Assembly (NCBI GenBank): GCA_022769085.1 | Contig: JALEKO010000036.1 | Coordinates: 1-40,612 of the forward strand | Source: Peptoniphilaceae bacterium | GTDB lineage: Bacteria; Bacillota; Clostridia; Tissierellales; Peptoniphilaceae | DNA length: 40,612 nt | Direction of reading: 5' to 3' | Part shown: positions 1 through 40,612 of the stretch, one piece after another | Layout: each line of letters opens with the position of its first letter | Numbering within the stretch: the stretch's first letter is position 1 | Made by a program: the position numbers and the translations under genes | Notes under the pieces: generated by a model | The model's database searches: none | Told to the model about the DNA's origin: nothing | The model's input: only the letters and a program-made list of their open reading frames with translations

Positions 1-421
1 CATCAAAATCTTTCTTTGAAATATTTTGTGATATATACACATTTTTCCCTTTTATATCACTTATATTTTTATATTTAGAATCTTTTCTTACAATAATAGA
101 ATATTTTTTTGTATTTTCACTATTATAATCTGTTATTTTTGAAACAACATTTGATGCTTCGTTTAAAGCAAAAATGCCAAAACTTTCAAAACCAATAAGT
201 GAAATTGTAAAAATGAGTAATAAAATCTTCACAAACAAATTTTTAATTTTTTTATTTAAAAAGAAAAATAAAATTAATATTAAAAATATACAAAAAAGAA
301 TTAAAGTTTTAATTTTAGTCCCCACAATGGAACTTTCAAATAGAAAATATCCAAAAGATATGAAAAGTATTCCTGTAAAAAATAGAAATACATTATTTAT
401 TATCTCAAATGATTTATTCAT
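1..421 (-). CDS. Membrane protein N-terminus, probable LytR-CpsA-Psr (LCP) family, partial
   Basis: An open frame of 140 codons begins with ATG at 421-419 behind a good AAGGAG site and runs off the window edge without a stop. The visible part has three hydrophobic segments (about residues 10-30, 37-54 and 60-88). A soluble stretch follows whose end reads like the 'dsky..isdikgknvyis' accessory region found ahead of the catalytic domain in Cps2A-like LCP proteins. LCP enzymes attach teichoic acid or capsule polymers to peptidoglycan on the outer face of the membrane. The catalytic domain lies outside the window, so the family call is tentative. It begins 37 nt after the MBL-fold gene and is probably the next gene of that operon. 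The reverse frame over this stretch (174-512, plus) is a shadow. Confidence 0.5.
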   Translation of the reverse strand, partial: MNKSFEIINNVFLFFTGILFISFGYFLFESSIVGTKIKTLILFCIFLILILFFFLNKKIKNLFVKILLLIFTISLIGFESFGIFALNEASNVVSKITDYNSENTKKYSIIVRKDSKYKNISDIKGKNVYISQNISKKDFD

Positions 422-458
422 ATTTCTCCTTATAAACAATTTAATTATTGTTATACTA

Positions 459-1298
459 TCATTTTTTTATTCTTATTTTTTTACCATCACTTATTACTTT
501 TATATCGCCTAAAATATCCGTTCTTAAAATTTCTATTGACCTTTTATTAAGCCTTTCTATTACTTCATCTGATGGATGATTATATCTGTTATTTTTCCCA
601 ACTGAAATTATTGTAACTTTTGGCCTAACTTCATCAAGAAAAAATTCATTAGTTGAATGTTTTGAACCGTGATGACCAGCTAAAAGAATATCACTTTTTA
701 AATTTTCTCCAGAGTATATCATTGCACTTTCACTTTCTTTTTGTGCATCACCTGGAAATAAAAAAGAAGTATTCCCATATTCTAATTTTACTACAATAGA
801 CCTATCATTGTCTTTATTATATTTAAAACTTGAAGGTCCTAAAATTCTTATTTTCGCATCACCAAGTTTATACTCACTATGTACAATAGGATGAATTACT
901 TTTGACTTTTCTTTTTCCTGTGCATTTATAAACGACTTATAAATTTTTGTATCTGCTTGATAATCTGGACTTAAAACATTTTTAACATTAAAATTATAAA
1001 AAACACCAACAAGCCCTGAAATATGATCTGCATCAAAATGACTTGCAACCATGTATTTAATATTTTTTATATTCTTTTTTTTCAAAAAAGAAACAACTTT
1101 AGACGAATGAGATCTATCTCCTCCATCAATAATCATTACTTCATTATCACACTCTATTAATGTGCAATTTCCCTGTCCTACATCTATGTAATTTATTTCA
1201 AGTTCATTTGAATTTTCGTTGATTTCATGATTTGGAAATATGTATAATAAAATTGATACTAAAATTATAAAAATTACTGTATTTATTTTTCTTTTCAT
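459..1298 (-). CDS. ComEC/Rec2-related MBL-fold hydrolase, membrane-anchored or secreted
   Basis: A 279-residue protein with an N-terminal hydrophobic segment (about residues 7-22) followed by a single metallo-beta-lactamase domain. Visible motifs are the opening 'YIDVGQGNCTLIE', 'MIIDGG', the metal-binding 'SHFDADHISG', 'LFPGDA' and 'GHHGSKHSTNEFFLDEVRP', ending with 'YNHPSDEVI'. This is the arrangement of the C-terminal domain of the DNA-uptake channel ComEC, but the large membrane channel domain is absent, so it should not be called comEC. Related stand-alone proteins are predicted extracytoplasmic phosphodiesterases or nucleases; the substrate is unknown. Its start codon overlaps the stop of the MazF-like gene by one base (TAATG) and has no strong ribosome site, which indicates translational coupling. 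Confidence 0.82.
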   Translation of the reverse strand: MKRKINTVIFIILVSILLYIFPNHEINENSNELEINYIDVGQGNCTLIECDNEVMIIDGGDRSHSSKVVSFLKKKNIKNIKYMVASHFDADHISGLVGVFYNFNVKNVLSPDYQADTKIYKSFINAQEKEKSKVIHPIVHSEYKLGDAKIRILGPSSFKYNKDNDRSIVVKLEYGNTSFLFPGDAQKESESAMIYSGENLKSDILLAGHHGSKHSTNEFFLDEVRPKVTIISVGKNNRYNHPSDEVIERLNKRSIEILRTDILGDIKVISDGKKIRIKK

Positions 1299-1642
1299 TA
1301 TGTAAGCCCAACTGAAATTTCTAAAGCTTCATCTATTTTAAACATCGTTTTTTTATCGAAACTTCCAATTTTTTCTCTAAGTCTTCTTTTATCAATTGTT
1401 CTTATTTGTTCTAAAAGTGCAACACTATTTTTAGGAAGCCCAAATGAATTTCCAGATAAACTTACATGTGTTGGCATTTTTGCTTTATGTAATTGGCTTG
1501 TCACTGGTGCAACAATAATTGTGGGAGAGTATTTATTCCCTATATCATTCTGTATAACTAGAACCGGTCTTACTCCTCCCTGTTCACTTCCTACTACTGG
1601 TGAAAGATCTGCATAGAACAAATCACCTCTATTTACTTTCAT
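1298..1642 (-). CDS. MazF/PemK-type endoribonuclease toxin (EndoA-like), no adjacent antitoxin
   Basis: A 114-residue protein matching the EndoA/MazF family over its full length: 'RGDLFYADLSPVVGSEQGG', 'RPVLVIQND', 'APVTSQ' and 'LLEQIRTI'. The catalytic Arg25 and Thr48 and the conserved Gln79 known from Bacillus EndoA are all present, so it looks like an active sequence-specific mRNA interferase. In Bacillus the ndoAI antitoxin gene directly precedes ndoA. Here the upstream gene is the AcpS/dehydratase fusion, ending 2 nt before this start, so there is no room for an antitoxin. An antitoxin could be encoded elsewhere, or the enzyme could act as a housekeeping RNase. Confidence 0.9.
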   Translation of the reverse strand: MKVNRGDLFYADLSPVVGSEQGGVRPVLVIQNDIGNKYSPTIIVAPVTSQLHKAKMPTHVSLSGNSFGLPKNSVALLEQIRTIDKRRLREKIGSFDKKTMFKIDEALEISVGLT

Positions 1643-1644
1643 AT

Positions 1645-2829
1645 CTACTCTTCCTTTATCATTTTTATTGCAAATGGTATATTATCAAGTATATCTGTCG
1701 CAATCATTCCTTCTTCGCCGTATTTTTCTTTTGCAATATCCCCTGCTAAACCATGTATAAATACTCCTAGTTTTGAAGATTCAAAAGGGTTAATTTTTCT
1801 TGCAAGAAAAGCTGAAATAATTCCTGTAAGCACATCCCCACTTCCTGCAGTTGCCATTCCAGGGTTTCCTGAACTATTAAAATAAATTTCGTTTTTATTT
1901 GCAACTATAGTTTTATTTCCTTTTAAAACAATAGTCACATCATTTTTTTTCAAAAAAATTTTTACGGCTTCTTCTCTATTATTTTTAATGAAATTTATAT
2001 CCATTCCACTTATACGCGAAAATTCCATTTCGTGTGGTGTAAGTACAATATTTTTATTTAATTTAAAAATTTCAGTATTTTTAATTGCATTTATTGCATC
2101 TGCATCAATTAAAATAGATCCTCTAAAATTTTTAGCTATTTCATAAAGTAATTTATAAATTTCATTTCCTTTGCCAATTCCTGGTCCTATTGCAATGCTA
2201 TCTGCTTTTTGTATATTTTTTTTAATTGAATCCAAAACTTTTTGGCTAAATGTAAAATTTTCACAATCTATTTCTTCAACTATTACCTCAGTTGTCTTTA
2301 TCTGAAGAATTTTTGAAATTGATTTTGGAACATCTAAATAGCAAAGACCTACGCCACTTCTTAAAGCTGCTGTTGAAGAAAGAAAAGCAGCACCCGTCAT
2401 TCCATTTGAACCTGCTATTATTAAAACTTTTCCATAGTCTCCCTTATGGGTGTTTCTATTTCTTTTTTCAATTTTAAAATTCATATTATTTTGTCTTTTT
2501 AATTCAATATTTGAAAAAGCTGTAGCTATTGCATAATCACCTTGATGAGAAATTGATACCTCTATCTTTTGGCCTTTATAAAATCCTTCTGGAGATGAAT
2601 TTTCATGCCTAATTTCAATATTTTTTTTTAATATATCCCTTATGTTTAATTTTAAAGCTTTAACTATCGCTTCTTTTGCAGCAAACATCCCTGCTATTGT
2701 TTGAATTTTATTTGTTTTTTTATTTATGTAATTTATTTCATCATTTGTAAAAATTCTATTTAAAAATTTTGGATTTTTATCAAGGACAGATTTAATTTTA
2801 TTTATACTTACAATATCATTACCTATCAT
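1645..2829 (-). CDS. Fusion of holo-ACP synthase (AcpS) and ADP-dependent NAD(P)HX dehydratase (NnrD-type)
   Basis: One uninterrupted 394-codon frame holds two enzymes. Residues 1-115 are AcpS, which transfers 4'-phosphopantetheine to acyl carrier protein; the Mg-binding Asp5 ('GNDIVSI') and Glu53 ('FAAKEAIVKAL') are present. From about residue 116 the protein is the ribokinase-like NAD(P)H-hydrate dehydratase: 'GKVLIIAGSNGMTGAA', 'AIGPGIGKG', 'VLTPHEMEFSRISG' and the catalytic 'AGSGDVLTG'. The epimerase (YjeF-N/NnrE) domain that normally precedes the dehydratase is missing; AcpS sits in its place. Met116 has no ribosome site in front of it, so a separate internal start is unlikely. Its start overlaps the end of mtaD by one base. 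Confidence 0.92.
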   Translation of the reverse strand: MIGNDIVSINKIKSVLDKNPKFLNRIFTNDEINYINKKTNKIQTIAGMFAAKEAIVKALKLNIRDILKKNIEIRHENSSPEGFYKGQKIEVSISHQGDYAIATAFSNIELKRQNNMNFKIEKRNRNTHKGDYGKVLIIAGSNGMTGAAFLSSTAALRSGVGLCYLDVPKSISKILQIKTTEVIVEEIDCENFTFSQKVLDSIKKNIQKADSIAIGPGIGKGNEIYKLLYEIAKNFRGSILIDADAINAIKNTEIFKLNKNIVLTPHEMEFSRISGMDINFIKNNREEAVKIFLKKNDVTIVLKGNKTIVANKNEIYFNSSGNPGMATAGSGDVLTGIISAFLARKINPFESSKLGVFIHGLAGDIAKEKYGEEGMIATDILDNIPFAIKMIKEE

Positions 2830-4103
2830 TATCTTTCCTTTAACTTTTCAAAAGACTTGTTGGCATTATATTTAATTTCTTCAATATCAAAATTTAGGAA
2901 CTTTTTATTTTCATACACAACTTCACCGTTTATTATAACATCTAATATGTCATTTTGTGAAGTAGAGTATACCAAGTTTGAAAAAAAATTGCTATTTGGA
3001 GTATGATTAATACTTTTCTTATCAACAAGAATTATGTCTGCTTTTTTACCTTTTTTTAAACTTCCTATTTCTTTATCCATTCCTAGTGCTTTTGCACCAT
3101 TTATAGTTGCCATTTTTATTATTTCATATGAATTTAAAGCATTTTCATCATTCATCCTTGAAACAAGAGATGTTACATTCATCTCTCTTAAAATTGACTG
3201 CCTGTTGTTTGAGGCTGCTGAATCTGTGCCTAAACAAAGATTTATTCCACAATTATGAACTTTTTTAGTATCCATAAATCCACTTGAAAGTTTTAAATTG
3301 CTTATCGGACAGTGTACTAAACTTGTGTTTGTTTCTTTTAAAATTTTTAAATCATTATCAGATAAATATATTCCATGTGCAGCAATCGTCTTTTCTCCCA
3401 AAAGATTTGCATCATTAAAAATTTCTGTAGGAGTTTTTCCAAATTTTGAAATAGAATCTTTATTTTCTTTTAATGTTTCAGATAAATGTATATGTATTGG
3501 TGCATTATATTTTTTTGCAACTTTTGAAATTTCTTTTAAAAATTCTTCATCTGTAGTGTAAACTGCATGTGGTCCAAATCCTATTGTGATTAAACCATCA
3601 AGATAATTATTATATTTTTTAAAATAATCAATATTTTCTTCTAATTTTTCATAACCTTCTCCTTCAAAATTTGTAAGTCCTCTTGAAAGCTGAGCTCTAA
3701 TTTTCGTTTTTTCAATAGCTTTAACAACTTCTTCTTCAAAATAATACATATCTGCAAAAGTAGTTGTTCCATTTGAAATCATTTCTGCAATTGAAAGCAT
3801 ACTTGCCCAATAAACATCTTCTGCTATAAGTTTATCTTCTAAAGGCCAAATTTTTTCATTAAGCCACTTGTCAAGAGTCATATCATCAGCATAATTTCTA
3901 AATAGTGTCATCCCTACATGATTATGACAATTTATTAGTCCTGGCATTGATACTTTATCTTCTCCATTTATAATTTTATCTGCAACAAAATTATCTAAAT
4001 ACCCTATATCTACTATTTTATCATTTTCTATGTAAATATTTCCTTTTTTTATATTCTCATCTTCCATTGAAAGAATTTCTGTATTTCTAACTTCTAATTT
4101 CAT
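2829..4103 (-). CDS. mtaD: 5'-methylthioadenosine/S-adenosylhomocysteine deaminase (amidohydrolase)
   Basis: A 424-residue amidohydrolase of the MtaD/TrzN branch, which deaminates S-adenosylhomocysteine or methylthioadenosine to the inosyl derivative in the cytoplasm. Metal-site residues are visible: His60 and His62 in 'NCHNHVGMTL', the 'HIHLSE' histidine, the 'AAHG' histidine and the Asp of 'LGTDSAASNN'. The family signatures 'MTLDKWLNEKIWPLE' and 'HCPISNLKLSSG' are also present. It is the first gene of the 1-4103 operon and has a short leader with a GAGG ribosome site. Guanine deaminase and chlorohydrolase are related alternatives. The exact substrate cannot be read from sequence. Confidence 0.87.
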   Translation of the reverse strand: MKLEVRNTEILSMEDENIKKGNIYIENDKIVDIGYLDNFVADKIINGEDKVSMPGLINCHNHVGMTLFRNYADDMTLDKWLNEKIWPLEDKLIAEDVYWASMLSIAEMISNGTTTFADMYYFEEEVVKAIEKTKIRAQLSRGLTNFEGEGYEKLEENIDYFKKYNNYLDGLITIGFGPHAVYTTDEEFLKEISKVAKKYNAPIHIHLSETLKENKDSISKFGKTPTEIFNDANLLGEKTIAAHGIYLSDNDLKILKETNTSLVHCPISNLKLSSGFMDTKKVHNCGINLCLGTDSAASNNRQSILREMNVTSLVSRMNDENALNSYEIIKMATINGAKALGMDKEIGSLKKGKKADIILVDKKSINHTPNSNFFSNLVYSTSQNDILDVIINGEVVYENKKFLNFDIEEIKYNANKSFEKLKER

Positions 4104-4131
4104 ATTTTCCTCTATTTTTATTTTTAAAATA

Positions 4132-4137
4132 ATTATA
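4132..4137 (-). promoter_or_regulatory. Possible -10 box of the mtaD operon
   Basis: A perfect TATAAT on the minus strand lies about 29 nt upstream of the mtaD start, giving a short leader. No good -35 hexamer stands at 16-18 nt (best TTAATG at 19 nt), so support is limited in such AT-rich DNA. Confidence 0.35.
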
Positions 4138-4207
4138 CTTATATTGATAATTTTTTCATTAATTGATATAGATTATTATTTTTAATTATATTTTTATATT
4201 AAAAAAA

Positions 4208-4236
4208 TTGACAAATTTTATGCTTTTTGCTATTAT
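4208..4236 (+). promoter_or_regulatory. Sigma-A-type promoter of the SCIFF locus
   Basis: TTGACA at 4208-4213, a 17-nt spacer and TATTAT at 4231-4236. This is an almost ideal housekeeping promoter. It predicts transcription starting near 4243 and a leader of about 22 nt before the peptide gene. Confidence 0.85.
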
Positions 4237-4264
4237 ATAAACATAAGTTAATAAGGAGATTGTT

Positions 4265-4414
4265 ATGAAGAGAATTATTACTTTAAACACAAGAAACCTT
4301 CACAAATCTGCAAAAAAAGGTGGATGCGGAGAATGCCAAACATCTTGCCAATCAGCTTGTAAAACAAGTTGCGGAGTTGCTAATCAGGATTGTGTAAACG
4401 AAAAAAATAAATAA
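4265..4414 (+). CDS. scfA: Six-cysteine ranthipeptide precursor (SCIFF)
   Basis: A 49-residue peptide starting at ATG 4265 behind AAGGAG (4253-4258). The N-terminal half is basic and lacks cysteine; six cysteines follow at positions 21, 24, 28, 32, 36 and 43 in the conserved 'CGECQTSCQSACKTSC' core. This is the SCIFF (six cysteines in forty-five) family, nearly universal in Clostridia. A radical SAM enzyme modifies it by making Cys-to-alpha-carbon thioether links (ranthipeptide). The maturase gene follows 44 nt downstream. The residue after the fifth cysteine, a Thr in the precursor whose cross-link has been mapped, is Gly37 here. The biological role of SCIFF peptides is not settled. Confidence 0.96.
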   Translation: MKRIITLNTRNLHKSAKKGGCGECQTSCQSACKTSCGVANQDCVNEKNK

Positions 4415-4419
4415 ATTAT

Positions 4420-4446
4420 AAGGAGCTTAATGCTCCTTGTTTTTTT
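4420..4446 (+). terminator. Intrinsic terminator/attenuator between scfA and scfB
   Basis: Stem AAGGAGC (4420-4426) / GCTCCTT (4432-4438) with a 5-nt loop, followed by G and seven T. It sits 5 nt after the peptide stop and 12 nt before the maturase start. It probably stops most transcripts, so the peptide is made in excess over the enzyme. Confidence 0.8.
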
Positions 4447-4458
4447 GAAAGGAAAATG

Positions 4459-5829
4459 ATGATTCACCAATATAAATTAAAGGGTTTTAATATTGTAATT
4501 GATGTTTACAGTGGTTCTATTCACATTGTAGATAATATAACATATGATATTATTGAAAATTTTGAAAATTTTTCAAAGGATAATTTAAAGATTTTCATAA
4601 AAGATAAATATAATTTAGAAGATGACGCTTTTGAAGAAGCTTATAATGAAGTGCTAAATCTAAGGGATGAAAATACTCTTTTTTCTAAAGATGAATTTTC
4701 ATCTTTGGCTTTTGATATGGAAAAAAGGACAACTTATCTTAAAGCTTTATGTTTAAATGTAAGCCATACATGTAATTTATCATGCGATTATTGCTTTGCA
4801 AAAGGCGGAAAATATAAAGGAAAAGAAGCTATAATGAGCTTTGATATTGCAAAAAAAGCAATTGATTTTTTAATTAAAAATTCAGGTTTTCATAAAAATT
4901 TAGATATTGATTTTTTCGGAGGAGAACCTCTTTTAAATTTTGATGTTGTAAAAAAGACGGTTGATTATTGTAAATCAATCGAAAAAGAAAATAATAAGAA
5001 ATTTAATTTTACTTTAACTACAAATGGAATGTTACTTGATGATGATGTAATAGATTACTTAAATAAAAATATGAAAAATGTAGTTCTTTCACTTGATGGT
5101 AGAAAAGAAATTCATGATAAATTCAGAACTACACTTTCAAATAAAGGATCATATGATATAATAGTTCCTAAATTTAAAAATTTTGTAGAAAAAAGAAAAG
5201 ATAAAGAATACTACGTAAGGGGAACATTTACTGCAAATAATCTTGATTTCACAGAAGATTTAAAAAATTATTTAAATCTTGGATTTAAAAGAACATCTAT
5301 GGAACCTGTAATTGGAAAATGGGATGATGAATATTCTATTAAAGAAGAGCACCTTCCAAAAATTTTCAATGAATATGAAAAACTTGCACAAATGCAAATT
5401 GATGCAACTGATAATAATGATGAATTTATTTTTTATCATTATATGATGAATCTGGAAGAAGGACCATGCGTGCAAAAAAGAATTTCAGGATGTGGTTCTG
5501 GAAGTGAATATATGGCTATAACACCAACTGGTGATATTTATCCATGTCATCAATTTGTGGGAGATGAAAATTTTAAAATAGGTAATTTAGACAATGGAAT
5601 TGAAAATAAAAATTTAATTTCTAAATTTAAAACTTGTAACACATATTCTAAAGAAGAATGTAGAAATTGTTGGGCAAAAATGTATTGTTCTGGCGGTTGT
5701 GCAGCAAATAATTTTCACTCTACAGGAGATATAAAGGGAGTTTATAAGTTATCCTGCGATATTTTTAAAAAAAGAGTTGAATGTGCTTTAGTTGTTAAAT
5801 GCTACCAGTTTTTAAAAGAAAATTCTTAA
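4459..5829 (+). CDS. scfB: SCIFF radical SAM maturase (thioether-forming)
   Basis: A 456-residue radical SAM protein. The N-terminal RiPP-recognition-like region (residues 1-90) opens 'MIHQYKLKGFNIVIDVYSG', the usual SCIFF-maturase start. The SAM cluster motif is C105-x3-C109-x2-C112. The C-terminal third is cysteine-rich ('GCGSGSEYMAITPTGDIYPC', 'CNTYSKEECRNCWAKMYCSGGC'), a SPASM-type domain holding auxiliary 4Fe-4S clusters. It would install thioether links on the peptide encoded just upstream. Two ATGs are adjacent (4456 and 4459). The second is chosen because the AAAGGA site lies 5 nt before it and because it matches the family N-terminus. The 3' end overlaps the convergent comF gene. Confidence 0.95.
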   Translation: MIHQYKLKGFNIVIDVYSGSIHIVDNITYDIIENFENFSKDNLKIFIKDKYNLEDDAFEEAYNEVLNLRDENTLFSKDEFSSLAFDMEKRTTYLKALCLNVSHTCNLSCDYCFAKGGKYKGKEAIMSFDIAKKAIDFLIKNSGFHKNLDIDFFGGEPLLNFDVVKKTVDYCKSIEKENNKKFNFTLTTNGMLLDDDVIDYLNKNMKNVVLSLDGRKEIHDKFRTTLSNKGSYDIIVPKFKNFVEKRKDKEYYVRGTFTANNLDFTEDLKNYLNLGFKRTSMEPVIGKWDDEYSIKEEHLPKIFNEYEKLAQMQIDATDNNDEFIFYHYMMNLEEGPCVQKRISGCGSGSEYMAITPTGDIYPCHQFVGDENFKIGNLDNGIENKNLISKFKTCNTYSKEECRNCWAKMYCSGGCAANNFHSTGDIKGVYKLSCDIFKKRVECALVVKCYQFLKENS

Positions 5830-6464
5830 TTATTTTCAATTTTTTCACTATAGGTAAGTGCCAAGGCACCTACCTTTTTTGGTTTAAAAGCTTTTATTGT
5901 ATCGTAAATTTCTTTTATTGTAAATCCAGTTGTTACTATATCATCTATTATTAAAACTTTTTTTCCTTCAATTTTTTCTTTGTTTTTAAATAAAAATGCT
6001 GAATTCAAATTGGTTTTTCTATCATTTAAATTCATCTGATGTTGATTTTTTGTATCTTTTATTTTATATATTGAATTGATATAGTTAAGAGAGGTTTGCT
6101 TTATAAATTTATCTGTAATAAGTCTCATATGGTCAAAGCCTCTTTTATTTTTCTTTCTTTTACTCATAGGTACTGTTAACAAAAAATCATAATTTTTAAA
6201 AATTTGTTTTCTTCTATCGTATTCAATAAAAATTTCTGAAAAAAGATATGAAAGCGAAGTATCTCTATCAAATTTGTATCTTATAATTAAATCTCTAATT
6301 AGTCCTGAATAGATGTATATGCTTTTAAGTTTAAAATTTTCTTTTTGATATTCAAAATTTGAAAGTTCAAGTTTTTCTTTACATTCATCACATAAGTATT
6401 TTCCAACCTTTAAATTTTCCTTACATGATATGCATATTTTTTTATCTAAAAAGAAAAAACTCAT
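5826..6464 (-). CDS. comF: ComF family protein (phosphoribosyltransferase-like)
   Basis: A 212-residue protein from ATG 6464. A longer frame from TTG at 6476 is possible but would begin inside recD2. The GGAG site formed by the end of recD2 is spaced for 6464, which is therefore preferred. An N-terminal zinc ribbon (C11-x2-C14 and C25-x2-C28) is followed by a type I phosphoribosyltransferase domain with the PRPP loop 'VLIIDDIVTTG' and the 'KRGFDHMRLI' motif. ComF acts with ComFA in DNA uptake in competent Firmicutes, but the protein is also widespread in species not known to be competent. It is the last gene of the rpmE operon and overlaps recD2's end almost exactly (1 nt apart). Confidence 0.9.
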   Translation of the reverse strand: MSFFFLDKKICISCKENLKVGKYLCDECKEKLELSNFEYQKENFKLKSIYIYSGLIRDLIIRYKFDRDTSLSYLFSEIFIEYDRRKQIFKNYDFLLTVPMSKRKKNKRGFDHMRLITDKFIKQTSLNYINSIYKIKDTKNQHQMNLNDRKTNLNSAFLFKNKEKIEGKKVLIIDDIVTTGFTIKEIYDTIKAFKPKKVGALALTYSEKIENN

Positions 6465-6465
6465 T

Positions 6466-8616
6466 TTATTCTCCAAATTTCTTAATCCAATTTGACAAAT
6501 TTGTGTATCTTTTATTGGAATAATTATTATCTACCATTTTCTTTAAAACTGATTCTTGTCCAACTAAAATAACTCCTTTTTTAGCACGTGTTACAGCTGT
6601 ATATAATAAATTTCTATTTAAAAGCATGAATGGTGCATCCATTATTGGTATTAAAACCACATCAAATTCAGAACCTTGTGACTTATGAATAGTTATAGCA
6701 TAAGATAAATCAAGATCATTTAAATTTTCTTCATTGTATTTCACAATCTTTCCGTCATAAAATTTTACAGATACAGAGTTTAAATCTTTATCAATTTTTT
6801 CAATTTCACCCATATCTCCATTATAAACTCCGTTTGATATCTTATAATTTTCATCAATATATTCCAAATCATAATTATTTTTTATCTGCATAACTTTATC
6901 TTTCAATTTTAAAAAGTTATTTGAATTGTTTATTCCTTCTTTACTATTATTAATATTTTTTTGTAAAAGTTTGTTTAAATTTACACTTCCAGCCAGAGTT
7001 TTTTTTGTAATACATAAAATTTGTATTTCTTTAGGCTTTATTTTATAAAAACTAGGAAGTCTTTTTGTAACAAGATCAAGAACTTTTTTTTCAAAATTAA
7101 AAGTATTTGCATTTATAAAAAAGAAATCTTTTCCTTCTTGATTTAAAAAAGGATACTTTCCTTCATTTATTCTATGAGCATTTACAATTATATTTGATTT
7201 CTTAGCTTGTCTAAAAATTTTATTTAACTTTATTTTCTTAATATCTGAATTTATAAGATCTTCTAATATATTTCCAGGTCCAACCGAAGGAAGTTGATTT
7301 GAATCACCAACTAAAATTAAAACTGTGTTTTTATCTATAGCATTTAAAAGAGAATACATTAAATGTACATCAATCATTGATACTTCATCAACTATTATAT
7401 AATCTACTTTTAGTGGATTTTCCAAATTATATTCACTTATCGAATTTTCAGAATTTTTACCTATAAGTCTATGAATAGTAAAACTTTCCCTTTTTGTTGA
7501 TTCATTTATTCTTTTAGCAGCCCTTCCTGTTGGTGCGGCTAAAAAATATGTAAGATCTTCCTCATCACAAAGCTCACATATTGTTTTAATTATTGTAGTT
7601 TTTCCAGTACCAGGTCCTCCTGTTATAATTAAAAGCTTGTTTTCAAACGCACTTTTTACAGCCTCTTTTTGTTCGTCTGAAAGAATTTGATATTTATTTT
7701 CTATATCAATATTTACATCAAAAGGATATTCTTCATTTGATAAATTTGATATTGTAAATGCAATTGATTTTTCAGCATTATAAATATTTTTATCGTAAAC
7801 ATATTTTTCATTATCAAATTCTACTATTTTAATTTTATTTTCAATAGCACACTCAGTAATACTTTCTTTTATTAAATTTTCACCTACATTTATAAGATTT
7901 TTAGTATTACTTAATAAAATATCATATGGAACTGTACAATTTCCATTAAATTCAGATTCATATTTAAGTAAATATACCAGTGCAGATTTTATTCTAAATT
8001 TTGAATTTAGATCTATTTTTAGTTTTTTTGCTATTTTATCTGCCATAATAAATCCAATACCATTAATATCATCAATTAATGAATATGGATTTTTTTTTAT
8101 AGTTTCAATTGTTTTTTCTAAATATTTATTATATATTTTTGTAGATAAATTATATGATATATCAAGACTTTGTAAAAATATAAATGTATCTCTACTATCT
8201 CTTATTTTAGAAACAGAATTGACTATATCTTTTAATTTTTTTTCTCCAATTCCTTTTACCTTTTTTAGCTCTTTTGGATTATCAAAAATTAAATCTATAC
8301 TATCTTCTTTGAAAACTTTATATATATCCTCAGCTGTTTTTTTCCCAATTCCTTTTATATTTGAAGATGATAAAAATTTTACAATTGATTCTTTATCATC
8401 AGGCTTTGAAAGACTGATTTTATTTATTGCTATTTGTTCTCCAAATTTTTTATGATAAATTATTTCTCCATCAATTTCAACTTTATCATTTATATTAAAA
8501 AAAGGCATAACGCCAACAGCAGTAATTTTTCCATCCTCGGTATCTAAACTTATAACTGAATACCCATTTTTGTCATTTCTAAAAATTATACTGTTAACAA
8601 TGCCTTTAAATTTCAT
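6466..8616 (-). CDS. recD2: RecD2-type (RecD/TraA) 5'-3' DNA helicase
   Basis: A 716-residue SF1B helicase with the RecD2 layout. An N-terminal OB-like domain (about 1-80) comes first, then helix-hairpin-helix repeats ('NIKGIGKKTAEDI', 'KVKGIGEKKLKDI', 'DINGIGFIMADKI'). The helicase core has Walker A 'GGPGTGKTT' at about 333-341, Walker B 'IIVDEVSMID', 'LVGDSNQLPSVGPG', and the C-terminal motif 'AITIHKSQGSEFD' with 'LLYTAVTRAK'. RecD2 works outside RecBCD in DNA repair and replication-fork maintenance. No recB or recC gene is nearby. It begins 1 nt after murA ends. Confidence 0.95.
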   Translation of the reverse strand: MKFKGIVNSIIFRNDKNGYSVISLDTEDGKITAVGVMPFFNINDKVEIDGEIIYHKKFGEQIAINKISLSKPDDKESIVKFLSSSNIKGIGKKTAEDIYKVFKEDSIDLIFDNPKELKKVKGIGEKKLKDIVNSVSKIRDSRDTFIFLQSLDISYNLSTKIYNKYLEKTIETIKKNPYSLIDDINGIGFIMADKIAKKLKIDLNSKFRIKSALVYLLKYESEFNGNCTVPYDILLSNTKNLINVGENLIKESITECAIENKIKIVEFDNEKYVYDKNIYNAEKSIAFTISNLSNEEYPFDVNIDIENKYQILSDEQKEAVKSAFENKLLIITGGPGTGKTTIIKTICELCDEEDLTYFLAAPTGRAAKRINESTKRESFTIHRLIGKNSENSISEYNLENPLKVDYIIVDEVSMIDVHLMYSLLNAIDKNTVLILVGDSNQLPSVGPGNILEDLINSDIKKIKLNKIFRQAKKSNIIVNAHRINEGKYPFLNQEGKDFFFINANTFNFEKKVLDLVTKRLPSFYKIKPKEIQILCITKKTLAGSVNLNKLLQKNINNSKEGINNSNNFLKLKDKVMQIKNNYDLEYIDENYKISNGVYNGDMGEIEKIDKDLNSVSVKFYDGKIVKYNEENLNDLDLSYAITIHKSQGSEFDVVLIPIMDAPFMLLNRNLLYTAVTRAKKGVILVGQESVLKKMVDNNYSNKRYTNLSNWIKKFGE

Positions 8617-8617
8617 A

Positions 8618-9898
8618 CTATTTCTCTATTTTTTTAAATTCAAGATTTGCACCCAAACCTTTAAATTTTTCAATAAGATCACTATATCCTCTTAATATAT
8701 GATATACATTTGATATTCTTGTTTCCCCTTCTGCAACAAGCCCTGCAAGAATTAAAGCAGCTCCTGCTCTTAAATCTGTAGCTTCAACATCTGCACCTTT
8801 TAATTTTTCTACTCCCATAATTGCAGCTTCATTTCCTTCTGTAATAATCGATGCTCCCATCTTTTTTAATTCTGCAACATGCATATATCTATTTTCAAAC
8901 ACTGTTTCTTTTACGTGACTTTCTCCTTCACAAACAGTCATGAGAGCCATAAATTGTGACTGCGCATCAGTAGGAAAACCGGGATATGGTAAAGTTTTTA
9001 TACTTGTTCCCTTTAATCTTTTATTTGCCTTTACAATTATTACATCATCATCTTCAAGCTCTTTAACTATACAACCTGATTCAATTAATTTTGCAATTAC
9101 AGGCCTTATATGACTTGCTATTACATTTTCAACTCTAACTTCACCTTTAGTTATAGCTGCTGCAAGCATGTAAGTTGCAGCTTCTATTCTATCTGGAACA
9201 ATTGTATGAGTTGTACCTGTTAATTTTTCAACTCCATTTATTATTATTGATGAAGTTCCTGCGCCTTTTATTTTTGCACCCATTTTATTTAAAAAGTTTG
9301 AAAGATCTACAATTTCTGGTTCTTTTGCAGCATTTTCAATGATTGTTTCTCCTTTAGCAAGAGTTGCTGCCATCATAAGATTTTCTGTCGCTCCAACTGA
9401 AGGGAAATCAAGATATATATTAGACCCTTTTAACCCATTTTCACTTATGGCACTTATTTCATCAAAATCTATATTTGTCTTTGCACCTAAAGCATCAAAG
9501 CCTTTAAGATGTAAATCTATTGGTCTTTCACCTATATTACATCCACCAGGTGCTTTTGTTACAGCAGAACCGAATCTAGAAAGCAAAGGTCCCATAACTA
9601 CAAAACTTGCTCTCATTTTATCCATGAGTTCAAAAGGTGGCTGAAATGAATTTACATTTCCAGAATCAATTCTTAGTGTTGATTTATCTATATATTCAAC
9701 CTTTGCACCTAAATTTTTTAAAATGGAAATCATTATTTCTACATCTGTTAAATTTGGAACTTCTTCTATTATTATTTCTTCTGTTCCAAGAAGACTTGCC
9801 GCAAGTATAGGTAATGCTGAATTCTTTGCACCAGAAATTTTAACTTTTCCTTTTAAAGGACCTGATTTTTTTACTATTAATCTTTCTTTATCTGACAT
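8618..9898 (-). CDS. murA: UDP-N-acetylglucosamine 1-carboxyvinyltransferase
   Basis: A 426-residue EPSP-synthase-fold enzyme catalysing the first committed step of peptidoglycan synthesis: enolpyruvyl transfer from PEP to UDP-GlcNAc. The substrate-binding 'ISGAKNSALP' (Lys25, Asn26) is present. The catalytic loop 'APGGCNIGERPIDLH' keeps Cys120, the residue attacked by fosfomycin, and 'GFPTDAQSQFMAL' is intact. Many low-GC Firmicutes have two copies (murAA and murAB), and the window does not show which this is. It lies in the middle of the prfA-upp-recD2 operon, 8 nt after upp. Confidence 0.96.
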   Translation of the reverse strand: MSDKERLIVKKSGPLKGKVKISGAKNSALPILAASLLGTEEIIIEEVPNLTDVEIMISILKNLGAKVEYIDKSTLRIDSGNVNSFQPPFELMDKMRASFVVMGPLLSRFGSAVTKAPGGCNIGERPIDLHLKGFDALGAKTNIDFDEISAISENGLKGSNIYLDFPSVGATENLMMAATLAKGETIIENAAKEPEIVDLSNFLNKMGAKIKGAGTSSIIINGVEKLTGTTHTIVPDRIEAATYMLAAAITKGEVRVENVIASHIRPVIAKLIESGCIVKELEDDDVIIVKANKRLKGTSIKTLPYPGFPTDAQSQFMALMTVCEGESHVKETVFENRYMHVAELKKMGASIITEGNEAAIMGVEKLKGADVEATDLRAGAALILAGLVAEGETRISNVYHILRGYSDLIEKFKGLGANLEFKKIEK

Positions 9899-9906
9899 AT
9901 ATTTTC

Positions 9907-10536
9907 CTATTTTGTTCCAAAAAGCCTGTCACCAGCATCTCCAAGACCTGGAACTATATATCCATTCTCATTTAATTTTTCATCAATGCTTGCTATATAT
10001 AAATTTACATCTGGATGTTCTTTTCTTACTTTTTCTACGCCTTCAGGAGCTGCAATTATATTTAACATTTTAATTGATTCTACTCCTAAATTTTTTAATT
10101 TTTCAATTGCATCACATGCACTTCCACCAGTTGCAAGCATAGGATCTAACAAAAAAATATCTCTCTTATTTGCATCTTTTGGTAATTTACAGTAATAATC
10201 AACTGGTTTTAAAGTTTCTTCATCTCTGTACATTCCAATATGACCAACTCTTGCTGCAGGAAAAACATCAAGCACTCCATCAACCATTCCAAGCCCTGCT
10301 CTTAGAATAGGAACTATTCCTAGTTTTTTACCTGAAAGTCTATATCCAGTTGTTTTTGCAACTGGTGTCTCTATTTCAAATTCTTCTAATGACAAATCAT
10401 TTCCAGCAGAATATGCAAGAAGTACAGATATTTCTTTAATTAATTGTCTAAATTCATTTGTACCAGTATTTTTATCCCTTAAAATTGTAAGTTTGTGTTT
10501 GATAATTGGATTGTCTAAGACTATTAATTTACCCAT
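9907..10536 (-). CDS. upp: Uracil phosphoribosyltransferase
   Basis: A 209-residue pyrimidine-salvage enzyme converting uracil and PRPP to UMP. The start is placed at ATG 10536, giving '[17 protein letters not shown]', because an AAGGGGG site lies just upstream and the family begins this way; a longer frame from 10569 would overlap tsaC. Motifs include '[15 protein letters not shown]', the PRPP-binding '[16 protein letters not shown]' and the C-terminal uracil-binding '[18 protein letters not shown]'. It lies between tsaC (10-nt gap) and murA. Confidence 0.97.
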
Positions 10537-10546
10537 GCTTTCCCCC

Positions 10547-11584
10547 TTATAATTTAAAAATATTTCCACTTGCGGATTTTTTCATTCTGTTCATTATACT
10601 TTTTCCCAAATTTTTATCATCTACACCTTCGGCAAGAATTACATCAACGTTTTTTTCATCCATAATTCTCAAAAAGGAAAATAAATTATGACTCATCTCA
10701 ACTAAATTATTTCTATCTCCAAAACTTAAATTTACGTATTTTTTAAATTTTGCTATTTTATCTTCAAATTCTAATATTCCAACTTTTTTATTGTTATTTG
10801 TAAAAAAAATTGCTCTTTCCATAATTTTTTCACTGGCCATTTCACCAACATAAACTTCCATTTTTGCTTTCGGAGCATAGTGTTTATATTTTTGACCTGG
10901 AGATTTTGGTATTGCATTATCATCTACTAAACTATCGTCAAGTCTAAGATCTTCTATGTAATTTTTTAAAAATTCAAATGTATAAAATCCAGGTCTTAAA
11001 ATTGTAAAAGGTTTCTGTGAAAAATCGATAACTGTTGACTCAATTCCAATATCACTTTCTCCGCCATCTATTATAGCAGAAATTCTACCATCCATGTCAA
11101 ATAAAACATCTTTTGCATTTGTAGGCGATGGTTTGCCTGATAAATTTGCACTTGGAGCAGCTATAGGGTAATTACACTGCCTAATAAATTCCAATGCTAT
11201 TTTATCTACAGGCATTCTTACTGCAACAGTATCCCCTCCTGCTGTAACGATTTTTGGAACTATATCTGATTTTTTAAAAATAAGTGTCATAGGACCAGGC
11301 CATAATTTATCCATTACATCAAAAGCTTCTTTAGGAATATCTTCAACGAGTTCATATATTTCATTTTTATTTGAAATATGTAATATTAAAGGGTTATCTG
11401 CAGGTCTTTTTTTAGCTTCAAATATTTTTTTACATGCTTTTTCATCAAGACCATTTGCTCCTAAGCCATAAACCGTTTCTGTAGGGAAAGCCACAAGCTC
11501 TCCTTTTTTTATAAATTTTGATGCTTTATTTATTTTATCTTTATCAATCTTATCTCTATCAATTTTATAAATTTCAGTTATCAT
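10547..11584 (-). CDS. tsaC: L-threonylcarbamoyladenylate synthase (Sua5 type)
   Basis: A 345-residue long-form Sua5 protein. The YrdC domain (about 15-210) carries '[13 protein letters not shown]' (34-46), '[13 protein letters not shown]' and '[16 protein letters not shown]'. The C-terminal Sua5 domain (about 245-345) follows a linker with '[13 protein letters not shown]'. It makes threonylcarbamoyl-AMP from threonine, bicarbonate and ATP for the t6A37 modification of ANN-decoding tRNAs. The first 20 residues are unusually rich in Lys/Asp ('[12 protein letters not shown]'). The ribosome site is weak (AGG), and the gene starts 15 nt after the CDF transporter gene. Confidence 0.94.
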
Positions 11585-11599
11585 AATTAGCCTATTCCC

Positions 11600-12544
11600 T
11601 CAAAAAGTTTTTTCAACTTTATTTATATTATATGTCGGATCCATATGAATTGTAAGTTTTACACCAGTTTTATTTTTAATTTCTTTTTCAATATTATTTA
11701 CAGATCTATGTCCTATTTCTACTGTTATATCTCCTGCAATTTCTACGTCTACAGAGCCTATCATTACTCCATGACCATAACTGTGAATTTGAAGGTCATG
11801 AAAACCCTTTACATAATCCCCCTTCAATATTATTTCGGATATTTCTTCTATTACAGAATCATCAACCCTTTTGCCAAGAAGAGTATTCAAAGTTTCTAGA
11901 AAAAGTTCAACTCCTCCTTTGAAAACTATAAAAGATACCAATATTCCCATTAAAGCATCAAAATTAAAATTTATAAATTTTTGCATAATAATCGCAAAAA
12001 TTATCGATATTGTTGCAAAAAGATCATTTCTGGCATCAATAGCAACCGCTTCATTTATTGTTGATTTTAATTTATTATAAAGTTTTTCGTTTAATCTATA
12101 AATATATATTTTAAATAAAAGTGAAAATATAAGTATCAAAATTGCAATATTTGATATTTCTGAAATTTCTCCTTTAATCATATTTAAAATTGATGTTTTT
12201 ATCATTTCAAATCCTAAAAACATAATGATTAAACTTATTATAAAACTTGAAATTGTTTCATATCTTCCATGGCCAAATGGATGCTCATAATCTGCAGGTC
12301 TTCCTGATAAAATCGAACCTATTATTGCTATTAAATTTGACATTACATCAGATAAGTTATTAAATGCATCTGAAATTACAGAAACTGAGTTTGAAAATAC
12401 TCCTATAATTATTTTAATTAAAAATAATAGAATATTAATAGCCATTGTGAAAATACCCGACATGGAAATTAAGTTTTTTCTCACGTCGGGATCTTCATAA
12501 TCTTTATAATTTTTCACAAAATGACTTGCGATAAAATTAAACAC
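11600..12544 (-). CDS. Cation diffusion facilitator (CDF) family metal efflux transporter
   Basis: A 314-residue membrane protein with six predicted helices in the first 215 residues and a cytoplasmic C-terminal domain. Visible CDF marks are 'SDAFNNLSDV' in TM2 (D59-x3-N63), 'HPFGHGRYE' and 'DARNDLFA' in TM5. It would exchange a divalent metal for protons across the membrane. The metal cannot be fixed from sequence. The start is GTG at 12544, whose TAGTG overlap with the prfA stop and AGGAGA site upstream indicate coupled translation. Confidence 0.9.
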   Translation of the reverse strand: MFNFIASHFVKNYKDYEDPDVRKNLISMSGIFTMAINILLFLIKIIIGVFSNSVSVISDAFNNLSDVMSNLIAIIGSILSGRPADYEHPFGHGRYETISSFIISLIIMFLGFEMIKTSILNMIKGEISEISNIAILILIFSLLFKIYIYRLNEKLYNKLKSTINEAVAIDARNDLFATISIIFAIIMQKFINFNFDALMGILVSFIVFKGGVELFLETLNTLLGKRVDDSVIEEISEIILKGDYVKGFHDLQIHSYGHGVMIGSVDVEIAGDITVEIGHRSVNNIEKEIKNKTGVKLTIHMDPTYNINKVEKTF

Positions 12545-13617
12545 TATTGTTCTCCTATTTTTTCAAGTTTTTTTTGTTGATCTTCTAAAATCAAGCTTTC
12601 TATCATTTCGTTAATATCTCCATTCATAAACTCTGTAAGATTGTATATGGATTTATTTATTCTATGATCTGTAATCCTTCCTTGAGGGTAATTATATGTT
12701 CTTATTCTTTCAGATCTATCGCCTGTACCTATTTGACTTTTTCTATCATCAGAAATTTCTTTTAGTCTTTTCTGCTCTTCTATTTCATATATTCTGGCTT
12801 TCAAAATTCTCATTGCTTTATCTTTATTTTTTATTTGAGATTTTTCGTCCTGCATTGAAACTACTATTCCTGTAGGAATATGAGTAAGTCTTACGGCTGA
12901 ATCTGTAGTGTTTACACTTTGACCACCATTTCCACTTGATCTGAAAACATCAACTCTTATATCTTTAGGGTCAAGATTAACTTCAACATCATCTACTTCA
13001 GGTAATACAGCAACAGTTGCAGTCGATGTATGAATTCTTCCACCTGATTCTGTTTCAGGAACTCTCTGTACTCTATGAACTCCTGATTCATATTTAAGTT
13101 TTGAATAAACACCTTGTCCCTTAACCATAAATACTGCTTCTTTAATTCCACCTATTCCCTGTTCATGCATTTGAACATCTTCTGTTGAAAATCCTTCTTT
13201 GTCAGCATACATATGATACATTCTATAAAGATCTCCTGCAAAAAGCCCTGCTTCATCTCCTCCTGCTCCTGCTCTTATTTCAACAAAAACATTTTTTTCG
13301 TCATTTGGATCTTTCGGCAAAAGAAGTATTTTCATTTCTTCTTCGTATTTTTCTAATTTATTTTTATTATCTTCTATTTCTAGTTTTAACATTTCAATTA
13401 AATCATCATCTTTTTCCTCTTTAAGAAGTTCTTTATCTTCTACAATTACTTTATCTGATAATTTAATTTGTCTATATTTTTCAACTATTGGTTTCAAAGA
13501 ATTATATTCTTTACTTATCTTTATAAATAAATTATTATCGCTTAAAACTTCAGGGTCAGAAAGTTTTTTTTCAAGTTCTAAATATTTATCTTCTGTTGAT
13601 TGTAAGTTTTCGTACAT
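12544..13617 (-). CDS. prfA: Peptide chain release factor 1
   Basis: A 357-residue class I release factor. The GGQ tripeptide (231-233) that triggers peptidyl-tRNA hydrolysis is in '[20 protein letters not shown]'. The stop-codon reading loop is 'RVPETESGG' (P187-E-T189), the PxT form of RF1, which reads UAA and UAG, rather than the SPF of RF2. An AAGGAGG site precedes the ATG. The modifying enzyme PrmC is encoded immediately upstream (9-nt gap), the usual pairing. Confidence 0.97.
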
Positions 13618-13626
13618 GAATCCTCC

Positions 13627-14418
13627 TTACAAATTAGCATATATTATTCTATCAAAATTATTATAATCTTTTATACAATTTATATTTTTAAAATTGCTAT
13701 CTTTTAAAAGTTCTTCTACTCTTTTTCTTTGATTATAGCCTATTTCAAGTATTATGATACCTCTTTGGGCTAAATAATAAATTGAATTTTTTATTATGTT
13801 TCTATAAAAGTAAAGTCCATCTTCTCCTCCATAAAGTGCATTTTGAGGTTCATAAGCTAATTTTCTATCAAGTTTTTTCATATCTTCTTTATCAATGTAT
13901 GGAGGATTTGAAACAATTATATTAAATTTTCCTTTAATATTTTCGTATATATCACTTTTAATAAATTTTACATTTTTTATCTTTAAATTATCTTTATTTT
14001 TTTTTGCTAAATTTAAAGCATCTTCCGATATATCACAAGCTAATATAGATGAATTTTTTAGAAAATAAGAAAGTGTTAAAGCTATAACACCGCTACCTGT
14101 TCCAATATCTAAAATTTTTTCTTTATTCCAATCTGAATTTATTATTTTTTCAACCATTATTTCAGTTTCATATCTTGGAATTAATGCTCTATTATCAACA
14201 AAAAAATCAATTCCGTAAAAGTTCCGTTTTCCTATTGCATACTGAAGTGGAATTCCATTTTTTTCCTTTTCAATTATTTCTAAAATTTTATTTGAAATTT
14301 TTTCTTCTATTTCTTCATTTTGATTTAAAAGATAATAGATTTTGCTTTTATTTGTAAGGTAGCTTAAAGAGATTAAACTTACTTCTTTATTTATTTTTAA
14401 AAGATCTTTTACTTTCAT
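13627..14418 (-). CDS. prmC: Release-factor glutamine N5-methyltransferase
   Basis: A 263-residue SAM methyltransferase that methylates the Gln of the GGQ motif of release factors. It has an N-terminal helical domain (1-75), 'GIPLQYAIGKRNFYG', the SAM loop 'ILDIGTGSGVIALTL' (102-116) and the catalytic 'NPPYIDKED' (171-179). No Shine-Dalgarno sequence is visible before ATG 14418: the upstream bases are the T-rich tail of the rpmE terminator hairpin. Translation may therefore be weak. No better start exists in frame. prfA follows directly. Confidence 0.94.
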   Translation of the reverse strand: MKVKDLLKINKEVSLISLSYLTNKSKIYYLLNQNEEIEEKISNKILEIIEKEKNGIPLQYAIGKRNFYGIDFFVDNRALIPRYETEIMVEKIINSDWNKEKILDIGTGSGVIALTLSYFLKNSSILACDISEDALNLAKKNKDNLKIKNVKFIKSDIYENIKGKFNIIVSNPPYIDKEDMKKLDRKLAYEPQNALYGGEDGLYFYRNIIKNSIYYLAQRGIIILEIGYNQRKRVEELLKDSNFKNINCIKDYNNFDRIIYANL

Positions 14419-14433
14419 AAAATCACAAAAATA

Positions 14434-14456
14434 AAGCCGGAATATTTTCCCGGCTT
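14434..14456 (-). terminator. Terminator/attenuator at the end of rpmE
   Basis: Stem AAGCCGG/CCGGCTT (14434-14440 and 14450-14456) with a 9-nt loop, followed on the minus strand by TATTTTTG. It overlaps the rpmE stop codon and precedes prmC by 15 nt. It probably lets only part of the transcripts continue into prmC-prfA. Confidence 0.7.
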
Positions 14457-14664
14457 AGTTACTTTTTCTTCCATATTTTTTATTGAATTTTTCAATATTT
14501 CCACCACGTTCGGCACTTCTTTGTTTTCCTGTATAGAACGGATGACAATTTGAACAAATTTCAACTTTTATTTCCGGTTTTGTAGATCCGACTGTAAAAG
14601 TAGTTCCACAAGTTGAACATGTTACAGTTGCTTCATGATACTCCGGATGAATTCCTTGTTTCAT
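14455..14664 (-). CDS. rpmE: 50S ribosomal protein bL31
   Basis: A 69-residue ribosomal protein of the large subunit. It opens '[16 protein letters not shown]' and contains two CxxC pairs (C16-x2-C19 and C37-x2-C40), so this is the zinc-binding C+ form. It ends with the usual '[18 protein letters not shown]'. A strong AAAAAGGAG site and a near-consensus promoter precede it. It is the first gene of the housekeeping operon that runs to comF. Confidence 0.98.
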
Positions 14665-14705
14665 CTATTATCTCCTTTTTACTTCTCTTCCAATAAGCAT
14701 GATTT

Positions 14706-14734
14706 ATTATACCATATCAAAATATTTTTTTCAA
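14706..14734 (-). promoter_or_regulatory. Promoter of the rpmE-comF operon
   Basis: Minus-strand TTGAAA (14729-14734), a 17-nt spacer and TATAAT (14706-14711), with an extended -10 TGG directly before the hexamer. It lies immediately after the stop of the TVP38-family gene. Confidence 0.85.
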
Positions 14735-15325
14735 TTAAATATATTTTGTAATAAAATCAAATCCATACGCAAGCCCTAAAGAATACAGTAAAATTGACAT
14801 TGGCTTTCCTAAAAGGATTATACATATATATTCTCTAAATCTCATTGTTGAAAGACCTGCAAGATAGCATAAAAAATCATCTGGTGCAACTGGAAAAAAT
14901 ATTGCTAGTGCAAAAAATTTTGAAAAATGTTTATTTTTAAGCCAATGATTATAATTCATATATTTTTCAATTCCAAAAATTTTGATCATGAAACCTCTTC
15001 CATAAATCCTTGAAATAATAAATGCACATACAGAACCCAGAACTATTCCAATATAATTATATACAAATCCCATTACAGGTCCAAAAAGTAAAACACCTGC
15101 TAAAAGAGAAAGTCCCCCTGGAATTATTGGAATTACAACTTGAATGATTTGAAATATAATAAATGTAAGCCAAGCCCACCAACCAAATTTTTTCATAAAT
15201 GTCTGTATGCTTTCAACAGAATTAAAAAGTCCTTTTCTAGCTAAAACTATTGTTAAAAAAACTATTATTAATAATATTATTGCTGTTAAAATATTTAATA
15301 TGGTAGATAACTTTATTTTCTTCAT
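14735..15325 (-). CDS. TVP38/TMEM64 (DedA-like, VTT domain) membrane protein
   Basis: A 196-residue integral membrane protein with a first helix at about 9-29 and the VTT-domain core 'PIIPGGLSLLAGVLLFGP', then 'GSVCAFIISRIYGRGF', 'FFPVAPDDFLCYLAGLS' and a final helix. Relatives in bacteria and eukaryotes are implicated in lipid handling (DedA/VMP1/TMEM41 scramblase superfamily); the role here is unknown. It has its own weak promoter and an AAAGG ribosome site. It is probably monocistronic, ending exactly where the rpmE promoter begins. Confidence 0.88.
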   Translation of the reverse strand: MKKIKLSTILNILTAIILLIIVFLTIVLARKGLFNSVESIQTFMKKFGWWAWLTFIIFQIIQVVIPIIPGGLSLLAGVLLFGPVMGFVYNYIGIVLGSVCAFIISRIYGRGFMIKIFGIEKYMNYNHWLKNKHFSKFFALAIFFPVAPDDFLCYLAGLSTMRFREYICIILLGKPMSILLYSLGLAYGFDFITKYI

Positions 15326-15343
15326 AATAACCTTTCTATTTTA

Positions 15344-15352
15344 ATTATACCA
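15344..15352 (-). promoter_or_regulatory. Extended -10 promoter element for the TVP38-family gene
   Basis: Minus-strand TGG followed by TATAAT (hexamer 15344-15349), 18 nt before the gene's ATG. No good -35 is seen, which extended -10 promoters tolerate. Confidence 0.5.
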
Positions 15353-15402
15353 ATTCAATATTTTAAATAAATGCAAAAAGAATTACAAATATATTAATTT
15401 TT

Positions 15403-16767
15403 TTATTTATTTAATTTAACTTGATTATTAATTAATTTTAAAAATTGATTATTACTTTTAGTTCTTTCAATAAATTTTATAAAATCCATATTTATTGAAA
15501 GTTCATCATCGTTACTTTTTCTAATTTTAAACATGCAGTCAATTTCATCTTTACTTTGGAGCAAATCGTCTCTTCTAGTTCCAGATTTTTTTATATTAAT
15601 ACTTGGGAATATTCTCATTTCGGATAATTTTCTATCTAAAAATATTTCCATATTCCCTGTACCCTTAAATTCTTCATAAATCATATCATCCATACGAGAC
15701 CCAGTATCTACAAGAGTTGTAGCAATTATAGTTAAACTTCCTCCATTTTCAATATTTCTTGCGGCTCCAAAAAATTTTTTAGGACCAACAAGTGCAATTG
15801 GATCAAGTCCGCCTGATAATGTTTTTCCACTTGCAGGTGTCATTATATTATATGCCCTTGAAAGTCTTGTAATAGAATCTAGTAAAATCAGAACATTTTT
15901 TCCATGTTCGACATATCTTTTTGCCCTTTCAAGTACAAACTCAGAAATATTTATGTGATTTTGTGGCAATTCATCAAATGTTGATGCAACTACTTCTGTT
16001 TTCATAAAATCATTGTTGGGGTCTCTGTATTGATTTACAAATCTTTTTATATCTGTAACTTCTTCGGGTCTTTCATCAATCAATAAAACTATTACTTTTA
16101 TATCATCATGGTTTTTTTCAACAGAATGTTCTATTGCTTTTAAAAGAGTTGTTTTCCCTGCTTTTGGTGGAGAAACTATAAGTCCTCTCTGCCCATATCC
16201 AATAGGTGAAACCAAGTCCATTATTCTTGATGCAAAATTTGTACTATCTTCTTCTAAAAATATTCTTCTATTTGGATAAATTGGTGTAAGCTCTTCAAAA
16301 TTTTCTCTGTTATATGCATCTGTTGGCTTCATTTCATTTACACTTGAAACATATATTAAAGGTGAAAATTTATCTTTTTCTTTTTTATATCTTGCAATTC
16401 CCTGTATGTAATCTCCAGTTTTTAACTTGAAACGTCTTATCTGTGTAGGAGAAACATAAATATCATCAGCACTTGCTTCATACATTTGTGCTCGTAAAAA
16501 TCCAAATCCATCTGGCAGAACTTGTAATAGACCTTTTGCATCAAATTTTTCTCCTAAATCAAAATTTTCATCTTCATTTTCTGTTTCTTCGTTATTAAAA
16601 ATTAAAGTTTCATTTTCTTCAATATTTTTATTTTCGTTTTCTTTTTCTATTATTAAACTGATTAACTCTTCTTTTTTATATTTTGTTATAGATTTTATAT
16701 CTAAATTTTTGGCTATTTCTCTTAAATCTGCCAATTTCATTGAATCTAAATTATTTTGATTATACAT
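15403..16767 (-). CDS. rho: Transcription termination factor Rho
   Basis: A 454-residue hexameric RNA-dependent ATPase. The SAP-like N-terminal domain is at 6-42, then an acidic Asn/Glu-rich insert (about 42-72). The cold-shock-like primary RNA site includes 'LPDGFGFLR' (84-92), and the ATPase core has Walker A 'SPPKAGKTT' (199-207), 'VLLIDERPEEV' (Walker B-like) and 'LLDSITRLSRAYN'. The short acidic insert is typical of AT-rich Gram-positive Rho proteins and varies between species. A GGAG site stands 6 nt before the ATG. The 210-nt region upstream has no convincing promoter but could hold the leader through which Rho often controls itself. Confidence 0.96.
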   Translation of the reverse strand: MYNQNNLDSMKLADLREIAKNLDIKSITKYKKEELISLIIEKENENKNIEENETLIFNNEETENEDENFDLGEKFDAKGLLQVLPDGFGFLRAQMYEASADDIYVSPTQIRRFKLKTGDYIQGIARYKKEKDKFSPLIYVSSVNEMKPTDAYNRENFEELTPIYPNRRIFLEEDSTNFASRIMDLVSPIGYGQRGLIVSPPKAGKTTLLKAIEHSVEKNHDDIKVIVLLIDERPEEVTDIKRFVNQYRDPNNDFMKTEVVASTFDELPQNHINISEFVLERAKRYVEHGKNVLILLDSITRLSRAYNIMTPASGKTLSGGLDPIALVGPKKFFGAARNIENGGSLTIIATTLVDTGSRMDDMIYEEFKGTGNMEIFLDRKLSEMRIFPSINIKKSGTRRDDLLQSKDEIDCMFKIRKSNDDELSINMDFIKFIERTKSNNQFLKLINNQVKLNK

Positions 16768-16929
16768 TTTTTCTCCTGGAAATAAGAATTTTTAAAATAT
16801 TTTTTGATGAGTAAAATTTTTTGAATTAAAAATATAGTTGTTAATATACTTAACATTAATGTAGCTTATAAAAAATTTCTGTTTAACTATTAAAAATTTA
16901 ATTTTCGTTATTTTCTATTAATTAGTATT

Positions 16930-16969
16930 TAAATATAACCAGGCTATAAAACAAGCCAGGTTATATTTA
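16930..16969 (-). terminator. Long hairpin after fba
   Basis: Two 16-nt arms (16930-16945 and 16954-16969) pair with one mismatch around an 8-nt loop, 8 nt past the fba stop. There is no run of T after it on either strand, so it may act as a weak terminator, an RNA-stabilising 3' end or a Rho-independent pause. Confidence 0.6.
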
Positions 16970-16977
16970 AAATTAAA

Positions 16978-17844
16978 TTAGTTTGCACTATTTTCACTTC
17001 CAAAGAAGTCGATTTTTTCTCTAACTTTATCTTTTATTGCTTCATATCCTGGTTTCAAAACTTTTCTTGGATCAAATCCCTTCTTTTCTTTATCTTTTCC
17101 ATTTTCGAAATATTCTCTTGTTGCAGATGTAAATACAATTTGGCATTCTGTATTTATATTTATTTTTGAAACTCCTCTTTCAATTGCCTTTTTTATCTGT
17201 TCTTCTGGAATTCCAGTTCCTCCGTGAAGAACCATAGGAACATCCCCAATTGCCTCTCTTATTTGCGAAAGTCTATCAAAATTTAATCCTTTCCAATTTT
17301 CAGGATATACTCCATGAATGTTTCCAATTCCTGCTGCTAAAAAGTCAACAGATAAATCTACAACTTGTTTTGCTTCTTTAGGATCTGCAAGTTCTCCTTC
17401 TCCAACAACGCCGTCTTCTTCTCCGCCAATTCCGCCTACTTCAGCTTCTACTGAAATTCCTTTTGAATGAGCAAGAGCAACTATTTCTTTAGTTTTTTCG
17501 ATATTTTCTTCAATTGGAAGACTTGAACCGTCAAACATTATCGATGTAAATCCAGCTTCTATAGCATCTTTTGCACCCTGATATGTTCCATGATCTAAAT
17601 GTAGTGCAACAGGAACTGTTATTTTTAGATCTTTATCAAGCCCTCTAACCATTCCTACAACTACATCAAATCCTCCCATATATTTCATGGCTCCTTCTGA
17701 AACACCTAAAATCACAGCTGATTTTTTTTCTTCTGCAACCTCAAGTATTGCTTTTGTCCATTCTAAATTGTTAATATTAAACTGACCTACAGCATATTTC
17801 CCTTCATATGCTTTTTTTAAAAATTCTGAAGCATTTACAAGCAT
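16978..17844 (-). CDS. fba: Class II fructose-1,6-bisphosphate aldolase
   Basis: A 288-residue zinc-dependent aldolase of glycolysis, interconverting fructose-1,6-bisphosphate with DHAP and glyceraldehyde-3-phosphate. Visible are 'YAVGQFNINNLEW', the catalytic Asp84 and zinc ligand His85 in 'ALHLDHGTYQG', 'EVGGIGGEEDG', 'GNIHGVYPEN' and 'VLHGGTGIPEEQI'. The length is normal for the FbaA type; tagatose-bisphosphate aldolases are close relatives. The gene has a strong AAGGAGG site. A TATAAT at 17872-17877 (minus) may be its -10, without a good -35. It appears monocistronic. Confidence 0.95.
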   Translation of the reverse strand: MLVNASEFLKKAYEGKYAVGQFNINNLEWTKAILEVAEEKKSAVILGVSEGAMKYMGGFDVVVGMVRGLDKDLKITVPVALHLDHGTYQGAKDAIEAGFTSIMFDGSSLPIEENIEKTKEIVALAHSKGISVEAEVGGIGGEEDGVVGEGELADPKEAKQVVDLSVDFLAAGIGNIHGVYPENWKGLNFDRLSQIREAIGDVPMVLHGGTGIPEEQIKKAIERGVSKININTECQIVFTSATREYFENGKDKEKKGFDPRKVLKPGYEAIKDKVREKIDFFGSENSAN

Positions 17845-17925
17845 TTTTTCCTCCTTGTTTTTTATACTTTTATTATATTAATTATTTAATTTAATTACCA
17901 TTACAAATATATAAATTTTAAAATT

Positions 17926-19629
17926 TTATTTTTTTATTATATTTTTCACTTTGTTAATTGCATCTTTTGAGTTCATTTTTATATTTACAAGATCTTCTCT
18001 ATTTGAAAATTCTACAATATCTTCTCCTGCATCTTTTCCAACAGTTATTCTATAAGGAATTCCTATTAAATCCCTATCATTAAATTTAACCCCTGCTCTT
18101 TCGTTTCTGTCATCTATTGCAACATCAACTCCCAGTGATTTTAATTTATCATAAATTTCAAATCCTAAATTATATTGTTCTTCTTTTTTGACATTAACAA
18201 TTGTAATAAGACATTCAAATGGTGCAACTGATATTGGCCAAATTATCCCTTTTTCATCAAAATTTTGCTCTACAATTGCAGATACAGACCTTGAAATACC
18301 TATTCCATATGAACCCATTACAAAAGGTTTTTGTTTTCCATCTTTATCTAAAAAATACGCACCTATTGTATCAGAGTATTTTGTTCCAAGTTGAAATATA
18401 TTTCCTACTTCTATTCCTCTCTTCGACTTTAATATTCCTTTTCCATCACTTGAAAGGTCTCCTTCTTTTGCGGTTAAAACATCTTCTACAATCTCTCCAT
18501 CAAAATCTCTTTTATAATTTGCATTTATAAAATGCTTATCTTTTTGATTTGAACCAATTACCAAATTATTCATCTGTGTAATTGACTTGTCAATAATTAT
18601 TCTTGCATTATCTTTTAAACCTTTAGGTCCTGTAAATCCTGGAAAAGAGCCTATACTTTTTATGTCTTCTTCATCTGCCATTTCAAGTTCATATTCTGAA
18701 ATATTTAAATAGTTTATAAGTTTTGAAATATTTAAAGTTCTATCTCCAGGGATTACTACTATTATAATTTCTCCATTTACTTTTAAATCAACTACTTTGG
18801 CACAATGTTTAGAATCTACATTTAAATATTTTGAAACATCTTCAATTGTGCTTTTGTTTGGAGTTTCTACAAGTTCTATTTCTTTATCTTTACCTTCTTT
18901 TTCATAATTTCCTAAAAATGATGCTTTTTCTTCTGTAGCTGCATATTTTGAATCTTCTGTAAAAAGAATTATTCCCTCCCCAGACTCTGAAAGTGCGATA
19001 AATTCATGTGAAACTCTTCCACCCATAGTCCCACTGTCTCCTTCAACTATTTTATATATAAGCCCCATTTCATCAAATGCTTCTACATAAGCATCCCACA
19101 TTTTTTTATATGATTTCTCAAGACCTTTTTGATCCTCATCAAAAGAGTATGCATCTTTCATTATAAAATCTCTTGATCTATTAATACCAAATCTTGGTCT
19201 TTTTTCATCTCTAAATTTGGAAACTATTTGATATAAATTAAGTGGAAGTTGTTTATAACTTGTAAGTTCATCTTTTATAAGATATGTAAAATACTCTTCA
19301 GCAGTTGGTCCTAAACAGAAATCTCTTCCATGCCTATCTTTAAGTTTAAACATTTCAGGGCCAAAAGTTTCCCATCTTCCACTCATTTCCCATATTTCTT
19401 TAGGTTGTAAAACAGATGTGGATATTTCTATTGAATCATATTTTTCCATAGATTTTCTTACTATATTTTCAATTTTATTTATAACTCTCTGTCCTAGTGG
19501 CAAAAAAGAATATATTCCTGATGCTGTTTTTCTGATAAAAGCACCTCTTTGTAATAATTTATTTGATACTGTATCTCCATCAGCTGGATCATCTCTTAGT
19601 GTAGGCATATAATAATTTGATAATTTCAT
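17926..19629 (-). CDS. proS: Prolyl-tRNA synthetase
   Basis: A 567-residue class II aminoacyl-tRNA synthetase of the bacterial type, which carries an editing (INS) domain between motifs 2 and 3. Motif regions seen are 'FLPLGQRVINKIENIVR' (motif 1), 'KFRDEKRPRFGINRSRDFIMKD' region (motif 2) and 'FVMGSYGIGISRSVSAIVEQ' (motif 3), followed by the anticodon-binding domain with 'GVDVAIDDRNERAGVKFND'. It is the last gene of tex-crr-proS, starting 12 nt after crr. No T-box leader precedes it, so it is not obviously controlled by uncharged tRNA. Confidence 0.97.
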   Translation of the reverse strand: MKLSNYYMPTLRDDPADGDTVSNKLLQRGAFIRKTASGIYSFLPLGQRVINKIENIVRKSMEKYDSIEISTSVLQPKEIWEMSGRWETFGPEMFKLKDRHGRDFCLGPTAEEYFTYLIKDELTSYKQLPLNLYQIVSKFRDEKRPRFGINRSRDFIMKDAYSFDEDQKGLEKSYKKMWDAYVEAFDEMGLIYKIVEGDSGTMGGRVSHEFIALSESGEGIILFTEDSKYAATEEKASFLGNYEKEGKDKEIELVETPNKSTIEDVSKYLNVDSKHCAKVVDLKVNGEIIIVVIPGDRTLNISKLINYLNISEYELEMADEEDIKSIGSFPGFTGPKGLKDNARIIIDKSITQMNNLVIGSNQKDKHFINANYKRDFDGEIVEDVLTAKEGDLSSDGKGILKSKRGIEVGNIFQLGTKYSDTIGAYFLDKDGKQKPFVMGSYGIGISRSVSAIVEQNFDEKGIIWPISVAPFECLITIVNVKKEEQYNLGFEIYDKLKSLGVDVAIDDRNERAGVKFNDRDLIGIPYRITVGKDAGEDIVEFSNREDLVNIKMNSKDAINKVKNIIKK

Positions 19630-19641
19630 TATTTCTCCTAA

Positions 19642-20148
19642 TTAATACATTATTTCAGCTTCTAAAGCTTTTTCATCTTGCTTTGCATTATAATTTATTT
19701 TTATTTTGTCAAGTCTATCTGGATTAGTTATTACAACTGGAGTAATAAGTGTTGGAATTTCTTTTTTTTCTATTTTTTCATTAATAAGATCTATATCAAA
19801 TTCTAAAATTATATCTCCCTTTTTAACTCTATCTGTAAGCTTTACATATGATATAAAACCATCACCTTTTAATTTAAATGTATCCATTCCTATATGAATA
19901 AGAATTTCTATTCCTTCTACTGTTTTTATTGCAACAGCATGAAGACCTTCTGGAAGTAAAACTATCTCTCCATCAACTGGTGAATGAACCTTTCCATCAA
20001 TTGGCTTTACTGCAAATCCTTCTCCAATCATTTTCTGAGAAAAAACCGGATCGGGTACATCTTCTATTTTTATTATTTCTCCATTAAGTGGATTGTTTAT
20101 TTGCAATATGTTTATATCGTCTTTTTCTTTTTTAAAAAAGTCAAACAT
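19642..20148 (-). CDS. crr: PTS glucose-type EIIA component (IIA-Glc/Crr-like)
   Basis: A 168-residue cytoplasmic phosphocarrier. The IIA-Glc fold motifs are 'PVDGEIVLLPEGLHAVAIKT' (His70) and 'ILIHIGMDTFKLKG', in which His85 is the residue phosphorylated by HPr. Residues 1-20 match the usual lead-in. It is a stand-alone IIA with no EIIBC gene nearby, so it must serve a permease encoded elsewhere or act as a regulator. It sits between tex and proS with gaps of 8 and 12 nt, an unusual place for a sugar-transport gene. Confidence 0.92.
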   Translation of the reverse strand: MFDFFKKEKDDINILQINNPLNGEIIKIEDVPDPVFSQKMIGEGFAVKPIDGKVHSPVDGEIVLLPEGLHAVAIKTVEGIEILIHIGMDTFKLKGDGFISYVKLTDRVKKGDIILEFDIDLINEKIEKKEIPTLITPVVITNPDRLDKIKINYNAKQDEKALEAEIMY

Positions 20149-20156
20149 TTTTTCCT

Positions 20157-22235
20157 CTACTTCATAGAAAGAGCTATTCTCTCTTTTTCTTTATCTATCT
20201 CCAGTATTTTTACATCTATAATATCTGAAACCTTTACAACATCAGATGGGTTTTTTACATATTTATCGCTTATTTGTGATATATGAACAAGACCATCTAT
20301 GTGAACTCCTATGTCTACAAATATTCCAAAATCAACTACATTTCTAACAACACCTTTTACCCACATTCCTTCTTTTAAATCATCAACTGTCATTACTTCT
20401 TTTTTTGTAATTACATCAAGAGCTTCTTCTCTTGGATCTCTACCAGGTTTTTTAAGTTCATTTACTATATCTTTTAATGTTGGAATCCCAATATTTAACT
20501 TTTCACTTATTTTTTCATAATCTATTTTTTCAAGATTTTCATCTTTAATTTTTAAAGCTATATCATAACTTTCAGGATGAACTGCTGTATTGTCTAAGAA
20601 ATTATCAGAATCTGGAAATCTTATAAATCCTGCTGCCATGTCATATGTTTTTTGACCAAGACCTTTTATATTTTTAAGATCTTCTCTTCTTTTTAATTTT
20701 CCATCTTTCTGTGCTTCTTCAATTCTTTTTGCAAGAGGTAATGATAATCCTGAAACATAGCTTAATAGGACATATGATGCATTATTTATTGTAACTCCTA
20801 CTTCATTTACGCTATCTTCAACAACTTTTCTAAGTTCTTCATTAAGCTTTTTCTTATCTATATCATGTTGATATTGACCAATTCCCAAATGTTGAGGTTC
20901 AATTTTTACAAGCTCTGCCATAGGATCTTGCAGTCTTCTTGCCATTGAAATCGCACCTCTTATTGTAACATCTAAATCTGGAAATTCCTCTTGGCCTATT
21001 TTACTTGCAGAATAAATGCTTGCTCCAGCTTCATTTACAATTGCATAACTTAAATTTTTGTCATTTCTTTTTATAAGTTCATCAACCATAAGTTCTGTCT
21101 CACGACTGGCAGTTCCATTTCCAAGTGCAATTACATCAACTGAATATTTTTTTATCAGATTATTCAAAATTTCTATTGATCCTTCAATATCTTCTTTTGG
21201 TTTTGCAGGATAAATTACAGCTTTATCCAAATATTTTCCATTTTCATCAATAACTGCAACTTTACATCCTGTCCTATATCCTGGATCTAGCCCAATTATT
21301 CTTTTATTTTTTATTGGCCTTTGAAGTAAATAAGGTTTAAGATTTTTTGCAAAAACAACTATCGATTCATCTTGAGCTTTTTGTATAAATGAATTTCTAA
21401 TTTCATTTTCAATGCTATTTATCAAAAGTCTCTTGTATGAATCCTCAACTGCTGCATTGACATAGTCTTTTGCATAATTATCATATTTTTTATATTTTGA
21501 TTTTATTTCTCCTAAATTGTATTCATCTGAAAAGTTGAATTTAACATTTAAGGCTCCTTCAGATTCTCCTCTGAAAATGGCTAGTATTTGAAAGGATTTT
21601 AAATTTCTTATTTTTGAAGTTAAATCGTAGTAATTTTCATACTTTTTATTTTCATCATCTTTTTTTGTAACTGACAGAATTCCTCTTTTAAATCCATCAA
21701 GTCTGATAATATTTTTTACTTCAATATCATTTGAAATATCTTCTGCTAGTATATCCCTTGACATATTTATGATTTCTTCTTCAGTTTTTAAATCATCATT
21801 TAAGAATTCTTTAGCTTTTATCAATACATCTTTAAAAAATGGATCTTCATTTAGAATAAAACTATTAAGTTCTTCCAAACCGAAATTTCTTGCTTTATCA
21901 GCCCTTGTCTCTTTTCTTTTTTTATACGGCTTATAAAGATCTTCAACTTCAGTAATTGATGTTGAATTTAATATTTTTTCTTTTAACTCTTCTGTAAGTT
22001 TTGACTGTTTTTCAATAGAAGTTATTACTTCTTTCTGTCGTTTTTCTAAATTTCTAAGAGATGTAAGTTCTTTCTGTAAATTTCTTATTTCAACATCACT
22101 CATTGAGTCTGTTTTTTCTTTTCTATATCTTGAAATAAATGCTACAGTATCACCATCATCTAGAAGATCAATGGCATTTTTTATGTACTTTTCCTCTTTT
22201 CCTATTCTTTCGGAAATAATCTTTATAATATCCAT
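20157..22235 (-). CDS. tex: Tex family RNA-binding transcription accessory protein
   Basis: A 692-residue protein with the Tex layout. It has an N-terminal helical region with 'FISRYRKEKT', a YqgF/RNase H-like domain opening 'RIIGLDPGYRTGCKVAVID', helix-hairpin-helix repeats ('EAQKDGKLKRREDLKNIKGLGQKTYDMAAGF' region) and a C-terminal S1 RNA-binding domain (about 618-692, 'GMWVKGVVRNVVDFGIFVDIG'). Tex is an Spt6-like factor affecting transcription and stress responses. The start is secure from family alignment, yet no ribosome site precedes it. A -10 box lies 6 nt upstream, so the mRNA may be leaderless. Confidence 0.95.
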   Translation of the reverse strand: MDIIKIISERIGKEEKYIKNAIDLLDDGDTVAFISRYRKEKTDSMSDVEIRNLQKELTSLRNLEKRQKEVITSIEKQSKLTEELKEKILNSTSITEVEDLYKPYKKRKETRADKARNFGLEELNSFILNEDPFFKDVLIKAKEFLNDDLKTEEEIINMSRDILAEDISNDIEVKNIIRLDGFKRGILSVTKKDDENKKYENYYDLTSKIRNLKSFQILAIFRGESEGALNVKFNFSDEYNLGEIKSKYKKYDNYAKDYVNAAVEDSYKRLLINSIENEIRNSFIQKAQDESIVVFAKNLKPYLLQRPIKNKRIIGLDPGYRTGCKVAVIDENGKYLDKAVIYPAKPKEDIEGSIEILNNLIKKYSVDVIALGNGTASRETELMVDELIKRNDKNLSYAIVNEAGASIYSASKIGQEEFPDLDVTIRGAISMARRLQDPMAELVKIEPQHLGIGQYQHDIDKKKLNEELRKVVEDSVNEVGVTINNASYVLLSYVSGLSLPLAKRIEEAQKDGKLKRREDLKNIKGLGQKTYDMAAGFIRFPDSDNFLDNTAVHPESYDIALKIKDENLEKIDYEKISEKLNIGIPTLKDIVNELKKPGRDPREEALDVITKKEVMTVDDLKEGMWVKGVVRNVVDFGIFVDIGVHIDGLVHISQISDKYVKNPSDVVKVSDIIDVKILEIDKEKERIALSMK

Positions 22236-22241
22236 GTTTTG

Positions 22242-22270
22242 ATTATACTTTATGAATGAAACTATTTCAT
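22242..22270 (-). promoter_or_regulatory. Promoter of tex-crr-proS, predicted leaderless start
   Basis: Minus-strand ATGAAA (22265-22270), a 17-nt spacer and TATAAT (22242-22247). Six bases separate the -10 from the tex ATG, so the predicted +1 falls on the A of the start codon. Confidence 0.6.
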
Positions 22271-22329
22271 TTTACAAAACTTTATACTTACTAAAATATT
22301 TAAATGATTAATTTTCATTTTTTTAAAAT

Positions 22330-22357
22330 TTGAAATTTTTATTATAAATAATACAAT
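22330..22357 (+). promoter_or_regulatory. Promoter of the riboswitch-folT transcript
   Basis: TTGAAA (22330-22335), a 16-nt spacer and TACAAT (22352-22357). The predicted start near 22364 coincides with the 5' edge of the THF aptamer. Confidence 0.65.
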
Positions 22358-22362
22358 AAATT

Positions 22363-22480
22363 AGTCAGAGTAGATAAAGAGCGTTAAGTGTTAAGAAATG
22401 GGATGTTGTTCTTAAACGAAAGTTTATAGACTACGATTCTTTATTGCATCCACTGTTTATCTTTCTTTGAAAAAAGGAGG
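22363..22480 (+). promoter_or_regulatory. Tetrahydrofolate (THF) riboswitch with translational expression platform
   Basis: The aptamer (about 22363-22457) has the conserved segments of the THF (folE-motif) riboswitch: 'GAGUAGAU', 'GCGUUAAGUG', 'AUGGGAUGUUGU' and 'UUGCAUCCACUG'. Stems seen are P1 CAG/CTG (22366-22368 with 22453-22455), P2 ATAAAGA/TCTTTAT (22374-22380 with 22438-22444) and P3 TTAAGAA/TTCTTAA (22391-22397 with 22409-22415). Downstream, CTTTCTT (22461-22467) can pair with the ribosome site AAGGAGG (22474-22480). A competing AGATAAA (22372-22378) / TTTATCT (22456-22462) pairing would disrupt P2 and free the ribosome site. High folate should therefore lower folT translation. Confidence 0.9.
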
Positions 22481-22484
22481 TATT

Positions 22485-23006
22485 ATGACTAATAAATTTA
22501 ATTTAAAAAATTTAGTTTATGCTGCTTTTCTTGCGGCAATTTCTGTTGTTCTTACAAGATTTTTTTCAATCATGCTTAGTGAAAGTTTACGAATAGGTAT
22601 AGGAGAAATTCCATTAATGATTTCAGGAATTTTATTTGGCCCTGCAATAGGTGCTCTTACAGGTCTTGTTGCTGATTTTGTCGGAGTAATGATTAATCCT
22701 CAAGGTGCATTTTTTCTTGGTTTTACTTTATCTTCAATTTTTTCTGGTCTTATTCCTGGAATTATATTTAAGTATTTAAATTTAAAAAGCAATATTTTGA
22801 TTCTTATTTCAACTATAATTGAATGCTTTTTCGTTCATATGATTTTAAATAGCCTGTGGTTAAGTATGATGTATGGTACAAGTTTCATTGTTCTATCTGC
22901 ATCAAGAACTTTAAAGGAAATAATTCGGGGAGTTATAACTTTTGTAATTCTTGAAATATATTATAGAAAAATTCATGAAAAACTTAAAACATTAATAAAT
23001 AAATGA
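22485..23006 (+). CDS. folT: ECF transporter S component for folate
   Basis: A 173-residue membrane protein with about six helices. It shows the folate-type S-component signature: 'LRIGIGEIPLMISGILFGPAIGALTGLVADFVG' region. It would bind folate outside the cell and work with a shared EcfA/A'/T energy module that is not in this window. The start is ATG 22485, 4 nt after AAGGAGG; the longer TTG-initiated frame from 22467 would include the ribosome site itself and is rejected. The THF riboswitch directly upstream supports the substrate assignment. Confidence 0.93.
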   Translation: MTNKFNLKNLVYAAFLAAISVVLTRFFSIMLSESLRIGIGEIPLMISGILFGPAIGALTGLVADFVGVMINPQGAFFLGFTLSSIFSGLIPGIIFKYLNLKSNILILISTIIECFFVHMILNSLWLSMMYGTSFIVLSASRTLKEIIRGVITFVILEIYYRKIHEKLKTLINK

Positions 23007-23015
23007 ATAAATTTT

Positions 23016-23049
23016 AAAAAGTCTCCCATAAATTTACGGGAGACTTTTT
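23016..23049. terminator. Bidirectional terminator between folT and hbd
   Basis: Perfect 12-bp stem AAAAAGTCTCCC/GGGAGACTTTTT around a 10-nt loop, with A/T tracts on both sides. It closes folT on the plus strand and the butyrate operon on the minus strand. Confidence 0.92.
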
Positions 23050-23062
23050 ATATTTAATTATA

Positions 23063-23905
23063 TTATTTATTATAATCGTAAAATCCTTTACCAGTTTTTC
23101 TACCAAGTTGTCCTGCTCTTACCATTTTCTTTAAAAGTACGTGAGCTCTATATTTAGGATCTCCATATTCTGTATATAATACATCCATTATTGCAAGTAC
23201 AACATCAAGTCCAATTAAATCTCCAAGTTCTAATGGACCCATAGGATGATTTGCTCCTAATTTCATTGCTTTATCTATGTCTTCAACATTTGCAACACCA
23301 TCAGCATAAATTCCAATTGCTTCATTAATCATTGGAATTAAAACTCTATTAACTACAAATCCTGGAGCTTCTTCTACTTCTACGGGGTCTTTACCTAATT
23401 CTTTTGAAAGTTCAAAAATCTTATCAAAAGTTTCTTGGCTTGTTTTTTTACCCTTTATAACCTCAACTAGTTTCATTGCAAAAACAGGGTTAAAGAAATG
23501 CATACCAATGACTTTTTCAGGTCTTTGTGTAACAGATGCTATATCTGTTATTGAAAGTGAAGATGTATTTGATGCAAGTATTGCATCTTCTTTTACTTTT
23601 TCATCAAGTTCTTTAAAAATTGATTTTTTTATTTTTGGGTTTTCACTTGCTGCTTCAACAACTACATCACAATCTGAAAAATCACTATAATCTGTTGTGA
23701 AATGAATTCTAGCAAGTGTTTCATTTTTTACTTCCTCAGAAATTTTTCCCTTTGAAACTGATTTTGAAAGTGCTCTTTCTATATTTGATTTTGCTTTTTC
23801 TAAAAATTCATCAGCAATATCACATACTACTACTTCAAATTTGCCTGCTGCAACTTGTGCAATGCCAGAACCCATTGTTCCTGATCCAACTACTCCTAAT
23901 TTCAT
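23063..23905 (-). CDS. hbd: 3-hydroxybutyryl-CoA dehydrogenase
   Basis: A 280-residue enzyme reducing acetoacetyl-CoA to 3-hydroxybutyryl-CoA. The N-terminal Rossmann domain opens '[17 protein letters not shown]'; '[12 protein letters not shown]' and the catalytic '[19 protein letters not shown]' follow, then the helical dimerisation domain with '[16 protein letters not shown]' and '[16 protein letters not shown]'. Start 23905 is preferred over 23911: the AGGAG site would touch the first ATG but lies 7 nt from the second, and the family begins there. It is the last gene of the thl operon, just before the bidirectional terminator. Confidence 0.96.
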
Positions 23906-23914
23906 TTTCATCTC

Positions 23915-24688
23915 CTATTTATTTTCAAATTCAAATTTTTCTTTATTCAAAAATGCCTTCATTCCATTTTTCTGATCTGATGTTGTAAAACACTCTGCAA
24001 AATATTTTTCTTCGTATTTAACAGCATCTTCAATATCTTTTTCTCTTCCAGAATCTATTGCTTTTTTAGAGAAAGAAACAGCTTTTGGTGCGTTTGAAGC
24101 AATTATTTTTGCTAATTTATTAACTTCTTCGTCAAGCTCTTCAAGCTTATAAACTGAATTAACAAGCCCAATTCTTAAAGCTTCATCAGCCTTAATATTT
24201 CTTGCACAATATATCATTTCTTTAGCTTTTCCAAGTCCTATTAGTCTCTGAAGTCTTTGTGTTCCACCAAAGCCTGGTGTTATTCCAAGACCAACTTCAG
24301 GTTGCCCAAAAAGTGCTTTTTCACTTGCAATTCTTATATCACAGGCACAGGCGAGTTCACATCCTCCGCCAAGAGCAAATCCATTTACTTTAGCTATTAC
24401 TGGGCAATGAAGTTTTTCAATTTTTCTAAATACATCATTACCTTTTATTCCGTAAATTTCTGCTTCTTCTTTGGTTTTATTAACCATTTCAGCTATATCA
24501 GCACCAGCAATAAAGCTTCTTCCCTCTCCAGTTATAATTAAAACGTAAATGTCTTCATCATTTTCAATTTCATCAAGTAAACTATCAAGTTCATCTAAAG
24601 TATTTGTATTAAGTGCATTTAGTGCTTTAGGTCTATTTATTGTAATAGTTGCTATATGATCTTTTTTGTCAAATAAAATATTTTCCAT
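23915..24688 (-). CDS. crt: Short-chain enoyl-CoA hydratase (crotonase)
   Basis: A 257-residue crotonase, dehydrating 3-hydroxybutyryl-CoA to crotonyl-CoA. The oxyanion-hole and active-site segments are intact: 'FIAGADIAEM', 'ALGGGCELACACDIRIASE' and 'FGQPEVGLGITPGFGGTQRL', the last two carrying the catalytic glutamates. It follows etfA by only 4 nt. The purine-rich upstream sequence has no clear AGGAGG, so translation is probably coupled to etfA. Confidence 0.96.
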   Translation of the reverse strand: MENILFDKKDHIATITINRPKALNALNTNTLDELDSLLDEIENDEDIYVLIITGEGRSFIAGADIAEMVNKTKEEAEIYGIKGNDVFRKIEKLHCPVIAKVNGFALGGGCELACACDIRIASEKALFGQPEVGLGITPGFGGTQRLQRLIGLGKAKEMIYCARNIKADEALRIGLVNSVYKLEELDEEVNKLAKIIASNAPKAVSFSKKAIDSGREKDIEDAVKYEEKYFAECFTTSDQKNGMKAFLNKEKFEFENK

Positions 24689-24692
24689 TTTT

Positions 24693-25721
24693 TTACGCTT
24701 TCTTTGCTTTCTTTTCTTTTATAAGCTTAATAAGTTGAGGAATTACTTTATGAACATCTCCAACTATTCCAATATCTGCAACTTCAAATATTGGAGCATC
24801 ATGATTTTTATTTACTGCAATAATAAGGTCGCTTTCTTCCATTCCAGCTAAATGTTGAATTGCTCCTGAAATTCCAAGTGCTATATATAAGTTTGGTCTT
24901 ACAGTTTTTCCTGTTTGACCAACTTGACGATCTTTATCAAGCCATCCTGAATCTACAACTGCTCTTGAACCTGAAACTGTAGCTCCAAGTACTTCTGCAA
25001 GTTCATAAGCTTCTTCTATATTTTCTTTTGAACCAATTCCTCTTCCAACTGAAACAAGTATTTCTGCATCTTCAATATTTATTTTTTTCTTTGTATCAAC
25101 TTTTGATTCCAAAAGCTCTACTGAAAAATCTTCTTCTGTGAAATTAACATCAAGATTAATAATTTCAGCTTTTCTACTTAAATCAGGTTCTGATTTTCTC
25201 ATAACACCAGGTCTAACAGTAGACATTTGTGGTCTAACCTCTTCTGATGTAATCGTAGCCATCAAGTTACCACCAAATGCAGGTCTTGTCATGAGTAAAA
25301 GATGATTTTCTTTATCAATTTCAAGTTTTGTACAATCTGCAGTAAGTCCTGCTCCAATTCTTGATGCAACTCTTGGTGCAAGTACTCTTCCTATTGATGT
25401 AGCACCAAAAAGAACAATTTCAGGTTTAATAGATTTTATCGCTTCAAAAGTTGCAACTGTGTATGGTTCTGTCAAATAGTCTTTCAACTTTTCATCTTCA
25501 ACAAGTATTACTTTGTCTGCACCATAGCTTGCAAGCTCATTTGCAAGTTCTTTTACTTCATATCCTACTAAAATTGCAGTAAGCTCGCACGATAAATCTC
25601 TTGCAAGTTCTTTTCCTTTTCCTAAAAGTTCAAGAGAAACTCCTTGAAGTTTGCCATCTCTTTGTTCTGTTACAACGCAAACTCCTTTATAATCTGTTGT
25701 ATTTTTATTTAATTTAACCAT
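24693..25721 (-). CDS. etfA: Electron transfer flavoprotein alpha subunit
   Basis: A 342-residue EtfA. Domain I (about 1-205) is followed by the FAD-binding domain II with 'VSVGRGIGSKENIEEAYE', 'GSRAVVDSGW', 'QVGQTGKTVRPNLYIALG', 'ISGAIQHLAGM' and 'AVNKNHDAPIFEVADIGIVGD'. With EtfB it shuttles electrons to or from butyryl-CoA dehydrogenase; in clostridial Bcd-Etf complexes NADH oxidation drives both crotonyl-CoA and ferredoxin reduction by flavin-based bifurcation. It directly follows etfB in the operon (9-nt gap). Compare the second, truncated ETF-alpha domain inside the 31718-33649 fusion. Confidence 0.96.
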   Translation of the reverse strand: MVKLNKNTTDYKGVCVVTEQRDGKLQGVSLELLGKGKELARDLSCELTAILVGYEVKELANELASYGADKVILVEDEKLKDYLTEPYTVATFEAIKSIKPEIVLFGATSIGRVLAPRVASRIGAGLTADCTKLEIDKENHLLLMTRPAFGGNLMATITSEEVRPQMSTVRPGVMRKSEPDLSRKAEIINLDVNFTEEDFSVELLESKVDTKKKINIEDAEILVSVGRGIGSKENIEEAYELAEVLGATVSGSRAVVDSGWLDKDRQVGQTGKTVRPNLYIALGISGAIQHLAGMEESDLIIAVNKNHDAPIFEVADIGIVGDVHKVIPQLIKLIKEKKAKKA

Positions 25722-25730
25722 TTTTCACCT

Positions 25731-26516
25731 CTAAATTATAAAGTCTTCCGATAATTTATTTATAATTATCTCTGCACCCTCTTCGGCTGTAACATCAAAT
25801 AACTTTCCAGCTGTTTTTGCACCTTTTGTGAAACTCTTTCTAACTCTTGTTGGTGAACCCAAAAGTCCAAGATTTTCAGGATCAGCTTTTACATCGTCGG
25901 CTGTCATTATTCTTATTACATCATTTTTATATGATTCATAAACTCTTGAAACTTTCATATATCTTGGTGAGTTCATTTCTCCTAAAGTTGTAATTAGACA
26001 AGGGAATTTAGCCTTTAATAAATGATATCTATCTTCAAACTGACGTTTTACAGTTATATCTTTATCAGTATAATCAACAATTTCTTCAACATATGATATT
26101 GACGGAATTCCCAAATGTTCTGCAGTTTCTGGACCTACTTGAGCTGTATCACCATCTATTGCCTGTCTTCCTGCAATTATTAAATCATAATCAAGTTCTC
26201 TAAGGCATGCTGCTAATGCTTGAGAAGTAGCCCATGTGTCAGCTCCTCCAAATTTTCTATCTGTAAGTAAAATACATTCGTCAGCACCCATTGCATAACA
26301 TTCTCTAAGTGCTTCTTTTGCCTGATTTGGCCCCATTGAAACAACTGTTACATGTGCATTTATTTTATCTTTTATCTTTAAAGCTTCTTCAAGTCCTGCT
26401 TTATCGTCTGGATTTACAATACTTTCAACACCATCTCTTATCATTGTGCCTGTTTTAGGATCTAATTTAACCTCATTTGTATTTGGAACCTGTTTAACTA
26501 AAACTACTATATTCAT
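25731..26516 (-). CDS. etfB: Electron transfer flavoprotein beta subunit
   Basis: A 261-residue EtfB. It opens 'MNIVVLVKQVPNTNEVKLD', with 'INPDDKAGLEEAL'-like segment 'IVNPDDKAGLEEALK', 'VSMGPNQAKEALRECYAMGADE' and 'IIAGRQAIDGDTAQVGPETAEHLG'. The lead-in and the NPDDK segment resemble ETFs of clostridial Bcd complexes, in which this subunit holds the bifurcating FAD. That functional assignment is an inference from resemblance. It sits between acd and etfA, the normal order. Confidence 0.95.
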   Translation of the reverse strand: MNIVVLVKQVPNTNEVKLDPKTGTMIRDGVESIVNPDDKAGLEEALKIKDKINAHVTVVSMGPNQAKEALRECYAMGADECILLTDRKFGGADTWATSQALAACLRELDYDLIIAGRQAIDGDTAQVGPETAEHLGIPSISYVEEIVDYTDKDITVKRQFEDRYHLLKAKFPCLITTLGEMNSPRYMKVSRVYESYKNDVIRIMTADDVKADPENLGLLGSPTRVRKSFTKGAKTAGKLFDVTAEEGAEIIINKLSEDFII

Positions 26517-26525
26517 TATTAACTC

Positions 26526-27671
26526 CTAACTTAATAAGTCCCCGGAAATTACCATTTTCATTACTTCACTTGTACCTTCATATATTTCGGTAATTTTTGC
26601 ATCTCTAAACATTCTTTCAACTGGATAATCTCTCATATATCCATATCCACCATAAAGTTGAACACATTTCGTAGTAACATACATTGCAGTTTCTGCAGCA
26701 AAAAGTTTTGCATTTGCAGCCGATACATTGTAGGCTCTTCCTTCTTGTTTGTCCATAGCAGCTTTATATACTAAAAGTTGAGCTGCATTTACTCTATTTT
26801 TAAGATCTGCAAGTACAAATTGAGTATTTTGGAATTTTGCTATTGGTCTGTTGAACTGTTTTCTTTCTTTAACATATTCAATTGTTTTCTCTAAAGCACC
26901 TTCAGCTATTCCTAATGCCTGAGCTGCAATTCCAATTCTTCCACCATCAAGCGTGGATACAGCTATTTTAAAACCTCTTCCTTCTTTTCCGAGTAAATTT
27001 TCTTTTGGAACTTTACAATTTTCAAAAATTAACTCACAAGTTTTACTTCCTCTGATTCCCAATTTTTTTTCAGGAATCCCAATTGAAAATCCTTCAAAAT
27101 CTTTTTCAACTATAAATGCAGAGATTCCTCTATTTCCTTGAGATTTATCTGTCATAGCAAAAATAATATAGCTATCTGCAATTCCTGCATTTGTGATGAA
27201 TATTTTTGAACCATTAAGTATATAGTATTCTCCTGACTCATCTAATGTTGCAGTAGTTTGTTGCATTGATGCATCTGTTCCAGCATTTGGTTCTGTAAGT
27301 CCAAATGCACCTAATTTTTTACCACTTGCAAGAGGAACTAAATATTTTTGCTTTTGTTCTTCAGTTCCATATGCTTCTATTGGCCATGAGCCAAGTGATG
27401 TATGTGCTGATAAGATTACACCTGTTGTAGCACATTTTTTTGACAATTCTTCAACTGCTAATATATATCCTAAATAGTCTCCGCCTTCTCCACCGTATTC
27501 TTTAGAATATGGTATTCCAAAAAATCCAGCTTTTTTCATTTTTTCTATTGTCTCAAGAGGCGCTCTTTCTTCTTCGTCTATCTCTTGAGCTATTGGTTCA
27601 ACTTCATTTTCTGCAAATTCTCTATACAATTTTCTAAGCATTTCATGCTCAGGGCTTAAATTAAAATCCAT
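26526..27671 (-). CDS. bcd: Short-chain acyl-CoA (butyryl-CoA) dehydrogenase
   Basis: A 381-residue acyl-CoA dehydrogenase, normal length for butyryl-CoA dehydrogenase. The flavin-binding segments 'GAFGLTEPNAGTDAS' and 'YILNGSKIFITNAG' are present, as are 'STLDGGRIGIAAQALGIAEGA' and the catalytic base Glu365 in 'ITEIYEGTSEV'. In this setting it runs mainly as a crotonyl-CoA reductase with EtfBA. It lies directly upstream of etfB and downstream of thl. Its sequence is close to the dehydrogenase domain of the fusion protein encoded 6 kb away, an apparent paralogue. Confidence 0.94.
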   Translation of the reverse strand: MDFNLSPEHEMLRKLYREFAENEVEPIAQEIDEEERAPLETIEKMKKAGFFGIPYSKEYGGEGGDYLGYILAVEELSKKCATTGVILSAHTSLGSWPIEAYGTEEQKQKYLVPLASGKKLGAFGLTEPNAGTDASMQQTTATLDESGEYYILNGSKIFITNAGIADSYIIFAMTDKSQGNRGISAFIVEKDFEGFSIGIPEKKLGIRGSKTCELIFENCKVPKENLLGKEGRGFKIAVSTLDGGRIGIAAQALGIAEGALEKTIEYVKERKQFNRPIAKFQNTQFVLADLKNRVNAAQLLVYKAAMDKQEGRAYNVSAANAKLFAAETAMYVTTKCVQLYGGYGYMRDYPVERMFRDAKITEIYEGTSEVMKMVISGDLLS

Positions 27672-27716
27672 TATTCTCTCCTTATAATAAGACTTGTAAA
27701 AGAAATTTTTATAAAA

Positions 27717-28895
27717 TTATCTTTCAACTAATACGGCAGTTCCCATTCCTCCACCAATACAAAGTGTGGCAAGACCTTTTTTAACATCTCTTTTTTCCAT
27801 TTCATATAAAAGTGTTGTTAAAATTCTAGCACCACTTGCTCCAACAGGGTGACCAATTGCAATAGCTCCACCATTTACATTAGTTTTTTCTTCATCAAGT
27901 CCAAGCTCTTTTACAACTTCTATAGATTGAGAAGCAAAAGCTTCATTAACTTCTGCAAGTTCAAGATCTGAAACTTCCCAATTTGCTTTTTTCAAAGCTT
28001 TTCTTGTTGCACTTATTGGTCCAAGTCCCATTATTCTAGGATCAATTCCGCCAGATGCATATTCAACTATTGTTGCAAGAGGTTTTACGCCAAGCTCTTT
28101 AGCTTTGTCTTCACTCATTATAACTAGACAAGCTGCTCCATCATTTATTCCTGATGCATTTCCAGCTGTAACTGTACCATCTTTAATAAATGAAGGTCTA
28201 AGTCTTGCAAGAGACTCTTTTGTAACGCCATCTCTTATATATTCATCATCTTCAACCACTGTGACTTGACCTTTTCTTCCTTTAACTTCAACAGGAACTA
28301 TTTCATCTTTAAACCTTCCCTCAGCTCTTGCTTTTGAAGCTTTTTGCTGACTTTTTGCTGAAAATTCATCTTGCATCTCTCTTGTAATATTAAATTCTTT
28401 TGCAACATTTTCAGCTGTAACTCCCATATGATAGTCATTAAATGCATCCCAAAGACCATCTTTAATCATTGTGTCAACAAATGTTTTGTCATTCATTCTT
28501 GCACCCCATCTTGCTTCTTTAAAAGCATATGGTGCATTTGACATTGATTCTGTTCCTCCTACAAGAACTACATCTGCATCAGAACATTTAATCATTTCTG
28601 CTGCAAGTTCTACAGATCTTAATCCTGAACCACAAACCATATTAATTGTCATTGCAGGTGATGTTACAGGAATTCCTGCATTTATTGAAATCTGTCTTGC
28701 AACATTTTGTCCAAGTCCACTTTGAAGAACGCAACCTAAAATTGTCTCATCAATATCTTCAGGTTTAATACCAGCTCTTTTAATAGCTTCTTTTGCTGCA
28801 ATTGTTCCAAGTTCAACTGCAGATACAGTTTTGAAAGCTCCTCCGTTTGATCCTACAGGTGTCCTGGCTGCTGATGCAATAACTACTTTTTTCAT
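27717..28895 (-). CDS. thlA: Acetyl-CoA C-acetyltransferase (thiolase)
   Basis: A 392-residue biosynthetic-type thiolase condensing two acetyl-CoA to acetoacetyl-CoA. The nucleophile Cys88 is in '[15 protein letters not shown]', His349 in '[16 protein letters not shown]' and Cys379 in '[14 protein letters not shown]', so the active site is complete. An ACGGAGGA ribosome site precedes the ATG. It is the first gene of the butyryl-CoA operon, under the Rex-type operator, whereas in the classical clostridial cluster crt comes first. Confidence 0.96.
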
Positions 28896-28952
28896 TTTTT
28901 CCTCCGTGTTCGATATTTTTTTGTCTTAAATTATTTTCATTTTATTTTGTAT

Positions 28953-28970
28953 TTGTTAATTATTTAACTA
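28953..28970 (-). promoter_or_regulatory. Predicted Rex operator at the thl promoter
   Basis: TTGTTAATTATTTAACTA matches the Rex consensus TTGTTAA-n4-TTAACAA at 13 of 14 fixed positions. It begins 5 nt downstream of the -10 box, covering the predicted start site, where a bound repressor would block transcription. Rex releases DNA when NADH is high, which fits a pathway that consumes NADH. No rex gene is in the window. Confidence 0.8.
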
Positions 28971-28975
28971 TAAGT

Positions 28976-29004
28976 ATTCTATTTCATTGTTATATTTTTG
29001 TCAA
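28976..29004 (-). promoter_or_regulatory. Promoter of the thl-bcd-etfBA-crt-hbd operon
   Basis: Minus-strand TTGACA (28999-29004), a 17-nt spacer and TAGAAT (28976-28981). It lies between the terminator of the CoA-transferase operon and the Rex-type site, which leaves about 75 nt of leader. Confidence 0.87.
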
Positions 29005-29029
29005 ATAATTTTTTTTATTTTTTATTCCA

Positions 29030-29061
29030 AAAAAGGGCACGATTATCCTAGTGCCCTTTTT
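29030..29061 (-). terminator. Terminator after the CoA-transferase gene
   Basis: Perfect 11-bp stem AAAAAGGGCAC/GTGCCCTTTTT around a 10-nt loop, with a T tract on the minus strand. It ends 3 nt after the CoA-transferase stop and separates its operon from thl. Confidence 0.9.
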
Positions 29062-29064
29062 CAA

Positions 29065-30408
29065 TTATCTTTTATTTGATTTTCTCCAAATTTTCATTTC
29101 TTCTGCTTCTTTTATAAGTTCTTCTCTAAAATCAGGATGAGCTATTGATATTAAAGCTTCAGCTCTTTGCCACGTCGACATTCCTTTTAGATTTACAAGC
29201 CCATATTCAGTAACTACATACTGTGTATTTGCCCTTGTATCTGTTATTATTGTTCCTTCTCTGAATGAAGGAGTTATATTTGAAGTTCTTTTTCCAGTTT
29301 TTTTATCTAAATGAGAAGATTTTAAACAAATAAAACTCTTTCCTCCGTTTGATCTATACGCCCCTATTACAAAATCAAGCTGTCCTCCAGCACCTGAAAT
29401 ATGCCTTTTACCTGTACTTTCGGCTGAAATTTGTCCAAAAAGATCAACTTCAACTGCAGTATTGATACTCATGAAATTATCTAGTTGAGAAATTACTTTT
29501 ACATCATTTGTATAATCTACTGGAGCACTCATTATTTCAGGATTGTCATCTATATAATCATACATTTCCTGTGTTCCTGCACCGAATGCAAAAACTTGGC
29601 GATATCTGTCAAGATTTTTTCTTTTTCCAGTAATTTTTCCCGCTTTTGCAATCTCAACCATACTATCAACATACATTTCAGTGTGAATTCCTAAATCTTT
29701 TAAATCACTTTCTGCTATATAGTGGGCAATTGCATTAGGCATTCCGCCAATTCCAATTTGTAGTGTAGAACCATCAACTATTTCATTAACTACAAGTTTT
29801 GCTACTTCTTCATCCTCTTTTCCATATGTTCCAGATGCAAGTTCTCTCATCTTAGGGTTATTTCCTTCAATTACATAATCAACTTGAGATATGTTGATTT
29901 CAGATTCAAAACCCCCAAGAACTCTTGGCATATTTTCATTAACTTCTACAATTATTTTATCTGCAACATCGCATACAGCCATTAGATGTGATGCATTTGG
30001 GCCAAAGTTAAAGAATCCATGTTTATCCATTGGAGAAACTTGAAATACAGCTAAGTTTATATGTTTAATATTATCTCTGTAATATCTAGGAAGTTCAGAA
30101 TATTTAATAGGTGCATAAAAGGCAGAGCCTGTATTTATATATTTTCTTTCAAATCCTGTTGCATGCCAGATATTCCAAGTAAAGTGTTCTCCATTAGGGT
30201 CTTTTTCTAAAACTTCAGGAAGACTTAATGCAACACCGCCTCTAATATTTACATCAAAAAGTTCATCTTTTCTTTTTGAAAGCGCTTCATCAAATGCCTG
30301 AGGATGTCCCGAACACCAACCGTAGTCTATAAAATCCCCACTTTTTACCAATTTTGCAGCATCGTCAGCATTAATTAACTTTTTTTGATAATCTTTTTGA
30401 AAATCCAC
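29065..30408 (-). CDS. but: Butyryl-CoA:acetate CoA-transferase (acetyl-CoA hydrolase/transferase family)
   Basis: A 447-residue family I CoA-transferase, which would release butyrate from butyryl-CoA while forming acetyl-CoA. The N-terminal '[17 protein letters not shown]', '[15 protein letters not shown]', the likely catalytic Glu244 in '[10 protein letters not shown]' and the substrate-region motif '[23 protein letters not shown]' match butyryl-CoA/4-hydroxybutyrate CoA-transferases. Butyrate is favoured over 4-hydroxybutyrate because the full butyryl-CoA pathway is adjacent. The start is GTG at 30408, 5 nt after AAGGAGG. A 32-nt palindrome separates it from fprA. It is the last gene of the fusion-fprA operon. 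Confidence 0.88.
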
Positions 30409-30424
30409 TTAATCCTCCTTAGGG

Positions 30425-30456
30425 TAATATTAAAGGCTTTAAAGCCTTTAATATTA
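30425..30456. repeat. Perfect 32-nt palindrome between fprA and the CoA-transferase gene
   Basis: TAATATTAAAGGC and its exact complement (30425-30437 and 30444-30456) flank TTTAAA, itself palindromic. It overlaps the fprA stop and ends 10 nt before the ribosome site of the next gene. There is no T tract on the minus strand, so it is more likely an mRNA-processing or stability hairpin, or a protein site, than a strong terminator. Confidence 0.8.
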
Positions 30457-31701
30457 TTTACTTTTCTGTTGCCTAGTCTTTTCTTTGTCTTCTCTTGTTC
30501 TTTTTATTGAATCAAATACACCATCAACCAAAGAATCTATTTCTTCTTCTTTTGAATAATTTAAAGAAGATGTGATTGTTACAGTTTCAGGTCTAACATC
30601 CATTAACTGCATTTCGTTATCAAAAAAGTCTTCGAGTCTATCAGCTACTTTTGGAGCCCATGAACCATTCTCAAGAATAGAAACTGTTCTATTTCTAACA
30701 TTTAATGCCTTCATATCATTTACAAAATCTTTCATTTTTGGATAAACATGCAAATTATATGTTACAGATGCAATTATTAAATTACTATATTTAAATGTTT
30801 CGGCTATAAGTGTAGAAACATCAGTATTTGAAACATCTCTTACTGAAATATCAGTAAGTCCTCTTTCACACAATTTTGTTGCTATTGCCTGTGCTGCATA
30901 CTCTGTATTTCCATACATTGATGCATATACTATAAGTGCACCTTCTTTTTCTGGTTCATATCTTGACCATTTGTCGTATTTATCGATTATATAACCAAAA
31001 TTATTTCTCCAAACAAGTCCATGAAGTGGGCAAATATAATTGATTTCAAGTGTTTGAGCTTTTTTAAGTACCGCTTGGACAAATGTTCCATATTTTCCAA
31101 CAATATTTGTATAATATCTTCTAGCCTCATCAAGCCAATCTCTATCAAAATCAACTTCATCATTAAATAATCTTCCATCATTTGCTTTAAATGAACCAAA
31201 AGCATCTGCGGCAAAAAGAATTTTATCTTGTATATCATAACTCATCATTACTTCAGGCCAGTGAACCATAGGTGCTGTTACAAATGTTATATCATGCTTT
31301 CCAAAATTCATTGAATCGCCTTCTTCAACCTGTATTGTCCTGTCATCTACTTTAAATCCAAACTGTCTCATTATCATTATAGATTTTTCGGTTGATATAA
31401 CTTTTAAATTTGGATATTTATCTAAAAGAAGTTCAATAGATGCACCATGATCTGGCTCCATATGATTTATTACCAAGTAATCAAGATCTCTTCCTTCAAG
31501 AACTTGTTCTATATTGTTCAAAAATTCTCTTGCAATGCTCCAATCAACAGTGTCAAAAACGACTGTTTTCTCATCTTTTAAAAGATATGAATTATAGGAA
31601 ACTCCATCTGGAATTGGAAATATATTTTCAAATAATGCAAGTCTATGGTCGTTTCCACCTATATAATAATAATCATCTGTAATTTTTCTTACGTTAAACA
31701 T
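30454..31701 (-). CDS. fprA: Flavodiiron protein (A-type flavoprotein, FprA family)
   Basis: A 415-residue two-domain protein. Residues 1-250 form the metallo-beta-lactamase-like diiron domain with all ligands present: His80, Glu82, Asp84 and His85 in 'NHMEPDHGASIE', His147 ('PMVHWPE'), Asp166 ('AADAFGSF') and His227 ('CPLHGLVWR'). From about residue 256 a flavodoxin domain carries the FMN loop 'SMYGNTE'. The family reduces O2 to water or NO to N2O and normally takes electrons from rubredoxin. This copy has no rubredoxin domain of its own. The gene 16 nt upstream encodes a protein that ends in rubredoxin, which suggests a direct partner. Confidence 0.95.
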   Translation of the reverse strand: MFNVRKITDDYYYIGGNDHRLALFENIFPIPDGVSYNSYLLKDEKTVVFDTVDWSIAREFLNNIEQVLEGRDLDYLVINHMEPDHGASIELLLDKYPNLKVISTEKSIMIMRQFGFKVDDRTIQVEEGDSMNFGKHDITFVTAPMVHWPEVMMSYDIQDKILFAADAFGSFKANDGRLFNDEVDFDRDWLDEARRYYTNIVGKYGTFVQAVLKKAQTLEINYICPLHGLVWRNNFGYIIDKYDKWSRYEPEKEGALIVYASMYGNTEYAAQAIATKLCERGLTDISVRDVSNTDVSTLIAETFKYSNLIIASVTYNLHVYPKMKDFVNDMKALNVRNRTVSILENGSWAPKVADRLEDFFDNEMQLMDVRPETVTITSSLNYSKEEEIDSLVDGVFDSIKRTREDKEKTRQQKSK

Positions 31702-31717
31702 AAAATCCTCCTAAGTA

Positions 31718-33649
31718 TTACTGTCTATCTTCTGGGTATTCAACTTTAATGAAGTGATCTTTTTCTTCACCGCAGTCTGGGCATATCCATGAGTCAGGCA
31801 ATTTATCAAATGTAGTACCTGCTTCTATATCATTCTCTTCATCTCCAACTTCTGGGTCATATTCATAACCACAACCTATGCAAACATAATGTTCTTTTGA
31901 AGGCGCAAGTTTTCTTGGCTTTGAAGTTTTGATTTTTTTCATAGGAGGCGCTGGTTTCTTCTCTTCTCCATTGTCGAGTTCTTCAATTAATAGTGGAAGA
32001 ACCTCAAGTGCATCACCAACAATACCATAATCACAGTTTTTAAATATTGCTGCTGACTCATCATTGTTGATTGCAACTATAGTTGATGCATTTTTTATTC
32101 CCTTTAAATGTTGTCCTGCACCAGAAATACCAACTGCAATATATAAATTTCCGTTGAATGTCTGTCCACTCATTCCTACATATCTTTCAAGTGGTACATA
32201 TTTTAAGGTTTCAGCTACAGGTCTTGATGAACCAACTGATGCTCCTGCTTGATATGCAAGTTTTTCAATAAGTTTCATGTTTTCTTTACTTCCAATTCCT
32301 TTTCCCGCAGAAACAACTCTTTGTGATTGAGAAATTGGCGTATTAATATCTATTCCAACTGTAAAGTCATATCCGTCTTTTTTAAGTGCTGCTACAAGTT
32401 CTTTTACCTGATCTTTAAGAGTACCTTCGGTGAAAATTTGTTTCTTTCTATTTCCTGTAATTGAATTTTTCTTTTTAGCTTTTGCAACTGTAGTTTTAGG
32501 AGCTTTTCCAACAACGCTTCCTCCAACTACAACTCTCATTATTTCGTTAGTTCCTTCATAAATTTGTGTGATTTTAATGTCTCTATAAAATCTTTCAACA
32601 TCAACACCCTTAATGAATCCTGAACCACCATACATTTGAAGAGCTTCATCTGCTATTTCATGAGCAAGATCAGATGCAACTTGTTTTGCCATTGCAGCTT
32701 CTACACTATAATTTCCGTGATTATCTTTAATTTCAGCTGCAGAATAAACCATAAGTCTTGCTTGTCTTAGCTTTGTTTTCATATCTGCAAGCTTAAATGT
32801 ATTTACTTGTAAGTGTGCAATTGGAATTCCAAACTGCTCTCTATCTTTTGCATATGTTACTGCAGACTCAAAAGCTCCTTGTCCAATTCCGAGTGCTTGA
32901 GAAGCAATACCAATTCTTCCTCCATCAAGTGTGGAAAGAGCTATTTTAAATCCTTGTCCTTCTTTTCCAAGTAAATTTTCTTTTGGAACAATTACATTTT
33001 TGAAATGAAGTTCTGCTGTTGCAGATGCTCTAATTCCAAGTTTGTCATATGGATCTGAGAATGTAAATCCTTCCCATCCTCTTTCAACTATGAATGCTGA
33101 AATTCCGTGAGATCCAATTCCAGGTGTTGTAACTGCAAATACTACATATATGTCAGCTTTTGTGGCATTTGTAATAAATATTTTTTTACCATTTAAAATA
33201 TAATGATCTCCATCTAAAACGGCAGTGGTTTCTGTTCCACTAGCATCAGAACCTGCATTCTCTTCTGTAAGACCAAAAGCTCCGATTTTTTCTCCTTTTG
33301 CTAAAGGAACTAAATATTTTTTCTTTTGTGCTTCAGTTCCGTAATTAAAAATTGGCCATGATCCTAATGATGTATGTGCTGATAAAATTACTCCAACACT
33401 TGCATCAACCCTTGACATTTCTTCAACTGCAATCGCATAATGCTGATTATCAAGACCTGCACCGCCATACTCTTTAGGAAATGGTATTCCCATTAACCCT
33501 AACTCTCCCATTTCTTTTACAATATCATCTGGAAAATTTTCTTCCTGATCATTTGCAAAAGCAAATGGTTTTACCTTTTCTTCGGCAAATTCTCTTACTT
33601 TTTTTCTAAAGGCTTCCTGAGCCTCTGTTGTGGTATATCTTTGAGACAT
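31718..33649 (-). CDS. Acyl-CoA dehydrogenase - ETF-alpha FAD domain - rubredoxin fusion protein
   Basis: A 643-residue three-part protein. Residues 1-383 are a short-chain acyl-CoA dehydrogenase with the catalytic base Glu365 ('ITQIYEGTNEIM'). A Lys-rich linker leads to an ETF-alpha FAD-binding domain II (about 405-558: 'SAGKGIGSKENMKLIEKL', 'GSSRPVAETLKY', 'VGISGAGQHLKGI', 'YGIVGDALEVLP') that lacks ETF domain I and any beta subunit. After a Pro/Lys linker comes rubredoxin (588-640) with C590-x2-C593-G-Y and C623-x2-C626-G. Electrons could pass from acyl-CoA through two FADs to the iron centre inside one chain, then to FprA encoded next. The start 33649 has an AGGAGG site; the frame extends further upstream (33754) across the promoter and is rejected. 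Function is not established. Confidence 0.93.
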   Translation of the reverse strand: MSQRYTTTEAQEAFRKKVREFAEEKVKPFAFANDQEENFPDDIVKEMGELGLMGIPFPKEYGGAGLDNQHYAIAVEEMSRVDASVGVILSAHTSLGSWPIFNYGTEAQKKKYLVPLAKGEKIGAFGLTEENAGSDASGTETTAVLDGDHYILNGKKIFITNATKADIYVVFAVTTPGIGSHGISAFIVERGWEGFTFSDPYDKLGIRASATAELHFKNVIVPKENLLGKEGQGFKIALSTLDGGRIGIASQALGIGQGAFESAVTYAKDREQFGIPIAHLQVNTFKLADMKTKLRQARLMVYSAAEIKDNHGNYSVEAAMAKQVASDLAHEIADEALQMYGGSGFIKGVDVERFYRDIKITQIYEGTNEIMRVVVGGSVVGKAPKTTVAKAKKKNSITGNRKKQIFTEGTLKDQVKELVAALKKDGYDFTVGIDINTPISQSQRVVSAGKGIGSKENMKLIEKLAYQAGASVGSSRPVAETLKYVPLERYVGMSGQTFNGNLYIAVGISGAGQHLKGIKNASTIVAINNDESAAIFKNCDYGIVGDALEVLPLLIEELDNGEEKKPAPPMKKIKTSKPRKLAPSKEHYVCIGCGYEYDPEVGDEENDIEAGTTFDKLPDSWICPDCGEEKDHFIKVEYPEDRQ

Positions 33650-33744
33650 ACTAAACCTCCTTAAATTTAATAGCCATTTTGTCTTTTGTTTTGTAGATAT
33701 ATTTTTAAAAATATAATTATATAAAAATATCCTTACTAAAATAT

Positions 33745-33773
33745 ATAGTATCACCTTTATATTTTTTTGTCAA
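33745..33773 (-). promoter_or_regulatory. Promoter of the fusion-fprA-but operon
   Basis: Minus-strand TTGACA (33768-33773), a 17-nt spacer and TACTAT (33745-33750), with an extended -10 TGA. The leader of about 90 nt to ATG 33649 contains no Rex-type site. Confidence 0.75.
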
Positions 33774-33993
33774 CGTTTTCTATTATATTCTTCTTATACC
33801 CAATTTTTAGCCATTAATCATTAATTTATATACCTTTTTTAAATATTTTTTTGAAAATTTTTTTTAAAATTAATTAATTTTTTATTTAATACTTATTATT
33901 TTTGATGTAAAATTCTTTTTCTTAAAAAATATAAATCTAATATTTATTTTTATTATTCCATTTAATCTATCAATATTATAAAATTTTTATAAT
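33774..33993. other. AT-rich intergenic spacer
   Basis: This is the only sizeable stretch without a gene (33650-34047 in all). The flanks hold the fusion-operon promoter and leader on one side and the ABC-operon terminator on the other. The middle 220 nt is almost pure A/T with no open frame, repeat or convincing signal. Confidence 0.7.
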
Positions 33994-34025
33994 AAAAAAC
34001 ATTGTCACTAAAGACAATGTTTTTT
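33994..34025 (-). terminator. Terminator of the ABC exporter operon
   Basis: Perfect 13-bp stem AAAAAACATTGTC/GACAATGTTTTTT around a 6-nt loop, with T's on the minus strand, 22 nt past the last ABC gene. Confidence 0.9.
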
Positions 34026-34047
34026 AAAATTATTTTTAAATAAACTT

Positions 34048-35919
34048 TTAAGCTAGTTCAAGCTTTCCTGTATAAAGTTTATAATATGTTCCTTTTTCTT
34101 TCATAAGAGACTCATGATCGCCCCTTTCAATTATTTCTCCATGATCCATAACCATTATTACATCTGAGTTTCTTATTGTAGATAATCTGTGAGCAATTAC
34201 AATAGATGTTCTTCCAGTCATTATTGTATCCATTGCATCTGTTACTTTTATTTCTGTTGATGAATCTATAGAGCTTGTAGCCTCATCTAAAATCAACATA
34301 GGCGGTTCAGCAATTGCTGCCCTAGCTATTGATATTAACTGATTTTGCCCTTGTGAAAGGCTAGATCCATTGCCTTCTATTACAGTTTCATATCCATTTG
34401 GAAGTCTTTCAATAAATGAATTTGCATTTGCCATTTTTGCAGAAACTTTTATTTCATCAAAATTTGCATCAAGCCTTCCATATCTTATATTTTCTTCTAT
34501 TGTATCAGTAAACATCGATGTATCTTGCAAAACCATCGCAAATGCTTTTCTAAGTGAAGGTTTACTTATTTCCTTTATATCTATATCATCAATATAAATA
34601 TTTCCAGAATCTACATCATAAAATCTTGTAATAAGATTTGTAATTGTGGTTTTCCCAGCCCCTGTTGAGCCGACAAAAGCAACTTTCTGACCTTCTTTTG
34701 CATAAAAAGATACATCTTTTAGTATTTTATCTTTTTTATTGTAACTGAAATTTACATGGTCAAAAACAATTTTTCCTTTAAGTTCTTTAAATTTAAAACT
34801 TCTTTTGTCTTCTTGAGGAATTTTCCGTGCATATCTTCCTGTTTGAATTTCACTCTCTGTAATATTTCCTAAATTATCTACAGAACATCTTACAAGTCTT
34901 ATAACTCCTTCATCTTCTTCTTCTTTCATATCTAATATTTCAAAAATTCTTTCAGCCCCTGAAAGAGCCATTAAAATCATATTTGACTGTTGCGAAATTA
35001 TATTTATTGGTCTTTGAATATTTTTACAATACTGAAGGTAAACTGATAATGCTCCTATAGTTAAAGCTCCATTTATAGCAAAGAAGGCTCCTAAAACACA
35101 TGTTAATGCAAAATTTATATTTGATAAATTTATCATTACAGGTACGAGTTTTCCAGAATTTATATTTGCAGCAGTTCCTGCTTTTCTAACTTCTGAATTT
35201 TTTTGGTCATACCTTTTTATTGCCTCATTTTCATAGTTAAAAACTTTAACTTCTTTTTGACCTTCAAGCATTTCTTCTATAAAGGCATTAAGTTCACCTA
35301 ATTTTTTTTGCTGTCTTGCAAAAAATCCTGCTGACCTTGAAACAATTGTTCTTGCCCAAAAAAGCATTGCAAATATGAAAAAGAATGTTAATATAAAGAG
35401 CTTCCAATTAATATGAATCATCATTACAATTGTTGAAACAAACATTAAAATCGAAGTTAAAACATTAGTTATTGATACAGCTAGTGCCTGATCTATAATA
35501 TCAACGTCATTTGTAAAACGACTCATTATATCACCGTTTTGGTTGGTATCAAAAAATTCTATAGGCATTTTTTGAATTTTAATGAAAAGTTCATCTCTTA
35601 ATTTTTTTGTAACATATTCACTTACATAAACCATAAGCCTTGAATAAAGGTATGTTGTCAAGGTTACAAATACATAAAGAATTGAAAGTTCAATTACTTG
35701 AGCAAAAAGACCTTTGACATTTGATTTTAGAATATAATCATCTATAATTGGCTGAATTTTATTCATTCCTTCAACCTGACCTATTGTAGAAAATAAAAGA
35801 GAGATTATTACTATAAACATAACAAATTTTTTTTCAAAAACATATGAAAGAAGTCTTTTTACAGAACTTGACATATTTTGAGGTTTTGTCTTTTTAGATG
35901 AAATTTTAACATCACTCAT
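34048..35919 (-). CDS. ABC exporter, half-transporter with catalytic-type Walker B (heterodimer subunit 2)
   Basis: A 623-residue half-transporter: a membrane domain with six helices (about 35-330), then a nucleotide-binding domain with Walker A 'GSTGAGKTT' (417-425), 'LSQGQ' (521-525) in place of LSGGQ, and 'MLILDEATSSIDSSTE' with the catalytic Glu. The start is ATG 35919, overlapping the upstream gene's end by 8 nt behind AAAGGAG; a longer frame from 35967 is rejected. An insertion (about 350-395) between the two domains is longer than usual. Together with the next gene upstream it should form an LmrCD/TM287-288-like heterodimeric exporter for drugs, peptides or lipids; the substrate is unknown. 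Confidence 0.92.
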   Translation of the reverse strand: MSDVKISSKKTKPQNMSSSVKRLLSYVFEKKFVMFIVIISLLFSTIGQVEGMNKIQPIIDDYILKSNVKGLFAQVIELSILYVFVTLTTYLYSRLMVYVSEYVTKKLRDELFIKIQKMPIEFFDTNQNGDIMSRFTNDVDIIDQALAVSITNVLTSILMFVSTIVMMIHINWKLFILTFFFIFAMLFWARTIVSRSAGFFARQQKKLGELNAFIEEMLEGQKEVKVFNYENEAIKRYDQKNSEVRKAGTAANINSGKLVPVMINLSNINFALTCVLGAFFAINGALTIGALSVYLQYCKNIQRPINIISQQSNMILMALSGAERIFEILDMKEEEDEGVIRLVRCSVDNLGNITESEIQTGRYARKIPQEDKRSFKFKELKGKIVFDHVNFSYNKKDKILKDVSFYAKEGQKVAFVGSTGAGKTTITNLITRFYDVDSGNIYIDDIDIKEISKPSLRKAFAMVLQDTSMFTDTIEENIRYGRLDANFDEIKVSAKMANANSFIERLPNGYETVIEGNGSSLSQGQNQLISIARAAIAEPPMLILDEATSSIDSSTEIKVTDAMDTIMTGRTSIVIAHRLSTIRNSDVIMVMDHGEIIERGDHESLMKEKGTYYKLYTGKLELA

Positions 35920-37672
35920 CGTCTTCTCCTTTCTGTTGTAACTCGTATAATTTCTTATAGTTTTCATTATTTTTCATTAGATATTCATGATCTCCAATAT
36001 CTTCTATTCGTCCATTTTCCATTATAATTATTCTATCACAATTCATAATTGAATTTATTCTTTGAGATATTGTTATAGTTGTCATATCTTTTGAAAATTT
36101 TTCAAGTCCGTCTCTTATTTTTTTATCTGTTGCCGTATCAACTGCAGATGTAGAGTTATCTAAAATAAGTATCTTAGGCTTTTTTAATAAAGCTCGTGCA
36201 ATACAAAGCCTTTGTTTTTGACCTCCAGAAACTCCACTTCCTCCCTGACCTAAAATAGAATTATATCCATCAGATCTTTCCATTATAAAATCGTGTGCTT
36301 GTGCAATTTTACATGCATTAATTATTTCTTCTTCAGTTGCATTTAAATTTCCCATTCTCATATTTTCTTTTATTGTTCCTGAAAAAAGCACATTCTTTTG
36401 CAATACTACTGCGACATTATCTCTTAGATTTTTAAATTTATAATCCCTTACATCAACTCCTGATACTTTAATTTTTCCTTCGCTTACATCATAAAGTCTT
36501 GGTATAAGTTGTACAAGTGTTGACTTTGATGAACCTGTTTCACCTAGTATCCCTATTTTTTCACCAGATTTTATATGAAGGTTAACTCCTGATAAAGCAT
36601 AATTTTTTGAATCTTCTTCATATTTGAAAAATACATTTTCAAAATCAACCGATCCATCTATTACTTTGTTTTCATCACTTGCTTTATCATCTTTAAGCTT
36701 AGTTTCGTGTTTAAGCACTTCAGAAACTCTTGTAATTGATGCTGATGAAGCAATAATTTGAACTAGTAAATTGCTCATCATAATAAGACTCATTAAAAGC
36801 ATCATTGAGTAGGTTATAAATCCAGTAAGTTCTCCTACGCCCATTCTTCCTTTTATTATTTCATTTCCACCAAAAAGAAGAATTAAAACTGTTGTTAAAA
36901 AAAGTACGAATGAAGAAAAAGCATTTAGAGAAGAAAGTCTTCCAAAAACAATATTTCCCACATTAAACATTTTCTTACTTTCTTCTTTAAATTTATTTGT
37001 TTCTTTTTTTTGACGTACAAGACTTTTTATAAGTCTAATATTTGCCAAATTTTCTTCAACAGTTAAATTTATATTGTCAAACTGGCTTCTAAACATTGTA
37101 AATCCAGGAATTGTTTTAATTGCTATAAAAATTACATATAAAGCAAGAATTGGAGCTGTAGCAAAAAATACCATTGAAAGAGATGCATTTACATTAATTG
37201 TAATTATTACTGTTACAATAATCATAATCGGAGATTTTACTAAAAATCGCATAATCATAAAGCATGACATTATAATTTGTTGAATATCTCCTGTCATTCT
37301 TGTAATTAGAGAAGGAGTTGAAAATTTTTCTATATCTTCAAACCCAAAAGTTTGAATTTTTGCATATTGTAAATTTCTTAGGTTATATCCAAATCCAACA
37401 GATGATATTCCAGTATATCTTGTAGCCATTAACCCCGATGCCATTGCAAGAAGTGAAATTATTACCATAATAATTCCGTATGTAAGTGTTAATGACATAT
37501 TCTGTTTTAAAATTCCATCATCAAGAACTTTCGCCATAAAAATTGGAACTAATACCTCCATAACCGTTTCAAAAAAAGTTGAAAAAATAGCTATAAAAGA
37601 ATATTTTTTGTATTTCCCAAATGCTGGAAGCAAGTACTTTAAATTATTCAAAAATTTTTTTAACTGATTCAT
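35912..37672 (-). CDS. ABC exporter, half-transporter with degenerate ATP site (heterodimer subunit 1)
   Basis: A 586-residue half-transporter with six predicted helices (about 20-315) and a nucleotide-binding domain. Walker A reads 'GETGSSKST' (377-385), with Ser where Gly is usual. The signature is 'VSGGQKQRLCIARALL', and Walker B is 'ILILDNSTSAVD' (Asp505-Asn506), so the catalytic glutamate is replaced by Asn. Its own ATP site therefore should not hydrolyse efficiently, while it supplies a canonical SGGQ motif to the partner. This is the hallmark of asymmetric heterodimeric exporters. It is the first gene of the pair, with an AGGAGG site. Confidence 0.92.
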   Translation of the reverse strand: MNQLKKFLNNLKYLLPAFGKYKKYSFIAIFSTFFETVMEVLVPIFMAKVLDDGILKQNMSLTLTYGIIMVIISLLAMASGLMATRYTGISSVGFGYNLRNLQYAKIQTFGFEDIEKFSTPSLITRMTGDIQQIIMSCFMIMRFLVKSPIMIIVTVIITINVNASLSMVFFATAPILALYVIFIAIKTIPGFTMFRSQFDNINLTVEENLANIRLIKSLVRQKKETNKFKEESKKMFNVGNIVFGRLSSLNAFSSFVLFLTTVLILLFGGNEIIKGRMGVGELTGFITYSMMLLMSLIMMSNLLVQIIASSASITRVSEVLKHETKLKDDKASDENKVIDGSVDFENVFFKYEEDSKNYALSGVNLHIKSGEKIGILGETGSSKSTLVQLIPRLYDVSEGKIKVSGVDVRDYKFKNLRDNVAVVLQKNVLFSGTIKENMRMGNLNATEEEIINACKIAQAHDFIMERSDGYNSILGQGGSGVSGGQKQRLCIARALLKKPKILILDNSTSAVDTATDKKIRDGLEKFSKDMTTITISQRINSIMNCDRIIIMENGRIEDIGDHEYLMKNNENYKKLYELQQKGEDDE

Positions 37673-37704
37673 ATTACCTCCTTCATTTTAATCAATATTT
37701 TTTC

Positions 37705-37732
37705 ATTTTACCGTAAGTGGCTATTTTATCAA
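37705..37732 (-). promoter_or_regulatory. Promoter of the ABC exporter operon
   Basis: Minus-strand TTGATA (37727-37732), a 16-nt spacer and TAAAAT (37705-37710), giving a leader of about 25 nt. Both hexamers match the consensus at five of six positions. Confidence 0.55.
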
Positions 37733-37838
37733 TTTTTTAGGTTTTTTAAATTTAAATTTAAAAATATTTTCAATCATTTTAAATACAGATTAATTGAAAT
37801 ATAGTATAGTTACTTATGCAAAATTTTAAGGAGAAAAA

Positions 37839-38744
37839 ATGTTTGAAGAATTAAAAAAACAAAATATAAATAAGAATCTTCTAAAAGAAGTAGAAAAATT
37901 TAGAAGTGAAGATATATCAAATTTAAACGAAAGAATTGTAAAACCAGAATTCGTTTATTATGGAAAAGAAGTTTGGGAAATGGCAATAACTGCAATTCTT
38001 TCAGGAGAAAATTTATTACTGTCAGGCCCTAAAGCAACAGGTAAAAATGTTCTTGCATCAAATCTTGCCTATATTTTTAATAGACCACAACGGAACATTT
38101 CTTTTCATATTAATACAGATTATAATACTTTAATTGGATCTGATACTTTCAAAAATGGAGAAGTTGTATTTAGAAAAGGTCCTATTTATGAATGTGCTGT
38201 TAATGGGGGTTTTGGTATTCTCGATGAGATTAATATGGCAAAAAATGATGCTATTGCAGTACTTCATGCAGTTTTAGACCACAGAAGAATAATTGATATT
38301 CCAGGATATGAAAAAATAAATTTAGGCGAAAAAACAAGATTTATTGCAACAATGAATTATGGATATGTTGGAACAAAAGAATTAAATGAAGCCTTGACAT
38401 CAAGGTTTATGGTAATTGACATGCCAAATATTACAAGTGAAAATCTTAAAAAACTTTTAAGTGATAAATACCCATCTTTAAAAGAAAAATATAGAGATGC
38501 CTTTGTCGATATGTTTTCAAGCCTTCAATTAAAAAGTGAGAATGGAGAAATTTCTACAAAATCTGTCGATTTAAGAGGGCTAATAGGTTCAATAAATATG
38601 ATGAAACTTGGTTTAAACCCATATGATTCTATAAAAATGGCAATGATAAATAAATCTTTTGATTCATTTGAAAAGAAAATAATTGAAGATTCAATAAAAA
38701 CTAAAATTCCTCTAAAAATAGACGAGAGTATTTTTAATGACTGA
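37839..38744 (+). CDS. MoxR/CbbQ-like AAA+ ATPase
   Basis: A 301-residue AAA+ protein of the MoxR/CbbQ/NorQ type. The nucleotide site has 'GPKATGKN' (63-70), with Asn where Ser or Thr normally coordinates Mg, Walker B 'GILDEIN' (Asp129-Glu130), sensor 1 'IATMNYGY' and the arginine finger region 'NEALTSRF' (Arg189). These ATPases work with a VWA protein as chaperones that activate metalloenzymes or remodel complexes. The VWA partner gene overlaps its 3' end by 8 nt. An AAGGAG site precedes the ATG; a TATAGT upstream may be the -10 but lacks a good -35. The client protein is unknown. Confidence 0.88.
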   Translation: MFEELKKQNINKNLLKEVEKFRSEDISNLNERIVKPEFVYYGKEVWEMAITAILSGENLLLSGPKATGKNVLASNLAYIFNRPQRNISFHINTDYNTLIGSDTFKNGEVVFRKGPIYECAVNGGFGILDEINMAKNDAIAVLHAVLDHRRIIDIPGYEKINLGEKTRFIATMNYGYVGTKELNEALTSRFMVIDMPNITSENLKKLLSDKYPSLKEKYRDAFVDMFSSLQLKSENGEISTKSVDLRGLIGSINMMKLGLNPYDSIKMAMINKSFDSFEKKIIEDSIKTKIPLKIDESIFND

Positions 38745-40455
38745 AAATAGAAATAAACTTAGAGCAATAAATATAATTTGGGACTTTGCAGAAGATTATA
38801 GTTTAAACCCAAAAATATATGATGATAAAGATTTATATTATATAAATATGCTTCAAGGAGAAATTAATAAATCTTTTGATATAAAAATAATAGAAACATT
38901 TATAGAATATATAACAAAAAATAATCCGTATAAAGACGACATATTTTTTATTACAAAAATTTTATTTGAAGACTTAGCATATAAAAATTTAAAAGAAAAA
39001 TCTCTTACAATAGAAAACTTCAGAAAAACTTATGCACAAAAAATATATAAAAAATACACTATATCTTCTCCTAAAAATATACATTCCCAAATCGAAAATG
39101 CATATTACAAAAAAGCTATAGGAAAGCCTATAACAGAAGGTGTTTTAATAAATAAATTTTATGATGATATTTTTTCTATAAATGAAAAGGATACATCGGA
39201 AATTGTGTCTAAATTAAATTTTCTTTTCCAAAAGTATTTCAAATTTTATAAAACAAGTGAAGAAAAAGAACTTTTTGAAAAGATGGTAAAAGAAAAAAAA
39301 CCTAAAAATTTTAAAAAAGAAAAAGAACAATATAGCGATGAAGAAGTTGAAGACCAATTCAACATTGGATCTGCTGAATTCAATGGGAATATTTATCTTG
39401 AAGAGAAAAAAATTGATACCGCAGAAAATAAACTTTTCTTTACAAGTAAAGACTTTGATATTTCAGAAACATATAAATATATAGAAAATTTTTATGGTAA
39501 AAGTGCTTTAAGTGAAAGTACAATTAAAAAACTTGAAAATACTGTTTCAAAAGAAATCCACAAAGACTCACATCTTTATTTTTCAAATGGAAAATATCCA
39601 GATAATCCAGATGCAAATTTTCATAGAAAAAACAGATTAATTCAGGAAAAAAAGAACTTAGATTATTTAAAGAAAAACTATTTAACAATAAATAGACAAA
39701 TTAAAGAACTTCAGCAATCAATAAAATCATCAATGCAAATAGATACAACTGAAGATATTAATAGAAAAGATTATGGAATTTTAAAAGCATCAGATGTGTG
39801 GAAAGCTCAAAAACTTGGAGATTTAAAAATATTTTATAAAAATGAAGTCGAAAATACAAATAGATTTTATGTTGATCTGCTAATTGATTCATCAGCAAGC
39901 CAAATTGGAAGAGAAAATATAATATCTTCTCAAGCCTATATAATTGCAAAAGCAATGGATTTATTAAATATTCCAATTAGAATTATGGGATACTCTACGT
40001 TAAAATCATATACAATTTTTAATGTTTACAGGGACTATAACGAAAAAGAAAATAATAAGAAAATATTTAATTTCTTATCATCTGGTTCAAATAGAGACGG
40101 CTTTGTTTTTAAAACTTTTCATGAAATAATAAAAAATTCCACTAAAGATGAAACTCACATATTGATTATTCTTTCAGATGGGAAACCTCATGATGAAAAA
40201 ATACAGATAAATGTAGGATCTGATAAAAATAATAAAATGCAGTATAAAGATAGAATTGCAATTTTTGACAGTGCAAAAGAAATTAGAAAATTAAATCAAG
40301 ACAACATTTCAACTCTTGCAGTTTTTACAGGAGAAGATGAAGATGTTAAAAATGCAAAAATAATTTATGGAAGAAATTTTGCTCACATTAAAAATGTGGA
40401 AAATTTTTCAAAAATTGTTTCTGTTTTTATGAAAAATATAATATCAGAAAGTTAA
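38737..40455 (+). CDS. VWA-domain protein (CbbO/NorD-like partner of the AAA+ ATPase)
   Basis: A 572-residue, very Lys-rich protein with no signal peptide or membrane segment. The first 360 residues are charged and largely helical, without a recognisable family. A von Willebrand A domain occupies about 375-570 with an intact MIDAS: D384-x-S386-x-S388 in 'LIDSSASQIG' and Asp481 in 'ILSDGKPHD'. The layout (long helical N-terminus plus C-terminal VWA, encoded with a MoxR-type ATPase) is that of CbbO and NorD. Those proteins link the ATPase to Rubisco or nitric oxide reductase; neither client fits here. It starts inside the end of the ATPase gene. Confidence 0.85.
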   Translation: MTENRNKLRAINIIWDFAEDYSLNPKIYDDKDLYYINMLQGEINKSFDIKIIETFIEYITKNNPYKDDIFFITKILFEDLAYKNLKEKSLTIENFRKTYAQKIYKKYTISSPKNIHSQIENAYYKKAIGKPITEGVLINKFYDDIFSINEKDTSEIVSKLNFLFQKYFKFYKTSEEKELFEKMVKEKKPKNFKKEKEQYSDEEVEDQFNIGSAEFNGNIYLEEKKIDTAENKLFFTSKDFDISETYKYIENFYGKSALSESTIKKLENTVSKEIHKDSHLYFSNGKYPDNPDANFHRKNRLIQEKKNLDYLKKNYLTINRQIKELQQSIKSSMQIDTTEDINRKDYGILKASDVWKAQKLGDLKIFYKNEVENTNRFYVDLLIDSSASQIGRENIISSQAYIIAKAMDLLNIPIRIMGYSTLKSYTIFNVYRDYNEKENNKKIFNFLSSGSNRDGFVFKTFHEIIKNSTKDETHILIILSDGKPHDEKIQINVGSDKNNKMQYKDRIAIFDSAKEIRKLNQDNISTLAVFTGEDEDVKNAKIIYGRNFAHIKNVENFSKIVSVFMKNIISES

Positions 40456-40487
40456 AAAGAGGATATTTCATATATCCTCTTTTTTTA
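40454..40487. terminator. Bidirectional terminator between the VWA gene and the next gene
   Basis: 13-bp stem AAAAAGAGGATAT/ATATCCTCTTTTT (40454-40466 and 40472-40484) around TTCAT, with a T run on the plus strand and a complementary A run. It separates two converging genes. Confidence 0.92.
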
Positions 40488-40497
40488 TAAATAAATA

Positions 40498-40612
40498 TTA
40501 TTTATCTTCTGCCATTTTCTTATATGTTTCATATCTTCTTTTTGAAGCTTTCTCTGCTTCTTGATACATTTGATCTGCCTCTTCTGGGAATGATTTTTTC
40601 AGTGATGAATAT
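40498..40612 (-). CDS. C-terminal end of a probable pyruvate:ferredoxin oxidoreductase, partial
   Basis: An open minus-strand frame enters from the window edge and ends with TAA at 40498, giving 37 residues: 'YSSLKKSFPEEADQMYQEAE', then a Lys/Tyr-rich end 'RRYETYKKMAEDK'. This helical, charged tail resembles the extreme C-terminus of single-chain pyruvate:ferredoxin oxidoreductases (NifJ/PFOR). That enzyme would supply acetyl-CoA and reduced ferredoxin to the butyrate route. Only the tail is visible, so the call is tentative. Confidence 0.5.
   Translation of the reverse strand, partial: YSSLKKSFPEEADQMYQEAEKASKRRYETYKKMAEDK

Follow-up and report, generated by a model that had tools for sequence, protein, structure and literature searches.

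The scfA–scfB gene pair described here probably (we put the probability at about 0.6) encodes a ranthipeptide system in which a thioether ring runs from Cys32 to the γ-carbon of Thr34, and the glycine that the peptide carries at position 37 would mark a lineage of single origin, passed between bacterial families as a precursor–enzyme pair. By analogy with CteB, the radical SAM/SPASM enzyme ScfB would bind the leader of ScfA and most likely join the two ends of a C-K-T segment, Cys32 and Thr34. Since the proposed acceptor is Thr34, Gly37 would leave the acceptor in place. The Gly37 lineage would have arisen once from a Thr37 ancestor, probably via Ser37 and together with changes in ScfB, before the pair was handed on. 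The pair lies in a 40,612-nucleotide stretch of DNA from a Peptoniphilaceae bacterium (contig JALEKO010000036.1), hereafter the window.

The precursor gene encodes a peptide of 49 amino acids, MKRIITLNTRNLHKSAKKGGCGECQTSCQSACKTSCGVANQDCVNEKNK, with cysteines at positions 21, 24, 28, 32, 36 and 43. In a profile search it matches TIGR03973 ('six-cysteine ranthipeptide SCIFF') with 83.4 bits (E 7.7e-24, cut-off 50), a score far beyond chance. As is expected of a SCIFF precursor, its six cysteines fall within about 45 residues and a maturase gene adjoins it, scfB starting 41 nt downstream; the first-pass annotation, which had read the peptide as a SCIFF with Cys32, Cys36 and Gly37, is thus borne out. 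The peptide departs from the Thr37 (CteA-like) type in having Gly37. SCIFF peptides as a whole are not defined by Thr37, which is absent from 62 of the 366 cores compared below. The features of the locus are:

4208–4236, forward strand: promoter-like TTGACA-17-TATTAT with a TG extension, lying upstream of scfA and agreeing with the consensus at 11 of 12 positions
4253–4258, forward strand: ribosome-binding-like AAGGAG before scfA (read from the sequence)
4265–4414, forward strand: scfA, SCIFF precursor of the Gly37 type (open reading frame and TIGR03973 match)
4358–4360, forward strand: Cys32 codon, the thioether donor as mapped in CteA according to reviews (PMC8326336, PMC8172795)
4364–4366, forward strand: Thr34 codon (ACA), proposed acceptor (Thr34 in all cores compared)
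4373–4375, forward strand: Gly37 codon (GGA; read from the sequence)
4418–4440, forward strand: terminator-like hairpin and T-run between scfA and scfB (z -3.72)
4456–5829, forward strand: scfB, radical SAM/SPASM SCIFF maturase of 457 aa, Gly37-clade type (TIGR03974, CteB match and trees)
4768–4770, forward strand: ScfB Thr105 codon, clade-diagnostic, immediately before radical-SAM Cys106 (ScfB alignment)

With 21 promoter-like sites in the region against 17.0 expected, the one upstream of scfA is weak evidence on its own. A terminator-like hairpin with a T-run is present in 239 of 315 scfA–scfB gaps, compared with 16 of 315 after mononucleotide shuffling (one shuffle each), and may act by attenuation to set a high precursor-to-enzyme ratio. 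The window's genome, a draft of 58 contigs that is 81.6% complete, yields a single TIGR03973 match, and a PDB sequence search with the peptide returned one match only, at chance level (E 0.35).

ScfB scores 703.8 bits against TIGR03974 (cut-off 425) and matches CteB (5wgg) with E 2.9e-160. It has the radical SAM CX3CX2C motif and SPASM cysteines: Cys106, 110, 113, 338, 346, 364, 402, 405, 411 and 415 align with conserved cysteines, each of these columns being Cys in 97 to 100% of the enzymes of either peptide type, and by analogy they are presumed to ligate the clusters. The nearest named relative that a search with it brought up, from a Tissierellia bacterium metagenome bin, is 70% identical.

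Among known systems, CteA/CteB (thermocellin, Clostridium thermocellum) is the same kind of gene pair. The window's ScfB can be aligned with CteB over nearly its full length (residues 2–450), and the donor Cys32 and Thr34 of CteA are both present in the window peptide; however, CteA has Thr37 (as described in PMC8326336 and PMC8172795), and CteB has Asp and Glu where the window's enzyme has Thr105 and Phe437. Tte1186a/Tte1186 of Caldanaerobacter likewise comprises a SCIFF precursor with a Cys32 donor and its maturase, but by review description its ring was mapped to Thr37, which the window peptide lacks (PMC8326336, PMC8172795). ScfB is also related to the ScfB-related maturases of NF040492 (561.9 bits, below the cut-off of 855); those are orphans, whereas the window's enzyme has an adjoining peptide gene.

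The position of the SCIFF ring is disputed. According to two reviews, Cys32–Thr37 was mapped in vitro both for Tte1186a (Bruender 2016) and for CteA (Grove 2017), and co-expression of CteA with CteB in E. coli (Hudson 2019) gave a Cys32–Thr34 bond at the γ-carbon (PMC8326336, PMC8172795); a C-gamma Cys–Thr bond is also given for CteA, with no position, in PMC11002830. The reason for the discrepancy between in vitro and in vivo acceptors is called unclear in PMC8326336. The Cys32–Thr37 ring cited in the first-pass annotation therefore agrees with the in vitro mapping of Tte1186a and CteA and is incomplete as regards CteA in vivo. Earlier work is described in PMC8172795 as having found a strict donor–acceptor spacing; the related maturase PapB is reported to tolerate spacings of zero to six residues in vitro (PMC9413430), and similarly loose spacing in vitro could explain the assignment of the SCIFF ring to Thr37.

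We compared 366 SCIFF cores, which come from 359 genomes in 273 genera and 177 families and form a non-random sample, drawn from whole-genome searches and fetched stretches and found mostly with the peptide model. It comprises all matches of the family search, the 30 best each of the class and phylum searches, one genome for most matching families, the most divergent matches and 20 further loci, 16 of them chosen partly because their families or relatives were suspected of carrying Gly37; L003 and L338 were excluded as not SCIFF. Residue 34 is Thr in all 366 cores. Nearby positions vary: at residue 37 there are 304 Thr, 59 Gly, two Ser and one Ala; Cys36 is kept in 356 cores and replaced by Leu in five, Ser in four and Ile in one; and Cys32 gives way to Ser in six cores and is kept in the other 360. 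As an internal control, Thr26 of the same C-x-T-S-C motif (24–28) varies as well: it is Thr in 269 cores, Ala in 47, Asn in 20, Ser in 19, Val in 10 and Gln in one. All four ACN codons are used for Thr34, and Ser35 is encoded by TCN in 320 cores and AGY in 46; the underlying DNA is therefore diverse. Thr34 is nonetheless not singled out as an acceptor by its invariance, because the whole block of positions 28–31 and 33–35 shows no variation. This block includes residues without any known ring role.

In the comparison at position 37 that the first-pass annotation had proposed, Gly37 turned out to be common: its 59 cores represent 37 genera and 22 families, which rules out a sequencing oddity. 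Of 100 genomes sampled from the family to which the window belongs, 87 carry a SCIFF, which is of Gly37 type in 23 of the 87 (10 of 35 genera). No genome among the 359 has both Gly37 and Thr37 kinds among its extracted cores. Ala39 accompanies Gly37 in 59 of 59 cores, as opposed to 89 of the 304 with Thr37 (Fisher p 2e-27, kinship ignored). Could the invariance of Thr34 be an artefact of searching with the peptide? We reject this, as a search anchored on ScfB agrees: it gave 11 loci, one of which is truncated where its contig ends, and the other 10 each have an adjoining peptide. Thr34 is present in every one of these peptides, along with Gly37 in six and Thr37 in four, although they number only 10 and at least one locus (L367) apparently belongs to a genome already counted (G032, same core).

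Speaking for Thr34 as acceptor, then, are its constancy, the variation at residues 32, 36, 37 and the control Thr26 and, by review description, the mapping of CteA made in E. coli; speaking against it are the near-invariance of Thr37 elsewhere and, by review description, the in vitro mapping to Thr37 in two systems. Once the Gly37 and Ser37 cores are set aside, Thr37 is found in 304 of 305, so that it must matter there. On the simplest reading, the window peptide can form its ring without Thr37; elsewhere Thr37 may contact the enzyme, with Asp105 of ScfB as a candidate partner that we only infer, or serve as a second acceptor under some conditions. The first-pass annotation had offered a different acceptor, glycine α-carbon chemistry or an absent ring to explain Gly37. 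The first of these fits best, Thr34 being present in the window peptide as in every core compared.

The second, an α-carbon thioether on Gly37 itself, has in its favour only that in vitro work on other SCIFFs, as the reviews describe it, placed the acceptor at this residue number. We regard it as extremely unlikely. The CteA bond sits at C-gamma, as described in PMC8326336, PMC8172795 and PMC11002830, and glycine lacks that carbon. Moreover, leaving aside its own model, ScfB scores better against models of enzymes that form non-alpha thioethers (PapB, 289.9 bits; QhpD-type, 266.7 bits; both below cut-off) than against that of the sactipeptide maturase RumMC (127.8 bits), and these scores argue against the window's system being a sactipeptide with an α-carbon thioether. 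PapB, with its precursor PapA, makes freyrasin and shares the ranthipeptide maturase class with ScfB (PapB cut-off 340); freyrasin, as described in PMC8326336, has six Cys–Asp bridges at C-beta, unlike the ring proposed here.

Six cores lack Cys32: two each in G019 and G085, where Cys36 is lost too, and one each in G541 and G442. All six keep Thr34 and Cys24-x-Thr26, and the ScfBs alongside keep their cluster cysteines. Thr34 may therefore be kept for a reason other than the Cys32 ring. These loci also raise the third option, that the window peptide has no ring at Cys32 and that ScfB forms another bond (for example Cys24–Thr26, which has the same spacing) or none at all. This is very unlikely: the window peptide has both Cys32 and Thr34, and Thr26 varies across the family.

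Several further loci depart from the common pattern. The Cys32-less loci are L080 and L081 (genus g20, Cys36 also missing), L270 (G541) and L339 (G442); a SCIFF match was missing from four of the six g20 genomes searched. Both Ser37 peptides still possess six cysteines, thanks to an additional one close to the C-terminus. Precursors with a double leader–core unit in one reading frame occur at L039, L080, L081, L135, L209 and L212, all of Gly37 type, and this trait requires two changes on a tree of 97 ScfBs in which five of the six genomes are represented. Cys36 is replaced by Leu or Ile at L256, L317, L329, L346, L352 and L364 (six genomes of four families), which retain Cys32, Thr34 and Thr37. 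The sole Ala37 core (L196/G322; L408) has no ScfB within about 10 kb, and none was found in the stretch fetched from a congeneric genome with Thr37. The same holds for the fetched stretches of 37 SCIFF loci (e.g. L071, L102 and L119), some of them cut by a contig end; at some loci that have no adjoining ScfB, the enzyme may lie elsewhere in the genome.

The history of the Gly37 type was followed on trees of ScfB. A FastTree tree of 320 ScfBs (52 partnered with Gly37, 266 with Thr37 and two with Ser37 peptides) takes in 320 of the 359 genomes, the others having ScfB not nearby or too short. The Gly/Thr37 state changes once on this tree, and all 52 Gly37-partnered enzymes form one clade with support 100; on a more careful tree of 30 ScfBs there is again one change, in 100% of 200 bootstrap trees. 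Repeated independent flips from Thr to Gly37 are thus rejected. By contrast, a quick RpoB tree of the same 30 genomes requires nine changes, eight of them forced by starred branches, and is close to what shuffled labels give (mean 10.0 changes; 174 of 500 shuffles as low for Gly37). Note that these genomes were picked to have both kinds within mixed families, so that the nine changes do not amount to a rate. In each of six mixed families, Gly37 and Thr37 genomes are RpoB sisters with support 99 or 100. Given nine changes on RpoB and one on ScfB, scfA and scfB have probably moved jointly between families, a simpler account than the sorting of two old kinds with much loss. Trichococcus palustris (L368), a member of the Bacilli, has a Gly37 scfA–scfB pair, the ScfB of which scores 743.6 bits against TIGR03974 and is 56% identical to that of the window.

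As for the direction of the switch, in a quick tree of 97 ScfBs the Ser37 enzymes of G541 and G442 branch off in succession, with the Thr37 enzymes of family f28 on one side of them and the Gly37 clade on the other (supports 99, 82 and 99). In both peptides Ser37 is encoded by AGC, which fits a path from Thr through Ser to Gly by single-base steps. ScfB residue 105 along the same grade is Asp (G541), then Gly (G442), then Thr.

Residue 105 is one of several that separate the two kinds of enzyme. It is Thr in 50 of 52 Gly37-type and Asp in 244 of 266 Thr37-type ScfBs. Column 437 is Phe in all 49 Gly37-type rows that have a residue there and never Phe in the Thr37 type, which has Glu or Gln; column 327 is Tyr in 52 of 52 as against Phe in 238 of 266, column 348 Ser in 49 of 52 as against Ala in 228 of 266, and column 394 Cys in 49 of 52 as against 27 of 266. 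At column 409 all 52 Gly37-type enzymes have Leu or Met, the Thr37 type having mostly Phe or Tyr. Type-separating columns are weakly enriched within three residues of the presumed cluster cysteines (p about 0.02 for every one of four nested cut-offs, with the ligands set by ourselves from the conserved cysteines).

Taken at face value, this pattern would suit a lineage-specific chemistry, in which Thr37-type enzymes, mostly with Asp105, can take Thr37 as acceptor in the way seen in vitro, and the Gly37 clade, with Thr105, has been retuned to another acceptor or ring. Thr37 is nearly universal outside the Gly37 and Ser37 cores, the switch to Gly37 falls at the same point of the tree as a set of ScfB changes that are fixed or nearly so, several of them beside presumed cluster cysteines (105, 348, 409, 437), and residue 105 shifts stepwise along the Ser37 grade. 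We nevertheless consider this explanation doubtful. The switch happened once, so the changes in enzyme and peptide type constitute a single, unreplicated pairing; the enrichment near the cluster cysteines is weak; 22 of the 266 Thr37-type ScfBs do without Asp105; and CteA, itself a Thr37-type peptide, was mapped in vivo to Thr34, as described in PMC8326336 and PMC8172795. It is also unlikely that the Gly37 lineage is functionally split, with an active site retuned on its stem (Thr37 to Ser to Gly), cross-links other than that of thermocellin, and a ring relocated in some Cys32-less or double-unit members or near relatives. We thus retain a Cys32–Thr34 ring as the probable product of the window's pair.

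Among the matches listed in the open-licence literature, we found no ring measurement or mass spectrometry of any Gly37 SCIFF. Although Gly37 proved common, mapped identical rings in Gly37 peptides, which would have undercut the oddity seen by the first-pass annotation, were likewise not found among those matches, the titles and abstract openings of which do not mention a Gly37 lineage. A text search of open-licence papers for an eight-letter SCIFF core motif, run as three strings, gave 62 papers with one or more of the strings; the 20 listed are off-topic to judge by their titles, and the whole motif occurs in none, since a paper containing it would have matched all three strings and ranked at the top.

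With the acceptor mapped to Thr37 in vitro and to Thr34 in vivo, a Gly37 peptide together with its own enzyme offers a clean test of the dispute, because natural Gly37 peptides cannot use a Thr37 side chain. Finally, clear ScfA homologs have been described as all appearing functionally equivalent (PMC5300114, 2017); in view of the co-inherited Gly37 clade, this equivalence deserves another look.

What the first reader, a model, noticed from the sequence alone, without database searches (positions are those of the whole stretch)
28953..29004. Near-perfect Rex operator on the butyryl-CoA operon but none on the fusion operon
A site matching the Rex consensus at 13 of 14 fixed positions overlaps the predicted start of the thl operon. 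The promoter and leader of the fusion-fprA operon (33650-33773) have no such site although the -35 regions are alike. This predicts that NADH/NAD+ ratio controls butyrate formation while the flavodiiron module follows another signal.
Basis: partly seen in the sequence, partly recalled or inferred. Interest (0 to 1): 0.55.

Follow-up and report, generated by a model that had tools for sequence, protein, structure and literature searches.

The report
Paired Rex operators on butyryl-CoA operon
The switch DNA in front of this anaerobe's butyrate-building genes looks like a genuine, evolutionarily conserved pair of binding sites for the NADH-sensing repressor Rex, which is ordinary for butyrate producers, while the neighbouring oxygen-removing operon lacks such sites, as most of its relatives' do.

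Summary
The site is real. 28953-28970 matches the clostridial Rex consensus at 13 of 14 fixed positions (0.10 such sites expected per window) and sits on the predicted start of thl-bcd-etfB-etfA-crt-hbd. The genome has one rex gene. Both sites recur, exactly 34 bp apart, before thl in the two nearest relatives found. Across the family, 11 of 37 thl genes with their own promoter carry a site of at least 12/14, against 0.53 expected; 0 of 31 internal thl genes do. The fusion operon has none (best 10/14), nor do 78 of 79 other fusion promoters, so the contrast is the rule, not a speciality. That operon resembles the known butyryl-CoA oxygen oxidoreductase. One correction: butyryl-CoA:acetate CoA-transferase, the last step to butyrate, lies in the fusion operon, so Rex would govern butyryl-CoA synthesis, not all of butyrate formation. 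The genome-wide count of consensus-like sites is not above its control: the case rests on position and conservation. Ordinary and well supported; binding untested.

The parts
28953..28970 (-). Rex operator B (TAGTTAAATAATTAACAA on the operon strand), over the predicted transcription start
   Evidence: 13/14 to TTGTTAANNNNTTAACAA; TAG.TAAA.AA.TAACAA kept in G032 and G058
28987..29004 (-).
   Evidence: 11/14; kept in G032 and G058 at the same 34-bp spacing. Its TTGACA half is also the -35 box, so only the TATAACAA half is independent of the promoter
28976..29004 (-). sigma-A type promoter of the thl operon: TTGACA, 17 nt, TAGAAT
   Evidence: 11 of 12 hexamer positions
27717..28895 (-). thl, acetyl-CoA acetyltransferase
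   Evidence: NCBIfam/Pfam
26526..27671 (-). bcd, butyryl-CoA dehydrogenase
   Evidence: acyl-CoA dehydrogenase domains; name from operon context
25731..26516 (-). etfB
   Evidence: NCBIfam
24693..25721 (-). etfA
   Evidence: NCBIfam
23915..24688 (-). crt, short-chain enoyl-CoA hydratase
   Evidence: NCBIfam
23063..23911 (-). hbd, 3-hydroxybutyryl-CoA dehydrogenase
   Evidence: PRK05808, over cut-off
23015..23050 (-). terminator-like hairpin ending the thl operon
29029..29062 (-). intrinsic terminator between the CoA-transferase gene and the thl promoter
   Evidence: hairpin plus U run, z -4.28
29065..30408 (-). butyryl-CoA:acetate CoA-transferase, last gene of the fusion operon
   Evidence: TIGR03948, 763 bits against cut-off 674.8
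30454..31701 (-). fprA, class A flavodiiron protein
   Evidence: ODP and flavodoxin domains
31718..33649 (-). fusion: acyl-CoA dehydrogenase + EtfA FAD domain + rubredoxin (BCR); start taken as the ATG at 33649, not the GTG that opens the 678-aa frame
   Evidence: Pfam; ribosome-binding site cctcc just upstream
33745..33773 (-). promoter of the fusion operon: TTGACA, 17 nt, TACTAT; no Rex site
   Evidence: Rex best 10/14, shuffle fraction 0.70
33768..33781 (-). candidate cre (CcpA-type) site AGAAAACGTTGACA over the fusion -35 box; weak
   Evidence: 9 of 10 scored positions of a consensus recalled from memory, 0 of 200 local shuffles as good; but 3 such sites in the window against 2.9 expected

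Best explanation
The thl-bcd-etfB-etfA-crt-hbd operon is repressed by the genome's single Rex protein through two operators: B on the transcription start and A over the -35 box, 34 bp apart centre to centre. When NADH/NAD+ is low, Rex holds the promoter shut; when NADH rises, Rex lets go and the cell makes the enzymes that spend NADH turning acetyl-CoA into butyryl-CoA. The neighbouring operon (butyryl-CoA dehydrogenase/EtfA/rubredoxin fusion, flavodiiron protein, CoA-transferase), which spends butyryl-CoA on O2 or on butyrate, has no Rex operator and is transcribed independently, with a terminator between the two. Shown here: the sites, promoter geometry, conservation, the rex gene, the gene contents. 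Inferred: binding, NADH response, repression.
For: Site B 13/14, 0.10 expected per window. One rex gene, NF003990 315.8 bits against cut-off 233; recognition region TASQIRQDLN..G.FGQQGYGYNV nearly as in the solved Rex 3wg9; Rex over cut-off in 113 of 120 family genomes. Both sites and the 34-bp spacing kept in G032 and G058 while much of the rest of the leader has diverged; the exact 52-bp pattern occurs in 3 of 130 family genomes, once each, all before thl. A pair as good as the window's arose in 0 of 3000 shuffles (24 and 7 of 3000 for the relatives' weaker pairs). With the published consensus alone, 11 of 37 thl genes with their own promoter (window included) reach 12/14, 0.53 expected; 0 of 31 internal thl genes, 0.16 expected. 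In C. acetobutylicum, Rex sites are reported on thlA and crt operons, upregulated in a rex mutant (PMC5050335, passages); C. pasteurianum likewise predicted (PMC5367854, passages).
Against: Consensus-like sites with up to 2 mismatches are not enriched in this genome (66, control 81). The perfect consensus is in 1 of 120 family genomes. No other convincing Rex target was found here: of 5 sites with at most 1 mismatch, two of the other four lie in coding sequence, one lies well upstream of a secreted-protein frame and one just after a frame near a contig end. The tandem pattern was written from the three genomes that carry it, so finding it there is by construction. 26 of the 37 thl promoters stay below 12/14, including all 5 of genus g22 in that class. 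I found no binding or expression data for this organism.
Confidence: 0.8

Rival explanations
1. Only site B is a Rex operator. Site A is the -35 box plus a chance ATAACAA, kept in relatives because the promoter is.
For: TTGACA of site A is the -35 box itself. Sites of 11/14 or better are common: 13 in the window, 20.4 expected.
Against: The TATAACAA half of A lies in the promoter spacer, where no sigma contact requires it (established knowledge), and is identical in all three genomes, as is the 34-bp spacing. In several Anaerococcus (g24) promoters the best site also lies over the -35 box.
Confidence: 0.35
2. The sites belong to a different regulator with a similar AT-rich palindrome, and Rex acts elsewhere.
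For: Family sites deviate from the clostridial consensus at positions 4-5 (TTGATAA, TTGACAA). Consensus-like sites are not enriched genome-wide.
Against: Rex is nearly universal in the family, thl is a reported Rex target in C. acetobutylicum, and enrichment before thl holds with the published consensus unchanged.
Confidence: 0.1
3. A chance palindrome in AT-rich DNA with no regulator.
For: The genome is AT-rich, and up-to-2-mismatch sites are at control level.
Against: Promoter position, conservation across relatives, and 11 of 37 against 0.53 expected.
Confidence: 0.05

Closest known systems
Rex control of thlA and crt-bcd-etfBA-hbd in Clostridium acetobutylicum and C. pasteurianum
   Same: Same repressor family, same consensus TTGTTAANNNNTTAACAA, same target pathway (PMC5050335 and PMC5367854, passages).
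   Different: Here one operon holds thl and all the other genes, rex is not adjacent to it (another contig), the site over the start is paired with one over the -35 box, and the family's sites are looser.
BOOR (BCR-FDP) of Fusobacterium nucleatum
   Same: The fusion protein has the same domain order, Bcd / EtfA C-terminus / rubredoxin, next to a class A flavodiiron protein (PMC12288474 section 8).
   Different: Here a butyryl-CoA:acetate CoA-transferase gene follows on the same strand; activity untested.
fdpF of Clostridioides difficile
   Same: A flavodiiron O2 reductase in an anaerobe with studied regulation.
   Different: fdpF is Rex-repressed and discussed as an NAD+-regenerating enzyme (PMC11481553, passages); the butyryl-CoA-linked fusion operon here has no Rex site.

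Membership tests
Rex regulon (operator) | a rex gene in the same genome | tested here: met
   L001:1009-1662, NF003990 over its cut-off
Rex regulon (operator) | close match to TTGTTAANNNNTTAACAA at a promoter | tested here: met
   13/14 over the predicted start
Rex regulon (operator) | site kept before orthologous targets in relatives | tested here: met
   G032, G058; 11 of 37 thl promoters, 0.53 expected
Rex regulon (operator) | several NADH-linked operons in the same genome share the motif (usual, though not required for one operator) | tested here: inconclusive
   66 sites against 81 in the control; the other four 1-mismatch sites show no clear target. adhE, ldh and similar promoters were not examined one by one
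Rex regulon (operator) | NADH-sensitive binding of Rex to the site | not testable with these tools
   needs gel shift or footprinting
BOOR (butyryl-CoA oxygen oxidoreductase) | Bcd-EtfA(C)-rubredoxin fusion beside a class A flavodiiron gene | tested here: met
BOOR (butyryl-CoA oxygen oxidoreductase) | butyryl-CoA-dependent O2 reduction | not testable with these tools
   needs enzyme assay
CcpA (cre) control of the fusion operon | cre match at the promoter and a ccpA gene | tested here: inconclusive
   9/10 locally but 3 against 2.9 expected in the window; one LacI-family protein best matched by ccpA, 247 bits, below cut-off 442, next to frames that look like HPr and PtsI (by eye)

The most novel reading that the evidence does not exclude
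A two-signal valve on butyryl-CoA: its synthesis opens with NADH through a tandem Rex switch over the -35 box and the start, while its two exits (O2 reduction by BOOR, butyrate release by CoA-transferase) are genetically tied together in one operon under a different, perhaps carbon-responsive (CcpA-type), signal and insulated by a terminator. Butyrate release and O2 scavenging would then be co-induced independently of redox state.
Probability: 0.15. Interest if true: 0.4.

Novelty: new member of a known kind. Interest (0 to 1): 0.22.

Why it matters
It extends the known Rex control of butyryl-CoA synthesis to a family of anaerobes related to Anaerococcus, and indicates that the oxygen-consuming butyryl-CoA oxidase operon is generally not wired to Rex (1 of 79 promoters). 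That gives a testable split between making butyryl-CoA (NADH-driven) and spending it (on O2 or on butyrate).

Tried and rejected
Perfect consensus across the family: 1 of 120 genomes, no enrichment, not useful. A loosened palindrome TTGNYAANNNNTTRNCAA: 0 sites in this genome; the nine sites in G032 and G058 showed no clear Rex target, most lying in or beside unrelated frames. A weighted matrix gave 22 of 37 at p<0.05, but I set its weights by hand after seeing some of these promoters, so I rely on the consensus-only test (where 13 of 37 have p<0.05). PerR and Fur boxes at the fusion promoter: no signal. The 3-mismatch tandem hits in G116 and G109 are not before thl and are taken as chance. A terminator between fprA and the CoA-transferase gene was considered: the hairpin at 30422-30459 has no U run on the operon strand, so I treat the three genes as one operon. 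No Rfam element in 28800-34050. Rows dropped: one search found thl in 80 of 120 genomes; I analysed 68 upstream regions (30 loci plus 38 fetched) and left out 12 genomes (mostly lower identity, one truncated). One of 80 fusion loci (L085) was too short and was dropped. Papers of Ravcheev 2012 and Bouillaut 2019 were not held. Literature searches with Peptoniphilaceae or Anaerococcus among the terms: no listed paper held that name together with the others; listings only, apart from the papers named here. PMC9600882 (passages) also uses the same consensus for Rex sites in Caproicibacterium.

Full report
Where it is. The window is a contig of an unnamed 1.35-Mb assembly, about 82% complete. The nearest named relatives of its fusion protein are mostly Anaerococcus, so I place it in or near the Peptoniphilaceae; this is an inference. 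On the minus strand lie two operons: thl-bcd-etfB-etfA-crt-hbd (28895 down to 23063) and fusion-fprA-CoA-transferase (33649 down to 29065).

The site. 28953-28970 has 13 of 14 fixed positions of TTGTTAANNNNTTAACAA, 0.10 expected per window, and covers the predicted start of the thl operon (promoter 29004-28976). A second site, 28987-29004, has 11 of 14 and covers the -35 box. The finding's own coordinates span exactly both sites, although its text names only one.

Is Rex there? Yes. One gene, 217 aa, matches NF003990 at 315.8 bits (cut-off 233). It aligns nearly along its whole length with solved Rex proteins, best 3wg9, with a nearly identical recognition region and a glycine motif of the kind that binds NAD. 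Rex is over the cut-off in 113 of 120 family genomes.

Conservation. In the two nearest relatives with the same gene order, G032 and G058, both sites are present with the same 34-bp spacing, while much of the rest of the leader apart from the promoter hexamers has diverged. The exact 52-bp pattern is found in 3 of 130 family genomes, once in each, always before thl; the pattern was written from these three. Shuffles of the window's leader gave no pair as good in 3000; the relatives' weaker pairs arose in 24 and 7 of 3000. I classed 68 thl upstream regions crudely by distance to an upstream same-strand frame. With the published consensus only, 11 of 37 with their own promoter reach 12/14 (0.53 expected), and 0 of 31 internal ones do (0.16 expected). 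Related genomes are not independent, so these counts overstate the number of separate events; the 11 come from 6 genera (g1, g3, g14, g24, g32, g35). Site position varies between genera, from over the -35 box (Anaerococcus) to upstream of it (g3, g32); genus g24 is taken as Anaerococcus because contig lengths coincide.

Against. The consensus with up to 2 mismatches is not enriched in this genome (66 against 81 reversed) and no second convincing target was found. Genera such as g22 show no site even at thl genes classed as having their own promoter. So the regulon here is small, or its motif is looser than the clostridial one, and this report supports one operator region, not a regulon.

The fusion operon. 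Its best match is 10/14, as good as 70% of shuffles. Among 79 fusion promoters from other genomes, 1 reaches 12/14 (0.98 expected), and 0 of the 23 nearest (0.51 expected). The exception is Clostridium thermopalmarium (L074, 13/14). The fusion and flavodiiron protein have the make-up of BOOR, shown in F. nucleatum to couple butyryl-CoA oxidation to O2 reduction (PMC12288474 section 8). BOOR draws on butyryl-CoA and not directly on NADH, so freedom from Rex makes sense; C. difficile's fdpF is, by contrast, Rex-repressed (PMC11481553, passages). The candidate for its own signal is a cre-like site over the -35 box, but such sites are no more common in the window than expected, and the LacI-family protein is below the ccpA cut-off.

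The CoA-transferase that releases butyrate (TIGR03948) is the third gene of the fusion operon. A hairpin before it lacks a U run, and an intrinsic terminator follows it. Rex would therefore set butyryl-CoA supply; the last step to butyrate would follow the other operon. That the three genes share one transcript is inferred from spacing and strand, not shown.

Verdict. A sound observation with an ordinary explanation: a new member of the known Rex control of butyryl-CoA synthesis, with a probable tandem operator as a small local refinement.

Noticed in passing
30422-30459: A strong 14-bp hairpin (-17 kcal/mol with flanks, z -3.5) between fprA and the CoA-transferase gene, directly before its ribosome-binding site and without a U run; perhaps an mRNA stabiliser or processing site.
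   Followed up: partly
33768-33781: A cre-like palindrome over the fusion -35 box; several Anaerococcus fusion promoters carry AAACGTTTTC just after the -35 box.
   Followed up: partly
L031, L034, L037, L038, L039 (thl leaders of genus g3): Long thl leaders that share a CCGACA...GTCGG-type hairpin, seen by eye; possibly an RNA element.
   Followed up: no
L074, 168 bp upstream of the fusion gene: Clostridium thermopalmarium has a 13/14 Rex-like site before its fusion gene, the only one among 79 promoters at 12/14 or better.
   Followed up: no
L136, L137 (G032, G058): In the nearest syntenic relatives the CoA-transferase gene precedes thl, with the promoter close behind its stop codon and no evident terminator between; no fusion gene lies nearby in L136, and L137 ends too soon to tell.
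   Followed up: partly
L047, L050, L057-L062: A second, divergent flavodiiron-like gene (39-43% identical to the window's FprA) lies upstream of the fusion gene in several Anaerococcus loci and one Tissierellia MAG (L047).
   Followed up: no
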